DNA from: Actinomyces sp. oral taxon 448 str. F0400
Lineage (GTDB): Bacteria; Actinomycetota; Actinomycetes; Actinomycetales; Actinomycetaceae
Assembly: GCF_000220835.1 (NCBI RefSeq)
Contig: NZ_GL985606.1
Coordinates: 1,747,861-1,811,860, forward strand
Length of the DNA stretch: 64,000 bases
Direction: 5' to 3'
Positions 1-64,000 of the stretch are shown piece after piece. The position numbers and the translations under genes were made by a program. Under the pieces are notes generated by a model. The model was not told the DNA's origin, did no database searches, and saw only the letters and a program-made list of their open reading frames with translations. Numbering within the stretch: the first letter of the stretch is position 1; each line of letters begins with the position of its first letter.

Positions 1-92
1 CCTCGGTGACCACCACCCAGATCTACACCAAAGTCACCGTCGATCACCTTCGCGAGGTCTACGCCACCAGCCATCCGCGCGCTCGTGGGTGA
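1..92 (+). CDS. xerD: Tyrosine recombinase XerD, C-terminal end (partial)
   Basis: Only the last 29 codons are inside the window, read from base 3 to the TGA at 90-92. The peptide contains TTTQIYTKVT, the usual context of the nucleophilic tyrosine of XerC/XerD recombinases, followed by a short helix and an Arg-rich end. XerD resolves chromosome dimers at dif with XerC and FtsK. The neighbouring parA-scpA-scpB-rluB order is the actinobacterial xerD locus, which supports XerD over another tyrosine recombinase. Confidence 0.75.
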   Translation, partial: SVTTTQIYTKVTVDHLREVYATSHPRARG

Positions 93-183
93 GCCGTCGG
101 CACCGGGCCGCTGAGCGCCGATGCGCCCGGGACGCACCTGCCACACCTATCGCCCTTAGCAGGGCCTGCAAGGGGATATCGGC

Positions 184-195
184 TAGGCTGCTAAT
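184..195 (+). promoter_or_regulatory. Leaderless promoter of parA
   Basis: TAGGCT at 184-189 fits the actinobacterial -10 pattern TANNNT and is followed by exactly six bases before the GTG start at 196. No Shine-Dalgarno sequence lies between, so transcription probably begins at the start codon. Confidence 0.5.
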
Positions 196-1083
196 GTGAG
201 TGACTCCGACCAGCCTGGCCTGATAGACCCGTACTCCTCGGCCGACCGGACCGACCAGCCCGAGGAGGAGAAGGTTTTCCCTGTTCCTGCGCCGCTGGAG
301 TCCCACGGCCCCGCACGCGTGATCTCCATGTGCAACCAGAAGGGCGGCGTCGGTAAGACAACAACGACCATCAACCTGGGGGCGGCCCTGGCCGAATACG
401 GGCGTCGGGTTCTCATCGTCGACTTCGATCCTCAGGGGGCGGCCAGCGCCGGCCTGGGCGTCAACGCCCACGAACTGGACTCCACCATCTACAATCTGTT
501 GGTCTCCGCCCACCCGGATGTGCGCACCATCATCCACTCGACGCCGACGCAGGATCTCGACATCGTCCCGGCCAACATCGATCTGTCCGCCGCCGAAGTC
601 CAGCTGGTCAATGAGGTTGCCCGCGAGCAGGCTCTTTCCCGCGTCATCCGCCCGGTTCTGGACGACTACGATGTCGTTGTGGTGGACTGCCAGCCGTCGT
701 TGGGTCTGCTGACCGTCAATGCGCTGACCGCCTCGCACGGCGTCATCATCCCGCTGGAAACGGAGTTCTTCGCCCTGCGCGGCGTCGCCCTGCTGGTTGA
801 GACCGTCGACCGGGTTCGGGACCGCCTCAACCCGCGGCTGCAGATCGATGGGATTCTGGCCACTATGGTCGATCCGCGTACACTTCACTCCCGAGAAGTC
901 CTGGAACGACTCGAGGACGCCTTCGGCGACCAGCTCTACAGCACGCGAATTCGTCGCACTGTCAAGTTCCCCGACGCCACCGTCGCCAACGAGCCGATCA
1001 CCAGCTACGCTCCGACTCACCCGGGTGCGGAGGCCTACCGGCGGCTCGCCCGGGAGATCATCGCCCGCGGCGATGTCGCCTGA
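196..1083 (+). CDS. parA: ParA/Soj-family chromosome partitioning ATPase
   Basis: A 295-residue ParA/MinD-type ATPase. The deviant Walker A motif KGGVGKTT lies at residues 49-56, the Walker A' motif (LIVDFDPQG) near 73-81, and a Walker B-like strand (VVVVDCQPSLG) about 60 residues later. ParA ATPases move or position chromosomal origins. This copy heads the scpA-scpB-rluB cluster rather than sitting beside parB, so it is the secondary Soj-like paralogue found there in actinobacteria, and its exact cargo is unknown. The GTG start at 196 is supported by the TANNNT-N6 spacing. The 3' end overlaps the proposed scpA start by 11 bases, suggesting one operon. Confidence 0.88.
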   Translation: MSDSDQPGLIDPYSSADRTDQPEEEKVFPVPAPLESHGPARVISMCNQKGGVGKTTTTINLGAALAEYGRRVLIVDFDPQGAASAGLGVNAHELDSTIYNLLVSAHPDVRTIIHSTPTQDLDIVPANIDLSAAEVQLVNEVAREQALSRVIRPVLDDYDVVVVDCQPSLGLLTVNALTASHGVIIPLETEFFALRGVALLVETVDRVRDRLNPRLQIDGILATMVDPRTLHSREVLERLEDAFGDQLYSTRIRRTVKFPDATVANEPITSYAPTHPGAEAYRRLAREIIARGDVA

Positions 1084-1927
1084 GGCGGCTTCTCAGATGC
1101 CTCTCGGGGCGTCCGCCGAGGCCGGGGCGGCGGATGAGAGGGGGATGACCCGGGTTTCCGGCTTTCGCGTCAGCCTGCCTCAGTTCGAGGGCCCCCTCGA
1201 CCTGCTTCTGGCCCTCATCACTCGTCGGAGTCTGGACGTCACCGAGCTCGCACTGGCGGACGTTACCGATGAGTTCATCGCCCACATGCGCGCCGACTGG
1301 GATCTGGGGAGGGCCAGCGAGTTCCTCGTCGTCGCCTCCACCCTCCTGGCCCTCAAGGCGCATCGCCTTCTGCCCCACGACCCGGATGACGAGGAGGAGG
1401 ACCTCGAGCTCCTCGAGGCCCGCGACATCCTGTTCGCCCGGCTCCTGCAATACCGCGCCTACAAGCAGGCCGCCCGGTGGCTGTCTGACATGGCGTCTAC
1501 TGCTTCGCGCAGCCACCCGCGCATCGTCGGCCTGAGCCCGGAGCTCACCGCGCTGCTGCCCCCGCTCGTAGCCACCGTCGATGCCGACGGGCTCGCCCGA
1601 CTGGCGGTGCAGGCCCTCACTCGGCCTGCGGACCCCGGAGTCCAGACCGTCCACCTCCACGAACGGGTGCCCGTGAGTGAGCAGCTGACCCTGATCACCC
1701 TGCGCCTGCGTCGTCACGGCGCGCTCACTTTCACCCGACTCATCGCCGACGCCGATCACACGGCTGTGGTTGTCGCTCGTTTCCTCGCCCTGCTCATCCT
1801 GCACCGCCAAGGCGGCGTGGACCTCGACCAGGCCGAGCCGATGGGGGAGATCACCGTGGCGTGGTGCGGCGGTGACGACGACCCGGTGGGCGTTACGAGT
1901 TCCGACATCGAGGAGGAGTTCGAATGA
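1073..1927 (+). CDS. scpA: Segregation and condensation protein A
   Basis: Kleisin subunit of the SMC-ScpAB condensin. The N-terminal signature FEGPLDLLLALI and the following helices, ending in LVVASTLLALKAHRLLP, are characteristic of ScpA. An acidic linker (DPDDEEEDLELLEARD) and a C-terminal winged-helix region that would contact the SMC head follow. The start is uncertain: the ATG at 1073 gives 284 residues and overlaps parA, while ATGs at 1097 and 1145 are in frame and the last directly precedes the conserved domain. The stop overlaps the scpB start as ATGA, indicating translational coupling. Confidence 0.9.
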   Translation: MSPEAASQMPLGASAEAGAADERGMTRVSGFRVSLPQFEGPLDLLLALITRRSLDVTELALADVTDEFIAHMRADWDLGRASEFLVVASTLLALKAHRLLPHDPDDEEEDLELLEARDILFARLLQYRAYKQAARWLSDMASTASRSHPRIVGLSPELTALLPPLVATVDADGLARLAVQALTRPADPGVQTVHLHERVPVSEQLTLITLRLRRHGALTFTRLIADADHTAVVVARFLALLILHRQGGVDLDQAEPMGEITVAWCGGDDDPVGVTSSDIEEEFE

Positions 1928-2562
1928 GTGAGAGCGCCTCCGCCCGGCAGGGCGAGATGAATCATGTACCGGAGGAGCGCCTGCGAGCCGCAGCCGAGGC
2001 AGTTCTCATTGTCGCCGACGAACCCGTGACCGCTGCGGCGCTCGCCGAGGCCCTCGGGCTGGGGGAGAGGGCCGCTGAGGAGCTCCTGGGGTCCCTGGAG
2101 GCGGAGTACGCGGCCGGGGACATCGGACAGGACGATTCCGGCGCCGGGCGCACTCGCGGTTTCGTGCTGCGTCGGGCCGCCGGGGGGTGGAGGTTCGCCT
2201 CGGCACCGGAGTTCTCCGACCTGGTTGAGCGCTTCGTCGTCGGCGGGGCGAGGACCCGACTGTCCCAGGCGGCCCTGGAGACCCTCGCCGTCATCGCCTA
2301 CCGCCAGCCCGTCACCCGCGGACGCGTCGGCGCGATCCGCGGAGTCAATGTCGACGGCGTCGTGCGCACCCTGCGTGCGCGCGGGCTCGTCGAGGAGGCC
2401 GGCAGCGAGCCCGGCGGAGCGATCCTGTACCGCACGACTGCCGAATTCTTGGAGTACCTGGGTCTGGACTCGCTGGAGGACCTGCCGCCCCTGGCCCCCT
2501 ATCTGCCAGATACCGCAGCCCTGGCCGGCATCGAGGATGAGATGAGCGAGAGGAGCCACTGA
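1924..2562 (+). CDS. scpB: Segregation and condensation protein B
   Basis: A 212-residue ScpB with two winged-helix domains. Diagnostic stretches are AAEAVLIVADEPVT near the N-terminus and LETLAVIAYRQPVTRGRVGAIRGVN in the second domain. ScpB dimers bridge the ScpA kleisin in the SMC complex that organises and separates sister chromosomes. The gene overlaps scpA by four bases (ATGA) and ends one base into rluB, so the three products are almost certainly made from one message. Confidence 0.93.
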   Translation: MSESASARQGEMNHVPEERLRAAAEAVLIVADEPVTAAALAEALGLGERAAEELLGSLEAEYAAGDIGQDDSGAGRTRGFVLRRAAGGWRFASAPEFSDLVERFVVGGARTRLSQAALETLAVIAYRQPVTRGRVGAIRGVNVDGVVRTLRARGLVEEAGSEPGGAILYRTTAEFLEYLGLDSLEDLPPLAPYLPDTAALAGIEDEMSERSH

Positions 2563-3452
2563 TGGGCAGCGATGAACTCGACCCGGGCGGGCGGGACTTC
2601 TACGACGAGGATGACATCGAAGCTCTCGACGAGGAGGCGGAGTGGACGGGCCGCCGCCTGGTCCGCGGGGGAAACGATGACCCATATGTGGCCGGCGGCG
2701 AGCGCCTGCAGAAGGTCCTTGCCCATGCCGGAGTCGCCTCGCGACGCGCCTGCGAGAGCCTCATCGCCTCGGGACGAGTCAGCGTCGACGGTATGACCGT
2801 CACCGAGACCGGCCTGCGGGTCGACCCTGCGACGCAGGAGATCCGTCTCGACGGCGCCCGGGTCCTGACCGATCCCGACGTCGTCACCGTCATGGTGCAC
2901 AAACCGGCGGGCGTCGTCACCACCATGGAGGATCCCGAGGGCCGGCCCACCGTCGCCGACCTGGCCGATGAGTGGGTGGTGGAGCACGCCGATGAGCTGA
3001 ACAACCCCGCTCGCGTCAGGCTTGTGCATGTCGGGCGTCTGGATACCGAGACCGAGGGCCTGCTGCTGGTGTCCAACGACGGCGAGCTTTCGCACCGCCT
3101 GATGCACCCCAGCTACGAGATCGCCAAGACCTACGTGGCCATCGTCGAGGGGCGGGCTGAGCACTGGGTTCCCAGCAGGCTGAGGCGAGGCGTCGAGCTG
3201 GGCGACGGGATCGCGAAGGCCGATCGCGTCATCATCAAGGACTCCGGGCCGGCCGGCTCGATCATCGAGATCACGCTGCATTCGGGACGCAACCGCGTTG
3301 TGCGCCGCATGCTGGCCGCCGTGGGCCATCCCGTGACGCGGCTGGCGCGCACGAGGATCGGACCGCTGACACTCGGCTCCCTGCGCTCCGGCCGGGCGCG
3401 ACGGCTGACGGGCGCCGAGGTCTCCGCCCTGCAGAACGAGGTTGGACTGTGA
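2562..3452 (+). CDS. rluB: 23S rRNA pseudouridine synthase, RluB/RsuA family
   Basis: A 296-residue protein with an acidic N-terminal tail, an S4 RNA-binding domain (ERLQKVLAHAGVASRRACE, residues about 47-65) and the RluB/RsuA catalytic domain. The catalytic Asp is in GRLDTETEGLLL, and the GRNRVVRRM strand-helix motif follows. It isomerises a uridine in 23S rRNA helix 89. The start overlaps the scpB stop by one base and the end overlaps tyrA as GTGA. It is conserved downstream of scpB in actinobacteria. Confidence 0.92.
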   Translation: MGSDELDPGGRDFYDEDDIEALDEEAEWTGRRLVRGGNDDPYVAGGERLQKVLAHAGVASRRACESLIASGRVSVDGMTVTETGLRVDPATQEIRLDGARVLTDPDVVTVMVHKPAGVVTTMEDPEGRPTVADLADEWVVEHADELNNPARVRLVHVGRLDTETEGLLLVSNDGELSHRLMHPSYEIAKTYVAIVEGRAEHWVPSRLRRGVELGDGIAKADRVIIKDSGPAGSIIEITLHSGRNRVVRRMLAAVGHPVTRLARTRIGPLTLGSLRSGRARRLTGAEVSALQNEVGL

Positions 3453-4645
3453 CCGCGCCCATCACGTCGGATTCCGTCTCTCCTGTGACGGAGGATTCGG
3501 CGGCGCCGAGCTTCTCGACTCGGGGCCCGGTGCTCATCGTGGGCACTGGCTTGTTGGGCACGTCCCTGGCCCTGGCCCTGGTCGCCGCTGGTGTCGAGGT
3601 CCAATTGTCCGACACTTCACCCACCTCACTCGCTTTGGCGCGCGATATGGGGGCCGGACGTGTACGCATCGACGGTGACGTCGAGCCACGCATCGTCGTG
3701 GTCGCCACGCCGCCGGACGTCACCGCGAGCGTCGTCCTGCACGAGCTCGAGGCCCACCCCGGCGCTGTGGTGACCGATGTCGCCTCGGTGAAGGATCGCA
3801 TCGCCGCCGAGGTTCGCGCTCATGGGGGTCGGGCCGCGCGCCGTTACGTGGGCGGTCACCCCATGGCCGGGCGCGAGCGCTCGGGAGCGGGCGCCGCCGA
3901 CTCCGACCTGTTCGCCGGCAGACCCTGGGTGGTCGTGGGACGGGAGGCGGATCCGGACGCCGCCCTGGTGGTGCGCAATCTCGCCGTTGATGTGGGTGCG
4001 ACGCCGGTGCGCATGGGCGCCGCCGAGCACGATGCCGCGGTCGCGGCCGTCTCCCATCTGCCTCAACTGCTCAGCTCGCTTCTGGCGGCGCGTTTGGAGA
4101 CTCTGCCCGAGGCGGCTCTGGCCTTGGCCGGTCAGGGACTGCGTGACACGACCCGGATCGCCGCGTCAGACCCGAGGCTGTGGTCCGCGATCGTCGTGGG
4201 CAATGCCGGACCGGTAGTGGAACTGCTGCGCGCTGTGCGCGGGGACCTGGACCTGCTCATCGACGGCATCGCCCTCGCGGCGCCGCCGCCCGACTCCCCG
4301 CAGGACACCGCTTCCGGTGGGGCCGAGGGCATCGCCCCGGGAGCGGTAGGCGCCGTCACAGACGTCATGAGTCGCGGTAGCGCCGGGCGCTCGCGTATTC
4401 CCGGCAAGCACGGCGGTGCCCCGCGCCGCTACGCCGAGGTGCAGGTTCTGGTCCCCGACTCCGCCGGCGAGCTCGGACGCCTCTTCTCCGACGTCGGCGC
4501 CGCCGGGGTCAATATCGAGGACTTCGTCATGGAGCATTCCGCCGGGCAACGCGCGGGCCTGGCCACGCTCTCCGTGCTACCCGGTGCCGCCCAGCCCCTG
4601 GAGGAGGCGCTCGACGCGCGCGGCTGGCGCGTGGTCGGAGCCTGA
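3449..4645 (+). CDS. tyrA: Prephenate dehydrogenase with C-terminal ACT domain
   Basis: A 398-residue TyrA. The Rossmann motif VGTGLLGTSLALAL is near residue 29, the catalytic region GGHPMAGRERSG follows around residue 134, and a C-terminal ACT domain begins near residue 330 (YAEVQVLVPDSAGELGRLF). It oxidatively decarboxylates prephenate to 4-hydroxyphenylpyruvate in tyrosine synthesis; the ACT domain suggests feedback control by an aromatic amino acid. A low-complexity linker (about residues 275-325) joins the two parts. The GTG start overlaps the end of rluB by four bases. Confidence 0.9.
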   Translation: MTAPITSDSVSPVTEDSAAPSFSTRGPVLIVGTGLLGTSLALALVAAGVEVQLSDTSPTSLALARDMGAGRVRIDGDVEPRIVVVATPPDVTASVVLHELEAHPGAVVTDVASVKDRIAAEVRAHGGRAARRYVGGHPMAGRERSGAGAADSDLFAGRPWVVVGREADPDAALVVRNLAVDVGATPVRMGAAEHDAAVAAVSHLPQLLSSLLAARLETLPEAALALAGQGLRDTTRIAASDPRLWSAIVVGNAGPVVELLRAVRGDLDLLIDGIALAAPPPDSPQDTASGGAEGIAPGAVGAVTDVMSRGSAGRSRIPGKHGGAPRRYAEVQVLVPDSAGELGRLFSDVGAAGVNIEDFVMEHSAGQRAGLATLSVLPGAAQPLEEALDARGWRVVGA

Positions 4646-4755
4646 GGCGGTGAAGGTGCGGGCGGCGTCGTGCGCCATCTCATGGAAACGATGCGTTTGC
4701 GGATATGCGGTGTATGGGACCCTTGGACGGGTTCATCGAAGGCTGGAGGAAGTGC

Positions 4756-6897
4756 ATGGGAATCGTCGTCGCGATCGACGGGCCGAGTGGATCGGGGAAG
4801 TCGACCGTCTCGAAGCGAGTCGCCGGTGAACTCGGCCTGGCCTACCTCGACACCGGGGCCATGTACCGCGCTGCGGCCTGGTGGTGCGAGCACGAGGGCG
4901 TCGACCTCGCCGACGCCGCCAGTGTGGCGCGCACGGTGGCGAGCATGCCTGTCGTGATGGGGACGGACCCGCGATCCCCCGAGGTCGTATGCGCGGGTGC
5001 GGATATCACGGCGGCGATCCGCGAACCTCATATCGCGTCCGTGGTGTCCACGGTCGCCACCAACCTCGACGTCCGCGCCGAGCTGGCCCGTCGCCAAAGA
5101 GAAATCATCCGCCTCGAGGCCGCCGGGGGCTCCCGCTCCGAGGGGGCGGGGATCGTGGCGGAGGGGCGTGACGTCACCACTGTCATCGCTCCCGACGCGA
5201 ACGTGCGTCTGCTCATCACCGCCAGCGAGGAGGCCAGACTCGCCCGCCGCGCCGGCGACCTCGAGGCCGCCGGCAAGAGCGTCGACGCCGCCGCCCTGCG
5301 CGATCAGGTGGTCCGCCGCGACCGGGATGACGCCGCCGTCTCCCAGTTCCTCACCGCCCCCGAGGGCGTCACCCTCGTCGACACCACTGATATGAGCCTG
5401 GACGAGACCGTCGAGCACGTCATCACGCTCATCGAGCGATCCCTCGACGAGGCCGCCGAGCTCAACCGGCATGACGTCCTGCGCGCGCAGGCGCTGCGTG
5501 AGGGTCTGGCGGACTACGAGCTCGACGAGACGGACTTCGCGCTGCTGGAGGGCCGGGACGCTCCCGCCGCCGAGGCGGGGCTGCCCGTTCTCGCCGTGGT
5601 CGGGCGGCCCAATGTCGGAAAATCCACCCTCGTCAACCGGGTCCTGGGGCACCGTGAGGCCGTGGTCCAGGACGTCCCGGGTGTGACCCGCGACCGCGTC
5701 TCCTACGCCGCCGAGTGGGCCGGACGCCGTTTCACCATTGTGGACACCGGCGGTTGGGAGGTGGATGCGGCGGGGCTGGACGCCGCCGTTGCCGCTCAGG
5801 CGGAGGTCGCCGTCGAGATGTCCGACGCCGTGCTGCTCGTCGTCGATGCCCGGGTCGGTATCACCGAGGCCGACGCGCGCATCGTGCGCGTGCTGCGCAG
5901 GTCGGGCAGACCTGTCGTGCTGGCGGCCAACAAGGTTGATTCTCCGGCCCAGGAGGGTGATGCCGCCGTCCTGTGGAACCTGGGACTCGGCCAGCCGCAT
6001 GCGGTCTCCGCACTGCACGGGCGGGGGTCGGGCGACGTCCTTCAGGCCGCTGTAGCCGCGTTGCCGGAGGTATCCGCCGTCGCCGGCCCCTCGCCCGACG
6101 ACGGTCTGCACCGCGTCGCCCTGGTGGGGCGGCCCAATGTCGGCAAGTCTTCCCTTCTCAACACTATCGCCGGATCGGCTCGCGTTGTCGTCAACGAGGC
6201 GGCCGGCACGACTCGCGATCCTGTCGACGAGGTTCTCGCACTCGACGGCCGCCAATGGGTCTTCGTCGACACCGCCGGTATTCGCCGTCGTGTGCGCCAG
6301 GCGCGCGGCGCCGACTACTACGCCGTCCTGCGCACACAGGGAGCCATCGAGAAGGCTGAAGTGGCCGTCGTCCTTCTCGACGCCTCGCAGCCGATCACCG
6401 AGCAGGACGTGCGCGTCATCCAGCAGGTGGTGGACGCCGGTCGCGCTCTTGTCCTGGTCAACAACAAATGGGACCTGGTCGACGAGGAGCGCTGGATCAT
6501 GCTGGCCCGGGAGACCGAGCATGACCTGGCGCATGTCGCTTGGGCGCCGCACATCAACCTGGCGGCCCGCACCGGGTGGCACACCAATCGTCTCGCACGA
6601 GCCCTGGACGCCGCTGTAGAGGGCTGGACGACGCGCATCCCGACCGGCCGCCTTAACGCCTTCATGGGTGAGCTCCAGTCGGCGACCCCCCACCCGGTGC
6701 GCGGCGGCAGGCAGCCCCGAATCCTGTTCACCACCCAGGTGCAAACGGCGCCGCCGCGCATCGTCGTGTTCACCACCGGCTTCCTCGATGCCGGCTACCG
6801 CCGGTTCATTGAGCGCCGCCTGCGCGAGGAGTTTGGCTTCATCGGATCCCCGATCCAGATCGGGGTGCGGGTGCGTGACAGGCGCCGACGGCGCTGA
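4756..6897 (+). CDS. cmk-der: Fused cytidylate kinase - ribosome biogenesis GTPase Der
   Basis: A 713-residue bifunctional protein. Residues 1 to about 225 are CMP kinase, with P-loop GPSGSGKST at 9-17 and the DTGAMYRA substrate motif. After a short linker comes EngA/Der with two tandem GTPase domains (GRPNVGKST near 285 and GRPNVGKSS near 459, each with its own NKVD/NNKWD G4 motif) and a C-terminal KH-like domain. Cmk recycles CMP/dCMP and Der matures the 50S subunit. ATG at 4756 is preferred over upstream in-frame codons because GGAGGAAG precedes it and the P-loop follows at once. The two genes are separate in mycobacteria but adjacent there. Confidence 0.93.
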
Positions 6898-6936
6898 GAT
6901 CGGGAGCGGGTCCCGGGCCCGGTCCGTCAGCAGTAG

Positions 6937-6948
6937 TAGGGTCGGGAC
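6937..6948 (+). promoter_or_regulatory. Leaderless promoter of the VOC gene
   Basis: TAGGGT at 6937-6942 is followed by six bases and the ATG at 6949. The GGGA in the spacer could act as a weak ribosome binding site, so a very short leader is also possible. Confidence 0.45.
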
Positions 6949-7347
6949 ATGATCGATCACATCAGTCTGAATGTCAGTGACCCGGCCGTATCGCGCGCCT
7001 TCTACGTCAAGGCTCTTGCTCCGCTGGGTTACGAGGTCGCGGCCGAGTACGGGCCCGTCGTCGGACTCAAGGCCGCAGATGCCGAAGGCGGACCCGGCGC
7101 CGATCTCTGGTTGGCGCCGGCGATGGACCCGGCCCCGGTCCACCTGGCTCTGACAGCCGCCACCGCCGAGCAGGTCGATGCCTTCCACACCGCCGCCCTC
7201 GCCGCCGGGGGCCGGGACAACGGAGTTCCGGGGGAGCGACCCCACTATCACCCCGGCTACTACGCGGCCTTCGTTCTCGACCCGGACGGCAACAACCTCG
7301 AGGTCGTCTGCCATGACGGCCCGCGGGCGGGGGAGCCGGCCCGATGA
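6949..7347 (+). CDS. VOC-family (glyoxalase/dioxygenase fold) protein
   Basis: A 132-residue vicinal-oxygen-chelate protein made of paired beta-alpha-beta-beta-beta modules. It opens with IDHISLNVSDPAVSRAFY and closes with GYYAAFVLDPDGNNLEVVCHD, the standard edges of this fold. His4 and the Glu in the last strand are candidate metal ligands. The substrate cannot be told from sequence. Members include glyoxalase I, fosfomycin and bleomycin resistance proteins and many of unknown function. It stands alone between cmk-der and a membrane protein, with its own leaderless-type promoter. Confidence 0.8.
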   Translation: MIDHISLNVSDPAVSRAFYVKALAPLGYEVAAEYGPVVGLKAADAEGGPGADLWLAPAMDPAPVHLALTAATAEQVDAFHTAALAAGGRDNGVPGERPHYHPGYYAAFVLDPDGNNLEVVCHDGPRAGEPAR

Positions 7348-7411
7348 TTCCCGCCCCCCGGTAGCCTCTCTCCAGTGACGGTGTTTCCGCCTCGAGGGTG
7401 AGGATGGGAGC

Positions 7412-8035
7412 ATGAGCATCTCATTCCTCACCCGGGTCCTGTCCGTCTCGACGGCTTCGGACCTGCTGACCATGTCGGTATCCGCCGCAGACAAGATTGC
7501 GCGCACGATCGCCGTGTATCTCGCTATTCTGCTGCTCATGCGGCTGGCCGGGAAGCGGCTGCTGGCGCAGATGAACAACCTTGATCTCGTTGTCGTGCTC
7601 CTACTGAGCAACGTCGTCCAGAACGCGATCATCGGCCCGGACAACTCTGTGACCGGGGGATTGCTGGGCGCTGTCGTCCTACTCGTCATCAACACGGTTC
7701 TCGACCGGCTCACTCAGCGCTCGCCCGTTCTGCAGAGGATTTTCGAGGGAACGGGGACACAGGTCGTCAAGGACGGGAGGCTCATCGAGCCGGCCCTGGC
7801 CCGCTTGGGAACGAGCCGTCGTGAGCTCGCCGGTGCACTGCACCAGCAGGGTGCGGACTCGGTCGAGGAGGTGGACTCGGCCGTCGTCGAGCCGGGAGGT
7901 GGGATCTTCATCCGCCTCAAGCGTGAAGAGCAGAACGTCTCCAGGGCTGAGCTCGACGCCGCCGTCGAGCGGATCACCGCCGAGATCAAGGACGCGGTCG
8001 CGGCTGACACCGGTTCGACGTCGAATAGCCGCTGA
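7412..8035 (+). CDS. DUF421/YetF-family membrane protein
   Basis: A 207-residue protein with two to three N-terminal membrane helices (about residues 28-95, including AVYLAILLLMRLAGKRLLAQM) and a C-terminal soluble domain. The conserved motif RLAGKRLLAQMNNLDLVVVLLLSN and the extramembrane RREL...LHQQGADSVEEVDSAVVEPGG pattern identify the YetF/DUF421 family, whose Bacillus members are germinant-related or of unknown role. The ATG at 7412 has GGGAG just upstream. A tiny open frame at 7375-7401 precedes it. Function is not established. Confidence 0.82.
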   Translation: MSISFLTRVLSVSTASDLLTMSVSAADKIARTIAVYLAILLLMRLAGKRLLAQMNNLDLVVVLLLSNVVQNAIIGPDNSVTGGLLGAVVLLVINTVLDRLTQRSPVLQRIFEGTGTQVVKDGRLIEPALARLGTSRRELAGALHQQGADSVEEVDSAVVEPGGGIFIRLKREEQNVSRAELDAAVERITAEIKDAVAADTGSTSNSR

Positions 8036-8123
8036 GGACTTGAGGGGACGTGCCGGCGCGGTCGCGACGGGGACCGCGGGTCGACCGTTGAAGACTTGTT
8101 GGAGGCCTGAAGGTGCTGCTCGA

Positions 8124-9023
8124 TCAGGGCTCCGTGACCCGGCTGCGGGAGGCGGTTCGAACCGTCCGGGAGCGGTAGTGGGCGCGCACTGCGGGGTCGA
8201 ACCGCTCAATGGCGCAGCGCAGCATGGTGCGCGGCATGACGGGGGCGTACTCATCGAGGAAGGCGACCAGCGCCCGCTCGTCGACGCGCTTGCCGGCCTC
8301 GCGCAGCATCCAGCCGATTGCCTTGCGGATGAGATCGTGGGGGTCATCCAGCAGCCGCCGGGCGACGGCGTAAGCGGGCCAGTCGACGCCCGCGCGAGTG
8401 GTGGCGAAGGTGGACAGCACCGCGACGCGGCGCTCCCAGACGCTGTCACTCGAGATGAGCGTCGTCATACGGTCGGGTAGGACCTGAGGCCGGGCAACGG
8501 TATCGTCACCGGCCTCCTGCACCAGGGGGAGGAGGAGCCAGGCGCCCACGAGGTGCTCGGCGGAGATGTCGACGAGGTCCCAGTTGTTCACCAGGCCCCG
8601 ACCGACCCAGTCCAGGTATCGGAGTCCCATTTCCTCACGCCCGGTCAGAGCATCCTGGACGGCCGGTGAGTTGGAATCGCGCTGGGAGCGGGCCGAGTCC
8701 AGGAGCCGTCTGATCCGCTTCGCTCGTCCAACGGCAACGCACAGCGCGACCATCCGCTCCTCGTGCCAGGGGCTGGCCGCGAGCCGTTCGAGCTCGTCGT
8801 GGTCAAGACGGGTCCGTTTCGCAAGGGCCCGGATCCGCGGCACCGCTACGCCCATGAAGCGGTCGCCTTCGCCGTAGCCGCCGGGGACAGCGCGCAGATA
8901 GCGGGCGACCTGACTCGCCTTCGACTCGTCGGACAGGTCGACCAGGGCGGCGTGAACAACGGCTGCGGTGGTGAGGGCGGCTGGCGCAACGGGGGTCAAA
9001 AGGACTCCTGTATGAGTTGTCAT
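8124..9023 (-). CDS. AlkD-like DNA alkylation repair glycosylase
   Basis: A 299-residue helical-repeat (HEAT-like) protein. The segment VNNWDLVDISAEHLVG carries the WDxVD motif whose aspartate is catalytic in AlkD, and VWERRVAVLSTF plus HDLIRKAIGWMLREAGKR match later AlkD repeats. AlkD excises N3- and N7-alkylated bases without base flipping. The ATG at 9023 begins MTTHTGVLL, and upstream in-frame codons extend into non-conserved, Pro-rich sequence. The gene is divergent from pgi. A second alkylbase glycosylase gene (tag) is at 23.5-24.1 kb. Confidence 0.83.
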   Translation of the reverse strand: MTTHTGVLLTPVAPAALTTAAVVHAALVDLSDESKASQVARYLRAVPGGYGEGDRFMGVAVPRIRALAKRTRLDHDELERLAASPWHEERMVALCVAVGRAKRIRRLLDSARSQRDSNSPAVQDALTGREEMGLRYLDWVGRGLVNNWDLVDISAEHLVGAWLLLPLVQEAGDDTVARPQVLPDRMTTLISSDSVWERRVAVLSTFATTRAGVDWPAYAVARRLLDDPHDLIRKAIGWMLREAGKRVDERALVAFLDEYAPVMPRTMLRCAIERFDPAVRAHYRSRTVRTASRSRVTEP

Positions 9024-9299
9024 CGGACGGAGGCGTGCATGTGCGGTTGAAGGCCCAATAGTCTCATCGGCGGGTCGGATGGGCAGTCCGAACGGTCCAG
9101 AAGGGTCCGACCGCGGCCGTTGCGAACCCATTGTCCCGCCGGGTTGCTGCGGCACCGGGAGGCGATCGTCCGGCTCGATCGCGCATCGCCGGCGCTGTCA
9201 CGGGGCAGGACAGCCGACCTGCGCGAACGGCGGTCGAACCGGGCCCCGTCCCGGCGGTCCCCAGGGCCTCACGCTCCCCATACCTCGATACTTCCCGTT

Positions 9300-9311
9300 T
9301 AGACTGGTTTC
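9300..9311 (+). promoter_or_regulatory. Leaderless promoter of pgi
   Basis: TAGACT at 9300-9305, then six bases, then the ATG at 9312. No ribosome binding site is present. Confidence 0.5.
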
Positions 9312-10967
9312 ATGATTACGCCCGTCGACGCCACCGCCACACCCGCCTGGATCAAGCTCGCCGAGCTTCATGAGGACCTCCGCCCCGACCTGCGCGCCTG
9401 GTTCGCCGAGGACTCCGGCCGTGCCCGGCGCTACTCCTACGAGCTGGGGGATCTCTTCGTGGACCTGTCGAAGAACTTTCTGACCGATGAGGTGCGCGAC
9501 GCCCTGGCCGAGCTGGCCGAGGAGGTCGACGTGCCCGGTCGCCGTGACGCCATGTTCGCCGGGGAGCACATCAACGTCACGGAGGACCGCGCCGTCCTGC
9601 ATACCGCGCTGCGCCGGCCCGAGGGCGACCGGCTGACGGTCGACGGTCAGGATGTCGTCGCCGACGTCCATGCCACCTTGGGCAGGATTTACGCCTTCGC
9701 CGAGCGCGTGCGCTCCGGGAAGTGGACGGGGGTGAGCGGCAAGCGCATCGAGACGGTTGTCAACATCGGCATTGGCGGTTCGGATCTCGGCCCCGTCATG
9801 GTTTACGAGGCGCTCAGGCCCTATGTTCAGAAGGGGCTGAGCGCCCGGTTCATCTCCAACATCGACCCCGACGACTGCGCCGAGAAGGTGAAGGACCTCG
9901 ACCCGGAGACGACCCTGTTCATCATCGCCTCCAAGACCTTCACCACCCTGGAGACGCTGACCAACGCCCGCATGGCGCGCGACTGGCTCCTCGGCGCACT
10001 CGCCGAGCGCGGCATCGCCACCGAGGGCGCTGTCGCCAGGCACTTCGCGGCCGTATCCACCGCGCTGGACGAGGTCGAGGCCTTCGGCATCGATCCAGCC
10101 AACGCCTTCGGCTTCTGGAACTGGGTGGGCGGCCGCTATTCGGTGGACTCCGCCGTGGGTACCGTGCTCGCCGTGACCATCGGCCCGGAGAACTTCGCCG
10201 ACTTCCTGTCCGGCTTCCACACCGTCGACGAGCACTTCGCCACCAGGGCTCCCGCCCAGAACGTCCCCATGCTCATGGGCCTGCTCAATGTGTGGTACGT
10301 CAACTTCTTCGGGGCCGACTCCCACGCCGTGCTGCCCTACGCCCAGTACCTGCATCGCTTCCCGGCCTACCTTCAGCAGCTGACAATGGAGTCCAACGGC
10401 AAGTCGGTGCGCTGGGACGGGACTCCGGTGACCACGCAGACCGGTGAGATCTTCTGGGGCGAGCCTGGTACGAACGGGCAGCACGCCTTCTACCAGCTCA
10501 TCCACCAGGGCACCCGGCTCATTCCCGCCGACTTCATCGCGGTGGCCGACCCGGCCCATCCGGTCGAGGATTCCGGTGCGGACGTCCACGAGCTGCTCCT
10601 GTCCAACTACCTGGCCCAGACTGCGGCCCTGGCCTTCGGCAAGACCGCCGAGGAGGTGCGGGCCGAGGGGACCCCCGAGGCGATCGTGCCGGCACGCGTC
10701 TTCGCGGGCAACAAGCCGACGACGTCGATTCTCGCTCCGGCCCTGACTCCGGCCGTCGTCGGTCAGCTCATTGCCCTGTACGAGCACATCACCTTCACCG
10801 AGGGGGTCGTGTGGGGCATCGATTCCTTCGATCAGTGGGGCGTGGAGCTCGGTAAGAAGCTGGCTCTGGAGATCGCTCCCGCGGTTCATGGCGATGAGGC
10901 CGCCCTTCAGGCGCAGGATTCCTCGACTCGGCAGCTCATCCGCCGTTACCGGGAGCTGCGGCACTGA
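9312..10967 (+). CDS. pgi: Glucose-6-phosphate isomerase
   Basis: A 551-residue, full-length phosphoglucose isomerase. Signature regions are [29 protein letters not shown] (phosphate binding), [14 protein letters not shown], the catalytic-Glu region [12 protein letters not shown] and, near the C-terminus, [13 protein letters not shown] with the conserved Gln and Lys. It interconverts glucose-6-phosphate and fructose-6-phosphate in glycolysis. It is monocistronic with a leaderless-type promoter. The moeB-like gene starts 23 bases downstream on its own ribosome binding site. Confidence 0.95.
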
Positions 10968-10990
10968 GCGCGGCGGCGGTGGAGGAACCC

Positions 10991-12202
10991 GTGGGCTCGA
11001 GCGGGCCGGCCCCGAGCGGGTCCGTGATCCCCGAGGATCGCTTACGGCCGCTGTCGGCGGCGGACAGGCGCCGCTACTCGCGTAATATCCTCGTTCCCGA
11101 GGTGGGGTTCGTAGGGCAGCAGCGGCTTCGCGCGGCCCGGGTCATGCTCGTGGGGGCGGGGGCCCTCGGGTCCCCGGCGGCCCTCTACCTGGCGGCTGCC
11201 GGCGTCGGGTGTCTAGGCATCGTCGACGACGACGTAGTGGATGTGACCAATCTGCAGCGTCAGGTTCTCCACACGACTCCGGAGGCGGGTCAAGCGAAAG
11301 TCGACTCGGCCCGCCGCGCCGTCGAGGCCCTCAATCCCGATGTCGAGGTGGTCGCGCATCGGGTGGCGCTCACGAGCAAGAACGCGCTGGATGCGCTCGC
11401 CGGGTGGGACGTCGTCATCGACGGAACCGACAACTTCCCGACCCGCTACCTGGTCAACGACGCCTGCGTCATGCTCGGCGTCCCTCTCGTGCACGGGGCG
11501 GTCTTCCGCTCCGACGGGCAGGTGACCGTCTTCGATGCCAGGCGCGGTCCGTGCTACCGGTGCGTGCACCCGATGCCTCCGGAGCCGGGGACCGTGCCCA
11601 CGTGCGCTGAGGGCGGGGTGCTGGGCGTCATGCCGGGGATCATCGGGACCATGCAGGCCACGGAGGCGCTCAAGCTCATCATCGGGGGGGCACGTCCGCT
11701 CGTCGGGAGGATGGTGCTGCTCAACGCCTGGAGCGGCCGGGGCGGGGAACTGCCGGTGGGCAAGAATCCGGCGTGCCCCGTGTGCGGTGATAATCCGAGC
11801 ATCACCGAGCTCATCGACTACGAGGCCTTCTGCGGCACGAGGCCGTCGGGGGCGGAAAGCGAAACCGACAGAGGGGAGAGCACCATGGATGAGATAACCG
11901 CAGCGGATCTGCGCAGGCGCATCGCCGCGGGTCACGATCCGGGGAGCACGTATACGCTGCTGGATGTGCGCGAGCCGAACGAGGTTGAACTCGATGCCAT
12001 CGACGGGTCCCTGAGGATCCCGTTGGGGGAGGTCGTGGACCGGATGGGCGAGCTGGACCCGAGCCGGGAGACAGTGGTGCACTGCGCCGTCGGAGTGCGT
12101 TCGGCGCGCGCGATCGAAGCGCTGACGGCAGCCGGGTACACGGGGACGCTGACGAACCTCGTCGGCGGTATGAGGGCCTGGAACGAGAGCGGGATCACCT
12201 GA
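10991..12202 (+). CDS. MoeB/MoeZ-like adenylyltransferase with C-terminal rhodanese domain
   Basis: An E1-like ThiF/MoeB domain (GAGALGSPAALYLAAAGVG nucleotide loop, DGTDNFPTRYLVND) with zinc-binding pairs CYRC and CPVC is followed by a rhodanese domain whose active-site loop HCAVGVRSA keeps the catalytic Cys. Such proteins adenylate and thiolate the C-terminus of small sulfur carriers (MoaD, CysO or ThiS types). The partner carrier is not in this window. GTG at 10991 is chosen because GGAGGAA lies five bases upstream; the GTG at 10979 is four codons further out and overlaps the ribosome binding site. Length is 403 residues. Confidence 0.86.
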   Translation: MGSSGPAPSGSVIPEDRLRPLSAADRRRYSRNILVPEVGFVGQQRLRAARVMLVGAGALGSPAALYLAAAGVGCLGIVDDDVVDVTNLQRQVLHTTPEAGQAKVDSARRAVEALNPDVEVVAHRVALTSKNALDALAGWDVVIDGTDNFPTRYLVNDACVMLGVPLVHGAVFRSDGQVTVFDARRGPCYRCVHPMPPEPGTVPTCAEGGVLGVMPGIIGTMQATEALKLIIGGARPLVGRMVLLNAWSGRGGELPVGKNPACPVCGDNPSITELIDYEAFCGTRPSGAESETDRGESTMDEITAADLRRRIAAGHDPGSTYTLLDVREPNEVELDAIDGSLRIPLGEVVDRMGELDPSRETVVHCAVGVRSARAIEALTAAGYTGTLTNLVGGMRAWNESGIT

Positions 12203-12286
12203 CCGCGGGACCGGGTGCCCGTCGTTCGGCATAGTCAGCTTCCCTCGGAGCCGGGCGGACCGGCGCGCACCGGAGATGAGAACTGA

Positions 12287-12350
12287 GGGGACCGCGGGGA
12301 ATCGTTGGTGAGCGGCGTCACCGCTGGTTGATTTCGGCTCGGCGGTCCCC
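12287..12350. other. Long inverted repeat between moeB-like gene and tRNA-Pro
   Basis: GGGGACCGC at 12287-12295 pairs perfectly with GCGGTCCCC at 12342-12350. An inner pair, AGCGG (12311) and CCGCT (12321), forms a second stem. There is no T-run, so it could be a factor-independent terminator for the upstream gene or a structured leader. The rest of the 196-base gap shows nothing coding. Confidence 0.4.
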
Positions 12351-12398
12351 ATGAGCTAGGGTTCTATTCGTCTTCGGCGGCGGGCCGCTGCGAGGCGA

Positions 12399-12472
<74 letters not shown>

Positions 12473-12668
12473 CCGCGAGGGCGAGGCTCCCTGATCGGAT
12501 TCCGTCCTCATCTTCATCGTCGGTGCGGGTCCGGATCGCCCACTGGCCCGCATGGAAGCGAATCTCGCTACGGCGGCGCGGTGGATGCCCGCTGCAACCG
12601 TAACTCTCAGAGACATTAAGGCGTTGTGGCATTCGACTCCCTGACGTAATCTTCATGCAGGCTCGACT

Positions 12669-12689
12669 CGGTGAGAGGCTTGCTCACCG
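12669..12689 (+). promoter_or_regulatory. Hairpin in the leader of the methyltransferase gene
   Basis: CGGTGAG (12669-12675) and CTCACCG (12683-12689) form a perfect seven-base-pair stem with a seven-base loop. It lies about 20 bases before the GGAGGTG ribosome binding site of the next gene. It could modulate translation or be chance; nothing else supports a function. Confidence 0.3.
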
Positions 12690-12717
12690 TAGTTCGCACG
12701 CACGACGGAGGTGGGTC

Positions 12718-13512
12718 ATGGGCGAGCTGCAAGGGGTACCCGACACACTGTTCGTTCCGCTGGCGGCGCGAATCCGTGTCTCCAGGCGCTTTCCGGAGTA
12801 CTTCCACGATCAGACCGCGCTATCGCGCGAGGGAAGCATCCCCGGCGATGCCGCCCTGACGGCGTCGGAGTACGGTCGAATCGCCTCCGTCGCGAGGTAC
12901 CGCAGCGTGGATAGGATGACACGCGCGTTCGTCGCTGAACGGGGCAGGTGCCATATCATCAACCTCGGGGCCGGGTTAGAGACCGCGGCTTTCCGACTCG
13001 CGGACCTGGATGCGAAGTTCTACGAGGTCGACCTGCCGGAGGTCATCGCCGCCAGAAGCACCGTCATCCCGCAGGGGCCCAACGAGGTTCTTGTCGGTGG
13101 GGACGTGCTCACGCTCGGCTGGACCTCCTACCTCGACCCGGCGACGCCCAGCTTGTTCGTCGCTCTGGGCCTGCTCCAGTACTTCCACCGGGAGGAGGTC
13201 ATCGGTCTCATCAGTGGCCTGCACGACCGCCTGCCCGGCAGTGAGCTCATCTTCGACGCAACCAGCAGGGCTGGCCTTCGGCGGGCCAACAGGCGCGGAC
13301 GCATGACCAGCGGCACGGCGGCGCCGATGCATTTCTACGTCAATGACGCCGAAGCCCTGGCCCGTGCCTGTGGCGGCGAGCTGGTCGAGCAGCGCCCATT
13401 CCTCGGTGAGGCTCGTACGATCCTCGGCAAGAGGCTGAGGCTAAGCACCCGTCTCGCGCTGACGGTTGCGGATCGTTGCCGACATGCGACCATCATCCAC
13501 CTCACGCTCTGA
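12718..13512 (+). CDS. LCM-type class I SAM-dependent methyltransferase
   Basis: A 264-residue protein of the leucine carboxyl methyltransferase-like (PF04072) group. The SAM-binding motif INLGAGLETAAFRL and the acidic motif YEVDLPEVIAAR are typical, followed by LFVALGLLQYFHREEV (motif IV/post-IV). Actinobacteria carry many paralogues, some acting on small molecules or lipids; the substrate here is unknown. ATG 12718 has GGAGGTG at a good distance, whereas the frame also runs upstream without conserved sequence. It lies just downstream of tRNA-Pro and is not clearly linked to neighbours, so it may be accessory. Confidence 0.78.
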   Translation: MGELQGVPDTLFVPLAARIRVSRRFPEYFHDQTALSREGSIPGDAALTASEYGRIASVARYRSVDRMTRAFVAERGRCHIINLGAGLETAAFRLADLDAKFYEVDLPEVIAARSTVIPQGPNEVLVGGDVLTLGWTSYLDPATPSLFVALGLLQYFHREEVIGLISGLHDRLPGSELIFDATSRAGLRRANRRGRMTSGTAAPMHFYVNDAEALARACGGELVEQRPFLGEARTILGKRLRLSTRLALTVADRCRHATIIHLTL

Positions 13513-13758
13513 TCCCCGAGGATCTCGACCCGCAACTCGCTTGCTGAGCATGTCCGCGTACACCCGCCGCGGGTCGCCCCTGCGCTCCGATCGGGTTCGT
13601 TGCGATTCGCTTCGAGGATCGGACGGATTCGTGCGGGCCATCGCCAGCGGAGGAGATGAGCAGCCCGTAGAATTGGCGGAGCGTCGCATTCCGCGTTCTC
13701 CTCTGCCGCCGCCGATCGCAGTGGGCGGCCATGCGGGGCGGGATGCGCCGCTTCACGG

Positions 13759-13785
13759 TAGAATTTCGTTCTGACAACAGGAGGG
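13759..13785 (+). promoter_or_regulatory. Promoter and ribosome binding site of the dicarboxylate transporter gene
   Basis: TAGAAT at 13759-13764 is a good -10 hexamer. It is followed about 15 bases later by AGGAGG (13780-13785), six bases before the GTG at 13792. This gene therefore has a short leader, unlike its leaderless neighbours. The 279-base stretch upstream to 13513 has no convincing coding frame. Confidence 0.45.
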
Positions 13786-13791
13786 AGCCCC

Positions 13792-15102
13792 GTGATCTGG
13801 TTCCATCTCCTCATCGTTCTCCTCTTCATCGTCATCGGTGCCAGACTCGGCGGTATCGGTATTGGGCTCGCCGGCGCGGCTGGTGTCGTCGTCCTGGCCG
13901 TCACCGGCATTCACGCGGCGATCGATGACGCCCCCTGGGATGTCATCGGCATCATCATGGCGGTCATCTGCACTGTTGCCGCGCTTCAGGTGGCCGGCTC
14001 CATGGACTACCTGGTTCATCTGACCGAGGTGCTGCTGCGCAGGCATCCCAGGCAGATCACCTACCTGGCCCCGTTCGTCACCTTCGTCATGTCGGTTATG
14101 TGCGGCACCGGGCACACCGCCTATTCCGTCATCCCCGTCATCGTCGACGTCGCTAAGGAGCACGGCATTCGCCCCTCGCGGCCGCTGTCCATCGCCGTGG
14201 TCGCATCCCAGGTCGGCGTGGCCGCCTCGCCGATCTCGGCGGCCATGGTCGCCCTGGTCGCCGCTCTCGAACCGCTGCACGTCGGCTACCTCCAATGCCT
14301 GGCCATCGTCATTCCCACAACTTTCATCGGCTGTGCAGCGGGCGCCATCGTCGCCTCCCGTCAGGGCAAGGAGCTGGAGGACGACCCGGTCTATCAGCAG
14401 CGCAGGAGTGACGGCCTCGTCAGACCGAGCGTCGCCGGCTCGGACTCCTATACTCCGCCGCGCAGCGCGGTTCCCAGCCTCCTCATCTTCCTGGGCGCCC
14501 TGCTGCTCGTCGTGGTCTATGCGACGCTGACCTCCGAGGAGGTCGGAGTCATTGCGGATCCTCCCATGAAATCGACACCGGCGATCATGGCGATCATGCT
14601 GACCACGGCCGCCATCATCTGCCTCGTCGCGCGCAAGCCCACGGCGTCGATCGCCGGTCAGGACACCTTCCGCTCCGGCATGACGGCCGCCATCTGCGTC
14701 ATGGGTCTGGCCTGGCTCGGCAACACCTTCGTCAACCACTACAAGGGCACGATCTCGGACGCGCTCTCCGGGCCGCTCCAGGCGGCGCCCTGGCTGGCCG
14801 CCGTGTTCTTCTACTTCGCAGCCCCGCTCATGTTCTCCCACGCCGCCACCACCAAGGCATTCATGCCCCTCATGGTGACTCTGGGACTCCCGTCGGGTGC
14901 GCTGGTCGCCAGCTACCCGGCGGTGGCGAATTACTACCTGCTGCCGAACTACCCGACGACGGTCGCCGCCATGGAGATGGATGACACTGGGTCGACGCGC
15001 GTGGGCGGCAATGTCCTCGCCCATCCCTTCGTCCTGCCCGGCACCGTCTCGATCATCGTGTGCATCGTACTCGGCTTCCTTATGGCGCCTTTCGTCCTTT
15101 GA
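13792..15102 (+). CDS. Anaerobic C4-dicarboxylate transporter, DcuA/DcuB family
   Basis: A 436-residue polytopic membrane protein (about 10-12 helices). The N-terminal GARLGGIGIGLAGAAGV and the central run GTGHTAYSVIPVIVD ... SIAVVASQVGVAASPISAA match DcuA/DcuB closely. These carriers exchange fumarate, malate or aspartate for succinate during anaerobic growth, which fits a succinate-forming fermenter. The GTG start follows AGGAGG. DcuA versus DcuB cannot be decided from sequence alone, and no fumarate reductase or DcuSR genes are nearby. Confidence 0.86.
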   Translation: MIWFHLLIVLLFIVIGARLGGIGIGLAGAAGVVVLAVTGIHAAIDDAPWDVIGIIMAVICTVAALQVAGSMDYLVHLTEVLLRRHPRQITYLAPFVTFVMSVMCGTGHTAYSVIPVIVDVAKEHGIRPSRPLSIAVVASQVGVAASPISAAMVALVAALEPLHVGYLQCLAIVIPTTFIGCAAGAIVASRQGKELEDDPVYQQRRSDGLVRPSVAGSDSYTPPRSAVPSLLIFLGALLLVVVYATLTSEEVGVIADPPMKSTPAIMAIMLTTAAIICLVARKPTASIAGQDTFRSGMTAAICVMGLAWLGNTFVNHYKGTISDALSGPLQAAPWLAAVFFYFAAPLMFSHAATTKAFMPLMVTLGLPSGALVASYPAVANYYLLPNYPTTVAAMEMDDTGSTRVGGNVLAHPFVLPGTVSIIVCIVLGFLMAPFVL

Positions 15103-15142
15103 GGTCCTCGCCTGATCGCACCCGGTCCTGAGCGCGCCGGCG

Positions 15143-15154
15143 TAGGCTCGTGGC
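15143..15154 (+). promoter_or_regulatory. Leaderless promoter of the aldo/keto reductase gene
   Basis: TAGGCT at 15143-15148, six bases, then ATG at 15155. No ribosome binding site. Confidence 0.5.
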
Positions 15155-16006
15155 ATGAGCAAGACTCTGAGCGGATCCGGCGACGACTCGACCTTGCCGG
15201 CGATCGGCCTCGGCACATATCGCCTGCGCGGTCGGCGCGGGGCCGACGCCGTCGTCTCCGCCGTCCGAACCGGTTACCGCCTCATCGACTCGGCCTTCTC
15301 CTACGAGAACGAGGGGAGCGTATCCGATGGCGTGGCGCGCGCGATTGCCGAAGGTCTCGCATCGCGCGCCGAACTCATCGTGACCTCGAAGGTGCCCGGG
15401 CGACACTTCGGATACGAGCAGACGCTAGCGGCTGTGGAGGAGTCGGCCGCCCGCATGCGATCCATCGGGGCGATCGACCTGTACCTTATTCACTGGCCCA
15501 ATCCGGAGCAGAACAAGTACGTGGATACGTGGCGGGCTCTCATCGAAGCGCGCGAACGGGCCCTTGTGCGGCACATCGGGGTGTCGAATTTCCTGCCCGA
15601 GCACATTGACAGGATCGAGGCCGCTACCGGGGTGCTGCCGGCGGTCAACCAGATCGAGAGTCATCCGCGTTTTCCCAATACCGAGCAGATCGCCTACGAT
15701 GCCGAACGCGGTATCACCACCGAAGCGTGGAGCCCGATCGGGCGGGGCTCGGACCTGCTGGCCGACCCGCTCATCGGCGAGGTGGCAGCCGCTCATGGCG
15801 TGACGGCGGCGCAGGCCGTCCTGGCATGGCATATGGCCCGAGGGGTGGTGCCGATTCCGAAGTCGTCCAGTGCGGGGCGTCAGGCGGAGAACCTGGCCGC
15901 CGCCGCCATCATTCTGGACCCCGCCGAGGTCGAGACGATCTCCTCCCTCGGTCGGCCCGACGGCCGTCTCGCGGGCCAGGACCCGGCCGTCTACGAGGAG
16001 ATGTGA
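15155..16006 (+). CDS. Aldo/keto reductase, 2,5-diketo-D-gluconate reductase-like
   Basis: A 283-residue AKR5-like TIM-barrel oxidoreductase. The catalytic tetrad is visible: Asp and Tyr in LIDSAFSYENE, Lys in IVTSKVPG and His in LYLIHWPNP. The NADPH-binding end includes VVPIPKSSSAGRQAENL. Relatives reduce small aldehydes and 2,5-diketogluconate with NADPH. The physiological substrate is unknown. It has a leaderless-type promoter and ends at a strong hairpin before the convergent MDR gene. Confidence 0.87.
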   Translation: MSKTLSGSGDDSTLPAIGLGTYRLRGRRGADAVVSAVRTGYRLIDSAFSYENEGSVSDGVARAIAEGLASRAELIVTSKVPGRHFGYEQTLAAVEESAARMRSIGAIDLYLIHWPNPEQNKYVDTWRALIEARERALVRHIGVSNFLPEHIDRIEAATGVLPAVNQIESHPRFPNTEQIAYDAERGITTEAWSPIGRGSDLLADPLIGEVAAAHGVTAAQAVLAWHMARGVVPIPKSSSAGRQAENLAAAAIILDPAEVETISSLGRPDGRLAGQDPAVYEEM

Positions 16007-16024
16007 CAACGGAAAGGGGGGCGA

Positions 16025-16054
16025 CCCGTGCCGGTGGAATTTCACCGGCACGGG
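16025..16054. terminator. Bidirectional hairpin between convergent genes
   Basis: CCCGTGCCGGTG (16025-16036) and CACCGGCACGGG (16043-16054) are perfect inverted copies of 12 bases around a six-base loop. The hairpin lies 18 bases after the aldo/keto reductase stop and 48 bases past the stop of the opposing MDR gene, so it can serve both. No T-run follows. Confidence 0.72.
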
Positions 16055-16102
16055 CTCCGGGGAGCACCGTGCGGGTAGCGCGGCGTCATGTCACATGCGC
16101 CC

Positions 16103-17053
16103 TCACAGGATGCGCGTTTGGCGGTGGTCGATGATCCTGGCGCCGCATGTGCCTCCTGCGCCGAGCTCGGCGTGCGCGCGGGCGACTCCGTCCGGGCCGT
16201 AGCGTCGTCCGACAACGGGCACGAGGTCGCCTCGGGCGATTCTGCGCGCCAGCCAAGTCAGTTCCTCGCTACCGTGGCCGGCCGCGACCGGCACGCTACG
16301 CACCCCAGTACGCAGCGCGGTCGGAATGGATCCCGGCCAGGCGCCCCCGTCGGTGATGGCGGCTCTGCCGCCCCGTCGGACGGCGGGCAACCATTCCGAC
16401 GGCTTTCCGGCCGCTACGACCAGGGCGTCGTAACGCTGAGAGGCGCGCAGCTCCGACATTTCGGTGCCGCGATGGTCCCAGGCCTCGGCAGCGCCCAGAG
16501 TCAGACAGCTGTGAAGAGCCGCACGACCGGCGACGGCGTCGACTCCGGCCCCGCAGGCTCGGGCCATTTGGATCGCAGCGAGTCCCACCGGGCCACCCGC
16601 CCCCACGACGAGCATCCGCTCGCCGGGTCGGATCCTCACCCCGTCGCGCAGTGCCCTCAGGGCAGTCAGGCCGCCCAGGACCAGGGCGCAGTCCTCGACC
16701 CGGGGCGTGTAACCGTGCGGGAAGAGCCCGCAGCGCGAGGGCTCGACGGCGAGCAGTTCGACCGTCGTTCCTCGGCTGCGCAGCGGCTCGAGGCCGAGGA
16801 CGACGGCGACCCACGTGCCAGGGACGATAGCTTCGGTGCGGCTGTCGACTACCTGCCCGACGGCGTCGAAGCCGGTCTGCTTCGGGAAGAGCCCGTGAGG
16901 AAGCCGGCCGCGTCGGTACATGACATCGATCCGACTCACTGCGCTGGCGAGGGTGCGCACGAGGACCTGTCCCTCACGCAGGCGAGGCGCGGGCTCATCC
17001 TCGACCCGGAGAACCTCGGGTCCGCCACAGCGGTGGTATTGCACGGCCCACAT
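16103..17053 (-). CDS. Zinc-type/quinone oxidoreductase-like MDR family reductase
   Basis: A 316-residue medium-chain dehydrogenase/reductase. It begins MWAVQYHRCGGPEVLRVEDEP, has the GroES-like half with FPKQTGFDAVGQVV, and a Rossmann half with MLVVGAGGPVGLAAIQMARACG. Catalytic-zinc cysteines are not evident, which favours a quinone-oxidoreductase-like NADPH reductase. It follows the HXXEE-type membrane gene with a one-base gap (17054), so the two are co-transcribed and probably share control by the divergent TetR protein. Confidence 0.82.
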   Translation of the reverse strand: MWAVQYHRCGGPEVLRVEDEPAPRLREGQVLVRTLASAVSRIDVMYRRGRLPHGLFPKQTGFDAVGQVVDSRTEAIVPGTWVAVVLGLEPLRSRGTTVELLAVEPSRCGLFPHGYTPRVEDCALVLGGLTALRALRDGVRIRPGERMLVVGAGGPVGLAAIQMARACGAGVDAVAGRAALHSCLTLGAAEAWDHRGTEMSELRASQRYDALVVAAGKPSEWLPAVRRGGRAAITDGGAWPGSIPTALRTGVRSVPVAAGHGSEELTWLARRIARGDLVPVVGRRYGPDGVARAHAELGAGGTCGARIIDHRQTRIL

Positions 17054-17054
17054 T

Positions 17055-17600
17055 TCAGCACTCCTCGTCCCCGGGCCCGCCGAGCACGGCGTCGCTCAGG
17101 GCGTCGTGTGCCCGAAGGAGGATGTCAGCCCCGGCGTGGGCGGCCACGAGCACCGGCAGAGACGCGGCTACGCCGCCGATCGACACTCGGCGGGGCACCG
17201 CCTCCTGGCGAAGAATCCGCCATGCCCAGGCCCCGTAGCCGATGACCAGCGGAGCGGTTACGGCACCGGACACATAGCCTCCACGGATCGCGCACAGCCC
17301 GAGATGGATGAATCCGTGCAGTCCCCAGGCGGCCGTCGCGTTCTGGAACCACGCAGAGCGTCCGCCGCTGCGACGCCCGGCGAGGGAGGCGCCCACCCAG
17401 TGGATGCCGATGAGAGCGACGGCGGCATTGACGTGCGCCTGGCTCCATCCGTTCTTGCGGACCTCATCAGGCAGCGGCACCCACGCGGGCAGCCGGCTGA
17501 AGGCCCATCGGGAGGAGCTGCGGTAGGTGAACAGTTCCTCGCCATCGTTGACGAGATAGCACAGGGCGAGTCCACCGGTCGCCAGATCGATCTTGTTCAT
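17055..17600 (-). CDS. HXXEE-type four-helix membrane protein
   Basis: A 181-residue hydrophobic protein with about four to five membrane helices. The layout resembles the HXXEE domain family: an early acidic pair (DGEELFTY), a helix with GIHWVGASLAG, and FIHLGLCAIRGGYVSGAVTAPLVIGYG, which parallels the family's R-Y-P-G-x-x-T motif. The first His of the name-giving motif is Asn here (LVNDGEE). The function of the family is unknown. GAGGTGG precedes the ATG. It is transcribed away from a TetR gene and is probably its target. Confidence 0.6.
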   Translation of the reverse strand: MNKIDLATGGLALCYLVNDGEELFTYRSSSRWAFSRLPAWVPLPDEVRKNGWSQAHVNAAVALIGIHWVGASLAGRRSGGRSAWFQNATAAWGLHGFIHLGLCAIRGGYVSGAVTAPLVIGYGAWAWRILRQEAVPRRVSIGGVAASLPVLVAAHAGADILLRAHDALSDAVLGGPGDEEC

Positions 17601-17616
17601 GCGACCACCTCATAGT

Positions 17617-17641
17617 TTCGATACTCGAAGTTGCGCAACTT
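17617..17641. promoter_or_regulatory. Double palindromic operator between the HXXEE gene and tetR
   Basis: Two overlapping palindromes occupy the divergent promoter region: TTCGA-TAC-TCGAA (17617-17629) and the perfect 14-mer AAGTTGCGCAACTT (17628-17641). They lie just upstream of the leftward gene's start at 17600 and about 70 bases before the TetR start, the expected place for a self-regulating TetR operator. Confidence 0.65.
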
Positions 17642-17709
17642 ATGGTAGCGGATCGTGGATCCGTTTGGAAGAATGCTCGGCGAGCGACGGAGGCGACCAG
17701 GAGGTGGCG

Positions 17710-18339
17710 GTGGCTGCGAGGGCGGCGGGGCCCGCGAAGACTGCGGGCGGTGAACGGCGCGGCGGACGTCCCCGGGACGTCGGCCTGGACGAGAGAATCC
17801 TCAGGCAGACTTACGCACTCATGGTCTCCAACGGTTATCGGGGGTTGCGCATCGACGAGATTGCCCGCCGCTCGGGCGTGCCGAAGTCGACGATCTACCG
17901 CAGGTGGTCGTCTGTGGCGGAGCTGGCCGTCGACGCCGTCGACACGGCGCTGGGACCGCGCGAGTGCGAATCGAGCCCGGATCCCCTGGCGGATCTGAGT
18001 GCCATCATTATGCGGGCCCATTCCCATGTGGCGGCCTCGCCGATCGCCGACGCTCTGCCCCGACTCGCTCTCGAACTCGCCGGACATCCCGAGGCAGCCG
18101 AGGCCTACCGGGAGCGAGTGATCGCACCGTTGCGCAACGGTGCGATCGACGCCGTGACCCGAGCTGCCGCCGCGGGGCAGTGGCCGGGTCCCGACCCTGA
18201 GACGTCGGTCGACATGATGATCGGCACCATTGCGTACCGACTCAATTACCTCGGTCGCATCACGAGCTTGGAGGAGACCTTCAGGATCGCCGAGGCGGTG
18301 GCGCGTCGGCGCCTTCCGCGGGCGACGCCGGCCTCATGA
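17710..18339 (+). CDS. TetR-family transcriptional repressor
   Basis: A 209-residue TetR regulator. The N-terminal helix-turn-helix spans YALMVSNGYRGLRIDEIARRSGVPKSTIYRRWSS, and the C-terminal half is an all-helical ligand/dimer domain (ADALPRLALELAGHPEAAEAYRERV). GTG 17710 is chosen because AGGAGG ends five bases before it; the open frame continues upstream through the operator region, which is unlikely to be coding. It is divergent from the HXXEE/MDR pair and probably represses both directions. The inducer is unknown. Confidence 0.85.
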   Translation: MAARAAGPAKTAGGERRGGRPRDVGLDERILRQTYALMVSNGYRGLRIDEIARRSGVPKSTIYRRWSSVAELAVDAVDTALGPRECESSPDPLADLSAIIMRAHSHVAASPIADALPRLALELAGHPEAAEAYRERVIAPLRNGAIDAVTRAAAAGQWPGPDPETSVDMMIGTIAYRLNYLGRITSLEETFRIAEAVARRRLPRATPAS

Positions 18340-18656
18340 CACGCACCGGCCGTCACGCACCGCATGCGACGTGAGCGTTACGGGCTGCCGGCCTCCGGGT
18401 ACCGGCTCGTGAGTCGACAGCCTCATTTGGAGGATTCCAACATCGTGTCCGCATATACTCAGGATAAAAACACATAGTGAACAAGCGCGAGACTGTGCAT
18501 ATCCTGTTATTGAGAACTTCACCCGATGTGCCCGATGTGTTTACAGCACCCTGATGCAGACCAATCCGGCTGGGCGCTATATCTTACTCGCCGTACGCTC
18601 CGTGGACACGCTCCGTGGGCGTCGCCGGGGGCGCTCTGCCGCCGAGGAGAATAACA
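18340..18656. other. 317-base intergenic region before the polysaccharide operon
   Basis: No convincing gene. A GCCGG/CCGGC stem near 18390-18410 may end tetR. From about 18425 to 18545 the sequence is markedly AT-richer than its surroundings and holds TATACT at 18454-18459, a -10-like hexamer without a good -35. A tandem CCCGATGTG repeat (within 18521-18540) follows. This probably contains the operon promoter and binding sites. GAGGAGAA precedes the ATG at 18657. Confidence 0.5.
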
Positions 18657-19859
18657 ATGACAGACGACTCTCTGCCCCTGACAGGAGCGTCCTACCAGAT
18701 GCTCCAAGCCCCGACCCCGTTATGGCAACGGCAGACGGTGGTGTCCGACATGCAGGATCCCGAAGCATGGGTCCTGTCCTCCAGGGCGGGCTCGATCCAG
18801 CCCGACACGAGCACTTACGCACGTGGGACGCAATCGCTGGCGTTCAGCACCACCGGCGACCCCTCCCGCCCGACCTTCGCGGATCTCGCTCTGCCGGGCG
18901 CCGATATGACCGACTCCCAGTGGGACCTCTGGCTTCGAGCCGAGGATTATCGTCAGATCGACGGGGTCTGGCTCGAACTCGGTGAGGACGACGACAACTA
19001 CATCCGCCTCGACGCCACCCCGGACGTGCGCACTCTGCGCACCGGTACGTGGTGCCGAGTGACCGTCAACCGCGCCAGCACACGCAGCGTCACCGGACGC
19101 CCCTCGCTCGCCCGCATCACCCGCGTGCGGGTACGCGTCAACCCGGCCGCCCGGTCGGTCGCGAGCCGGGTCTGGCTCGGCTACGTGGGGCTCATCCCCA
19201 CCACGGACTCCGGCGTCGTGTCGGTCGCCTTCGACGACGGCTACAACAGCGACTACGACACGGCACGTGTGATCATGCAGCGTCATGGCATCCCCACCGG
19301 TACGTCCTACATCATCGCGGACAAGGTCGGTAAGCCCGGTCGAATGACTCTGGACCAGCTGGTCGAGATGCGTGATATCCACAACTGGGAGATCGCCGCT
19401 CACGCGTCAACCGACCTCACCACGCTCGATGAGGCAGGGGTGCGCAGTGAGTTCACGACGATCCGCTCCTTTCTCATCGATCACGGTTACCGTGCGTCGG
19501 CCAACCATTTCGCCCTGCCCATGGGGCGCTACAACGAGCTCGTCTTGCGTGTGGCCCGCGACTACTTTGACTCGGTGCGCACCATCGACGTCGCCCAGGA
19601 GACCGTTACCCCCGGCGACCCCTTCAGGCTGCGCGTTTTCTACTGCGGCAGCTACACCACTGAGATCCAGGTCGCGCGGGCCCTGGCCCAGTGCAAGGAG
19701 TACGCCTCCTGGATGCACATGGTCTTCCACCGTGTCGACGCCACTCCCGATGGCGCGCCCGAGTCCGTCAGCGCGGACAACTTCGAACGCTTCATGGGCC
19801 ACCTGGCCGACTCCGGTCTGCCCGTGAAGAAGATCTCCGAAATCATACGCGGAGACTGA
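18657..19859 (+). CDS. NodB-type polysaccharide deacetylase with N-terminal beta-rich domain
   Basis: A 400-residue protein. Residues about 25-185 form a beta-rich, carbohydrate-binding-like region; residues about 186-400 are a NodB-homology deacetylase. Motif 1 is AFDDG (Asp193-Asp194) and motif 3 resembles FALPMGRYN. Motif 2 reads HASTD (His249...Asp253), so the second metal-ligand His of HxxxH is Asp. No signal peptide is seen, which is odd for an enzyme of exported polymer. It opens the operon with a UDP-glucose dehydrogenase and a hyaluronan-synthase-like gene, so an amino-sugar polymer or precursor is the likely substrate. Confidence 0.78.
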   Translation: MTDDSLPLTGASYQMLQAPTPLWQRQTVVSDMQDPEAWVLSSRAGSIQPDTSTYARGTQSLAFSTTGDPSRPTFADLALPGADMTDSQWDLWLRAEDYRQIDGVWLELGEDDDNYIRLDATPDVRTLRTGTWCRVTVNRASTRSVTGRPSLARITRVRVRVNPAARSVASRVWLGYVGLIPTTDSGVVSVAFDDGYNSDYDTARVIMQRHGIPTGTSYIIADKVGKPGRMTLDQLVEMRDIHNWEIAAHASTDLTTLDEAGVRSEFTTIRSFLIDHGYRASANHFALPMGRYNELVLRVARDYFDSVRTIDVAQETVTPGDPFRLRVFYCGSYTTEIQVARALAQCKEYASWMHMVFHRVDATPDGAPESVSADNFERFMGHLADSGLPVKKISEIIRGD

Positions 19860-19950
19860 GCCCCGCGGGTCCGACCGTCCCGTCTTTTTTCCCACTCTCC
19901 CATTCCTCGGCCTTCCCTGACACTCCCTGACATCGAATGGATTGAACTGC

Positions 19951-21273
19951 ATGAACATCACTGTCATTGGTTGCGGATACCTCGGCGCCGTCCACGCCTC
20001 GGCCATGGCCGAGCTCGGCCACCGCGTCGTGGGCGTCGACGTCGATCCGGACAAGGTCGCGGCTCTGTCCGAGGGACGGCCTCCGTTCCACGAGCCGGGT
20101 TTCACCGAGATCCTGCAACGGAACATTGGCAGTGGACGACTGACCTTCACCACCGACTTCGCGACCATCGGCGGCGCCCAGGTGCACTTCATCACCGTAG
20201 GCACCCCGCAGGGGCCAAGCGGGGCGGCGGACCTCACCTATGTCCATGCCGCCATCGAGGCGATGCTGCCTCACCTGGGTCGGTGCACCGACGGCGCCGA
20301 GGTGGTCGCAGGCAAGTCGACGGTTCCCGTCGGCACGGCCGCGCGCCTGGAGCCCGTCATCGCCTCCACCGGGGCTCTCCTGGTGTGGAATCCCGAGTTC
20401 CTGCGGGAGGGATTCGCCGTCGAGGACACCCTGCACCCCGATCGCATGGTCTACGGGCTGCCGGGGGAGCCGGATGGCGCCGAGCGGGCTCGCGCCGTAC
20501 TGGACGAGCTCTACGCCCCTATCCTGGCCGAAGGCATTCCACGTCTGCTCATGGACTACCCTACGGCTGAGCTGGTCAAGATCAGCGCGAACGCCTTCCT
20601 CGCCACGAAGATCTCCTTCATCAACGCCATGGCGAGCATCTGCGACGCGGCGGGCGGTGACGTCACGTCGCTAGCCCGGGCCATCGGCATGGACACCCGT
20701 ATCGGGCACCGTTTCCTGCGCGCCGGGATCGGCTTCGGTGGCGGCTGCCTGCCCAAGGATATACGAGCCTTCCAGGCCCGGGCTGAGGAGCTCGGCGTCG
20801 GCGAGGCGCTGGAATTCCTGGCCGAAGTCGATCAGATCAACGAGGAGACCCGCCACCACGCCCTGGTCAAGGCCCGCAGCATGCTGGGCGGGTCCCTGAA
20901 CCGGGCGCGCGTGGCGGTGCTGGGCGCTGCGTTCAAGCCCGATAGCGACGACATGCGGTGCTCGCCGGGCCTGGCCATCGCCTCCGAACTGGTCGATGAG
21001 GGCGCTCAGGTCGTCGTCACAGACCCCGCCGCCGCCCCGATCCTCGCCCGCGACGTCGACCTGCCCTACGACGTCGCCGACGACCTCGAGGATGCGCTCA
21101 CAGCGGCCGACCTCATTGTCCTGGCGACGGAGTGGACCCAGTACACCCATTGCGACCCCGTCTGGGCGGCCACACTGGTTAACGGACGCAACATCGTCGA
21201 TGGCCGCAACGCTCTGAATCCGAAGGCCTGGCGCGAGGCGGGCTTCACCTACGCTGCGATCGGCAGGCAGTGA
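19951..21273 (+). CDS. ugd: UDP-glucose 6-dehydrogenase
   Basis: A 440-residue UDP-glucose/GDP-mannose dehydrogenase. It has the N-terminal NAD motif GCGYLG (residues 7-12), the central FLREGFAVEDTLHPDR signature, and the catalytic-loop GFGGGCLPKD with nucleophile near Cys266. A C-terminal UDP-binding domain starts near VAVLGAAFKPDSDDMR. It oxidises UDP-glucose to UDP-glucuronate in two NAD-dependent steps. Its place directly before the synthase mirrors hasB beside hasA in streptococci, so it probably supplies UDP-GlcA for that polymer. ATG 19951 is preferred to an upstream TTG. Confidence 0.93.
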   Translation: MNITVIGCGYLGAVHASAMAELGHRVVGVDVDPDKVAALSEGRPPFHEPGFTEILQRNIGSGRLTFTTDFATIGGAQVHFITVGTPQGPSGAADLTYVHAAIEAMLPHLGRCTDGAEVVAGKSTVPVGTAARLEPVIASTGALLVWNPEFLREGFAVEDTLHPDRMVYGLPGEPDGAERARAVLDELYAPILAEGIPRLLMDYPTAELVKISANAFLATKISFINAMASICDAAGGDVTSLARAIGMDTRIGHRFLRAGIGFGGGCLPKDIRAFQARAEELGVGEALEFLAEVDQINEETRHHALVKARSMLGGSLNRARVAVLGAAFKPDSDDMRCSPGLAIASELVDEGAQVVVTDPAAAPILARDVDLPYDVADDLEDALTAADLIVLATEWTQYTHCDPVWAATLVNGRNIVDGRNALNPKAWREAGFTYAAIGRQ

Positions 21274-21366
21274 CTCGCCCAAAGCCCACTGACGTGGGCA
21301 CCGGCCGGTCCGTTTCCACGTGCTCCCACCCGGCAGCGCCCGCTCTCACTCCCTGAAAGCCGCGAT

Positions 21367-22881
21367 ATGTCTTGGTCATTCGGACTCTTCGTTGTCCTTG
21401 TCTGCTTCCTCATCGTCCTCGCCTGCCTCGCGGTCAAGGTCTTCTTCAAGCCCGGCCTCGCCCTCACAACGGTACGGGTCCGTCGCGCCAGAGCTCGTCG
21501 ATTGACCACGACCCGGACGCCCGTGGCCGGTCGCGAGGAGGCACGGCGCGCCGCGCTGGCCACCGGGCTGCCTAGGGCTCTCGCGGGCACAACCGGCCTT
21601 TCGCCCGCCGTCCTCGTCACCTTCGGTCTGGCCGGATGGCTGTACTGGCGCATCCTCGTCAGCCACAGGCACGCCCTGGATACCTGGCTCGTGTGGACTT
21701 TCAACGTCGTCTTCATCATCGTCGCCGCTCAACTCGTCCTCGCCTGTTTCGAGGGACGCATGATCGGGCAGCGTGACGACCACCGCATTGCCGTGCTTAT
21801 CCCGCTGTACAACGAGGACCCCGACGTCGTGCGTCGAATGCTCAGGGCGCTGCTGCACCAGAGCACCCCGCCGGCTGAGATCCATGTCGTCGATGACGGG
21901 TCGAGCCAGGGCGCCTACCCCGAACAGCGCGACTGGTTCCTCCGGGACGCAGCGGTTGCCGGTATTTACGCCACCTGGCAGCGGACTCGCAACCGGGGCA
22001 AGCGTCACGCCCAGAGCCAAGCTTTTCAGCAGATCCGTGATGCGGACCTGTTCGTGACCGTCGACTCTGACTCCATGCTCGATTCCGAGGCTCTCCACGA
22101 GATCGTGCAGCCTTTCAGCGACCCGAGGGTCATGTCGGTCGCCGGCATCATCCTGGCCATCAACAACAAGGAGAACCTGCTGGCCCGTGTCACCGACATG
22201 ATCTTCGTGGGTCAGCAGCTCATCGACCGGTCCTCGATGTCGCGGCTCGGCTCGGTGCTGGTCAACTCTGGCGGTCTAGCCGCCTACCGGTACCAGGTGC
22301 TGGCGGGGAACATCGATACGTACATGAGCGAGAGCTATCTGGGTCGGCACGTGGAATTCTCCGACGATTCCATGCTCACCCTCTTCGCCCTGCTGAGCGG
22401 CAGGACCGTCCAGCAGCCGTCGGCCTTCGCCTTCGCGTGGATGCCCGACCGCTGGAGTCATCACTACCGTCAGCAGGTGCGCTGGTTCCGCGGTTCCTTC
22501 ATCCGCGGTCTGTGGCGCATTCGCTTCCTGCCGGTCGCCTCCTGGGGGTGGTGGCGGCAGGCCACCGGGTGGATGCAGATGTGGGTGGTGACATCAGTCT
22601 TCTTCTACCTGGTTATCTGGCGTCCGCTCGCCACTGAGCACGGCATCCCCATCGCAGTGGTCCTCCTTCCGCTTCTCATCGGACTCGCGCAGAACTCCCG
22701 GTACGTCGGTGTATGGCGCTCGGACACCAGCGACCGCGAACGCCACGTCTGTCTCCTCCTGTCCCCGCTGGCGACGGTGTGGACAGCGGTGATCCTGCGT
22801 CCACTGCGTTTCTGGGGCATGGTGACCAGTGCCAAGATGGGATGGAACACCCGCCAGCAGGTCGAGGTCACTACCCAGTGA
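21367..22881 (+). CDS. Class I hyaluronan-synthase-like processive glycosyltransferase (GT2)
   Basis: A 504-residue membrane GT2 enzyme. Two N-terminal helices (about 5-27 and 80-127) precede the catalytic domain and several C-terminal helices follow. Motifs in order: AVLIPLYNED, VDDGSS (175-180), NRGKRHAQ (209-216), VDSDS (232-236), LVNSGGLAAYR, SDDSMLT (332-338) and QQVRW (369-373). They line up with the same blocks in streptococcal HasA, and the match continues to the C-terminus (LLSP...LRPL...W.TR..V). It should link UDP-GlcA and an amino sugar and extrude the chain. Exact polymer is inferred. A long Arg-rich insert (38-62) separates the first helices. Confidence 0.85.
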   Translation: MSWSFGLFVVLVCFLIVLACLAVKVFFKPGLALTTVRVRRARARRLTTTRTPVAGREEARRAALATGLPRALAGTTGLSPAVLVTFGLAGWLYWRILVSHRHALDTWLVWTFNVVFIIVAAQLVLACFEGRMIGQRDDHRIAVLIPLYNEDPDVVRRMLRALLHQSTPPAEIHVVDDGSSQGAYPEQRDWFLRDAAVAGIYATWQRTRNRGKRHAQSQAFQQIRDADLFVTVDSDSMLDSEALHEIVQPFSDPRVMSVAGIILAINNKENLLARVTDMIFVGQQLIDRSSMSRLGSVLVNSGGLAAYRYQVLAGNIDTYMSESYLGRHVEFSDDSMLTLFALLSGRTVQQPSAFAFAWMPDRWSHHYRQQVRWFRGSFIRGLWRIRFLPVASWGWWRQATGWMQMWVVTSVFFYLVIWRPLATEHGIPIAVVLLPLLIGLAQNSRYVGVWRSDTSDRERHVCLLLSPLATVWTAVILRPLRFWGMVTSAKMGWNTRQQVEVTTQ

Positions 22882-23424
22882 GTCAGGGCTCCTGTTCTCC
22901 GCGCTGCGCCGACGGCGGGCCTCGGCGACGACGGCCTGCGCGGCGGCGTCCGGCTGGAGGAGGCACGTGTCGATCACGAGGTGCTCTCGCTTCCAGGGTT
23001 CGTAGTCCCGGTCGACGACATCCCGCCAGCGCGGGGCGGTCAGAGCCGTGAAATCGAACTGCCGCGTCATGAGACGACGGCGATGCTCGTTCCTATCGGA
23101 GCAGGTGAGTTCGACTTCCACGACCCGGGCCCGGGTCCGGTCGCCCACGGCGAGCCAGGCGTCACGGGTGACTGCGATGGGATTCACGCATTCCACGACG
23201 ACATCGAGTCCCAGCGCGAGCTGATCGGCGGCGAGCCCGTACCCGACGACGTACCCCTCATCCCCGGATATCAGCTCGCAGCGGCCTTCGCTACGCGAGA
23301 TCGCGTCCTCGACCGTGTCGATGCGGAGGAAGGCGGCTCTCATCTCGTGGGCGACCAGTCGGGCGACGGCGGTCTTGCCTGTTGCCGGCAGACCGCCTAC
23401 CACAACGAGCACCGATGACACCAT
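22594..23424 (-). CDS. AAA/P-loop small-molecule kinase-like protein with antisense C-terminal extension
   Basis: The N-terminal ~175 residues form a P-loop kinase fold. Walker A is GGLPATGKTAVAR, LRIDTVEDAI gives a substrate loop, and DVVVECVNPIAVTRDAW and RLMTRQFDF follow, as in gluconokinase/chloramphenicol phosphotransferase-like predicted kinases. The substrate is unknown. The family normally ends around here, but the frame continues about 95 residues to 22594, antisense to the last 288 bases of the synthase gene. That extension is low-complexity and unconserved in appearance. Either the stop codon was lost or the overlap is real. Confidence 0.65.
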   Translation of the reverse strand: MVSSVLVVVGGLPATGKTAVARLVAHEMRAAFLRIDTVEDAISRSEGRCELISGDEGYVVGYGLAADQLALGLDVVVECVNPIAVTRDAWLAVGDRTRARVVEVELTCSDRNEHRRRLMTRQFDFTALTAPRWRDVVDRDYEPWKREHLVIDTCLLQPDAAAQAVVAEARRRRSAENRSPDSLGSDLDLLAGVPSHLGTGHHAPETQWTQDHRCPHRRQRGQEETDVAFAVAGVRAPYTDVPGVLRESDEKRKEDHCDGDAVLSGERTPDNQVEED

Positions 23425-23475
23425 GCGCCGATGGTACCGGTGGGAGGCGCGATCCCATCTGAACGTCGATGGCTC

Positions 23476-24105
23476 TCAGCACCACACTCCCGAGGAGCCG
23501 CGGCGGTGGGAGCCGACCAAATGGGTGTCGATAATGCCGATGGCCTCCATGAGGGAGAAGCAGGTTGTCGGCCCCACGAATCGGAAGCCACGCCGTTTGA
23601 GATCCCGGGCTAATGCGGCCGATTCCGCCGAGTGAGTGGGGATATCGGCGGCGAGATGCGGCTCGGGGGTACGAGAGGGCCGGTGGGACCACACCAGCCC
23701 GGCCAGCCCGCCCGTGTCGGACTCGCGGCGCAGTGCCACCGCGGCTCGGGCATTGCCGAGTGTCGCCAGGATCTTGGCACGATTGCGCACGATGGACGGG
23801 TCGTTGAGCAGCCGGACCGCATCGCCGTCGTCGAAAGCGGCAACGGCGTCCGGATCGAAATTCGCGAAGGCTGCCCGGAAGGCCGGCCGCTTGCGCAGGA
23901 TCGTGACCCATGACAGTCCCGCCTGGAAGGCCTCGAGGCTCAAGCGCTCGAAGACACCGCGTTCATCGCGCACCGGCATACCCCACTCGGCATCGTAGTA
24001 CTCTCGCAGGAGCGGATCCGAAGCGGCCCAGACGGGCCGGGCGAGGCCGTCATCACCCACAACGAGGTCGGGGGAGAGCGTCCCCGAGCGGTTCATCCCG
24101 CTCAT
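23476..24105 (-). CDS. tag: DNA-3-methyladenine glycosylase I, zinc-ligand-poor variant
   Basis: A 209-residue Tag-family protein: YYDAEWGMPVRDERGVFERLSLEAFQAGLSWVTILRKR and RGFRFVGPTTCFSLMEAIGIIDTHLVG are diagnostic. Tag removes 3-methyladenine from DNA. In the Escherichia coli enzyme zinc is held by Cys4, His17, His175 and Cys179. Here the matching positions read RPVW (no Cys), YYDAEWG (Tyr for His), THLVG (His kept) and Ser for the last Cys, so three of four ligands are absent. The start at 24105 overlaps the P450 stop as ATGA, so the two are translationally coupled. Confidence 0.85.
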   Translation of the reverse strand: MSGMNRSGTLSPDLVVGDDGLARPVWAASDPLLREYYDAEWGMPVRDERGVFERLSLEAFQAGLSWVTILRKRPAFRAAFANFDPDAVAAFDDGDAVRLLNDPSIVRNRAKILATLGNARAAVALRRESDTGGLAGLVWSHRPSRTPEPHLAADIPTHSAESAALARDLKRRGFRFVGPTTCFSLMEAIGIIDTHLVGSHRRGSSGVWC

Positions 24106-25253
24106 GGTCGACGTTCGTTGAGGACGATCGGTACCCGTTCCCAGCCGCCCAGGGGCCATTCGGCTCGTTGAGCCCGACCGCAGGGCGCTGCAGACACGGT
24201 GAAGCGGGCGAGCAGTGCTCTTAAGAGCACTCGTAGCTCCAGGGTGGCCAACGGACGGCCCGGACACGCGTGCGGGCCCGTCCCGTAGACGAGGTTGCGC
24301 TCGGCGTTGCCCGCAGGATTGTAGACATCCGGGTCGTCGAACACGTCAGGATCGCGGTTGGCGCTCGTCCAGTCGATGACGACGTGGACGCCCGCCGCCA
24401 CTGGGCGGCCGGCCAGTGTCGTCGGGGCCGTGACCAGGCGACGGCTGAAGGTGAAGGGGTCGTCGATGCGCAGCACCTCGTCAATCGCTCGATCCAAGGC
24501 GGTATCGTCCAAAGAGGGCCACGCCGCCTGGTGCTCGGGGTGCTCGATGAGCCAGTGAAGCAGGACACCCGTGCACAGCGCCAGTGAACTGAGGTCGCCA
24601 CCGGTCCAGTTGCGCAGGATCGAGACGATCTCGTCGTCGCTGACGGGCGTGCCGTTCGGACGCCGTAGCCGTGTCAGTCTCCACGTGACGTCGTGGGCGA
24701 CGTCCGTCTGACGGCGCTGAGCGATCAGGTCTCGCATGATGCGATCGAACCACCGGGCGACCTCCCGGGTGCGCTCGAGCGCGCCCGAGCGCGTCGCCTC
24801 GTGATTCGCCTCCACCCATTCGACGAGCTCGTCCTCGATCTCGGGACACCACCCCAGCCAGGTCGACTGGGCGTGCACCGCATAGAGCGATCCGAGCTCG
24901 TGCACCGCGCACAGGGCGCGCTCGGGCCGGCGAGTCTCGATGAGTCGGGCGGCCGTCTTCTCGAGCCGGGGCTGAAGCTCCTTCAGGGCGGCGGGGGAGA
25001 AGAAGGGAGCGAGCAGGCCGCGCATCATGCGGTGCTCCTCGCCGTCCAATCCGTTGGGGACCTGCAGGAAGCGGGAGACCCGGCTGGAGAACAGCGTTGT
25101 GTCCGAGGCCACGGCGACGGCCTCCGTATGCGAGCGGACCGCGGGTCTGCCGGCCGGATCGGTGGCCGGGGCCCGGGCCTGAGTGGAACCTTGCGAATAC
25201 GCGGCATCGCAGGCGCAGATGCGCCGGGCGGAGCGGCGGGTCGTGTCGGACAT
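24102..25253 (-). CDS. Cytochrome P450
   Basis: A 383-residue soluble bacterial P450. The haem-binding loop is YGTGPHACPGRPLA with the axial ligand near Cys330, the K-helix ExxR is EVLR, and the I-helix reads NWTGGDLSSLALC. The usual acid-alcohol pair (E/D-T) of the I-helix is not in its normal place, so oxygen activation may differ. No ferredoxin or ferredoxin reductase lies nearby. ATG 25253 is used; an in-frame TTG six codons upstream is the alternative. It is coupled to tag. The substrate cannot be predicted. Confidence 0.87.
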   Translation of the reverse strand: MSDTTRRSARRICACDAAYSQGSTQARAPATDPAGRPAVRSHTEAVAVASDTTLFSSRVSRFLQVPNGLDGEEHRMMRGLLAPFFSPAALKELQPRLEKTAARLIETRRPERALCAVHELGSLYAVHAQSTWLGWCPEIEDELVEWVEANHEATRSGALERTREVARWFDRIMRDLIAQRRQTDVAHDVTWRLTRLRRPNGTPVSDDEIVSILRNWTGGDLSSLALCTGVLLHWLIEHPEHQAAWPSLDDTALDRAIDEVLRIDDPFTFSRRLVTAPTTLAGRPVAAGVHVVIDWTSANRDPDVFDDPDVYNPAGNAERNLVYGTGPHACPGRPLATLELRVLLRALLARFTVSAAPCGRAQRAEWPLGGWERVPIVLNERRP

Positions 25254-25452
25254 ATAACGTGGCTCATTCAATGCTCTGCGGATCGGGCGGCCCGCTCGCG
25301 GGCCGCCTTAAGAGTACGTCGCGCCCGCTTCAGCGCGCGGTCTTGCGTCTTATTCGCCTCGAGCCGAGGCGCGCACTCGACTATCGGAGGGGATCTCCGA
25401 CTCTCCGGGCGCTGCAGATGAGTGGCCGCGACGAGCTGCGAGAATCGCGACC

Positions 25453-26346
25453 ATGACGACTCCTTCATCTTCCTCGGCCGCTTCCGCTGGCCGCACCGCG
25501 CTCGATGCCCCGCTCGATCGTCTTCCGGATGACATTGACCTAAGACTCGTGGTCGCCGACATGGACGGCACTTTGCTCGACGGCGAAGGACGCGTCCCGC
25601 CCCGCCTGGAGTCCGTCGTGGTCCGCATGCGAAGGCACGGTGTCATCTTCGCGCCCGCCTCGGGCCGTCAGCTCGCCAACCTCCGCGCCACGCTGGGAGC
25701 TGCGATCACCGACAGTCCGATTATCGCCGAGAACGGCACGATCGTCATCCAGGGCGGCGACGAGCTCTACCGGCAGACCGTCACCCGCGTCGAAGCCGCC
25801 ACGGCGGTGCGCGTGACGCGCACTCTGCGCGAGCACGGGGCCGACGTCGGCGCCGTCGTCGCCACACGGGACCGAGCTTACATCGACCGCACCGACAAGC
25901 GTTTCGTCGACCAGTGCGCCCGATACTACGAGGAGCTCGAGACGGTCGATGACGTGCTCGAGCTCGCCCTGGACGACGTCCTCAAGATCGCCGTCTACAC
26001 TTTCGGCGATGCCGAGTTCGAGTGCCACCGGCCGTTGTCGACCGCCGTTCCCGGTGTGCAGACCGTAGTTTCGGGCGCGCACTGGGTCGACATGATGGCG
26101 CGGACCGCTTCCAAGGGGCGAGCCCTGAAGGCCGTCCAGGAGCGACTCGGAATCAGCGCGGCGCAGACCGCCGTCTTTGGTGATTACCTCAACGACGCCG
26201 AACTCTACGACCACGCCGAGCTGTCCTTCGCTGTGGCCAATGCCCATCCCGCCATCCTGGCCCGTGCTCGCTGCACCGCTCCGGCCAACACCGAGGACGG
26301 AGTGCTGCGCACCATTGAGATGCTCTTGAACCGTTTGCGGCGCTGA
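25453..26346 (+). CDS. Cof-type HAD-superfamily phosphatase
   Basis: A 297-residue HAD hydrolase of the Cof/IIB subfamily. Motif I is VVADMDGTLLDGEG with the nucleophilic and acid Asp, motif II is FAPASGR, motif III Lys lies in TASKGRALKAV, and motif IV is VFGDYLNDAELYD. It has the C2-type cap between motifs II and III. Such enzymes dephosphorylate sugar phosphates, flavin or pyridoxal precursors; the specific substrate is unknown. The 199-base gap upstream, shared with the divergent P450 gene, shows no gene. Confidence 0.88.
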   Translation: MTTPSSSSAASAGRTALDAPLDRLPDDIDLRLVVADMDGTLLDGEGRVPPRLESVVVRMRRHGVIFAPASGRQLANLRATLGAAITDSPIIAENGTIVIQGGDELYRQTVTRVEAATAVRVTRTLREHGADVGAVVATRDRAYIDRTDKRFVDQCARYYEELETVDDVLELALDDVLKIAVYTFGDAEFECHRPLSTAVPGVQTVVSGAHWVDMMARTASKGRALKAVQERLGISAAQTAVFGDYLNDAELYDHAELSFAVANAHPAILARARCTAPANTEDGVLRTIEMLLNRLRR

Positions 26347-26377
26347 GCGACGGTGCGCGAGTTCCAGTGAGCGGTCG

Positions 26378-26845
26378 TCAGGGACGGTCGTCATCGAGGA
26401 TGTGCTCGATGTCGATCTCGCCCGACGTGGTGCGCAGAGCCTCGAGCTGACGACGCTCCTTCTTCGTGGGGCGGCCTGCGCCGCGATCGCGGATGACGGC
26501 GGCGGGGACGTCCATGGGGGAGGGACGCGGCGCCGAAACGTCGGCGTAGGCGGTTTGCGCGATCGGCGCCCCGACACGCTTGACTAGGATCCGGGAGACG
26601 ATGAAACGCCGGTCGAATCCATGGACCCGGTAGCGGACCTCGTCGCCGATCCTGACGCGCTGGGAGGGCTTGGCGGGCTCGTCGTTGACGCGAACGTGCC
26701 CGGCGCGGCACGCGGTCGTCGCTGCGGAGCGGGTTTTGGCTTGGCGTATGCTCCACAGCCACACATCGACCCTCGCCGAAGCGGGGTCGGCGGGCTCGGC
26801 TGTGGTGTGCGCCCGCCCCTCTCGCGTCCGCCTGCTGCTCATCAT
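26378..26845 (-). CDS. S4-domain RNA-binding protein (Hsp15/HslR-like)
   Basis: A 155-residue protein with an S4 domain at about residues 25-75 (RVDVWLWSIRQAKTRSAATTACRAGHVRVNDEPAKPS) followed by a short beta extension and a basic tail (GRPTKKERRQLEALR). This matches Hsp15/HslR, which in Escherichia coli binds stalled 50S subunits carrying peptidyl-tRNA. TAGAAT lies six bases before the ATG, so the message is probably leaderless even though this promoter overlaps the end of the next gene's territory. Confidence 0.83.
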   Translation of the reverse strand: MMSSRRTREGRAHTTAEPADPASARVDVWLWSIRQAKTRSAATTACRAGHVRVNDEPAKPSQRVRIGDEVRYRVHGFDRRFIVSRILVKRVGAPIAQTAYADVSAPRPSPMDVPAAVIRDRGAGRPTKKERRQLEALRTTSGEIDIEHILDDDRP

Positions 26846-26857
26846 GGCCCGATTCTA
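26846..26857 (-). promoter_or_regulatory. Leaderless promoter of the S4-domain gene
   Basis: On the minus strand TAGAAT (26857-26852) is followed by six bases and the ATG at 26845. Confidence 0.5.
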
Positions 26858-27853
26858 GCGGCGACGGCTCATGCCCGACCGCCCGGCACGATGCCCCGCC
26901 GATAGGGCGCGCCTGCCCCGGGCGGCGAGACCCGATCCAATCAGGGCCAATCCGACGAGCGCCACCAGCCTGTAGACCGGATTGCCGTGGAGGGCCTCGG
27001 CGGTGCTGTAAGCGGTACCGGTGACGCGTTCCAGGGCAGAGGGAGCTCCATCGCCCCCAGCTGCGCAGTCTGACAGGACCGCGCGCAGCGCGTCGACATC
27101 GGCCTGCGGAAGTCCCAGTTCGTAGGCGGAGGCCACCGAGACGAAACGGGCGGCATAGGCGCACCGGTAGGAATCATCGGGAGGCCACCAACCCCGGCCC
27201 GTCTCGGTGTCCCAGGAGTCGGTCTCGCTCGAGCCCGCCGGACAGGTCGCGGGCCCGCAGGCCGACTTGTCCTGGTTGGCCTTGCCATCGACCGCGAGCA
27301 GGTTGAGAGGGTCGTTCGCCACCAGCAGACGCGTGCGATCGTCCCAGGCCCAGGCTCCATGCGCGTAGAGGTAATTCAGAGGGATCACGTGGTCGATCTG
27401 AACCGCTTCGGAGGTGCCCTTCCCGCGCTGGAAGGCGATGGTGGAGCCCGTGTAGGGATCGCGAAGCGTGCCGAACCACACCGTGGCGTCGGGGCACGAG
27501 GACGCCCCCTGTCCAACGCCCTGGCCACGGTCCTGCACGCCCTCGGCCCGCGAGTAGTCCACGTCGGTCAGGTCCCGGGCGAGAATCTCGTTGCGAGTAT
27601 CGCAGCCGTCACCGTCAACGTCCTCCCATGCCTCGCCGAACCAGCCCGTGCGCGCCCCGCCCTCGCTCCAGGAGGCGGCGGCCGGGGCATCCGGTGGAAG
27701 GGAGTCGAGGGCGCTTAGGGCGTCGGCCGGACTCAGAACCAGGTCGCCGCGGGCATCCCAGTCGCCGGACGAGACGGGACTCGTCGCGCTCGGCGCCGCC
27801 ACGAGGGCGATGGCTGCGGTGATACGCAGCAGGTACGGCATCGACGTGAGCAT
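26855..27853 (-). CDS. Secreted HNH nuclease (DUF1524/GmrSD C-terminal type) with C-terminal membrane anchor
   Basis: A 332-residue protein. A signal peptide (about residues 1-24, LLRITAAIALVAAPSA) is followed by a cysteine-containing DUF1524-type HNH domain: EDVDGDGCDTRNEILARDL, GTLRDPYTGSTIAFQRG, VQIDHVIPLNYLYAHGAW, VANDPLNLLAVDGKANQDKS and RCAYAARFV. The DHV His and the N-P-x-N/N-x-x-K residues are the expected metal/catalytic set. Residues near 295-315 (YRLVALVGLALIGSGLAA) form a helix followed by an Arg-rich tail, so it may stay membrane-attached. There is no LPXTG motif. It probably degrades extracellular DNA. Confidence 0.8.
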   Translation of the reverse strand: MLTSMPYLLRITAAIALVAAPSATSPVSSGDWDARGDLVLSPADALSALDSLPPDAPAAASWSEGGARTGWFGEAWEDVDGDGCDTRNEILARDLTDVDYSRAEGVQDRGQGVGQGASSCPDATVWFGTLRDPYTGSTIAFQRGKGTSEAVQIDHVIPLNYLYAHGAWAWDDRTRLLVANDPLNLLAVDGKANQDKSACGPATCPAGSSETDSWDTETGRGWWPPDDSYRCAYAARFVSVASAYELGLPQADVDALRAVLSDCAAGGDGAPSALERVTGTAYSTAEALHGNPVYRLVALVGLALIGSGLAARGRRALSAGHRAGRSGMSRRR

Positions 27854-28099
27854 GTCAGAAGGCGACGGCGGAGGAAGTCGGGACGGGCAGGCCGAGCGGC
27901 TGGGTTGTCATAGTCTTAAGTTACGCGGTGCGCAGCAGTCTGACTGGGTTCGTCCACAGCCCACCGGCGGCTCCTGCGGGCCCAGCAGCTGCGCGCAGCC
28001 GACGTGCCACTCCGGGCAGCGGCTGATCAGGCGTCGCTACCGGCTTCCCGCCTCCGATCCCCGGAGCCGGTGGTCTCGATCATGCGTGGTCGAAGGCTT

Positions 28100-29077
28100 T
28101 CACCAGAAGACTTCTTCGCGAGCGGGGCAGTTCTGCGCGATGAAGGACGCCAGAACCTCCTCGAAGACAAGATCGGGGGTGAGTCGGCGCAGCTCCTCAT
28201 TCATGGTCGTGATCGGCTCGCGCCTGGGCATGGTGACGATCTGCGGCTCACCGCCCCCGGGACGGGTGATGGCGACGCGTTCCTGGTCTTTGCGGGTAAT
28301 GATGATCTCGCCGTCGGGCGTGGTCACGGTGATCGAGGCGATACCGCTGAATCCGGGGACGTCGACATGGGCCACCGGTACGCCGGTGCGCACGGCCAGC
28401 CATTGGACCATCAGAGCCATGGAGGCGTTCTCGGGCTCACCGGCGATGACGATGCTACGTACTGCTCCCTCGCGCAGGACCGAATCGAGGGTCGAGGCGA
28501 CCATGGCCCTCCACAGCGTGATTCTCGTCCAGGCCAGGTCGATGTCGCCACGGGTGAAGGACGGTGCCAGCGCTCTGAGGGCCGTCACCGGGTCGTCCAG
28601 CGCGGGGGTGTTGGTGATGCGGGTGGAGGCCAGGCGTCCCAGGGGGCTCTCCGCCGGGACGTCGGGCGGAGTCGTCGGCCACCAGGTCACCACCGGGACG
28701 TCGGGCAGCAGGAAGGGCACCACGAGCGTGTCGATGTGCTCGACGGCCTCGCCCCACGGGTGCAGGACCAGCGTTTGACCGGCCCCGGCATCGTGACCGA
28801 CTCGGATCTCGGCGTCCAGGTGCCCCACGTCGGAGGTGACGTGCCCGTCGCGGGGCCCGGTTGTCGCGTCGTCGCCCACGTCGGGGCGGACCACCGCGAT
28901 AATGCGGCACGGGTGGTCCCGGCTCGCACCGTGTGCCGCCTCCAGGGCGTCCTCGAGACCAGCGGGGTCGGTATCGATGATGAGCGTCAGCACGTGGGAG
29001 CCGCCCAGACTCCCTTCCTCGGCGAGCAGCGCGGCGACGATGTGGTCGGTGGTCGTGGCGGTCAGGGTGGTGATCAT
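28100..29077 (-). CDS. opcA: Glucose-6-phosphate dehydrogenase assembly protein OpcA
   Basis: A 325-residue OpcA. Typical stretches are TLVVPFLLPDVPVVTWWPTTPP, DIDLAWTRITLWRAMVASTLD and GVPVAHVDVPGFSGIASITVTTPDG. In actinobacteria and cyanobacteria OpcA binds glucose-6-phosphate dehydrogenase and activates it. GGAGG precedes the ATG at 29077, which overlaps the zwf stop as ATGA, so enzyme and activator are made together. Confidence 0.92.
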   Translation of the reverse strand: MITTLTATTTDHIVAALLAEEGSLGGSHVLTLIIDTDPAGLEDALEAAHGASRDHPCRIIAVVRPDVGDDATTGPRDGHVTSDVGHLDAEIRVGHDAGAGQTLVLHPWGEAVEHIDTLVVPFLLPDVPVVTWWPTTPPDVPAESPLGRLASTRITNTPALDDPVTALRALAPSFTRGDIDLAWTRITLWRAMVASTLDSVLREGAVRSIVIAGEPENASMALMVQWLAVRTGVPVAHVDVPGFSGIASITVTTPDGEIIITRKDQERVAITRPGGGEPQIVTMPRREPITTMNEELRRLTPDLVFEEVLASFIAQNCPAREEVFW

Positions 29078-30654
29078 GAGCGCCTCCAGGTGCGGCCGTC
29101 GCGGGCGATGAGCTGATGAGCGGTCCCAGGTCCCCACGATCCGGGCCGATATCCGGCGGGTGCCCCGGACGCGGCCCAGTGCTCGATCACGGGATCCAGG
29201 ATCCGCCAGGACAGGTCGACCTCCCGTTGATGAGGGAACAACGGAGCGTCACCGAGCAGGGCGTCGAGAATCAGCCGTTCGTAGGCCTCGGGGGAGTCCT
29301 CGTTGAACGCGCCTCCGTAGCCGAAATCCATGGTCACGTCGCGCAACTCCATGTGCGCGCCTGGGACCTTGGACGCCAGACGCATGGTGACGCCTTCGTC
29401 GGGCTGAATCCGCAAGATGACTGCATTGGCGCCCACGCCCGCGGTGGCCGCGTCGTCGAAGGGCAGGAAAGGCGGCCGTTTGAAGACGACGGCGACCTCA
29501 GTCACACGCCGGGTCAGACGCTTGCCGGTGCGCAGGTAAAAAGGCACGCTCGCCCAACGCCGATTGGCGATCTCCAGACGCACGGCTGCGAAGGTCTCTG
29601 TGCGCGAGTCGGAGGAGACTCCGTCCTCTTCCAGGTAGCCCTTGACGGGGAGGCCGCCTTGGAATCCGGCGTCGTAGCGACCGCGGGCCGTCGTCGCGTC
29701 CAAGTCGAGGACGCCGTGGCGCTCCAGGCGCACAGAGGCCAGGACCTTCTCCTTCTCGGCGCGCACGGCCGGAGCCGTCAGCGACGTCGGTTCCTCCATG
29801 GCGGTCAGCGCCAGGAGCTGGAGCAAGTGGTTCTGGATGACGTCGCGGGCCGAGCCGATGGTGTCGTAATAGCCCGCGCGGGTGCCGATGCCGATGTCCT
29901 CGGCCATGGTGATCTGAACGTGGTCGACGTAGCTCTGGTTCCACAGCGGTTCGAACATGGTGTTGGCGAAGCGCAGCGCCAGGATGTTCTGGACCGTCTC
30001 TTTGCCCAGATAGTGGTCAACGCGGAAGACGTCGTCAGCACGCACGATTCGTGACACGAGGGAGTCGAGTTCGGCGGCGCTGGCCCGGTCGTGGCCGAAG
30101 GGCTTCTCGATGATCACGCGCCGCCACGAGCCCGGCGCCTCGTCGACCAGTCCGGAGGCCGCGATGCGTTCGGTGACCGCCGGGAACCAGCCCGGCGGGA
30201 TCGACAGGTAGAAGGCTCGATTGCCGCTGGTCCCGCGCGTGGCGTCCAGATCCGTCACGACATCGGTCAGCCGGGAGTAGGCGGCACCGTCCTCGAAGGA
30301 GGAGAACTCCACGAAGCGCATGCCCGCGGCCAGCTGGTCCCAGATAGCCTGATGCCACGGGGTGCGGGCACCCGCACGAGCCGTTTTGCCCACGTAGTCG
30401 CGCAGATCGTCGTCGTCCCATGAACGGCGTCCCACCCCCACCAGGGAGAAACTGGGCGAGAGCAGGCCGCGGTTGGCCAGATCGTAGATGGCCGGCAGTA
30501 GCTTGTGGCGCGCCAGATCACCGGTGATGCCAAACATGACGAGCACGCACGGATCAGCGATACGGGGCATGCGCAGGTCGCGAGGGTCCAGCAGGGGGTT
30601 GGGTCCGCCGACCGGCGCGCCGCGACCGGAGGCCGACGTCGAAGAATCGTCCAC
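29074..30654 (-). CDS. zwf: Glucose-6-phosphate 1-dehydrogenase
   Basis: A 526-residue enzyme. The NADP motif FGITGDLARHKLLPAIYDL lies near residue 41 and the substrate-binding signature RVDHYLGKETVQN carries the catalytic His/Lys region. It oxidises glucose-6-phosphate to 6-phosphogluconolactone, feeding the oxidative pentose phosphate pathway. GTG 30654 is preferred because GGAGGAAAG stands six bases before it; further upstream the frame lacks family similarity. It is followed by opcA and divergent from gnd, making a compact pathway locus. No lactonase gene is visible here. Confidence 0.94.
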   Translation of the reverse strand: MDDSSTSASGRGAPVGGPNPLLDPRDLRMPRIADPCVLVMFGITGDLARHKLLPAIYDLANRGLLSPSFSLVGVGRRSWDDDDLRDYVGKTARAGARTPWHQAIWDQLAAGMRFVEFSSFEDGAAYSRLTDVVTDLDATRGTSGNRAFYLSIPPGWFPAVTERIAASGLVDEAPGSWRRVIIEKPFGHDRASAAELDSLVSRIVRADDVFRVDHYLGKETVQNILALRFANTMFEPLWNQSYVDHVQITMAEDIGIGTRAGYYDTIGSARDVIQNHLLQLLALTAMEEPTSLTAPAVRAEKEKVLASVRLERHGVLDLDATTARGRYDAGFQGGLPVKGYLEEDGVSSDSRTETFAAVRLEIANRRWASVPFYLRTGKRLTRRVTEVAVVFKRPPFLPFDDAATAGVGANAVILRIQPDEGVTMRLASKVPGAHMELRDVTMDFGYGGAFNEDSPEAYERLILDALLGDAPLFPHQREVDLSWRILDPVIEHWAASGAPAGYRPGSWGPGTAHQLIARDGRTWRRS

Positions 30655-30814
30655 GGGTATCTTTCCTCCAGTGGTGCACGGCTCGGGTGGGACGTCCACC
30701 TCACTCACTGTAGTAGACGTGTCGGGACCGCATAGGAACCGAGTCGCGGCTGTGGGCAAACGCCGTCTTCTCCGGCGCGGGCCGCCCGACGTCTTCGAGC
30801 TCGGAGACCGTCGC

Positions 30815-30830
30815 GATAAGCTCTCTTATC
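30815..30830. promoter_or_regulatory. GATAAG inverted repeat upstream of gnd
   Basis: GATAAG (30815-30820) and CTTATC (30825-30830) are perfect inverted copies with a four-base spacer in the 237-base divergent zwf/gnd region, about 60 bases before the gnd start. It is a candidate operator. The regulator is unknown. Confidence 0.4.
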
Positions 30831-30891
30831 AGGCGCCGCTGGCGCACCCACCACTCGCCCGCCGCTTTCGACGCGGGCAGGAAGGCAACAC

Positions 30892-32367
30892 ATGAGCGAT
30901 TTCACTCCGCCCCCCTCCGTTGCTGACATCGGCGTCTACGGTCTGGGAGTGATGGGCACGAACCTGGCTCGTAACCTGGCCCGGCACGGACACGACGTAG
31001 CCGTGTTCAACCGCACTCTCGCTCGCACCGAACATCTCATGGCCCGCTACGCTGATGAGGGCGACTTCGTGCCCGCGGCGCGGCTGACCGACTTCGTGGC
31101 TTCACTGCGGCGCCCGCGCGTCGTCATCATCATGGTCCAGGCGGGCGCCGCTACCGAGGCGGTCATCGACCAGCTCCGTGAACTCCTCGGGCCCGGAGAC
31201 ATCATCGTCGACGCCGGCAACACCTTCTACAAAGACACTCAGCGTCGACAGGCGGTTCTGAAGGATACCGGCATCCATTTCGTGGGCATGGGCGTGTCCG
31301 GCGGGGAGGAGGGGGCCCTGCTCGGGCCCTCGATCATGCCCGGCGGTACCGCGGAGTCCTACGATCGGCTCGGCCCGATGCTCGAATCCATCTCCGCTCA
31401 TGTCGACGGCTCCCCGTGCTGCACGTATGTGGGCTCCGACGGCGCCGGCCACTTTGTCAAGATGGTTCACAACGGCATTGAGTACGCCGACATGCAGCTC
31501 ATCGCCGAGGCCTACGACCTGCTGCGCCATGTAGCGGGGCTGAGCGTGCCGCTCATCGCCGGGGTGTTCCGCTCCTGGAAGGACTCTGAGCTCGATTCCT
31601 ACCTGGTTGACATCACCGCCGAGGTTCTCGACCGCGTTGATCCGGCGACCGACGAGCCCTTCGTCGACGTCGTCCTCGACGCCGCCGGACAGAAGGGCAC
31701 CGGGGTGTGGGCCACCCAGACCGCTCTCGAACTCGGGGTGGCGGTTCCCGCGATCGCTGAAGCGACCTTCGCACGAGCCGCCTCCTCTTCGACGGCGATC
31801 CGCGCCGCGGTGCGCGGCGCGGACATGAACGCCGGGGCCGGGGGGAGTGGTTTCAAGTCCGATGAGGACCGCACGGCCTTCATCGAGTCGGTCAAGCAGG
31901 CCCTCTACGGTTCGAAGATTGCCGCTTACGCCCAGGGCTTCGACGAGATCTCCACCGCCAGCACCAAGAATGATTGGAATGTGGACCTGGGCGCCATGGC
32001 GCGCATCTGGCGTGGCGGATGCATCATCCGCGCCCGCTTCCTAGACGACATCACCCGCGCTTATCAGGAGGATCCGGGACTCGCCAGCCTGCTGACGGCC
32101 CCCGTCTTCACTCGAGCCCTGGAGACCGCTCTGCCCTCCTGGCGCAAGGTCGTGGCGACCTCCGCACTGGCCGGTGTTCCGGCTCCGGCCTTCGCCTCCT
32201 CACTGGCCTACGTCGATCAATTGCGCGCTCCGAGGCTGCCGGCAGCCCTCATCCAGGGGCAGCGCGACTTCTTCGGCTCCCACACTTACCACCGTACTGA
32301 CGATCCGCGGGGCGTGTACCACGTGCTGTGGGCGCAGGACGGTCGCCCTGAGGAGAAGTGGGACTGA
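30892..32367 (+). CDS. gnd: 6-phosphogluconate dehydrogenase (decarboxylating)
   Basis: A 491-residue enzyme. The N-terminal NADP motif is YGLGVMGTNLARNLARHG. The catalytic segment includes GMGVSGGEEGALLGPSIMPGG and KMVHNGIEYADMQLIAEAYDLL, and the all-helical C-terminal domain ends with the conserved RDFFGSHTYHRTD substrate-binding tail. It converts 6-phosphogluconate to ribulose-5-phosphate, CO2 and NADPH. AGGAAGG precedes the ATG. It is divergent from zwf-opcA and works directly downstream of them in the pathway. Confidence 0.95.
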   Translation: MSDFTPPPSVADIGVYGLGVMGTNLARNLARHGHDVAVFNRTLARTEHLMARYADEGDFVPAARLTDFVASLRRPRVVIIMVQAGAATEAVIDQLRELLGPGDIIVDAGNTFYKDTQRRQAVLKDTGIHFVGMGVSGGEEGALLGPSIMPGGTAESYDRLGPMLESISAHVDGSPCCTYVGSDGAGHFVKMVHNGIEYADMQLIAEAYDLLRHVAGLSVPLIAGVFRSWKDSELDSYLVDITAEVLDRVDPATDEPFVDVVLDAAGQKGTGVWATQTALELGVAVPAIAEATFARAASSSTAIRAAVRGADMNAGAGGSGFKSDEDRTAFIESVKQALYGSKIAAYAQGFDEISTASTKNDWNVDLGAMARIWRGGCIIRARFLDDITRAYQEDPGLASLLTAPVFTRALETALPSWRKVVATSALAGVPAPAFASSLAYVDQLRAPRLPAALIQGQRDFFGSHTYHRTDDPRGVYHVLWAQDGRPEEKWD

Positions 32368-32701
32368 TCCCAATCTGGATGACGACTCGCGGTGGTGGTT
32401 GTGATGTGAACGGTGTTCGCACGGCTTGAGGAGACTGAACGCTCGAGCGCTGATCGCCCGCGCATCGTGGTGGGATTTCTTCCGGCTGCGAGCCGAACCC
32501 GGAGGCTCGCGCAGGTCGGGACTCGGCCGGCGGGCCGCCCCGGTTCGCCGGGCTTCTTGCCGGGCCCCAATCAGCGGGTAACACGACCGGGAGCGCGCTG
32601 TGAGCGTACGCGACTGCGGTGACGTTGCCAGTGGTGCGCACGGCAACGGTATGGTGTGACCACACCGGCGCGACCCGCGCCGCCCGACCCGAGGGGAACA
32701 G
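32368..32701. other. 334-base intergenic region between gnd and the FHA gene
   Basis: No coding frame looks real. The first 250 bases are GC-rich without a clear terminator T-run. The last 80 bases hold two inverted repeats described separately and a possible -10 (TATGGT, 32650-32655) with TTGCCA 19 bases upstream. The FHA gene is preceded by GAGGGGAA. Confidence 0.5.
32624..32666. promoter_or_regulatory. Paired inverted repeats upstream of the FHA-ftsR operon
   Basis: GTTGCC (32624) pairs with GGCAAC (32642-32647) around a core containing the palindrome GTGCGCAC (32634-32641). Directly after it GGTGTG-AC-CACACC (32653-32666) is a perfect inverted repeat. Both overlap the likely -35/-10 region, suggesting regulator sites, perhaps for the MerR-type FtsR encoded just downstream. 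Confidence 0.4.
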
Positions 32702-33154
32702 ATGTCGAGCACGCCGATCGAGCCGGACCCCAGCACGACCCAGTCCTTCGGAGCTATGGACTTCAATACGGAGTCCGCCGGCCCGCTCATCGGGCTGTCC
32801 CAGCAGGACCGTGCTGCGATCAACGCGCTGCCCGCCGGGACGGCTCTTCTTCTGGTTCAGCAGGGACCGACCACCGGTGCGCGTTTTCTGCTCGATGCGG
32901 CCGAGACGACCGTGGGCCGGCATCCGCGTGCCGATATCTTCCTCGACGACGTCACCGTCTCGCGTAAGCACGCGATCTTCGTCGCTCTACCGGAGGGCGG
33001 TTTCGCTGTGCGCGACTCGGGATCGCTCAACGGCACCTATGTCAATCGCCAGCGCGTCGAGCAGGCGACTCTGCGACTGGGTGATGAGGTGCAGATCGGC
33101 AAGTACCGTATGACCTATCACCCCGGTCCGATCGCGGGTGCGGCTGCGCAGTGA
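32702..33154 (+). CDS. FHA-domain protein, GarA/OdhI-like
   Basis: A 150-residue protein. The FHA domain (about residues 50-135) has GRHPRADIFLDDVTVSRKHA and SGSLNGTYVN, the phosphothreonine-binding loops, almost identical to GarA and OdhI. In those proteins an N-terminal ETTSVF motif is phosphorylated by PknB/PknG and controls 2-oxoglutarate dehydrogenase and glutamate dehydrogenase. Here the matching stretch reads STTQSF: both Thr and the Phe are kept but the flanks have changed. The stop overlaps ftsR (GTGA). Gene order garA-ftsR-DUF151-merR matches mycobacteria. Confidence 0.85.
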   Translation: MSSTPIEPDPSTTQSFGAMDFNTESAGPLIGLSQQDRAAINALPAGTALLLVQQGPTTGARFLLDAAETTVGRHPRADIFLDDVTVSRKHAIFVALPEGGFAVRDSGSLNGTYVNRQRVEQATLRLGDEVQIGKYRMTYHPGPIAGAAAQ

Positions 33155-33912
33155 GCGCTGCCTCCGCGCGCCGCCGTCCTGTTGAGCACGAGACGGTCGA
33201 TGTCGACGACGACGATGCCGAGCCCTGGCCACGGGGCGTCTCCCGCGATCCGAAGATGAAGATCTCAGAGGTCGTTGATCGCCTCAAGACGGAGTTTCCC
33301 GCCCTGTCTCTGTCGAAGGTGCGCTACCTCGAGGGGGAGGGGCTCATCGCCCCCTACAGGGTGGGTAACGGTTATCGGCGGTATTCCGAGGCCGACATGG
33401 AGCGGCTGCGGTACACCCTGACCGCTCAACGCGACGAGTATCTGCCGCTGTCGGTCATCCGGCAGCGACTCGCCGAGTTGGATGCCTCCCCTCAGGCCCC
33501 TCCGCCTCAGCCGTCACCGATCGCGCGTGTGGTAGCGGCCGACGGGCGCACTGTGACAGGGGCGACCCTGGATGCCGCCTCGCTCGCGCGCCATGCCGGC
33601 GCCTCCGTGGCCCAGCTCGAGGAGCTGATCTCCATCGGTGTCGTCGCCCCTGACACTCGTGGCCGTTTCGATGCGCGCGCCCTGGGCACGGTGACCCTGG
33701 CACTGCGCGCTCACCGGCTCGGCATTCCTCTTCGCAATCTGCGTCCGGTGCGGACCGCCGCGGAGCGAGAGGCCGATGTCATCGATGCAGCCGTTCAGCA
33801 CAAGCGGCAGCGTTCGAGCACGGCTGCTGAAGATGCCGCCACCGAGATCGCCGCCGTGCTGGCCGAGCTGCACTCGGCGCTGCTGCATCAGGCGATCTCG
33901 GCGCTGGAGTGA
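33151..33912 (+). CDS. ftsR: MerR-family regulator FtsR
   Basis: A 253-residue MerR-type regulator. An acidic N-terminal tail is followed by the winged helix (KMKISEVVDRLKTEFPALSLSKVRYLEGEGLIAPYRVGNGYRRYSEADMERLRY). A middle Pro-rich linker and a second helical domain (LARHAGASVAQLEELISIGVVAPDTRGRFD) follow. The Corynebacterium orthologue FtsR activates ftsZ. GTG 33151 overlaps the FHA gene stop. The second half also looks like a winged-helix fold, typical of this family. Confidence 0.85.
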   Translation: MSAASARRRPVEHETVDVDDDDAEPWPRGVSRDPKMKISEVVDRLKTEFPALSLSKVRYLEGEGLIAPYRVGNGYRRYSEADMERLRYTLTAQRDEYLPLSVIRQRLAELDASPQAPPPQPSPIARVVAADGRTVTGATLDAASLARHAGASVAQLEELISIGVVAPDTRGRFDARALGTVTLALRAHRLGIPLRNLRPVRTAAEREADVIDAAVQHKRQRSSTAAEDAATEIAAVLAELHSALLHQAISALE

Positions 33913-33986
33913 GCCAGCGGGAGGGCACGAGTGCGGGCCGCCGAGATGGCGACTCCGTTTCCCGGACACGGTGCCCGACGCACCCG

Positions 33987-33998
33987 TAGATTGCTCCT
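33987..33998 (+). promoter_or_regulatory. Leaderless promoter of the DUF151 gene
   Basis: TAGATT at 33987-33992, six bases, then GTG at 33999; no ribosome binding site. This gives the DUF151 gene a start independent of garA-ftsR. Confidence 0.5.
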
Positions 33999-34472
33999 GT
34001 GAGCACTATGACGCTGGTGGGGGTCCGTTCTACGGCGCCTTCAAGGGGTCTGGTCGCCATTCTCGTGGAGAATGGCGGCCCCGCAGTGCTCGCCGTACCC
34101 GTCAACGCCCGCGAGGGTTTGCTGCTCAGCGCGGGTCGGTCGGCGCGGTCCCCGAGCTGGACGGCCCTGCTGGAACAGACGTGTCGGGCGTTGGACGGCA
34201 GGATCCGCTCCGCCGAGCTCGACGTCGACGCCGATGCGGCACTGCGCGCCTGCCTGGTCGTCAGCCGGGACGAGCGGGAGCACCGTGTGCTCTGCACCCC
34301 GGGTGAGGCGCTGGTGGTGGCTCAGCGCCTGAATCGGCCGGTGGTTGCGAGTCCGACGCTTCTGAGGCTGCGAGATCTGGACCTGGCCGGAGACGACCTC
34401 CGCCTGCAGTTGACGCGGTGGAGGGGGGAGCTGACTGTTGTGGCGGCTGACGAGGGCGCACCTCCGAGTTGA
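33999..34472 (+). CDS. Bifunctional nuclease family (DUF151) protein
   Basis: A 157-residue DUF151/BFN-like protein. It lies between two MerR regulators in the conserved order seen in mycobacteria (the Rv1829 position). The core LLEQTCRALDGRIRSAELDVDADAALRACLVVSRD and PGEALVVAQRLNRPVVASPTLL fit the fold. The plant relative has dual RNase/DNase activity, but bacterial roles are unsettled. Family assignment rests on both sequence and position. It has its own leaderless-type promoter. Confidence 0.75.
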   Translation: MSTMTLVGVRSTAPSRGLVAILVENGGPAVLAVPVNAREGLLLSAGRSARSPSWTALLEQTCRALDGRIRSAELDVDADAALRACLVVSRDEREHRVLCTPGEALVVAQRLNRPVVASPTLLRLRDLDLAGDDLRLQLTRWRGELTVVAADEGAPPS

Positions 34473-34769
34473 GCACTCGGCACGCGAAACAGGAGTGACT
34501 CATGTGACTTATGATGTGAACTACGTCATATATTTGGGGAGGATGGTCGAGGCTGGACCCCTGACGTCAGGCGGGAAACCCTGCTGTGACCGGACTATTC
34601 TCGACCTTGCCTTGAGATTGAGGCGTCGACGACACGAGATGGCGGCGTGCCCTTCATTGAGCCCCGCGGGAGGTGGCCCTATCGTGGTCACTGGTCGGAG
34701 GAACCGATCCGACCCATCAGCACGGCACGTGTCCAGCACGCACGTCCCCATTCCGACAGGAGCAGGTCA

Positions 34770-35345
34770 GTGAGCGCGAACGAAGCCAGTCTTCACGCCC
34801 CCGTACCCCAGCGCAGCCAGGGGATGCTGTTCGGCGATCCGCTCCCTGAGCTTGACATCAACACCGGCTACCGTGGCCCGGTGGCCTGCCGCATCGCCGG
34901 CATCACCTACCGGCAGCTGGACTACTGGGCCCGTACCGGGCTGGTCGAACCCTCCGTCAGGGCCGCCAAGGGCTCCGGTTCCCAACGCCTGTACGCTTTT
35001 CGAGACATCCTGCTGCTCAAGATCGTCAAACGCCTGCTTGACACGGGCGTCTCGCTCCAGCAGATCCGCACCGCCGTCAAGGCCCTTCATGAACGAGGTG
35101 TGGAGGACCTGACCTCCATGACTCTTATGAGCGATGGTGCTTCCGTCTATGAGTGCACCAGTGCCGACGAGGTCGTCGACCTCGTCCAGGGCGGTCAGGG
35201 CGTCTTCGGCATCGCCGTGGGACGCGTATGGCATGAAATCGAAGGATCCTTGGCCGAGCTGCCCGTCGATCATGCGGGTCAGGCCCCCGTGGTCGAGGAC
35301 GAATTGGCCAAACGTCGTGCAGCTAAGAGGCGTCAGCTCGGCTAA
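34770..35345 (+). CDS. MerR-family transcriptional regulator (Rv1830-like)
   Basis: A 191-residue regulator. The winged helix is PVACRIAGITYRQLDYWARTGLVEPSVRAAKGSGSQRLYAFRDILLLKIVKRLLDTGVSLQQIRTAV (about residues 36-102), then a C-terminal domain with VYECTSADEVVDLVQGGQGVFGIAVGRVWHEIEG. GTG 34770 is used; the frame extends upstream but without conservation. The 297-base region before it contains an AT-rich patch near 34510-34550 and TATCGT near 34680 as possible promoter parts, and no gene. In mycobacteria the orthologue is a cell-division-linked regulator. Confidence 0.83.
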   Translation: MSANEASLHAPVPQRSQGMLFGDPLPELDINTGYRGPVACRIAGITYRQLDYWARTGLVEPSVRAAKGSGSQRLYAFRDILLLKIVKRLLDTGVSLQQIRTAVKALHERGVEDLTSMTLMSDGASVYECTSADEVVDLVQGGQGVFGIAVGRVWHEIEGSLAELPVDHAGQAPVVEDELAKRRAAKRRQLG

Positions 35346-35433
35346 CCCCGCTGACGGACGAGCGGTTTACGAGTGGGGAGCTGTGACGTAGCCTCGAGGT
35401 CTCCGTTCCATTCCTCGCAGGAAGGCATTCATC

Positions 35434-36369
35434 GTGAAACTGGGGGCCTCGGATCTCGACGTCAGCCGCATGGGACTAGGAGGCAACGTCTTCGGCTGGA
35501 CGGCCGATGACGCGGCATCGCGCCGTATCCTGGACGCCTATGTTGATGCGGGCGGCACCTTCATCGATACCGCCGACGGCTATTCCGCCTGGGTGGACGG
35601 CAATGCCGGAGGAGAGTCGGAGGCAGTCATCGGCTCGTGGCTGCGCAGGAGACGCGATGATGTCGTCATCGCCACCAAGGTTTCCACCAAGCCCGACAGG
35701 ACGGGACTGGCGGCCGACAACGTGCGAGAGGCCCTGGACGAGTCCCTCACTCGCCTGAAAACCGATCACGTCGACCTCTATTACGCGCATTTCGACGATC
35801 CGGACACGCCCCTAGAGGAGACCGTGGCCGTCTTCGAGGAGCTCCGCGCAGCCGGCAAGACCCGCTACGTGGCACTGTCCAACTACACCCCCGAACGTAT
35901 TGAGCAGTGGTGTGCCATCGCGGATGCGATGGGGGCCCAGGCGCCCGTGGCGCTTCAGCCGCATTACAATCTCCTTCACCGCGGTGACGTCGAGGGTGCC
36001 GGGAATCGCGGCGAGGTAGCTGCGGCGCACGGCATGGGACTCGTTCCGTACTTCTCGTTGGCAGCAGGCTTCCTGACCGGCAAGTACCACCCGAGCCAGA
36101 CGGTCACGGCAGCCCGTTCATCCATGGTGGCCGGCTATCTGCGGCCCGAGTGCTTCGCCGTCGTCGAGGTACTGCGTGAGATCGCCGCGGCGCATGCGAC
36201 AGAACCCGCTGCGATCGCGCTGACATGGTTACGCGACCGCCCCGGCGTTGTCGCCCCGCTGGCGTCGGCCCGCACCACCGACCAGCTGGATCCCATCCTG
36301 ACGGCGTTGACTCTTCATCTCGCGCCGGAGGAGATAGACCGTCTCACACGAGTATCAGACGCCGCCTGA
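35434..36369 (+). CDS. Aldo/keto reductase, AKR11/YghZ-like class
   Basis: A 311-residue aldo/keto reductase. It opens LGASDLDVSRMGLGGNVFGWT. The tetrad is present as Asp and Tyr in FIDTADGYSAW, Lys in IATKVSTKP and His in DLYYAHFDDP. Coenzyme-binding residues follow in SLAAGFLTGKY and GVVAPLASARTTDQL. It should reduce carbonyls with NADPH; substrate unknown. It is unrelated at subclass level to the aldo/keto reductase at 15.2 kb. AGGAAGG precedes the GTG start. Confidence 0.87.
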   Translation: MKLGASDLDVSRMGLGGNVFGWTADDAASRRILDAYVDAGGTFIDTADGYSAWVDGNAGGESEAVIGSWLRRRRDDVVIATKVSTKPDRTGLAADNVREALDESLTRLKTDHVDLYYAHFDDPDTPLEETVAVFEELRAAGKTRYVALSNYTPERIEQWCAIADAMGAQAPVALQPHYNLLHRGDVEGAGNRGEVAAAHGMGLVPYFSLAAGFLTGKYHPSQTVTAARSSMVAGYLRPECFAVVEVLREIAAAHATEPAAIALTWLRDRPGVVAPLASARTTDQLDPILTALTLHLAPEEIDRLTRVSDAA

Positions 36370-36454
36370 GACAGCGGAATGCCCCCGCCTCTGAGGGGAG
36401 GGGACACCGCGTCGGTGACCGATCGGACGCTCCGGAGTGGATTCCCCAGGCGGT

Positions 36455-38050
36455 TCAGGCGGTGCGGTGCCCCAGCACGTAGGTGCGGCTGTAGTCGTCA
36501 CTGAGATCGGTCAGGGTCACCCGCACCAGACCGGTCTCATCGGCTTCGTAGTGCTCCTCCACCTCGGGCCCGTAGCCCGTGCGGGTCACGGGCACCGAGG
36601 TGAGGTCGTCGACGGTACGCAGGGAGGCGTCGAAGGGGAAGAGAACATCCTTGCTGTAGGGTGCGAGCTCGCCGCGGGGCTCCCCGTCATCATCCACTCC
36701 GGCGCACTCCACGAAACGGTAGCGACCGACATTGTGGACTACCCGGTAGCGGCGCGTGGCCACGGTGGCGCTGATCCCACCGCCTTTCTGCACGGAGTCC
36801 TCAGTCAGAATCGCGTCGAAGGTGGTCCGTGCCCCGCCATCTGCCTCGCGGAACACGCCGAAACCGCGTGAGAGACGATCGGTCAACCGGACGTCGGCGT
36901 CGCGGTCAGCGGCGATGGCCAGCCCTATGGCAGTGGAGGCTCCCGGGTAAGGGGAACGGTGAACGCGCCGTCCGAACCTCTCGCGCAGAAGTCTCGGCAC
37001 GAGGGGAAGGCCCGAGGCACCCCCCACCAGGTAGATTCCGGCGATGTCGGTCAAGTCGGGGGCTCCGTCCTCAAGACGCCCGACCAGAGGCGCCATCATC
37101 TCCACAGAACGCTGAATCAAGGGGGTGACGGCCTCGTACAGGTCGGCCACGGGCAGCACCACGTCGGTGTCGAGCACGGGGATCACCATGCGACGGGACT
37201 GCGGGGCCAAAGCCTCCTTGACGTCGCGGCACTGGTCGAGCAAGTCGTCGAGCTGGGTCGTATCCAGGTCAGCCTCGTTCATGGACGTGCGCGCCAGCGC
37301 CATTTGAGCCAGGATGAGGTCGACGTCGTCGCCGCCGAGATCTCCCAGGCCGCGCGAAGCCAGAACTTCGTGCGCGGCACCGTTGACGTCCACCAGGGAG
37401 GTGTCGAAGGTCCCTCCTCCCAAGTCGTAGACGAGTACGCGTGTGCGCCGGGATGAGACGGTGGAGGCTTTACGGTGGGTGTACTCGAAGCCGGCGGCAC
37501 TGGGCTCGTTGAGCATGGCGGTCACATGGAAGCCCGCCGCCCGGAAGGCGTCGAGCGTGAGCAGCCGCTGCGCCCCGTAGGCATGGGCGGGCACTGCGAC
37601 CACGACATTTGCATCCTCGCCACCCGGGTCAGCGCCGTCGAGAACCCCTGAGGCGGCCAGTTCCTGACGCAGATCGGTCAGGAAGGAGACGAGCACCTCC
37701 CCGACGCCCAGCGTACGGTCGCCCAGCGCTACTGGACTGGCCGCGCTGACCGAGGGAGCCGCCAGGGTGCGCTTGAGGCTGCGCAGCAGCGGAGCACCCT
37801 GACGGGCGGCCCGCCGCGCGCGGAAGCCGTGCACCAGACCGTCGTCGGTCAGCGCCGTCAACGACGGGTAGTAGTCATGAGAGTCTCCGTTCGTGTCGGT
37901 GAAGGACAGGACGGGGTAGTTGCCCCTGTCGGCGCGGGCGACCACCGTCCTGGTCGTCCCCAGATCGATGCCGAGGTCCAGGGCGGAGAGAGGTGGGGTA
38001 CTGCCCTTTCGGGGCTTGGAAGAGCGTGCGCTTCCGCTTCGGGCTGCCAT
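36455..38050 (-). CDS. Orphan Hsp70/DnaK-like protein
   Basis: A 531-residue Hsp70. The actin-like ATPase domain is complete: DLGIDLGTTRTVVA (phosphate 1, about residues 24-37), VAVPAHAYGAQR, VLVYDLGGGTFDTSL (phosphate 2) and GIYLVGGASGLPLVPRLL (adenosine). The remaining ~150 residues are beta-rich, and no DnaK-type helical lid or EEVD-like end is evident. No dnaJ or grpE lies near. Such short Hsp70s are common in actinobacteria with unknown clients. TAAGGT stands six bases before the ATG, so it is probably leaderless and monocistronic. Confidence 0.83.
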   Translation of the reverse strand: MAARSGSARSSKPRKGSTPPLSALDLGIDLGTTRTVVARADRGNYPVLSFTDTNGDSHDYYPSLTALTDDGLVHGFRARRAARQGAPLLRSLKRTLAAPSVSAASPVALGDRTLGVGEVLVSFLTDLRQELAASGVLDGADPGGEDANVVVAVPAHAYGAQRLLTLDAFRAAGFHVTAMLNEPSAAGFEYTHRKASTVSSRRTRVLVYDLGGGTFDTSLVDVNGAAHEVLASRGLGDLGGDDVDLILAQMALARTSMNEADLDTTQLDDLLDQCRDVKEALAPQSRRMVIPVLDTDVVLPVADLYEAVTPLIQRSVEMMAPLVGRLEDGAPDLTDIAGIYLVGGASGLPLVPRLLRERFGRRVHRSPYPGASTAIGLAIAADRDADVRLTDRLSRGFGVFREADGGARTTFDAILTEDSVQKGGGISATVATRRYRVVHNVGRYRFVECAGVDDDGEPRGELAPYSKDVLFPFDASLRTVDDLTSVPVTRTGYGPEVEEHYEADETGLVRVTLTDLSDDYSRTYVLGHRTA

Positions 38051-38062
38051 GGTGTGACCTTA
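38051..38062 (-). promoter_or_regulatory. Leaderless promoter of the Hsp70-like gene
   Basis: On the minus strand TAAGGT (38062-38057) is followed by six bases and the ATG at 38050. No HrcA (CIRCE) or HspR site was noticed. Confidence 0.5.
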
Positions 38063-38086
38063 TCGTTGCTGACCCTCGGATCATAC

Positions 38087-39454
38087 TCAGGATCCAGGAT
38101 ACGACAGGCGTCCCCGCCCTTCTGCGGCGGTGAGCGCCTGCCCGCGCAGGTCGATGCCGATGCGAGCGTAGGCGCGCGGCATGGCGATCCACGCCCACGT
38201 CCCGCCGCCGACGCCCAGGAGCGCAGTCGCCCACATGCCGGCAGCCAGTCCGAATGTCGCGGTCAGCGCCGAGACGACGAAGGGTCCGGCTGCGGCGCCG
38301 ATGTTCCCGATGCCCTGCCACCAGCCCAGGAAGCGCTCACGCCCGACGACGGGGGCTAGGTCGGCCCCCATGGTCATGACGATGCCCGATCCGAACCCAT
38401 TGCCGAAGCCCATGAGACAGGTCCCCACCACGAAACCGACCGGAGAGGTCCACACGATGATCACCACGAGGGAAGCCCCCATGATGAACAGGGACGGCAG
38501 GATGCCGGCCAGACGCCCGTAACGGTCCATCCATCTGCCCGAGGGCAGGAACATGGCGACGTCGAGCAGGGCTCCGGCCGCGAAGGTGGCCGAGATCAGA
38601 GCGTCGCTCAGCCCCAGATGCGCGCCCCACAGGGGCACGAGCACGGTTCGATTCGTCCGCAGCAGCTGGAGGCACGTCATAGCCACAGCGACGGCGGCTG
38701 TCGCCCGCAGGTCCGTACGCGTGCGATTCGCTCCGCCCTGCGCACGGTCATCACCCGAGACGACTTGGGAGCCGGAAGCCCGCGCCCGCGTGGTCTCGGC
38801 GTCGTGACGTGCACGATGGAGCGCTTCGGCGGGCAGAGCCCTCGCCAGCACGAACCACAGCGATCCCAGGGCCATGAGGATCTGAAGGACGAAGGGCCCG
38901 CGACGTCCGGCCACGAGGATGGCGAGCGAGCCGATCGCCGGGCCGACGAGCACACCCAGACGCATCATGCCGCCCAGGAACGACAGTGCTCGGGCCCGAG
39001 CCCATGACGGGACGGCGTCGGCCACATAGCCCTGCCGTGCAAGCGCCCACAGGTTCGCCGCCACCGCCTGCAGAATGACACCGACGACGAAGACGACCAC
39101 CGCCGCGACCGACGGGGCGCTCACCGCGATCAGGATGCCGGTGACCGCTGTGACCGCCACGGCCGTGCCCAGGGCCATCGCCCGCCGGCCGCCCAGCCGG
39201 GCGACGATGCCTCCCGCCAGAGGCGCCGAGATGACTCCGGCGACTCCCAGCAACCCGACGACCGAGGCCGCGGCGGACCGGGACATTCCGACGTCGATGG
39301 CGGCTAACACGAGGACGGGCTGAACCGCGCCTGAGCCGATCGCGAAAATCGCCGTGGGCGCGTAGACGCTCGCGGCCAGCGCCCGCAGGATCGGCCCGGC
39401 GTCGTCATAACGCGCGGGCAAGGCGGATGAAGAGCGGGGACGAATCGATGGCAC
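38087..39454 (-). CDS. Major facilitator superfamily transporter
   Basis: About 455 residues with 12 predicted membrane helices in two halves joined by a hydrophilic loop (HRARHDAETTRARASGSQVVSGDDRAQGG). The MFS motif A-like loop GGIVARLGGRRAMA follows helix 2, and the second-half counterpart is GRWMDRYGRLAG. This pattern fits drug or metabolite efflux, but the substrate is unknown. GTG 39454 follows GAGGATG at slightly long spacing. An upstream ATG at 39532 is possible but adds hydrophilic sequence. Confidence 0.8.
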   Translation of the reverse strand: MPSIRPRSSSALPARYDDAGPILRALAASVYAPTAIFAIGSGAVQPVLVLAAIDVGMSRSAAASVVGLLGVAGVISAPLAGGIVARLGGRRAMALGTAVAVTAVTGILIAVSAPSVAAVVVFVVGVILQAVAANLWALARQGYVADAVPSWARARALSFLGGMMRLGVLVGPAIGSLAILVAGRRGPFVLQILMALGSLWFVLARALPAEALHRARHDAETTRARASGSQVVSGDDRAQGGANRTRTDLRATAAVAVAMTCLQLLRTNRTVLVPLWGAHLGLSDALISATFAAGALLDVAMFLPSGRWMDRYGRLAGILPSLFIMGASLVVIIVWTSPVGFVVGTCLMGFGNGFGSGIVMTMGADLAPVVGRERFLGWWQGIGNIGAAAGPFVVSALTATFGLAAGMWATALLGVGGGTWAWIAMPRAYARIGIDLRGQALTAAEGRGRLSYPGS

Positions 39455-39571
39455 GCATCCATCATCCTCGTATCTCCCTGGGGGACGGGTCTGGACGCGG
39501 CACGAGTCATCTGACCGCCCACGGTCCTCCATGACGGCCCGACAGCGGACGGGCGCCCCGGACGCACCAGA

Positions 39572-39593
39572 TGAACAGTCGGTGAACAGTCGG
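39572..39593. promoter_or_regulatory. PHO box (PhoP direct repeat) upstream of pit
   Basis: TGAACAGTCGG occurs twice in perfect tandem (39572-39582 and 39583-39593). Read on the minus strand this gives GTTCACCGACT followed by GTTCAT, matching the 11-base direct repeat unit with GTTCACC core bound by PhoP in streptomycetes. A weaker third unit may precede it. It lies about 135 bases before the phosphate transporter start. Confidence 0.7.
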
Positions 39594-39725
39594 AATCTCC
39601 CTGTTGGAGGCGGACGGCCGCGGGTAAGAATGATCCCAGGCCGTCTCCGTGCGGTCCGGATTCTGCGCCCGCCCGGCATCCGTCCGCGGTCGGGCTCCCG
39701 ATCCGCTCACCTGACCGAGAATGGT

Positions 39726-40994
39726 ATGAGTACATCTCTTTTCATCGTGGTCGTCGTGGTCGTCACGGCGCTGGTCTTCGACTTCACCAACGGGTTCCAC
39801 GACTCCTCCAACGCGATGGCGACCTCCGTCGCCACTGGGGCCTTCACCCCCCGACGCGCCGTCGTCGTCGCGGCCATGCTCAACGTGCTGGGCGCCATGC
39901 TCTCCACGGAGGTCGCCAGAACGATCTCTCACGGCATGTTCAACGATGCCCTGATCGAAGCGGCTCCCGAGATGGTCTTCGCCGGGCTCGCCGGCGCGAT
40001 CCTGTGGAACCTGGCCACGTGGCTCTTCGGGCTGCCGTCCTCATCCTCGCACGCGCTCTTCGGCGGGTTGATCGGCGCTGTCATCATGGCCGCGGGCATC
40101 CAGGGCGTGCACTGGGGCACAGTGATCTCCAAAATCATTCTCCCCGCCGTGGTCGCTCCGTGCGTGGCGGGGACGGCTTCGGCCCTGGCCACCTGGATCG
40201 CCTACCGCATCGCCCGCCCCACCGATCGTTTCGGTCAAACGATCTTCCGCAACGGGCAGCGGATATCCGCTTCCATGGTGGCGCTAGCCCACGGGACCTC
40301 GGACGGGCAGAAGACCATGGGGGTCATCACGCTGGTGCTGGTCGCCGCCGGCTACCAGGAGGCGGGCACAGGGCCGCACTGGTGGGTGATCGGCGCTGCA
40401 GGCCTGGCCATCGGTCTGGGCACCTACTCTGGAGGCTGGCGCATCATGCGCACGATGGGCAAGGGGCTGGTCCACATCGACCCGCCTCAGGGTTTCGCCT
40501 CCGAGACGGCCTCGACTGTAGCCATCCTGGCCTCCTCCCACCTGGGTTTCGCTCTGTCGACCACCCACATCTGCACCGGCTCCATCCTCGGCACCGGCGT
40601 GGGTCGGGGGGCGAAGGTCTCCTGGGGGACCTTCGGAAAGATGGGGATCGCGTGGCTCATCACGCTTCCCTGCGCCGGTATCGTGGGGGCCGTGACCTCC
40701 TTGATCGCGGTCGAGGGCGGCGCCGTGGGCACGGCCGCCGTCATCGTCCTGCTGCTGGTCGGGGCGTGGGTCATCATCCGCCAGGCCGGGCACAACCGGG
40801 TCGACTTCTCCAACGTCAACGACGCCGATTCCGTGGTTGTGGCAAAGCAGCACGACCCCGAGCTCGGGCGGGCGCCTAAGACCTTCAATGAGGTCAAGAA
40901 GGAGTTTGTCGGCACGGCCGCCACGACTTCTACGACAGCAGCGACAACCGCAACGACGACGTCGGTTCCGCTGAGGAAGGAGACCGTCGCATGA
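39726..40994 (+). CDS. pit: Inorganic phosphate transporter, Pit family
   Basis: A 422-residue PiT permease. Signature repeats are present in both halves: FDFTNGFHDSSNAMATSVATGA near the N-terminus and ASMVALAHGTSDGQKTMGVI with LSTTHICTGSILGTGVGRG in the second half. It imports metal-phosphate with protons and is a low-affinity system. A Thr/Ala-rich tail ends the protein. ATG 39726 begins directly at the first helix. It overlaps the next small membrane gene (ATGA), and the upstream direct repeat suggests phosphate-dependent control. Confidence 0.92.
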   Translation: MSTSLFIVVVVVVTALVFDFTNGFHDSSNAMATSVATGAFTPRRAVVVAAMLNVLGAMLSTEVARTISHGMFNDALIEAAPEMVFAGLAGAILWNLATWLFGLPSSSSHALFGGLIGAVIMAAGIQGVHWGTVISKIILPAVVAPCVAGTASALATWIAYRIARPTDRFGQTIFRNGQRISASMVALAHGTSDGQKTMGVITLVLVAAGYQEAGTGPHWWVIGAAGLAIGLGTYSGGWRIMRTMGKGLVHIDPPQGFASETASTVAILASSHLGFALSTTHICTGSILGTGVGRGAKVSWGTFGKMGIAWLITLPCAGIVGAVTSLIAVEGGAVGTAAVIVLLLVGAWVIIRQAGHNRVDFSNVNDADSVVVAKQHDPELGRAPKTFNEVKKEFVGTAATTSTTAATTATTTSVPLRKETVA

Positions 40995-41230
40995 GCGTCG
41001 ATTGGGCATCTCTCGCACTGGTCACCGTGGTGACCGTGCTCGCCACCGCCTTTATTCTGACCATCATCGCCGCAGCCGCGCGCATGCTCGACGAGGTCCA
41101 TCTCAAGCGGCTGGCGGGGGAGGTCAAGGGGCTGCACGCCGCCGAGCTGGCGGCCGGGTTCTTCCTGACCGTGGCCATCGGCATCCTCCTGTTCGGCCTG
41201 TGGCTCATCATCCCCTATTCCCATCATTGA
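40991..41230 (+). CDS. Small two-helix membrane protein coupled to pit
   Basis: A 79-residue protein with two hydrophobic helices (about residues 7-30 and 55-75) separated by a charged loop (ARMLDEVHLKRLAGEVKGLHAAE). No family was recognised. It starts inside the pit stop (ATGA), so it is translationally coupled. Pit genes elsewhere are often paired with a PhoU-like DUF47 regulator, which is absent here; a role as an accessory subunit is an inference. Confidence 0.72.
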   Translation: MSVDWASLALVTVVTVLATAFILTIIAAAARMLDEVHLKRLAGEVKGLHAAELAAGFFLTVAIGILLFGLWLIIPYSHH

Positions 41231-41499
41231 GCTGCCGCTGCCGCCGCAGAGACGAGTCCGTCGAGCCGGACTCGCAGAGCGCCTGCACCGCGCCGGCCTC
41301 GCAGGCGCCGGTCCGTGGTCGGCGGGCAGACACGGCCCGGATGACCGGACACGATGCTTGCGATGAGCACGATCACGACGGTACCGTGACGGCCGATTGA
41401 CGCACGTCTGGACGTCCGGGTCTCATCCACTGTTTCCCCGCGGCTCGTCCCCTTGAGCTCACCGTTGAGCGCCCAGGCCGGAAAGGAGACCTGGGGGTC

Positions 41500-43521
41500 A
41501 TGGACCATCTCCGAGTGGCTAGAGACGTCCTGGCGTACGTCGGCGGCGCCGGGAACATCAACGCAGCGGCGCACTGCGCCACCCGGCTGCGGCTCGTCCT
41601 CGATGACATGGACCGAGTCGATCGGGCGGCTTTCGACAGGGACCCCGTCATCAAAGGCACCTTCATCGCCGGCGGCATGTTTCAGATCATCGTCGGTCCC
41701 GGCGACGTCGACCGCGTCTTCGACGCGATGGTGACCACGGGAGGGGTCAAAGAGGTCTCGAAGGAGAAGGTCAAGCAGGAGGCCGCCCGGAGCGGCAACC
41801 CCCTGTCCCGTTTCATCAAGACGATCGCGGATGTTTTCGTCCCCATTCTGCCCGCTCTCATTGCCGGCGGTCTCATGATGGCCATCGACAACGTTCTGAC
41901 CGCCGAAGGGCTCTTCGGCGGTCAGAACGCCCCGGCACTGACCGAACGCTGGGCCTGGCTGGCCGACTACGCCGACCTCATCAATCTCATCTCTTCGGCC
42001 GCCTTCGCCTTCCTGCCGGTCCTCATCGGCTTCTCTGCGGCCAAGCGCTTCGGCGGCAACGCCTACCTGGGTGCGGCCATGGGGGCGGCCATGGTCTCGA
42101 GCTCGCTGACCAGCTCCTATACCGCCATTCAAGCTCAGACCGCCGGTACGATCGGTATCTGGCGGCTTTTCGGTTTGACGATCGACAAGATCGGCTACCA
42201 GGCCATGGTCATTCCGGTGCTGTGCGTCGCCTGGGTCCTCGCGGCGATCGAGAAGCGGCTCCACAAGCGTCTGTCAGGCACGACGGACTTCCTGCTGACC
42301 CCGCTCATCACAATGCTCGCCACCGGCTTCCTGACCTTCGTCGTCGTCGGCCCCGTCACTCGCGTCCTGTCCAACGGCGTCACTAACGGTCTGGCCTGGA
42401 CCTACAACGCCCTCGGCCCGATCGGCGGCGCGCTCTTCGGCCTGGCCTACTCGCCGATCGTCGTCACCGGTCTGCACCAGTCGTTCCCCGCCGTCGAGAT
42501 ACCACTGATCGAGGGCATCAAGGCCGGGGGAGCGGGCTCCTTCATCTTCCCGATCGCCTCCATGGCGAACGTCGCCCAGGGGGCGGCGGCGCTCGCTGTC
42601 TTCTTCAAGACCGCGGACGCCAGGATGAGAGGGCTGGCCGGCGCAGGCGGAGCGTCTGCGCTCTTCGGCATCACCGAGCCCGCCATCTTCGGCGTCAACC
42701 TTCGTCTGCGCTGGCCCTTCTTCATAGGCATGGCGGCCGCCGGTGTTGGCGGCGCGGGCGTCGCGCTGCTTGACGTCCGGTCCCAGGCACTGGGGGCCGC
42801 CGGCCTCGTCGGGCTGGTCTCTATAGTCCCGACGAGTATCCCGAGGTATCTCGCCCTGGAAGGGCTCGTCTTCATCCTGGCCTTCGTCGGGGTCTTCGCC
42901 TACGCCACAGCCAGAAGCCGCAGTCTGACCGACGACGTCGATGATGCCGGGACGGCGGTCTCGAAAGCCGACGCACAGCTCGACTCGGGCACGACGAGTG
43001 CGGTCGAGTTTCCGCGGAACGCCGGCGCCGACCTGTCCGTGACCGCTCCGATCCACGGCACCGCTATCTCTCTGTCGGAAGTCGGGGACCGGACCTTCGC
43101 CTCTGGCGTGCTCGGTCCGGGGGCCGCTATTGATCCGGTGGAAGGACCCGTCGTCTCCCCGGTTGATGGCGAGGTGCTCGTCGCCTTCCCAACCGGACAC
43201 GCCTATGGCCTTCGCTCGGCCAGCGGTATCGAGCTGCTCATCCACGTCGGTATGGATACCGTCGAGCTCGACGGCAAGTACTTCACTCCCAGGGTCGCAG
43301 CAGGGAAGAGAGTCCATCGCGGCCAGGTGCTCGTCGAGGTCGACTGGGCCGCCGTCACGAGGGCGGGCTACAGGACGACGACGCCCGTGGTCGTGTCCAA
43401 CGCCGCCTCCTTCGCCGGCATTGTCGACGAGCACGTCGGTCGCATCGTCGAGCGCGGCGACGCGCTCTACACCGTCGAAGCCATCGAACCGGTCGCGGCA
43501 CGGCCCCCGGCATCCGCTTGA
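41500..43521 (+). CDS. PTS permease EIIBCA, sucrose/trehalose/beta-glucoside type
   Basis: A 673-residue fused PTS transporter. EIIB is N-terminal (phospho-Cys in AAHCATRLRLVLDD), EIIC follows (about residues 100-470, with SPIVVTGLHQSFPAVEIPLI and FGITEPAIFGVNLRLRWPF), and EIIA is at the C-terminus (phospho-His in ELLIHVGMDTVELDGKYF). It takes up a disaccharide or beta-glucoside while phosphorylating it. The TGLHQSFPAVE segment favours the sucrose/trehalose branch, but no hydrolase is adjacent to confirm it. The convergent LacI gene is its likely regulator. AGGAGA lies 11 bases before the ATG. The 269-base gap upstream shows no gene. Confidence 0.88.
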   Translation: MDHLRVARDVLAYVGGAGNINAAAHCATRLRLVLDDMDRVDRAAFDRDPVIKGTFIAGGMFQIIVGPGDVDRVFDAMVTTGGVKEVSKEKVKQEAARSGNPLSRFIKTIADVFVPILPALIAGGLMMAIDNVLTAEGLFGGQNAPALTERWAWLADYADLINLISSAAFAFLPVLIGFSAAKRFGGNAYLGAAMGAAMVSSSLTSSYTAIQAQTAGTIGIWRLFGLTIDKIGYQAMVIPVLCVAWVLAAIEKRLHKRLSGTTDFLLTPLITMLATGFLTFVVVGPVTRVLSNGVTNGLAWTYNALGPIGGALFGLAYSPIVVTGLHQSFPAVEIPLIEGIKAGGAGSFIFPIASMANVAQGAAALAVFFKTADARMRGLAGAGGASALFGITEPAIFGVNLRLRWPFFIGMAAAGVGGAGVALLDVRSQALGAAGLVGLVSIVPTSIPRYLALEGLVFILAFVGVFAYATARSRSLTDDVDDAGTAVSKADAQLDSGTTSAVEFPRNAGADLSVTAPIHGTAISLSEVGDRTFASGVLGPGAAIDPVEGPVVSPVDGEVLVAFPTGHAYGLRSASGIELLIHVGMDTVELDGKYFTPRVAAGKRVHRGQVLVEVDWAAVTRAGYRTTTPVVVSNAASFAGIVDEHVGRIVERGDALYTVEAIEPVAARPPASA

Positions 43522-43570
43522 GTCTGTGCGTGAACCCCCGTACCGCTCGGGACCTGTCGTCCCAGACGTT

Positions 43571-44587
43571 TCAGCTTGTGACGCCGACCAGAAGTTTGAC
43601 AGGCAGGGGGGCGGGAGCGGCGAATTCCGGCGAATGCGGGTCACCGCTCTCGCGGCTGGCGCTGATCTGCCTGAGGAGAACGTCCACTGCCTGCGCAGCG
43701 AGGTCGGCGATGGGTTGTTGGATCGTGGTGAGATTCGGCAGGGCCCGACGCACCGCGGACGTGCCGTCGAAGCCGACGACCTTGAAATCCTCTGGCACGC
43801 GACGTCCGCGCGCCCGAGCCCACTCCAGCACCGCCGCCGCCGTCAGGTCGTCGGTGGCGAACACGGCATCGACGTCGGCGGGCATGGAATCCAGGGCCGC
43901 CTCGGTGAGTCCGGCCCGCTCAGGATCCGGCGTGTGGAAGTCGACCGTTCTCACGACCGGCTCGATCCCGGCGTCGTGCAGTACGGCGAGGTACCCCGCC
44001 TCCCGGCGGTTGTGGGGACCCGAGCGGGAAGTGAGCAGCGCGGGCCGGTGCGCTCCGCGCGTGCGCAGGTGCCTGGTCGCCAGACGCCCTCCCTTCTCAT
44101 TGTCGCAGCAGACATTGGGGATCCTGGGGGACAGGAGCCGGTCGACGGTGACCAGAGGCATACGCACGGTGCCGTACTCCGATAGATTCTCGTTGTGACC
44201 GCCGGAGATGATGCCATCCACACGGTGGGAGACGAGCAGATCGAGATACTCTCGCTCCCGCTCGGCCCGCCCCATGGAATTGCACACGAGGATGCGGTAC
44301 CCGTGGTCGGTCAGCGCGTTCTCGATCTCGGCCGCCATCTCACCGAAGAAGGGCAGAGCGACTGTGGGCACGATGACGCCGATCGTGTGCGTCGACTTTC
44401 CGTGCAGCGCTCGTGCGACCTGGTTGGGACGATAGTTGAGCTCGGTTATCGCCTCGGCGACCCGGTCCTTGACCTCTTGGCTCAGGTAGCCCCGGTTGTT
44501 GAGCACACGTGAGACCGTCGTCAGGGAGACACCCGCAACCCGGGCAACGTCGGCGAGGGTCGGCTCTCGGCGCGCGCTCATCATCAT
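43571..44587 (-). CDS. LacI-family transcriptional regulator
   Basis: A 338-residue LacI regulator. The helix-turn-helix and hinge span TLADVARVAGVSLTTVSRVLNNRGYLSQEVKDRVAEAI ... YRPNQVARAL, followed by a periplasmic-binding-protein-like domain (IGVIVPTVALPFFGEMAAEIE, VDAVFATDDLTAAAVLEWAR). The tandem Met codons at the start leave the exact first residue open; GGAAGAG precedes them. It is convergent with the PTS gene and probably controls sugar uptake. It lies downstream of, and on the same strand as, the esterase gene. Confidence 0.88.
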   Translation of the reverse strand: MMMSARREPTLADVARVAGVSLTTVSRVLNNRGYLSQEVKDRVAEAITELNYRPNQVARALHGKSTHTIGVIVPTVALPFFGEMAAEIENALTDHGYRILVCNSMGRAEREREYLDLLVSHRVDGIISGGHNENLSEYGTVRMPLVTVDRLLSPRIPNVCCDNEKGGRLATRHLRTRGAHRPALLTSRSGPHNRREAGYLAVLHDAGIEPVVRTVDFHTPDPERAGLTEAALDSMPADVDAVFATDDLTAAAVLEWARARGRRVPEDFKVVGFDGTSAVRRALPNLTTIQQPIADLAAQAVDVLLRQISASRESGDPHSPEFAAPAPLPVKLLVGVTS

Positions 44588-44622
44588 CTCTTCCGGCTGC
44601 CGGATAAGTGCTGCCCAAGCCT

Positions 44623-44652
44623 ATGCCAGGGACGGCATCGCGTGCTGCACGC
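44623..44652. promoter_or_regulatory. Adjacent inverted repeats upstream of the LacI gene
   Basis: ATGCC-AGGGAC-GGCAT (44623-44638) and GCGTGC-T-GCACGC (44640-44652) lie side by side in the 96-base gap between the esterase and the LacI gene. They could be a self-operator or a terminator for the esterase. Confidence 0.4.
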
Positions 44653-44683
44653 TATCATCACACGTGCCTGCGGGGGCGGGTGC

Positions 44684-45331
44684 TCATGCCGGTGCACTGC
44701 GGCGACGGCACACGGCCGGCACGTATTCCTCGTAGTAGCCGATCATGGTGCGGGCGATGGCAGCATGTCCGGCATCGTCGGGGTGGATGCCGTCCACGGA
44801 CAGCTTGCCCTCGTCGCCGTCGATCGCCGTGCTCATGATGTCGGTTGAGACCAGCCCGAGCTCCGTGGCGCGCTCGTGCACCAGGTGTCGGACGACCCCG
44901 AAACGAGGACCGACACCGAGCGCCGGGAAATAGGGCGCAACGATGACGGGAACCCCTCGTAGACGGGCGGCGAGGAAAGAGAGGTCGTGGTCGACCGCCT
45001 GCGAGACGAGTTCGAGCTGAGAGGGTAGGAAGGCCGCGTCGTTGAGGCCCAGGCAGACGGTCACGACATCGGGCTCGGCGCGCAGGACCGTTTCGAGCCA
45101 CGTGGTGTCGCAGCAGGAGGGGGAGCGCCCGCCTCCGGGCAGGTGCCCGCCACGGCGGGCGAAGAAGCCCAGACCGTCGGCGGCGAGCGACACCTCCCGC
45201 CATCGCAGATGCTCGCAGACCAGAGAGCTCCACCGGTTACGGGGGTGAGTAATGGCCTGCCACCCGGTGGTGACCGAGTCTCCGAGGAAGACTGCGGTGG
45301 GGAAGGGCTGTGAACGGGGAACAGAAGACAC
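44684..45331 (-). CDS. SGNH/GDSL-type esterase
   Basis: A 215-residue SGNH hydrolase without a signal peptide. Block I is VFLGDSVTTGW (Ser), Gly is in the ADGLGFFARRGG region, Asn is in VCLGLNDAAF, and block V is SVDGIHPDDAGH with Asp and His. It should hydrolyse an ester of a small molecule, lipid or acetylated sugar; the target is unknown. GTG 45331 stands six bases after TAAAGT, a leaderless-type start. Confidence 0.83.
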   Translation of the reverse strand: MSSVPRSQPFPTAVFLGDSVTTGWQAITHPRNRWSSLVCEHLRWREVSLAADGLGFFARRGGHLPGGGRSPSCCDTTWLETVLRAEPDVVTVCLGLNDAAFLPSQLELVSQAVDHDLSFLAARLRGVPVIVAPYFPALGVGPRFGVVRHLVHERATELGLVSTDIMSTAIDGDEGKLSVDGIHPDDAGHAAIARTMIGYYEEYVPAVCRRRSAPA

Positions 45332-45343
45332 GGCCCGACTTTA
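45332..45343 (-). promoter_or_regulatory. Leaderless promoter of the SGNH esterase gene
   Basis: On the minus strand TAAAGT (45343-45338) is followed by six bases and the GTG at 45331. Confidence 0.5.
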
Positions 45344-45600
45344 GAACGGTGCTGCTGGTGCGAACGGTGTCGAGCATCCGCGCGGCGGTCGGTCAGCGAG
45401 CAGTGAAACGTGCTCTGGTTCCGCATCGCTTCGGGGTGTGAGCGTCATGAGGGGGAGTCCAGTTCTTGAGTTTCTTGAGTGCGGAGGGTCTGCGGGGTCG
45501 GAGACGGCGACTCGATCCGGCTTCCAGCAAAGCCGGTATCTCAGTGGACTCACAGGTTCTGCGAGGGCGCGGCGAAGGTCGAACATCTATCGTCATATTT

Positions 45601-45981
45601 ATGACAATGCGGAACGAGGCAGACGAGGCATCGGTGACCTACATCGACGCCGACGGGACACCGATCGAGGCGCCGAGCGGTCTGGATGCCGATGCCGGCA
45701 GGACCGGTTCAGGTGCGCGAACATCGATGTTCGCGCACCCGAACGACGCCGTCGAGGAGCCTTCGCTCGCCGAGGCGATGAAGGCCATGTGGCGCGCCGG
45801 GATGGCGTGGGCGACGTTCGTCTTCGTTATCGGGTTGTTGATGGTGGTGCTGAGCAGTGGGCTCGTCGCGGTCGTACTGTGGCCGCTGGGAACTTTCACG
45901 ATGATCGTCGCGGCGAGCGTGCTGTGGGCGACGATCACGGCGCGCCGGATGGCGCGCGATGCCGGAGCCCGGCGGCCATGA
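45601..45981 (+). CDS. Small hypothetical membrane protein
   Basis: About 126 residues. A polar N-terminal half (DADGTPIEAPSGLDADAG) is followed by two membrane helices (WATFVFVIGLLMVVLSSG and VVLWPLGTFTMIVAASVLWA) and a short basic end. No family was recognised. The ATG at 45601 lies seven bases after TATCGT, resembling the leaderless starts elsewhere; the frame is open further upstream but with Arg-rich, non-protein-like sequence. It is a single gene between the esterase and an acetyltransferase. Confidence 0.55.
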   Translation: MTMRNEADEASVTYIDADGTPIEAPSGLDADAGRTGSGARTSMFAHPNDAVEEPSLAEAMKAMWRAGMAWATFVFVIGLLMVVLSSGLVAVVLWPLGTFTMIVAASVLWATITARRMARDAGARRP

Positions 45982-46074
45982 GCGTCTCAGACCACTCAGA
46001 CCACCCTGTCGCGCCGCGTGGGGGTGGGGGTATCAACGGGTCGAAGAGCGGGCGCAACGGACAACTGAAATGAC

Positions 46075-46088
46075 ATAATGTACATTAT
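46075..46088. promoter_or_regulatory. Perfect palindrome upstream of the acetyltransferase gene
   Basis: ATAATGTACATTAT is a perfect 14-base palindrome in otherwise GC-rich DNA, about 30 bases upstream of the -10 hexamer of the next gene. It looks like an operator for a dimeric repressor. Confidence 0.55.
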
Positions 46089-46118
46089 CGGCGTTGTCTG
46101 AGCGGAGTGACGGTGAAA

Positions 46119-46130
46119 TAGCGTTGCGCC
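46119..46130 (+). promoter_or_regulatory. Leaderless promoter of the acetyltransferase gene
   Basis: TAGCGT at 46119-46124, six bases, then ATG at 46131. Confidence 0.5.
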
Positions 46131-46643
46131 ATGAGTGATCTCGACGCCGTCGCCGCTGCGATTCGGCCCGCCACCGCAGCCGATGCCCCCGGCATCCGGG
46201 CCATCCGCAACGCCGCCATCCGAGACTCGCTGGCCATCTGGACCTCCCGGGAGCAGACGGAGGCTGAGGCGCTCGCCTGGCTCACCCCGCAGATCACCCG
46301 TGGCACCGCCCTCGTGGCTGAGAGGGTCGATGGCGAGATACTCGGCTTCGCCGTCGCTTCCGCCTGGCAGGCTTACGAGGGGTACGCCCGTACTGTGGAG
46401 GATTCGATCTACCTCTCGCCCGCCGCGCGAGGGTGCGGTCTCGGCGGACGCTTGCTCGCGACGCTCGTCGAGGCTGCGCAGCGCGCCGGTGACCGCACGA
46501 TGGTGGCTCAGATCGAAGCCAGTACCACAACCTCGGTGCGTCTTCACGAGCGCGCGGGCTTCGTCGTCGTCGGCACTATCGAGGCCGCCGGCGAGAAGCA
46601 CGGACGGGTCCTCGACCTCGTGCTCATGTCGCGCCGTCTGTGA
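46131..46643 (+). CDS. GNAT acetyltransferase, phosphinothricin N-acetyltransferase-like
   Basis: A 170-residue GNAT enzyme of the Pat/Bar/YncA group. It begins IRPATAADAPGIRAIRNAAI. The acetyl-CoA loop is SPAARGCGLGGRLLATLVEAA, a slightly altered Q/RxxGxG/A, and the C-terminal TTSVRLHERAGFVVVGTIEAAG closes the fold. Relatives acetylate phosphinothricin, methionine sulfone or other amino acids. The real substrate here is unknown. The palindrome upstream suggests it is inducible. Confidence 0.84.
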   Translation: MSDLDAVAAAIRPATAADAPGIRAIRNAAIRDSLAIWTSREQTEAEALAWLTPQITRGTALVAERVDGEILGFAVASAWQAYEGYARTVEDSIYLSPAARGCGLGGRLLATLVEAAQRAGDRTMVAQIEASTTTSVRLHERAGFVVVGTIEAAGEKHGRVLDLVLMSRRL

Positions 46644-46769
46644 GCGACACTCAACGTCCCACCGGATACTGCGCCAGGAACGGCGCCGTCGGACTCGAGC
46701 CGCCCACTCCGAGCGTGTGGCAGAGATGCATCAGAGCCACGCTCTCGATGCCTCTATAAGCATATAAGG

Positions 46770-46785
46770 TACTATGGCCATAGTA
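46770..46785. promoter_or_regulatory. Perfect 16-base palindrome upstream of a tetR gene
   Basis: TACTATGGCCATAGTA is a perfect palindrome about 55 bases before the ATG of the TetR gene at 46840. It is flanked by TATAAG repeats (46755-46769) and by TATACG at 46791-46796, both possible -10 elements. It is probably a self-regulatory operator. Confidence 0.6.
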
Positions 46786-46839
46786 GTCTCTATACGTGTG
46801 GAGTATTCTGCGGGTGTAGAGAGAAAGATGGAGGCAGAT

Positions 46840-47394
46840 ATGAGTGCAGCGGGACGCAGGGAACAGGTCGGGGACGCGGGGATCCGCCTCGTCGCACGCG
46901 ACGGGATCCGCGCGCTGACGCATCTGCGTGTCGACGCTGAGGCGGATCTCCCCCGCGGCTCGACCTCCTACTACGCACGTACCCGCCACGACCTCCTGCG
47001 ACTGGTCGTCAACCGCCTCTCCGAGCGTTCGCGGGACGACGCGCAGATCGACGTTCCTGCAGGCATGACGCGGATCGAAGCAGCCGATTTTCTGACACGT
47101 CTCGTCGATCGGCTGGCGCGTCGGCCGATCGACCTCACTGCTCGCACGGCTCTCGTGGTCGAGCTGCGCGATGACGCCGAGTTGCGCGATGTGCTGACTG
47201 TCGACGCTCCGTGGCGCAAGCGCCTGGCGACCGTCTGCGAACAGGCGCTCGCCTCGTGCGCGGTGGCGCAGGCGCACAAGCGGGTGTCCGACCTGGTGAG
47301 TCTGATCGATGCGATGCTCATGTACCGGACCTGCCGCGTCGCCCAGCTCAGCGCCAGGACGACCCTTCGGGCTTACTTCGCCGGACTCGGCTGA
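46840..47394 (+). CDS. TetR-family transcriptional regulator
   Basis: A 184-residue TetR regulator. The DNA-binding part is AGIRLVARDGIRALTHLRVDAEADLPRGSTSYYARTRHDLL, of the type seen in regulators whose recognition helix contains GSTSYY. The C-terminal domain (AALVVELRDD..., residues 95-184) would bind a ligand. GGAGG precedes the ATG at 46840 by five bases; earlier in-frame starts lie within the promoter. No neighbouring gene is an obvious target. It is convergent with another TetR gene. Confidence 0.82.
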   Translation: MSAAGRREQVGDAGIRLVARDGIRALTHLRVDAEADLPRGSTSYYARTRHDLLRLVVNRLSERSRDDAQIDVPAGMTRIEAADFLTRLVDRLARRPIDLTARTALVVELRDDAELRDVLTVDAPWRKRLATVCEQALASCAVAQAHKRVSDLVSLIDAMLMYRTCRVAQLSARTTLRAYFAGLG

Positions 47395-47455
47395 GGCGCG
47401 CAGCTGCCGGATCGGCTTCGCGCCCAGGGCTAACTAACCCAAGGGGCTCGCTCAC

Positions 47456-48019
47456 TCAGATGGCGACGGCTCTGAGCAGGTAGATCGCTCCTCTGATGGC
47501 GGTATCGAAGGGCGCCGTCTCGCCCTGGGCCCGAGCCAGGACGTAGCCTCCCTGGACGACGGCGACAACTACCGAGGCGAGCTCTGGCGGTCTCACCGTC
47601 CGGGAGAGTTCACCCGCCGCCACGCCGTCGGCGATGATGCGTGTCAGCGCGTCGATGAGCCAGGTGAAGGTCTCGGAGACCGGCGCGCGCAGGGCCGTCG
47701 ACACCACCACCTCGGCATCGGAGGTCATCCTCCCTATCCGGCAGCCGCGCAGGCAGTCACGTTGGTACGTCAGGTATCGCTCCAGGCGCTCAGGAGCGGT
47801 CCACGGTCCGGAGAGCAGTTGCTCGAGATCGTGACGCACCGAAGCCGCGGTCTGCTCCATGGCAGTGACGGCGAGGTCCTCTTTGCCGGAGAAGTGATGG
47901 TACATGCTTCCCTGCCCGGCACCCGCAGCGCGTTGGATGTCCCTGGGGCTCGTAGCCGCATACCCCTTCTCCCACATCAGCTCACGGGTGGCGGCGACAA
48001 GACGGTCTCTCGTATTCAC
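47456..48019 (-). CDS. TetR-family transcriptional regulator
   Basis: A 187-residue TetR regulator. The helix-turn-helix is ELMWEKGYAATSPRDIQRAAGAGQGSMYHHFSGKEDLAV, and the C-terminal domain (CLRGCRIGRMTSDAEVV...) resembles the YcdC/AcrR-like group of efflux or stress repressors. GTG 48019 lies exactly six bases after TACAAT on the minus strand, indicating a leaderless message; the frame extends upstream only through non-conserved sequence. A strong palindrome overlaps this promoter, so self-repression is likely. Confidence 0.83.
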   Translation of the reverse strand: MNTRDRLVAATRELMWEKGYAATSPRDIQRAAGAGQGSMYHHFSGKEDLAVTAMEQTAASVRHDLEQLLSGPWTAPERLERYLTYQRDCLRGCRIGRMTSDAEVVVSTALRAPVSETFTWLIDALTRIIADGVAAGELSRTVRPPELASVVVAVVQGGYVLARAQGETAPFDTAIRGAIYLLRAVAI

Positions 48020-48046
48020 TCTCCCATTGTACCTACTAGTATGTAC
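48020..48046 (-). promoter_or_regulatory. Leaderless tetR promoter overlapped by an operator palindrome
   Basis: On the minus strand TACAAT (48031-48026) is followed by six bases and the GTG; ATGACG lies 17 bases upstream as a -35. GTAC-N-TACTAGTA-N-GTAC (48029-48046) is palindromic at 16 of 18 positions and covers the -10 edge and the spacer, where a bound repressor would block polymerase. Confidence 0.62.
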
Positions 48047-48158
48047 TACGTCATGCGTCAGAGACCCCGCCCCCCTCCGCTGAGGCATTTGAGCGAGCGC
48101 GACTAATGCGGTGAGGAAGGGGAAGGCTTCTTCCCAGCGTGGCTCCCCCGATCCGGCG

Positions 48159-49283
48159 TTAGTCGCCCAGGGCGGTCCCCACGGCGCGCGCCGCCCGGAT
48201 CCACTCATGGTCGCGCGGGACGAACTTGATCTTCCCCGCCACGTTCTTCAGCGGCACCAGTTCCGTACCGTTGCCTCGGTCTCCCACCATGACACCGAAC
48301 GTCCCCTCGGCGATTGCGTTGGCCCCCGCGACTCCCAGTCTGGTGGCGAGCAGCCGATCGGCGGCATTGGGGGTGCCGCCGCGCTGGACGTAACCGAGAA
48401 TGGACACGCGGGCCTCCAGGCCGGTGGCCGCCTCGAGCTGCTCGGCCAGGGTGAAGGTATTGGCACGATGGGAGGCCTCCAGGGTCTTAACGTTCTTCTT
48501 GGCCAGAGCCTTGAGGTCCGAGGAGGAGGCGTCCTTGACCAGGGCCCGCGCATGCGCCAGCTCCTGGGCGTCGGTCTGGTTGAGCGCCCCCTCGGCGACC
48601 GCGACCACGGAGAAGGCCGAGCCGTGGGAACGACGTCGCTCGATCTTCTCAGCGATCGCCCCGACGTCGTAGGGGATCTCGGGCAGCAAGATGACATCCG
48701 CTCCCCCGGCGATGCCGGCGCCCAGCGCCAGCCACCCGGCGCGGTGCCCCATGATCTCGGTGAGAATGATCCGATGATGCGAGTGCGCGGTGGAGTGAAG
48801 ACGGTCCACCGCCTCCGTGGCGATCTCCAGGGCCGTGGCGAAGCCGAAGGACGTATCCGTCTCGACGATGTCGTTGTCAATGGTCTTGGGCAAATGCAAA
48901 ATGTTGAGGCCCGCGTCCATCAGACGTCGCGCGTTCTTGGCGGTGCCTCCCCCGCCGAGGCATACCAGGGCGTCCAGCTCGTCCTTGGCGTAGTTCTCCA
49001 CGATCGTGGGGATCATGTCGCGGGTCTCGCCGTCGACGACCATGCGGTGGACCTTGTCCCTGCTCGTGCCTAGCAGGGTGCCGCCGGTGGTGAGGATGCC
49101 CGACAGCGAGGCGGCGTCCAACTCGGTGAAACGGTTCTCCGCCAACCCGCGCATGCCGTCACGGAAGCCGATCAGTCTCCATCCGTAGTCGGCGATCGCC
49201 GCCTTTCCGAGCCCGCGGATCGCGGCGTTGAGTCCAGGGGCGTCTCCGCCGGCGGTCAGGATTCCGATGCGCTTGATAGCCAT
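48159..49283 (-). CDS. pfkA: 6-phosphofructokinase
   Basis: A 374-residue PFK of the longer actinobacterial/mixed type. Motifs are [17 protein letters not shown] at the N-terminus, [15 protein letters not shown] for the nucleotide/pyrophosphate loop and LPKTIDND for the catalytic Asp. The Lys in PKTIDND is shared with PPi-dependent forms, while the Gly at the second specificity position (GGGG rather than GGED) resembles ATP-dependent forms, so the phosphoryl donor cannot be settled. It phosphorylates fructose-6-phosphate. CATACT lies six bases before the ATG, perhaps another leaderless start. Confidence 0.9.
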
Positions 49284-49458
49284 GGCACCAGTATGCCGCC
49301 CGAGCGGCATCCGGGCAGGGTCTGCGGCACCGTTAGCTCGCCCTCGACGGACGGACGTCCCACCGCCGCCCCACTGGTCGAGCGCCCAGTGGCCTCCGCC
49401 TCGGACACTCTCGATGCCGCCCCGGCCGGCGGGGACTGGGGAATGTGGGGTAATTACG

Positions 49459-49484
49459 GGAATGCTGAGGGGCCAGTCAGTGTT
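49459..49484 (+). promoter_or_regulatory. Sigma-R/SigH-type promoter of rbpA
   Basis: GGAAT (49459-49463), exactly 18 bases, then GTT (49482-49484): the consensus of streptomycete sigma-R (GGAAT-N18-GTT). It lies about 67 bases before the rbpA start. rbpA is a known sigma-R target in Streptomyces, which strengthens the match. The remainder of the 267-base gap shows no gene. Confidence 0.65.
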
Positions 49485-49550
49485 GACGTCCGTGGGCCGA
49501 AGCGTCGACACGCTTGGCATGAACGAGTATCGAGTGAAGGAGACAGCAGC

Positions 49551-49904
49551 ATGGCAGACCGCGCGCTGCGGGGCATGACCATCGGTGCGAAATCGATGGA
49601 GTCCGAGGAGGGCGTCGAATTCGCCGAGCGGCAGATGATCACTTATGAGTGCCCGCTCGCGCACGTCGTCGTCATCCCCATGGCGCTGGAGGCCGAGATC
49701 CCCCAGACCTGGGAGTGTCCGGAGTGCGGTCAGGTGGCCGCGTTGCGCGGCGAGGACGAGCCGGAGTCCGACGAACCGAAGAAGACTCCTCGCACTCACT
49801 GGGACATGCTGCTCGAACGCCGCGAGATGGATGATCTCAAGATCCTCCTCGACGAGCGGCTAGAGATGCTGCGCTCGGGGGAGATCTACCGCGAGCGCTT
49901 CTGA
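49551..49904 (+). CDS. rbpA: RNA polymerase-binding protein RbpA
   Basis: A 117-residue RbpA. The N-terminal basic tail [25 protein letters not shown], the zinc site YECPLAH...WECPECG and the sigma-interacting C-terminal helix [26 protein letters not shown] are all present. RbpA binds RNA polymerase and the principal sigma factor and stabilises the open complex in actinobacteria. GAAGGAGA precedes the ATG at 49551. The sigma-R-like promoter upstream suggests induction by thiol-oxidative stress. Confidence 0.94.
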
Positions 49905-49921
49905 CTGTCGGCACCGCGCCG

Positions 49922-49968
49922 TCGCTCCCCCGCCCGCTCGGTTGGTGGGCGTTGGTGGGCGGGAGCGA
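49922..49968. terminator. Bidirectional hairpin between rbpA and ppm
   Basis: TCGCTCCCCCGCCC (49922-49935) and GGGCGGGAGCGA (49957-49968) form a long stem with a two-base bulge. The loop contains a tandem repeat of GTTGGTGGGC. It sits between convergent genes and can terminate both. Confidence 0.68.
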
Positions 49969-49976
49969 TCATCGAT

Positions 49977-50774
49977 TCAGCGCCGGCTGAAGGAGCCCCG
50001 TCGAGCAGCCCGTGCGGCACTGATGCGGTCGCCCAGCCTCCGGGTCGCGTCAGCCAGCTGCCCGCTGCGCTTGGTCAGACCCCACTTAGTCACCAGGTTC
50101 AGCTCCTCGGTGAAGATCCCCCCTGAGAGCTTGGACTGTCCCGCCTCGCGTTCTAGGAAGGTGATGGGCATTTCGACGATACGGCCGCCGGCGTCGTCGA
50201 CGAGCTTGGTCATATTGACCTGGAAACCGTACCCGAGGGCCTCGATCCTACTCAGATCCAGACGGCGCAGGATAGAGGCCCGGTAGACGCGGAAACCGGC
50301 CGTGGCATCCTTGACCCTCAGGCCGAGCATCGCGTTGATGTAGAGGTTGCCGCCGCGGGAGAGCATGACGCGTTTAGCGTCCCATCCCCTGGTGACGCCG
50401 CCGGATACCCAGCGCGAGCCGATGACGAGATCGGGCTCATCGGCCATCTGTGCGCGTTGGATGAGCAGGGCGAGGTCCTCGGCGCGGTGGGAGCCGTCGG
50501 CGTCCATCTCGCAGATCAACTCGTAGGCGGCGTCCAACCCCCAGGAGAAGCCGGCGAGATAGGCAGGGCCTAGGCCGTTCTTCTCGGTGCGGTGCAGGAC
50601 GTGGACGCGATCGTCGACCTGTGCGCGCGCATCGGCGAGCCTGCCCGTGCCGTCGGGCGAACCGTCGTCGACCACCAGGATGTGGGCCTCGGGGGCCGCG
50701 TTACGCACGCGATCCAGCGCCCGGGGCAAAGAATCGATCTCGTTGTAGGTGGGAATGATGACGAGGGTTTTCAC
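49977..50774 (-). CDS. Polyprenol monophosphomannose synthase (GT2)
   Basis: A 265-residue GT2 enzyme of the Dpm1/Ppm type. It opens TLVIIPTYNEIDSLPRAL, with VVDDGSPDGTG, the DxD-like CEMDADGSHR and the downstream VIGSRWVSGG and GFQVNMTKLV segments. It transfers mannose from GDP-mannose to a polyprenyl phosphate, the donor for protein and lipoglycan mannosylation. In mycobacteria this domain is fused to an Lnt domain; here the genes are separate but adjacent. GTG 50774 has GGAGAAGA upstream; GTG 50804, overlapping the lnt stop, is the alternative. Confidence 0.9.
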   Translation of the reverse strand: MKTLVIIPTYNEIDSLPRALDRVRNAAPEAHILVVDDGSPDGTGRLADARAQVDDRVHVLHRTEKNGLGPAYLAGFSWGLDAAYELICEMDADGSHRAEDLALLIQRAQMADEPDLVIGSRWVSGGVTRGWDAKRVMLSRGGNLYINAMLGLRVKDATAGFRVYRASILRRLDLSRIEALGYGFQVNMTKLVDDAGGRIVEMPITFLEREAGQSKLSGGIFTEELNLVTKWGLTKRSGQLADATRRLGDRISAARAARRGSFSRR

Positions 50775-50800
50775 AGCTCTTCTCCGATTCAGGGCGGGCT

Positions 50801-52495
50801 TCACTGGTGCCGGTCGGCTCGAACGGATCGAAAGAGCCTCCCGACGGCCGACACGATACCGGCTGCAGTCAGCAGGGCCGCGGACCCACGCAGAACGAGT
50901 CCCGGCCAGTCCCCCAGGGCGTCCGCCACGGTGATGGAGGTGCGCAGACCGACGTCGGCCACGAGACTGCCCTGCGTGTAGGGCGGGATCTCCTGCTCGA
51001 CGACGCCTCTCGGGCTGATGATCGCTGTGATGCCGACGGTGGAGACCTGGACGACGCCGCGCCCGTGGACGACGGCTTGAACTCTGCCCTGGGCGAGCTG
51101 CTGGTCGGCCTCGGAGGAGGACAGGAAGCTGGCGTTGTTGGTGGGAATGACGATGAGTTCGCCGCCCTGCCTGATACCTTCGCGCATAGCACTGTCGTAG
51201 GCGACCTCGAAGCAGATGCCCATGGCGAGGTTGACGTCACGGTCCTGCGTGGCGGCGTGGACGACGAGGGTCTGGGGTCCGGTTCCCGAAGCCATGTCCG
51301 TGCCGATGCGATCGGCCTGATCGGTCACTCGCTCGATTAGGCCGCGTAAGGGGACGTACTCGGCGAAGGGGACGGGACGGTGCTTGCGGTAGTAGGGGCC
51401 CGGTCCCTCGCCGGGCGTCCATACGAGCATGTCGTTGTAGCGCACTCGCTCGTCATTCCGGTCCGCATACAGGACGGTGCCCACGACGATCTGGGTGCCG
51501 ACCGCCCGAGCGGAGGCGTCAATGAGATCGGCCGCGGCCGGGTAGATGCGCGGATCGAGATCCGCGGCGTTCTCGGGCCAGATGACGACGTCAAGGCCGC
51601 CGCGACCCGCATCGTCCGCCAGCTGCTTGGTGGCCTGAGCATGGTTGCCGGTGACCTCCATGGCCCGACCGAAGGCGTCCTCGACATCGTCGGCAACGTT
51701 TCCCTGGACGGCGCCCACCTTCAGGCCGCCTTTCTCGGCGACGCTGTCAACGGGCAGTGTCAGCGGGAGGACGAGAGCGAGGCCGGCGCAGGTGACGGCG
51801 GCGAGAGTGTGGAGGACAGCCCGGGCCCTCATCGCCCAGATGATTTCGGCCAGGCAGGCGCCGATGAGCGCCACCAGAAGTGTCAGGCCGATGGAGCCCG
51901 TGTAGGCGGCGAAGGGCAGGAGGGGGGCATCGGCCATGGCGAATGCGAGACGACCGAAGGGGAACCCGCCCCATGGCCAGCTCGAGCGCAGCTCCTCCAC
52001 GCCGCACCACAGCACGGTGAAGGAGACGATTCGTGCTGTGACCGCATGCCCGGCTCCGGGTCCGACGTCGGTCAGGGCGGACACCCGGCTCACCAACGCC
52101 CATGCTGCGCCCAGGACGACCATGTAGAGGGCTTGGACGAGGGTGAGCGCCGCCCAGCCGATCGGGTTTCCCATGGCGACAGCAGTGAAGTGCAGCAGGG
52201 GAGCGAAGAAGGCGAGCCCGAAAACGAGGCCCAGTCCGGCTCCCGTCCACATGCTGCGTCCTCGAACCGCACCCATGAACAGTGCCAGGCCGAGCGGTGC
52301 CGCCCACCACACATCCGTGGGAGGGAAGGCGACGGTCACGGCCAGGCCCGCCAGTGCGGCGGCCAGGACGGGAGCATAGCGGCGCAGTGCGACCCGATCC
52401 TGCGGGCGGGGCCATTCGTCGCCGTCGTCTGCGACCGGGTGTTCGGTACCCGGGTCGGAGGGTGTGCGGTCGAACGGTGTCACGGCCTGAAGCAT
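50801..52495 (-). CDS. lnt: Apolipoprotein N-acyltransferase
   Basis: A 564-residue membrane enzyme. About six N-terminal helices precede a periplasmic-side nitrilase domain with the triad Glu in WPENAADLD, Lys in YYRKHRPVPFAEYVP and Cys in MGICFEVAYDSA; one C-terminal helix follows. It N-acylates lipoprotein cysteines using phospholipid. The ATG at 52495 has no ribosome binding site; a GTG at 52483 stands seven bases after TATGCT and may be the true leaderless start. It overlaps the extended ppm start (GTGA). Confidence 0.92.
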   Translation of the reverse strand: MLQAVTPFDRTPSDPGTEHPVADDGDEWPRPQDRVALRRYAPVLAAALAGLAVTVAFPPTDVWWAAPLGLALFMGAVRGRSMWTGAGLGLVFGLAFFAPLLHFTAVAMGNPIGWAALTLVQALYMVVLGAAWALVSRVSALTDVGPGAGHAVTARIVSFTVLWCGVEELRSSWPWGGFPFGRLAFAMADAPLLPFAAYTGSIGLTLLVALIGACLAEIIWAMRARAVLHTLAAVTCAGLALVLPLTLPVDSVAEKGGLKVGAVQGNVADDVEDAFGRAMEVTGNHAQATKQLADDAGRGGLDVVIWPENAADLDPRIYPAAADLIDASARAVGTQIVVGTVLYADRNDERVRYNDMLVWTPGEGPGPYYRKHRPVPFAEYVPLRGLIERVTDQADRIGTDMASGTGPQTLVVHAATQDRDVNLAMGICFEVAYDSAMREGIRQGGELIVIPTNNASFLSSSEADQQLAQGRVQAVVHGRGVVQVSTVGITAIISPRGVVEQEIPPYTQGSLVADVGLRTSITVADALGDWPGLVLRGSAALLTAAGIVSAVGRLFRSVRADRHQ

Positions 52496-52573
52496 AGGGC
52501 CGGGGGCGCTTCGGTCCCCGTCCGGATCACCACCCGGCGACGGCAGGCGGCCCGCGGGCGCGGTAGAAGGATG

Positions 52574-54058
52574 TCAGTCGTTGTGCCGCTCCTTGACGCC
52601 GAGCAGTCGGTGGTGCAGGGGATGGCACGCCCTCAGGGCGAGGGCGGTCAAGATCAGTCCGACGACGATGACACCGAGCACCACAGGGACGCCGGATGCG
52701 GGAGGCAGCCCGCTCAGGAACGAGGAGGACATGAGGGTACCGAGGCCCGCACCGCCGACAACGGCAAGAAGGAGTGGTACATAGGCCTCCATCCACATGA
52801 CGCGCAGGCAGTAGCTCGCAGGGGCGCCCATGCGGTGCAGGCAGCGGGACTGCTCCGCGCGCTCGATCGTGCCCGAGGCCTGGGTGATGAAAATCGACGT
52901 GGCCGTCAGAACGAACCCGAAAGCGAGGGTGATGACGGCTCCCTTGTTGAAATCCCACAGCATGCTGTAGACGAAGGCCTCGACCGACCCGGCCTCTGCG
53001 GCCGTTCCGGTGTCGGAATCCAGAGGCATGAGCGACATGAAGCCGCCGATGAAGGCCAGCAGTCCCATGGCGGAGACCCGGTGCCACGTCGCCGCCGGCC
53101 CCGCCTGGATCCGGCGAGCGGTCCAGCGCATGACCGGGCCGCGCAGAAGGGCGAGTCCTCGGGCGAGCAGCTGGACGAACCAAGAACCGGCTAGGTCGAA
53201 GACCGCGATCACAGCCACGATCATGGCGCATATGGCAAAGGCTCGGTACTGGAGGGGAACCGAGCTGATGATCCAGGGAGCTCCGAACAGAGTCAGGAGG
53301 AACACGATGACGCGCCAGACGCGCGCACGCGGGCCGTTGGCCCGTCGGGACACACCCAACGGGGAGATTCGGATCTGGCGCAGGCCCCGCCAGGCGGAGG
53401 CCTGGCCGACCGCGACGACGCCCATCAGGACGGCGGCGAGGAGCCTCAGCGGCAGCAACATCTCGCCAGCGGTGATCCGCGCGCCCATCACCGTGAGGGC
53501 GCTCCATGCCGGAAGGGCGACCAGGTAGACGATCGTGCCGATGACGGCGCCCGCCACCGACTGGACCAGGGCATCCAGCAGGGACATGCGGGTGACGTCT
53601 CCCCCGGACAGGCCCACCAGGCGCAGAACGGCCAGACGCCTCTCCCGGCCGCGCGCCCCCAGGACGGCCGCACTGGATGCCAAGCTCACCATGGCCGGGA
53701 CCAGCATGGCGCAGGCGAGAAGGGACAGGACGACGTACTGGCTCGCGGCGAAGTCGAAGTCCCAGCCGGTGTTCTGGGCCTCCGCCTCCCACACGGGGAC
53801 GCGCTCCGGGTGCCGCCCGCGGCTGTAGAGCATCCACGTGCCTCCGGCCACGCTCAGGGCCGCGCAGGTCGTAACGGTATGGGCCAGGACGCTGGCCAGG
53901 TACAGGAGTCCCTCCCCCTCGCGAGCGGCGAGGCGCGCGCGGGTGAGGCGAGCGGTGAGGCGGACGAGGGTCAGGGGGGCGGCCGAGGATGCCGTGCCCC
54001 GGGACGAGCCTGCTGCGGGCACGGTGACTGTGGCGACGGTGTCCATCGAGTCGCTCAT
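52574..54058 (-). CDS. FtsX-like ABC transporter permease, ten helices
   Basis: A 494-residue permease with about ten membrane helices arranged as two FtsX-like halves. There is no large extracellular domain of the BceB or MacB kind. LASSAAVLGARGRERRLAVLRLVGLSGGDVTRMSLLDALVQS is the classic cytoplasmic coupling region of FtsX/LolC permeases. The start overlaps the ATPase stop (ATGA). Together they form an exporter or signalling transporter, perhaps for peptides or lipids. It is divergent from a two-component system. Confidence 0.85.
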   Translation of the reverse strand: MSDSMDTVATVTVPAAGSSRGTASSAAPLTLVRLTARLTRARLAAREGEGLLYLASVLAHTVTTCAALSVAGGTWMLYSRGRHPERVPVWEAEAQNTGWDFDFAASQYVVLSLLACAMLVPAMVSLASSAAVLGARGRERRLAVLRLVGLSGGDVTRMSLLDALVQSVAGAVIGTIVYLVALPAWSALTVMGARITAGEMLLPLRLLAAVLMGVVAVGQASAWRGLRQIRISPLGVSRRANGPRARVWRVIVFLLTLFGAPWIISSVPLQYRAFAICAMIVAVIAVFDLAGSWFVQLLARGLALLRGPVMRWTARRIQAGPAATWHRVSAMGLLAFIGGFMSLMPLDSDTGTAAEAGSVEAFVYSMLWDFNKGAVITLAFGFVLTATSIFITQASGTIERAEQSRCLHRMGAPASYCLRVMWMEAYVPLLLAVVGGAGLGTLMSSSFLSGLPPASGVPVVLGVIVVGLILTALALRACHPLHHRLLGVKERHND

Positions 54059-54768
54059 CGAATCGCCTCCGCCTCACGGGAGCGGTCGACGGCGAGAGGA
54101 CGATCGGAATGGATCAGTCCGTCGCGGATCTCAATGAGGCGTGAGCACCAGCGCGCGACGTTGAGGTCGTGCGTCACCACGACCAGCGCGGTGCCCGCCA
54201 TGGAGACGGCGGCCGTCAGCAGCTGCATCATCTCGTGACCGGTCGCCTGGTCCAGTGCACCGGAGGGCTCATCGGCGAAGATGGCTCGGGGGCTGCCCAC
54301 CAGCGCCCGGGCGATCGCCGCGCGCTGGGCCTGGCCACCGGACATCTCGCCGGGACGACGGTCCCGGAGCTCGGCCAGACCGAGCCGGGCGAGCGTCTCG
54401 TCGGCGGCGCGCAGCGCCGATCGCGTTGGTGTCCCCGTGAGCATGAGAGGAAGCGCCACGTTCTCCCGAGCCGGCAGCTCGGGGATGAGCTGGCTGTCCT
54501 GGAAGACGAATCCCAGTTCGCGCAAGCGACGATGGGAGCGTTGAGCGTCAGGGAGACGGGACAGTGCGGTGCCCGCGAAGGTCACCGTCCCGTGATCCGG
54601 AACAAGGACGCCGGACAGGCAGTGCAGCAGTGTTGATTTACCGGAGCCCGAGGGACCCATGATCGCAACGGTCTCACCCTCGGCGATGTCGATGCTCACG
54701 CCGGCCAGAGCCGTCACCGCACCGAAGCGCTTGACGATGTCGCCGGTGGTGATCAGTGATGTGTTCAT
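54055..54768 (-). CDS. ABC transporter ATPase, LolD/MacB-type
   Basis: A 237-residue ABC ATPase: Walker [11 protein letters not shown]-loop VFQDSQLIPELPARENVALPL, signature MSGGQAQR, Walker B AIFADEPSGALD and H-loop VVVTHD. The type fits partners of FtsX-like permeases. ATG 54768 has GAGG close upstream; ATG 54777 is also possible. It forms an operon with the permease and is probably controlled by the divergent histidine kinase and response regulator. Confidence 0.9.
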   Translation of the reverse strand: MNTSLITTGDIVKRFGAVTALAGVSIDIAEGETVAIMGPSGSGKSTLLHCLSGVLVPDHGTVTFAGTALSRLPDAQRSHRRLRELGFVFQDSQLIPELPARENVALPLMLTGTPTRSALRAADETLARLGLAELRDRRPGEMSGGQAQRAAIARALVGSPRAIFADEPSGALDQATGHEMMQLLTAAVSMAGTALVVVTHDLNVARWCSRLIEIRDGLIHSDRPLAVDRSREAEAIR

Positions 54769-54887
54769 GCCCCTCATTCCATCGTGTCTCCGATGCGGTC
54801 TCGATAGTGCCCGCACTCCGGAAGGAGTAGTGCTGGGTATACCTTCGTCGGGTCCCGGCGCCGCGGGCACGGGCTGACGAGGCACGG

Positions 54888-54899
54888 TACCTTGGGCGC
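54888..54899 (+). promoter_or_regulatory. Leaderless promoter of the histidine kinase gene
   Basis: TACCTT at 54888-54893, six bases, then GTG at 54900. The 131-base divergent region shared with the ABC operon holds no gene. Confidence 0.5.
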
Positions 54900-55700
54900 G
54901 TGCAATTCCCCTTTCCGCAGCGATGGTTCCACAGGGCCGCGACCTCGCACGAGGCCCTCGCCTCCCGGAGGATCGCTGAGCTCACGGCCTCGCGACGGGA
55001 GATCGTCACGGCCTATGAGGTCGAGCGCCGTCGGATCGAACGCGACCTCCACGACGGCGCCCAGCAGCGGCTCGTCGTCGGACTCATGAAGCTCGGGGAG
55101 GCGCAGCTCTCCCCGGCCGTGACGGCGGATCCCGCCCTCGCCAACCTCCTGGGAGAGGCCAAGGCGGCCATCGCCGGCGGACTCGACTCGCTGCGCACCA
55201 CGGTGCACGGCATCCACCCCCGGGTGCTCACCGACCTCGGCCTGGAGGCGGCCCTGCGGGATGCAGTGGACCGAGCCGACGGGATCGGCGGCACCGTGAG
55301 AGTCGTCTGCCCCCACCCTTTGCCGGTGCTGCCCGAGGGAGTCCTCGCCGCGGCCTACTTCTTCGCCCTGGAAGCGATGACCAATGCGCTCAAGCACGCC
55401 CCCGGTGCCCAGGTCACGGTCCTGCTGACCGTGGATGAGAGCCTGCGGGTCTGCGTCGTCGACACCGGATCCGGTGGGGCCCGTCTGCGGCCGGGGCATG
55501 GTCTGGCGGGCATGAGGGAGCGGCTCGCGGCCTTCGGCGGAGATCTCTTGCTGTCCAGTCCCCCGGGAGGGCCGACGCGAGTGGCCGCGCGCCTGCCCCT
55601 GCTCCTGGCCCGCGGGGAGAGCGGCATCAGGATGAACGGTTCAGGCGGCATCGGCAGCACAGATAACGTGGATGACACCATCGACAGGAAGAAGTCATGA
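54900..55700 (+). CDS. Soluble NarL-type (HisKA_3) sensor histidine kinase
   Basis: A 266-residue kinase consisting almost only of the dimerisation/phospho-acceptor helices (RRRIERDLHDGAQQRLV, phospho-His in the DLHDG context) and an HATPase domain (EAMTNALKHAPGAQVTV, DTGSGGARLRPGHGLAGMRERL). There are no membrane helices and no input domain, so it must sense through a partner, plausibly the divergent ABC permease. It overlaps the response regulator gene (ATGA). Confidence 0.88.
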   Translation: MQFPFPQRWFHRAATSHEALASRRIAELTASRREIVTAYEVERRRIERDLHDGAQQRLVVGLMKLGEAQLSPAVTADPALANLLGEAKAAIAGGLDSLRTTVHGIHPRVLTDLGLEAALRDAVDRADGIGGTVRVVCPHPLPVLPEGVLAAAYFFALEAMTNALKHAPGAQVTVLLTVDESLRVCVVDTGSGGARLRPGHGLAGMRERLAAFGGDLLLSSPPGGPTRVAARLPLLLARGESGIRMNGSGGIGSTDNVDDTIDRKKS

Positions 55701-56383
55701 GCACGACCCCCTCACTGGTGCTTGCCGATGACTCAGCCCTGCTGCGGGAGGGGCTGGCGGGACTGCTCGAGCGTCAGGGCTACGACGTCGTCGCCCGGGA
55801 GAGCGATGCGCACGCGCTCATCGACCGCGTTGAGCTCATGGACGCCCGGGCGTGTCTGCCGGATGCGGTCATCGCCGACGTCCGTATGCCGCCGACCATG
55901 AGGAACGACGGGCTGGAGGCTGCGCTGACCATCCGACGCCGCCATCCGGCAGTGGCGATCATGGTCCTCAGCCAGTACGTATCGGCGGCCTACGCCCGAC
56001 GGCTCTTCTCCGCCGATGCACCGGCCGACGCCGGCGGGACCGGCTACCTGCTCAAGGACCGGGTCTCGGAGGTCGCTGATTTCCTGGGGTCCTTGCGGGT
56101 GATTCTGTCCGGAGGCATGGTGACCGATCCCGAGGTGGCCCGAGCCATGGTGCGCAGCTCGCGCTCGGGGCTCGCGAACCTGACACCGCGTGAGCTCGAG
56201 GTTCTCGAGCTCATGGCGCGGGGGCTGTCGAACAGTCAGATCGCGGTGCGGATGGTCGTGTCGGGAGCGGCGGTCGCCAAGCACGTCTCGGCCATCTTCC
56301 TCAAGCTCGGCCTGGACCCGTCCGAGGAGAACCGGCGGGTGCGCGCCATTCTCGCCTTCCTCGGGGATGGTGCCAGTCAGTAG
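55697..56383 (+). CDS. NarL/LuxR-family response regulator
   Basis: A 228-residue response regulator. The receiver domain has acidic residues in VLADDSALLREG and the phospho-acceptor in DAVIADVRMPP, with Lys in GYLLKDRVSE. The C-terminal LuxR-type helix-turn-helix is NLTPRELEVLELMARGLSNSQIAVRMVVSGAAVAKHVSAIFLKLGL. It is translationally coupled to the kinase and probably regulates the divergent ABC operon. Confidence 0.9.
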   Translation: MSTTPSLVLADDSALLREGLAGLLERQGYDVVARESDAHALIDRVELMDARACLPDAVIADVRMPPTMRNDGLEAALTIRRRHPAVAIMVLSQYVSAAYARRLFSADAPADAGGTGYLLKDRVSEVADFLGSLRVILSGGMVTDPEVARAMVRSSRSGLANLTPRELEVLELMARGLSNSQIAVRMVVSGAAVAKHVSAIFLKLGLDPSEENRRVRAILAFLGDGASQ

Positions 56384-56448
56384 GCGCGCGGTTCCGGCTC
56401 GCCCCTGCTCCCCGTCGCCTCCGATCTACCGGGAGCGAGGCGCCCCCG

Positions 56449-57363
56449 TCAGAGTCCGCGACGGCCTGCCAGGGCGCTATGCACGGGCCGCCAGGCCAGT
56501 GCCAGCAGCGTGCCGATGGCTGCCCCGATAAAGCAGGACATGGCGGTCCCGGTGACCCAGGACAGGACGGAGTTGTGAGCGAGCTCCCCGGCCCACTCGA
56601 TGGCTCGGTGCAACGGGTCGAAGCCGACCTTGGCGAGATTGACCGCCAGGATGTGGCCACCGACCCACAGCATCGCCACGGTGCCCACGACCCCGATACC
56701 GGTGAAGAGCGACGGAGCGCTGGACACCACGGCGCGGCCGAGGGAGCGCAAGGCCCTCGTGCGGCCTCTCCCGGCCAGGTGAGCCCCGGCGTCGTCAATC
56801 TTAATGAGCGCCCCAACCAGCCCGTAGACCGCGAAAGTGATGAGCAGGGCGGTCGTGACCAGGACGACAACGCGTCTGACGGACGACTCCTCCTGCACTT
56901 CGGCGAGAGCGAGCAGCATGATCTCCGTGGACAAGACGAAGTCGGTGGTGACGGCGCGCTTGACGATCGCGGCCTCGTCCATCGGAGCCTCCTCGGAGGG
57001 GTGGTCGGGGCCGAGGAAGCTCTCCAGGATCTTCTCCCCGCCCTCGAAGCACAGGTAGGTGCCGCCGATGACGAGCGCCACGGGCAGAAGAACGGGCGCC
57101 ACCGCCGTCAGCAGCAGTCCGATCGGCAGGATGATGAGAAGCTTGTTGCGGAGCGAGCCCAGCGTGATCCTCTTAATGATCGGCAGCTCGCGGTCCGGAG
57201 TGATGCCGGTGACGTACTGGGGCGTCGCAGCGACATCGTCCACTGCGGCGGCCGAGACTTTCGCGGACGCCTTGACGGCCACGGCGGCCGTGTCGTCGAT
57301 GGTCGATACCGTCAGCTTGGCGAGCGTGGCGATGTCGTCGAGAAGAGCGAAGAAGCCTGACAT
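56449..57363 (-). CDS. DUF808 (YedI-like) membrane protein
   Basis: A 304-residue protein with about six membrane helices. The N-terminus SGFFALLDDIATLAKLTVSTIDD and the blocks VGGTYLCFEGGEKILE and IVKRAVTTDFVLSTEIMLLAL identify DUF808. The family is widespread and its function unknown. It is a single gene, convergent with the response regulator and upstream of nothing obvious. Confidence 0.88.
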   Translation of the reverse strand: MSGFFALLDDIATLAKLTVSTIDDTAAVAVKASAKVSAAAVDDVAATPQYVTGITPDRELPIIKRITLGSLRNKLLIILPIGLLLTAVAPVLLPVALVIGGTYLCFEGGEKILESFLGPDHPSEEAPMDEAAIVKRAVTTDFVLSTEIMLLALAEVQEESSVRRVVVLVTTALLITFAVYGLVGALIKIDDAGAHLAGRGRTRALRSLGRAVVSSAPSLFTGIGVVGTVAMLWVGGHILAVNLAKVGFDPLHRAIEWAGELAHNSVLSWVTGTAMSCFIGAAIGTLLALAWRPVHSALAGRRGL

Positions 57364-57481
57364 GGGGTCCGGAGGTCCTGTCGTCGTGCTGCGGCTCCGA
57401 GCGGGAGCCCGGCCGGAGATGAGACTATCCGCCGTGGGCGGCCGGCGGGCGCTCCGCCCATGGGCGGGGCGCTACGACAAA

Positions 57482-60412
57482 TCACACCGGGGACCAGCCC
57501 ACCACTCCCCTATTGACATCGAGACTCGCCCGGGCGGCGCTCACGGACAGCGTCTTAATGGCGCGACGCCGATCGGGCGCGCTCTCCTCGGTCATTGTGA
57601 GACGGGCCAGCTGCCCGAGTACGTCGAGGAGCTGCTTGGACCAGCGCACGAAATCACCGGCGGTCAGCTCGCAATCCTGAAGGACCTCGGCCAGGTCGGC
57701 GCCCTCCGCCCATGCTCTCACGGCACCCGCCAGAGCCGGCTCGGCGCCGCTGGAGGACTCGATCCGCACCAGAGACTCCAGATTATTGATGGCACGGGAC
57801 AGACGGATCTCCTCACGTAGCACCGCTCCCAGGCGGGAGCTCGGCGCCACGGGCAGACCAATGGACTGCACCGCCAGACGCGGCTCGTACACGCACGCCG
57901 ACACCGCTGCGGCCAGGTCGGCGGAGGCGAGCCCGTCCCACAGTTCGTGGCGCAGGCACTCCGAGACGAGCAGGTCCCGTTCGGCGTAGACGCGCGCCAG
58001 CATCCGTCCGGCGTCGGTGACTCTCAGATCGCGCTCCGGATGCCCGCGATCGACGGGCTGAAGATAGCCCAGCTCGATGAGCACCTCGCACACGGCATCG
58101 AAAAGACGGGCGATCGTGCCGGTGCGGCTCTCCACCCGGGCCTGGAGGCGCTCCGCCTCGGCACAGGCGCGCAGCCATCTGCGTCCCGTGCGGGCGTGCT
58201 CCTCGCGATCGGGACATGCGTGGCAGGGGTGCGCGCGCATTCGGTGGCGCAACTCCTCCACGCGTGCGACGCCGCCTTGCTCACCATCGCCTCCGCGTCC
58301 CCGATGTCGTCCGGGTCGGGCGTGCTCCAGGTCCCCCGAGCGCAGGGCGCTGACCAGACGCTCCGTCAGGCGCTTGCGATCCCGGGGCCTGCGCACGTTG
58401 ACGCCGGGCGCGACTTTCAGAGAACCGACTCGGACGACGCCCTCGGGAGCGGTGTCCGGCGACAGGGTCAGGACCCGGGAGTCCTCCCCCAGGACCGTCA
58501 GGATGGGAGCGCCAGTGCGATCCACGCCCTGATCCAGAACAATGGCGTGCTTGTGACGGCGTCCTCGACGATGGATGATGATATCGCCTCGGCTCAGCGA
58601 GGTCATGGCGCGTGCGGCCTCCTCGCGGCGCGCGGTGCGACCGGTCCGGGAGAGATCGGCCTCGGCATCGGCGACGCGCTGACGCAGGCGCGCGTACTCG
58701 CGGAAGTCTCCGAGGTGACAGGTCATCTGCTCCTCCATGGCGGTGAGGCTCCGGCGCATCCTGCGGGCCTCGGCGGCGAGCTCGACGACACCGCGGTCGG
58801 CCTGGTACTGGGCGAAGGAGGACTCGAGCACTTCGCGAGCCCGGGCCCTCGAGGCGCGCCCGAGCAGGTTGACCGCCATGTTGTACGTGGGCCGGAAGGC
58901 CGAGACGAGCGGGTAGGTGCGCCGCGACGCCAGCGAGGAGACGAAGGCGGGGTCGACCCCGCCGGCGGCCAGGACGACGGCATGCCCCTCCGTGTCGATG
59001 CCGCGTCTGCCGGCTCGTCCGGTCAGCTGGGTGTACTCGCCCGGGCTCAGGGTCGCGTGGGCCGACCCGTTCCACTTGCGCAGGGACTCCAGGACCACGG
59101 TGCGGGCGGGCATATTGATGCCGAGGGCCAGAGTCTCGGTGGCGTAGACGACCTTGACCAGGCCCGCGCTGAAGAGCTCCTCAACGGTTTCCTTGAAGAC
59201 GGGAAGAAGGCCGGCGTGATGGGCGGCCACGCCCTGCTCCAGGGCATGCGCCCAGCCGTGGAATCCCAGCACGCCCAGATCTGTTGCGGGGATCTCGCTC
59301 ATGTGCCGGTCGACGACCTGACGGATTCGGGCCGCCTCGGCATCAGTGGTCAGGCTGACCCCGGCGCCCACGGCCTGGTGGACGGCTTGCTCGCAGCCGG
59401 CGCGCGAGAACACGAAGACGATCGCTGGGAGAAGGTCGGCCTCCTCGAGCGCCGTGACGACCGTGACCCGTGAGGGCGGGCGCAGGTCCGCGGCACGGGC
59501 TCCGGCATCGCCGCGGCGCGGCGCCCGGCCTCCTCGCCGGTCCCGCCCTCGCCGCCATGACCGGGATGACGGACCTCCGGCTGGACTGCGGCCGGACGCG
59601 GACGGAGCCGCCTCCCCCGCCGCCGCGCGGCGGGCCCTGGCCAGGGCCTTGAGCAGGTCGGGGTTGAGCGGGGGCCGGACCGTCGACGCGCTGCCGCCGG
59701 ATTCGGGCGCCGAGGTCGATGACGGCGATGACGGCGTCGTGTGGAGGTCGAGCAGTCGCCGGCCAACCATCATGTGCTGGATCAGGGGCACCGGCCGGTG
59801 CTCGCAGACGACGACAGCCGTGCTGCCGCGCACCTGCCCGAGCCAGTCGCCGAACTCCTCGGCGTTCGAGACGGTCGCCGACAGGGACACCACCTGCACC
59901 TCGGGCGCCAGGTGGATGATGACCTCCTCCCACACCGGGCCGCGGAACCGGTCGGCGAGATAGTGGACCTCGTCCATGACTACGAAGCCGAGGCGGTCCA
60001 GATCGCGCGAGCCCGAGTAGAGCATGTTGCGCAGGACCTCGGTCGTCATGACGATGATGTCGGCGTGTGGGTTGACAGAGGTGTCACCGGTCAGCAGACC
60101 GACGCGCTCCGCTCCGTGGCGCGCCAGCAGATCGAGGTACTTCTGGTTGGACAGGGCCTTGATGGGGGCGGTGTAGAAGGCCTTGAGACCCTTGGCCAGC
60201 GCCAGGTGGATGGCGAACTCGCCCACGACGGTCTTGCCGGCCCCTGTGGGCGCGGCCACCAGGACGCCCTCGCCGCGCTCGAGCGCCTCGCACCCGCGGA
60301 CCTGGAAGTCGTCGAAAGGGAAATCGTAGCCGGCCATGAAGCGGGCGAGCTCGCTGCGGGAGGCCGCCTGTCGGCGTCGGGCGGCGGCGTAGCGTTCGGC
60401 GGGCGAGCTCAT
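57482..60412 (-). CDS. helY: Ski2-like DEAD/DEAH-box RNA helicase HelY
   Basis: A 976-residue superfamily 2 helicase. Walker A is APTGAGKT (54-61), motif II is MDEVH, motif III SLSATVSN, and domain 2 holds ATETLALGINMPARTVV and TGRAGRRGID. A C-terminal region of about 300 residues carries the Ski2/Mtr4-like DSHCT domain (DAGRMLARVYAERDLLVSECL). A basic, disordered insert of roughly 90 residues (about 225-315) interrupts the core between motifs III and IV. It probably unwinds RNA for turnover. TAGGCT lies six bases before the ATG. It is conserved near tatC in actinobacteria. Confidence 0.9.
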   Translation of the reverse strand: MSSPAERYAAARRRQAASRSELARFMAGYDFPFDDFQVRGCEALERGEGVLVAAPTGAGKTVVGEFAIHLALAKGLKAFYTAPIKALSNQKYLDLLARHGAERVGLLTGDTSVNPHADIIVMTTEVLRNMLYSGSRDLDRLGFVVMDEVHYLADRFRGPVWEEVIIHLAPEVQVVSLSATVSNAEEFGDWLGQVRGSTAVVVCEHRPVPLIQHMMVGRRLLDLHTTPSSPSSTSAPESGGSASTVRPPLNPDLLKALARARRAAAGEAAPSASGRSPAGGPSSRSWRRGRDRRGGRAPRRGDAGARAADLRPPSRVTVVTALEEADLLPAIVFVFSRAGCEQAVHQAVGAGVSLTTDAEAARIRQVVDRHMSEIPATDLGVLGFHGWAHALEQGVAAHHAGLLPVFKETVEELFSAGLVKVVYATETLALGINMPARTVVLESLRKWNGSAHATLSPGEYTQLTGRAGRRGIDTEGHAVVLAAGGVDPAFVSSLASRRTYPLVSAFRPTYNMAVNLLGRASRARAREVLESSFAQYQADRGVVELAAEARRMRRSLTAMEEQMTCHLGDFREYARLRQRVADAEADLSRTGRTARREEAARAMTSLSRGDIIIHRRGRRHKHAIVLDQGVDRTGAPILTVLGEDSRVLTLSPDTAPEGVVRVGSLKVAPGVNVRRPRDRKRLTERLVSALRSGDLEHARPGRHRGRGGDGEQGGVARVEELRHRMRAHPCHACPDREEHARTGRRWLRACAEAERLQARVESRTGTIARLFDAVCEVLIELGYLQPVDRGHPERDLRVTDAGRMLARVYAERDLLVSECLRHELWDGLASADLAAAVSACVYEPRLAVQSIGLPVAPSSRLGAVLREEIRLSRAINNLESLVRIESSSGAEPALAGAVRAWAEGADLAEVLQDCELTAGDFVRWSKQLLDVLGQLARLTMTEESAPDRRRAIKTLSVSAARASLDVNRGVVGWSPV

Positions 60413-60424
60413 GACAACAGCCTA
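60413..60424 (-). promoter_or_regulatory. Leaderless promoter of helY
   Basis: On the minus strand TAGGCT (60424-60419) is followed by six bases and the ATG at 60412. Confidence 0.5.
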
Positions 60425-60487
60425 CGATCACTATCGGCCGACTCCGGCGCCTGCCGCCCGTGCGCACGCCGCGGAGCCCGGCGCCTA

Positions 60488-61432
60488 GCACGGCAGAAGT
60501 ACGGGAACGACGCCGCGCACGGCCTCCAGTCGCAGCGGCAGCCGCACGAGGGCCTCGCCGTCGGCCATGGGGCACGGGAGCGTACGCCGGTCGGCCCGGG
60601 CCGGCAGGGTCTCGATGGTGAGCACTCGGGTGCGCTCGAGGCGGACGAAAGGGTCCGTCAGGTGGGACCCGGCGAAAACCCTGGCCAAGCAGGCCCAGGA
60701 GCCCGACGCGCCCGACCGGGTCCAGGCGGAGTACATCCAGCAGGCCGTCGGCGGCGTCCGCACCGGGCGACAGGTTCATGCCGCCGACGTAGCGGGTGTT
60801 GCCGCTGCGACCAGCAGGGCCCGTCCCTGCCAGATCCCGGTGTCGGTGGTCAGCCGGTAGCCGTAGGGAGCCGGGCCGGTGAGCTCGCCGAGGACCGCGC
60901 GCAGGTAGCGGCCTTGACCCGAGGGCCAGGCCAGCGTGTTCGCCCTGGCATTGACAGCCGCGTCCACCCCCGCCGAGACGACGGCCAATGACCATTCGTG
61001 CTCGTTGTGCACGGGCGAGCTGTCAGGACGCACGCGTGGCGTGGATGGCGTGGAGACGGGCGATGCGCCCCGCCTCGCGCAGGGCGGCGTCAGTGACCCG
61101 GACCGAGGCGCTCGCATCCCGTAGAGGCAGGCCCAGGTGACGGGCGATGTCATTACCGGCCCTTACAGCGACAATGCTCAGCGGTACGCCCGTGGTGGCC
61201 ACCGTGTCCAGACCGAGGTGGACGGTGCCGTCCCCGCCGACCGCAACAAGGGCATCAGGACCGCCGTCGCAGTCGAGGGCGCCGTGGCGCTGACGCGCGA
61301 CTCCTCATAGGTGGAGCCGCAGGCGACAGTGACGTCGTAGCCGGCCGTGACCAGCGCCGTGACGGTCGCATGCGCGGCGCCGCCGTGACGACCGCGTCCC
61401 GAGGTCGAGTTGGCGACCAGGACGATGCGCAT
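60488..61432 (-). pseudogene. Diacylglycerol/lipid kinase gene broken by four compensating frameshifts
   Basis: Pieces of a DagK/YegS-type lipid kinase are spread over two alternating frames. Reading leftward from the ATG at 61432: MRIVLVANSTSGRGRHGG...; then ALVAVGGDGTVHLGL (ATP-binding GGDGT) and IARHLGLPLRDAS in a second frame; then HEWSLAVVSAGVDAAVN in the first; then GNTRYVGGMNLSPGADAADG in the second; and ARVFAGSHLTDPFVRLER to the TAG at 60488 in the first. The total, 945 bases, is a multiple of three and equals an intact ~314-residue enzyme. Either the gene is decaying or the assembly has four single-base errors. Confidence 0.8.
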
Positions 61433-61473
61433 GAGGGTGCAGGGCTGAGAGACGGGCGCCGGCCAGAGGCGGA

Positions 61474-62373
61474 TCAGGCCTCGTCGCCAGCCGCGGGAAG
61501 CTCCCGAGACGAAGCAGGTGCCGACAGGCTCGCCGAGTCCGCGACCGGTTGCCCCGCCAGGGCGGCATCGAGCTCGGCTTCCTCCCGGGCGCGCCTGCGC
61601 GCTACCCGTTTGTCATGCTGGATCGACATGAAGCAGGCCAGGAAGTACAGACCGGTGATCGGTACCGCCATGAAGATCATGGACCAGGGGTCGGGCAGCG
61701 GGTTGGCGAAGGCCATGAAGATGAAGATGGCCACGACCGCCCAGCGCCAGCCCTTGAGCATCGTCCTGCCTTTCATCAGGCCCAGGCGATTGAGAGCTAC
61801 GAGGATCTCAGGCAGGAGGAAGGCGGCACCGAAGACGAGAACGAGACGCAGGTAGAAGGACAGGTAGGTCGACGCGTCGATGATCCCGGTGGATGAGCCC
61901 CAGTCGGGAATGAAGCCGGTCAGGATCTGCACGGCGTGGGGCATGATCCACATGCCCAGGGCGCACCCGCAGGCGAACAGCGCCAGGCCCGCCATCCCGA
62001 AGGCCCACGTGTAGGCCTTCTCCCTGCGGGTCATCCCCGGACCGACGTAGGCCCAGAACTCGTACATCCACAGCGGGGAGGACAGGAGCACTCCGGTCCA
62101 CAGCGACATGCGCAGACGCAGGTCGAAGGAGGACAAGATCGTGGGGAAATTCACCTTCAGATCCCCACCGTTCGCGTTAGCCTGAGTGATCGGCAGGGTG
62201 ATGAGGTTGTACACCGGCTTGTAGATCACATAGCCGACGACGGCCCCGATCAGGATCCCGAGAGCCGAGATGACCAGACGGTTGCGCAGCTCGCGCAAGT
62301 GATCCCCGATCGACATGACCGCCTCGGGATTGTCCTTGCGACGGGTCACGGAGATCCTGGGCATGCTCGGCAT
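61474..62373 (-). CDS. tatC: Sec-independent protein translocase TatC
   Basis: A 299-residue TatC with six membrane helices. The N-terminal signal-binding part is MSIGDHLRELRNRLVISALGILIGAVVGY, followed by FDLRLRMSLWTGVLLSSPLWMYEFWAYVGPGMTRREKAY and FGAAFLLPEILVALNRLG, all diagnostic. It recognises twin-arginine signal peptides and, with TatA, exports folded proteins. A charged, Ala-rich tail ends the protein. tatB is absent, as in other TatAC systems nearby on the chromosome. Confidence 0.95.
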   Translation of the reverse strand: MPSMPRISVTRRKDNPEAVMSIGDHLRELRNRLVISALGILIGAVVGYVIYKPVYNLITLPITQANANGGDLKVNFPTILSSFDLRLRMSLWTGVLLSSPLWMYEFWAYVGPGMTRREKAYTWAFGMAGLALFACGCALGMWIMPHAVQILTGFIPDWGSSTGIIDASTYLSFYLRLVLVFGAAFLLPEILVALNRLGLMKGRTMLKGWRWAVVAIFIFMAFANPLPDPWSMIFMAVPITGLYFLACFMSIQHDKRVARRRAREEAELDAALAGQPVADSASLSAPASSRELPAAGDEA

Positions 62374-62448
62374 GACCTTGTTCCCCTCCTCACCGGATCG
62401 GTGACGTGCGCGGAAGTGCCGGAGCGCTCGTGGTGCGCAGCCCGTCGG

Positions 62449-62718
62449 TCACTGCTGGACGGTGCCGTCCGTCTGAGGGGCGGTCTGACCGGGCTGGGTC
62501 GGCTGCGTGTAGTAGGTTCCCTGCTGCGGCTGCTGGATCTGGGCCTGGGGCTGCTGGGCGGAGGAGGCGTCATCGTCCTGCAACTCCTTGACCTCCTTCT
62601 TGAAGACCTTCATCGACTTGCCGACGCTGCCCGCAAGCTCGGGCAGTTTGTTGCCTCCGAAGATGAGGAGGACGACGAGGAGGACGACGATCCAGTGCCA
62701 AGGCCTCATGGCTCCCAT
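62449..62718 (-). CDS. tatA: Twin-arginine translocase subunit TatA
   Basis: A small (about 89-residue) TatA: one N-terminal helix with WHWIVVLLVVLLIFGGNKLPELAGSVGKSMKVFKKEVKE, including the FG hinge and LPE motif, followed by a Gln/Pro/Thr-rich tail. It oligomerises to form the export pathway opened by TatC. The start may be the ATG at 62718 or the one at 62709. A TAGAAT (62769-62764, minus strand) about 45 bases upstream could be the -10. Confidence 0.92.
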   Translation of the reverse strand: MGAMRPWHWIVVLLVVLLIFGGNKLPELAGSVGKSMKVFKKEVKELQDDDASSAQQPQAQIQQPQQGTYYTQPTQPGQTAPQTDGTVQQ

Positions 62719-62813
62719 GTGCGTACCTGCTTCCAAGATGATGGTCCTGATCGGAACACGACGATTCTAGCGGTTCACAGGGTGCGCGCCGCGCACAGGC
62801 CCATGACGTTCCA

Positions 62814-62841
62814 CCCATGGCGTACCGCCCATGGCGTACCG
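62814..62841. repeat. Perfect 14-base tandem repeat
   Basis: CCCATGGCGTACCG occurs twice head to tail (62814-62827, 62828-62841) in the tatA/pafC intergenic region. Function unknown; it may be a slippage product or paired binding sites. Confidence 0.8.
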
Positions 62842-62896
62842 CCGCAGTGGGCCGGACCCCGCCGGCACCCGGCGCACAGCCATCGGCCTTCATAAT

Positions 62897-62934
62897 CCAT
62901 CCTCGTAACCGGAAGCCATCCTCATAAGCGGGTG
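62897..62934. repeat. Imperfect 19-base tandem repeat
   Basis: Two adjacent units beginning CCATCCTCGTAA (62897) and CCATCCTCATAA (62916) match at 15 of 19 positions. They lie just after the pafC stop and upstream of the tatA promoter region on the minus strand. Confidence 0.65.
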
Positions 62935-62945
62935 TACGGGTGACG

Positions 62946-63926
62946 TTATGAGCCTTCGACGGAAGCATTGAGGGCGAGGGCGCGCTGCGCCGCTCCACGG
63001 GCCCGCAATGCCAGGCTCCGGGGAAGAACCCCTCTGATGTGTCGGCCCGCCGACAGCACGAGGCCGACGAGCCAGTCCTCATCGCGACCTCGCACCTGAG
63101 CGCGTATCGCACCCTCGGGCAGGATCTCGATCTTCTCGGCGTCGACCTGCTCCACCAGCCAGCGTCCGCCCGGGGCCAGGGTGAGCACCGCCGTCCGGGA
63201 CCGGGACGAGCGGGGCTCCCCGTGACGACGACGCGCGCGATGGGTCGTCGCGGTCGCGTCAAGGAGCTCGACGTTCAGGATCCGGTCGAGGCGGAAGGAG
63301 CGCTCGTCCCGGGCGCTCAGGCACCATGCGCGCACGGTCAGGTGCGAACCGTCGGTGATCAGCTCGAGCGGGTCGACCTCGCGCACCGAGCGGGTGTCAG
63401 TGGCCGACACGTAGGTCAACCGCAGGCGCCGCCGCTCGGCCATAGCACGTCGGACGGTCCGCAGCACCGCCGTGCCCGACCCGCTGGCGGGGTCGTCCGC
63501 CCCCGCAGGCGGCGCGACCGGTCTCGCACCGCCGCGCATTGCGGCGGTCAGCGCGGCCTGCGCCCCGTGCAGGGCCGCGGCGGAGGCGGGGTCGTCCGCC
63601 AGGACGTCGCCGAGCACCCGCAAGGACAGGAGCAGGGCAACGGCCTCCTGGCGGGACAGCCGCACCGGCCGGTCGAGCCCGAGCGGTTCGGTCAGGCGCA
63701 GCCGACCGGCCTCGAAGTCGTCGGCGCTGAAGTCGACGAGATCCCCGGGCATGCCGCCGGGCAGGCCCGAGACCCACAGGGTCTCCACATCGCTTCGGAT
63801 CATCGCAGCAGTGACGCCGAAATGAGCGGCGGCCTCCTCGAAGGACGCGCCCTCGTGCTCGGCGACCCAGGCCGGCAGGGCCAGGAGTCGAACGAGTCGG
63901 TCGATCGAGCGCCGTGCCATGTTCAC
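62946..63926 (-). CDS. pafC: WYL-domain regulator PafC
   Basis: A 326-residue protein. An N-terminal helix-turn-helix-like region (IDRLVRLLALPAWVAEHEGASFEEAAAHFGVTAAMIRSDVETLW) is followed by a WYL domain (RRLRLTYVSATDTRSVREVDPLELITDGSHLTVRAWCLSARDERSFRLDRILNVEL) and the WCX tail. With PafB it forms the heterodimeric activator of the RecA-independent DNA-damage response in mycobacteria. The GTG at 63926 overlaps the pafB stop; an ATG at 63920 is an alternative. Confidence 0.9.
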   Translation of the reverse strand: MNMARRSIDRLVRLLALPAWVAEHEGASFEEAAAHFGVTAAMIRSDVETLWVSGLPGGMPGDLVDFSADDFEAGRLRLTEPLGLDRPVRLSRQEAVALLLSLRVLGDVLADDPASAAALHGAQAALTAAMRGGARPVAPPAGADDPASGSGTAVLRTVRRAMAERRRLRLTYVSATDTRSVREVDPLELITDGSHLTVRAWCLSARDERSFRLDRILNVELLDATATTHRARRRHGEPRSSRSRTAVLTLAPGGRWLVEQVDAEKIEILPEGAIRAQVRGRDEDWLVGLVLSAGRHIRGVLPRSLALRARGAAQRALALNASVEGS

Positions 63927-64000
63927 CGATCCTCCGTCGGAAGACCCAGGGCGGCGACGCCGGTCAGGTGGGCCACGACATCGGCGCGCAACTGCGGCGG
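63923..64000 (-). CDS. pafB: WYL-domain regulator PafB, C-terminal end (partial)
   Basis: Only 25 codons are present: a short helix (LRADVVAHLTGVAALGL) ending at the TGA 63925-63923. Identity rests on its overlap (GTGA) with pafC and the conserved pafB-pafC-tatA-tatC order. The rest lies beyond the window. Confidence 0.65.
   Translation of the reverse strand, partial: PPQLRADVVAHLTGVAALGLPTEDR

Follow-up and report, generated by a model that had tools for sequence, protein, structure and literature searches.

Three same-strand (+) open reading frames in the 64,000-nucleotide stretch of Actinomyces sp. oral taxon 448 DNA analyzed here (the window) may constitute an Actinomyces synthase-dependent exopolysaccharide (capsule or slime) operon. 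Our tentative reading is that a divergent synthase makes a polymer of the HexNAc/glucuronate (GlcA) type. In sequence trees, this synthase is a third branch beside the hyaluronan synthase (HAS) and NodC clades, within an actinobacterial and phage lineage. The original prediction had read the same genes as a hyaluronan-type operon with a class I HAS-like synthase; its observations were mostly right, but its interpretation was over-read.

Operon architecture

The gene order is a CBM-like and CE4 (NodB-type) gene, a UDP-glucose 6-dehydrogenase (UGDH) gene, and a GT2 synthase gene, in a genome of 2.83 Mb (12 contigs). This agrees with the deacetylase-UGDH-synthase order originally described for positions 18657 to 22881. 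The features discussed below are as follows.

18657..19859, +, putative polysaccharide deacetylase with CBM-like and CE4 (NodB-fold) domains, 400 aa (PF01522, 1.8e-9; predicted fold; orthologues)
18729..19199, +, predicted N-terminal CBM-like beta-sandwich, about residues 25-181 (Foldseek/VIA: CBM11, Z about 14.5; CBM30)
19230..19241, +, CE4 motif 1, FDDG (D193, D194), from the sequence; invariant in 12 orthologues
19401..19415, +, CE4 motif 2, HASTD, with the first metal His kept and the second absent (H249 and D253 invariant in 12 orthologues)
19951..21273, +, UGDH, 440 aa (TIGR03026, 1.3e-114; top PDB match the UGDH 2y0e, 2.8e-90)
20746..20748, +, UGDH catalytic Cys266 in GFGGGCLPKD, from the sequence
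21367..22881, +, processive membrane GT2 polysaccharide synthase, 504 aa (PF00535/PF13641; PDB HAS, 1e-14; hydropathy; trees)
22261..22263, +, V299 in place of the acceptor-site Cys of HAS and NodC (cvHAS C267); V invariant in alignment A2
22360..22371, +, SDDS (332-335) versus HAS GDDR and NodC GEDR, with the catalytic Asp kept; F-SDDS invariant in alignment A2
22471..22485, +, QQVRW (369-373; QxxRW), followed by FRGSFIRG versus x-x-S-x-x-R in HAS and NodC, from the alignment

The intergenic gaps are 91 bp (CE4-UGDH) and 93 bp (UGDH-GT2), and the ATG of the CE4 gene at 18657 is preceded by a good Shine-Dalgarno sequence (GAGGAG). A promoter scan detected none, and all terminator-like sites lie on the opposite strand.

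Phylogenetic placement of the synthase

The closest named relatives of the synthase are all from Actinomyces (A. johnsonii, A. naeslundii, A. oris, Actinomyces sp. ZJ308, and oral taxon 170; 73-76% identity), and within a 151-genome sample of the window's family, no other genus carried it at E ≤ 1e-30. In two trees, one of 53 rows and one of 32, the Actinomyces synthases formed one clade inside an actinobacterial lineage to which Streptomyces phage proteins also belong. Other clades of both trees contained NodC, HAS, and a Lactococcus plasmid HasA-like protein. Constraining the Actinomyces proteins, cvHAS, and XlHAS1 into one clade in the 32-row tree lowered lnL by 131 and was rejected (p-AU 4e-72), which leaves the class I HAS-like assignment unsupported. 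The original prediction had named a tree position away from HAS as a refutation of its own reading, and this applies in part. The Actinomyces clade itself occupies such a position, whereas a deeper order with the whole lineage sister to HAS is compatible with the 32-row tree (p 0.12), as is its union with NodC (p-AU 0.09). The synthase does not appear to be a NodC or chitin-type enzyme either. It forms a separate clade in the tree, its TIGR04242 score is below the cutoff, and it retains 7/53 NodC-only columns.

The FSDDS acceptor site is limited to the inner clade. Two outer members (L013 and L014) retain GDDR; thus, FSDDS is likely derived.

Streptomyces phage Kromp gp79 (L038:7830-9341) and the IMG/VR (pro)phage proteins L107-L118 are processive GT2s that are 44-48% identical to the Actinomyces synthase and share its FSDDS acceptor motif and V-N-S-G. 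They differ in that QxxRW reads MYxRW and no UGDH or CE4 gene lies nearby. Such phage enzymes perhaps alter the host surface. Kromp gp79, the synthase, and the CE4 protein all lacked a PHROGs family.

Linkage of UGDH to the synthase

The dehydrogenase, a three-domain NDP-sugar dehydrogenase with a GFGGxC motif and UGDHs as its nearest structures, is predicted to act on UDP-glucose. The catalytic Cys and the strong family match uphold the earlier claim that a UGDH directly precedes the synthase. It is the sole UGDH match in the window genome at E ≤ 1e-20.

Across the genus, 17/49 Actinomyces genomes carry the synthase (one copy degenerate). A UGDH occurs somewhere in the genome of all synthase carriers (17/17) versus 22/32 noncarriers (Fisher p 0.009, kinship not corrected). 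The full trio is present in the window genome, G473, G477, and G480, as well as at locus L002. The commonest arrangement is deacetylase plus GT2 without UGDH (9/17 synthase genomes), so that an operonic UGDH is missing in most relatives, which we count against a HexNAc/GlcA polymer. In G358, UGDH directly precedes two tandem synthases and the deacetylase is absent; the second tandem open reading frame (L128:6933-12477) has a long Pro/Ala-rich C-terminal extension. Neither UGDH nor deacetylase was found close to the synthase in G445 and G449. The synthase and deacetylase of G447 (L089/L090) are degenerate remnants, which points to loss under some conditions.

The trio UGDHs of the four genomes form one clade (support 100/100), and in the GT2 tree a seven-genome group with deacetylase plus GT2 is nested within the trio genomes (path supports 96/99, 100/100, and 99/95). 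UGDH was therefore lost from the operon in these seven genomes. G408 and G476, which also lack an operonic UGDH, branch outside the trio group. Thus, the trio adjacency is kept by vertical inheritance, with UGDH later dropped from some Actinomyces operons. In L007 and G408, the operon occupies the same chromosomal place as in the window, without UGDH and with HAD and S4 genes downstream; L007 additionally shares the downstream OpcA and G6PD genes with the window. None of these four flanking genes was seen in the naeslundii/oris-group loci read. G396 encodes its other UGDH apart from the operon, in a Wzy-type EPS cluster that includes EpsG, flippases, and a pyruvyl transferase; thus, the presence of a UGDH need not serve the synthase. 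These patterns fit a UGDH supply to the operon that is real but optional, in which any need for UDP-GlcA could be met in trans. At the loci read from the wider synthase clade (phages and Streptomyces), no UGDH was found nearby, which, like the G396 arrangement, speaks against a HexNAc/GlcA polymer.

The same data bear on the possibility that the operon makes a chitin/chitosan-like or other HexNAc homopolymer with a NodB-type modifier, as in nodBC or icaAB, the UGDH being a hitchhiker or serving another polymer. The best curated family match of the synthase is to NodC, most synthase genomes of the genus pair it with the deacetylase only, and homologues outside Actinomyces lack an adjoining UGDH. 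We nevertheless consider a homopolymer unlikely: vertical inheritance has maintained the operonic UGDH in the trio lineages, no second copy was found in the window genome, the G358 UGDH adjoins the synthase even where the deacetylase is absent, and few NodC-only columns are retained.

Features of the CE4 protein

The PF01522 match of the CE4 protein (38 bits versus a cutoff of 23.1) and its predicted fold bear out the earlier report of a NodB deacetylase gene in the operon. In the predicted model (pLDDT 70), a CBM-like sandwich is followed by a CE4 domain. The VIA-align rows used were those with CE4 or CBM folds. Haloferax virus HFTV1 supplies the closest structure, its turret head protein (8qpg; Z 24.1, rmsd 6.3), which has the same CBM-like and CE4 fold over 342 aligned residues but is a virion protein with 17% identity. 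Next (Z 13-16) come enzymes of the CE4 family together with one of its pseudoenzymes, BA3943, and the fold matches include acetylxylan esterase 7fbw and Xyl-CE4 7ax7.

Orthologues in Actinomyces are 65-71% identical. Motif 2 reads H-A-x-x-D, with the second metal His absent in 12/12 aligned orthologues (Asp or a deletion), versus HTMTHPDL in NodB; the protein thus lacks the Asp-His-His metal triad with an HxxxH motif 2. The predicted cell location also differs within this one orthologous group. Orthologues from A. oris, A. naeslundii, and A. johnsonii (among L001-L006 and L039) begin with a twin-arginine (Tat) type signal (RRRNFL..GGLA), whereas no signal peptide was found in the N terminus of the proteins from the window, L007, and G408. 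The missing second metal His and the missing signal peptide weaken the earlier proposal of a de-N-acetylated polymer and the case for extracellular de-N-acetylation, more so in the window strain.

CE4 enzymes include O-deacetylases, among them the 7fbw and 7ax7 matches, and the CBM11/30-like module and remodeled synthase acceptor site would also suit another single- or two-sugar polymer, such as polyglucuronate or a glucose/GlcA polymer from which the CE4 protein removes O-acetyl groups. Nearly all HAS, NodC, and PgaC relatives use UDP-GlcNAc, which makes such a product distinctly unlikely.

Residue conservation in the synthase

Hydropathy indicates N-terminal TM segments, a GT2 domain at about residues 139-376, and C-terminal TM segments; the Pfam matches (PF00535 and PF13641) are to processive GT2s. 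Among PDB sequences, hyaluronan synthases match best (1e-14), and the best NCBIfam match is NodC (TIGR04242, 3e-38), at 131.8 bits versus a cutoff of 550 bits. Identity is 21-22% to solved HAS (cvHAS 7sp7 and XlHAS1 8smm) and 24-25% to NodC. The catalytic core is intact (D233-S-D235, D333-D334, QQVRW, and GKR).

All synthase peptides quoted in the original prediction are present in the sequence, but a block-by-block match to HasA does not identify a HAS. VDDGS, GKR, DSD, QQxRW, and a C-terminal W-x-(T/S)-R also occur in NodC and in many other members of the wider family and were rejected as HAS-specific motifs. The same applies to the features of membership present here (DxD, QxxRW, a membrane-embedded GT2, and C-terminal W-x-T-R); the C-terminal WNTR is the counterpart of HAS WGTR and of NodC W-(L/G)-S-R. 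Two further blocks said to match HasA, SGGLAAYR and SDDSMLT, in fact depart from the HAS consensus (C-x-x-G-P and GDDR). In these comparisons, cvHAS, XlHAS1, and the Lactococcus plasmid HasA-like protein took the place of streptococcal HasA, by reputation a class I HAS. Four HAS-type proteins have 70 invariant columns; 34 of these are kept in the Actinomyces proteins, versus 46 in NodC. The Actinomyces proteins retain only 2/14 HAS-only columns, along with 28 of the 46 columns invariant in both HAS and NodC. A scan of viral contigs retrieved no HAS.

Five residues common to the compared HAS and NodC proteins are replaced in the synthase (cvHAS C267, G300, R303, S345, and R348; R303 belongs to GDDR). 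In HAS structures, these positions surround the acceptor sugar and the priming loop. C267, R303, S345, and R348, with their XlHAS1 equivalents, have acceptor/priming-site roles (PMC11750622, PMC12987647). The GlcA-carboxylate-contacting cvHAS residues K177 and R341 are kept (K212 and R372); NodC also has both, so they are uninformative on HAS identity. The AlphaFold model (pLDDT 54) is too poor for comparison of substrate sites. Placement on a separate third branch, together with loss of the sugar-gripping residues common to HAS and NodC, leaves the label "hyaluronan" unjustified, and, given the remodeled acceptor site of this lineage, the product probably differs from hyaluronan in linkage or repeat. 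A highly diverged class I HAS making authentic hyaluronan, perhaps in a partly de-N-acetylated form, is thus very unlikely, despite the hasB-hasA-like pairing, the HAS matches in the PDB, and the retained carboxylate-pocket Lys and Arg, in view of the rejected clade, the lost acceptor/priming-site residues, and the few HAS-only columns kept.

Comparison with known systems

Class I HAS encoded with hasB shares with the window the GT2 core, DxD, catalytic Asp, QxxRW, C-terminal W-x-T-R, and a UGDH neighbor. It differs in the low identity, clade, and acceptor-site residues given above, and the window has an extra CE4 gene and no hasC. Relative to NodB and NodC, the similarity lies in the best NCBIfam match and in a NodB-fold protein encoded directly upstream in most Actinomyces. 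The low identity, unretained NodC-only columns, and replaced acceptor Cys and GEDR Arg set the synthase apart, as do a UGDH and a CE4 protein with a CBM and without the second His.

Plasmids of Lactococcus and Enterococcus faecium (L041:1153-7188, L138, L145, and L146) carry a comparable UGDH and HasA-like pair, in cassettes flanked by IS elements. Their synthase differs in having HAS-type CCSGP, GDDR, and RWNKSxxRE, and their UGDH is of the short HasB type. On Lactococcus pUCCL632D (L041), a CE4 gene of opposite orientation is separated from the pair by about 2 kb that include an IS6 transposase, and a Paenibacillus cellulositrophicus plasmid (L042:409-8075) has a CE4-UGDH-GT2-CE4-GH18 cluster. 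The proteins of these Paenibacillus and Lactococcus sets of UGDH, HAS/NodC-type synthase, and CE4 are unlike those of the window. The recurrence of the set (three cases, no systematic count) favors a functional link of GlcA supply, synthase, and deacetylation. A further actinobacterial GT2 (L139:8806-10038), which shares 52% identity with the Lactococcus HasA-like protein, sits beside a GGDEF-EAL gene; UGDH was not found nearby.

Proposed pathway

The grouping of a processive synthase gene with genes for a UGDH and a NodB-type protein reasonably suggests a polymer of amino sugar and glucuronate, a possibility that the original prediction had also raised and that stands. For such a HexNAc/GlcA polymer, UGDH would oxidize UDP-glucose to UDP-glucuronate, as its strong family match and catalytic Cys suggest. 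From its family and topology, the GT2 protein would polymerize UDP-sugars, most likely UDP-GlcNAc and UDP-GlcA, and, like HAS and NodC, export the product through a channel that the same protein forms in the membrane. The CBM-CE4 protein, whose active site is atypical, would bind the chain and may remove N- or O-acetyl groups from it. Literature searches on Actinomyces polysaccharide or slime composition returned nothing usable (no biochemical or compositional datum), and searches on naturally occurring hyaluronan in a de-N-acetylated or zwitterionic form and on phage-encoded HAS in bacteria returned nothing relevant.

Significance

The Actinomyces naeslundii/oris group comprises early plaque colonizers. 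The literature searched yielded no genes for making a glucuronate polymer by a synthase-dependent route in this group. It is conceivable, if doubtful, that the FSDDS enzymes are a third HAS/NodC lineage that arose independently of HAS, that their product in oral Actinomyces is a GlcA/amino-sugar polymer not described before, and that Streptomyces phages carrying the synthase alone share this lineage. If a GlcA/HexNAc copolymer is made, glycosaminoglycan-like chains would have arisen here separately, and the synthase would offer a natural test of the acceptor-site residues that fix HAS specificity. The phage synthase homologues would be a bacterial counterpart to the chlorovirus HAS.
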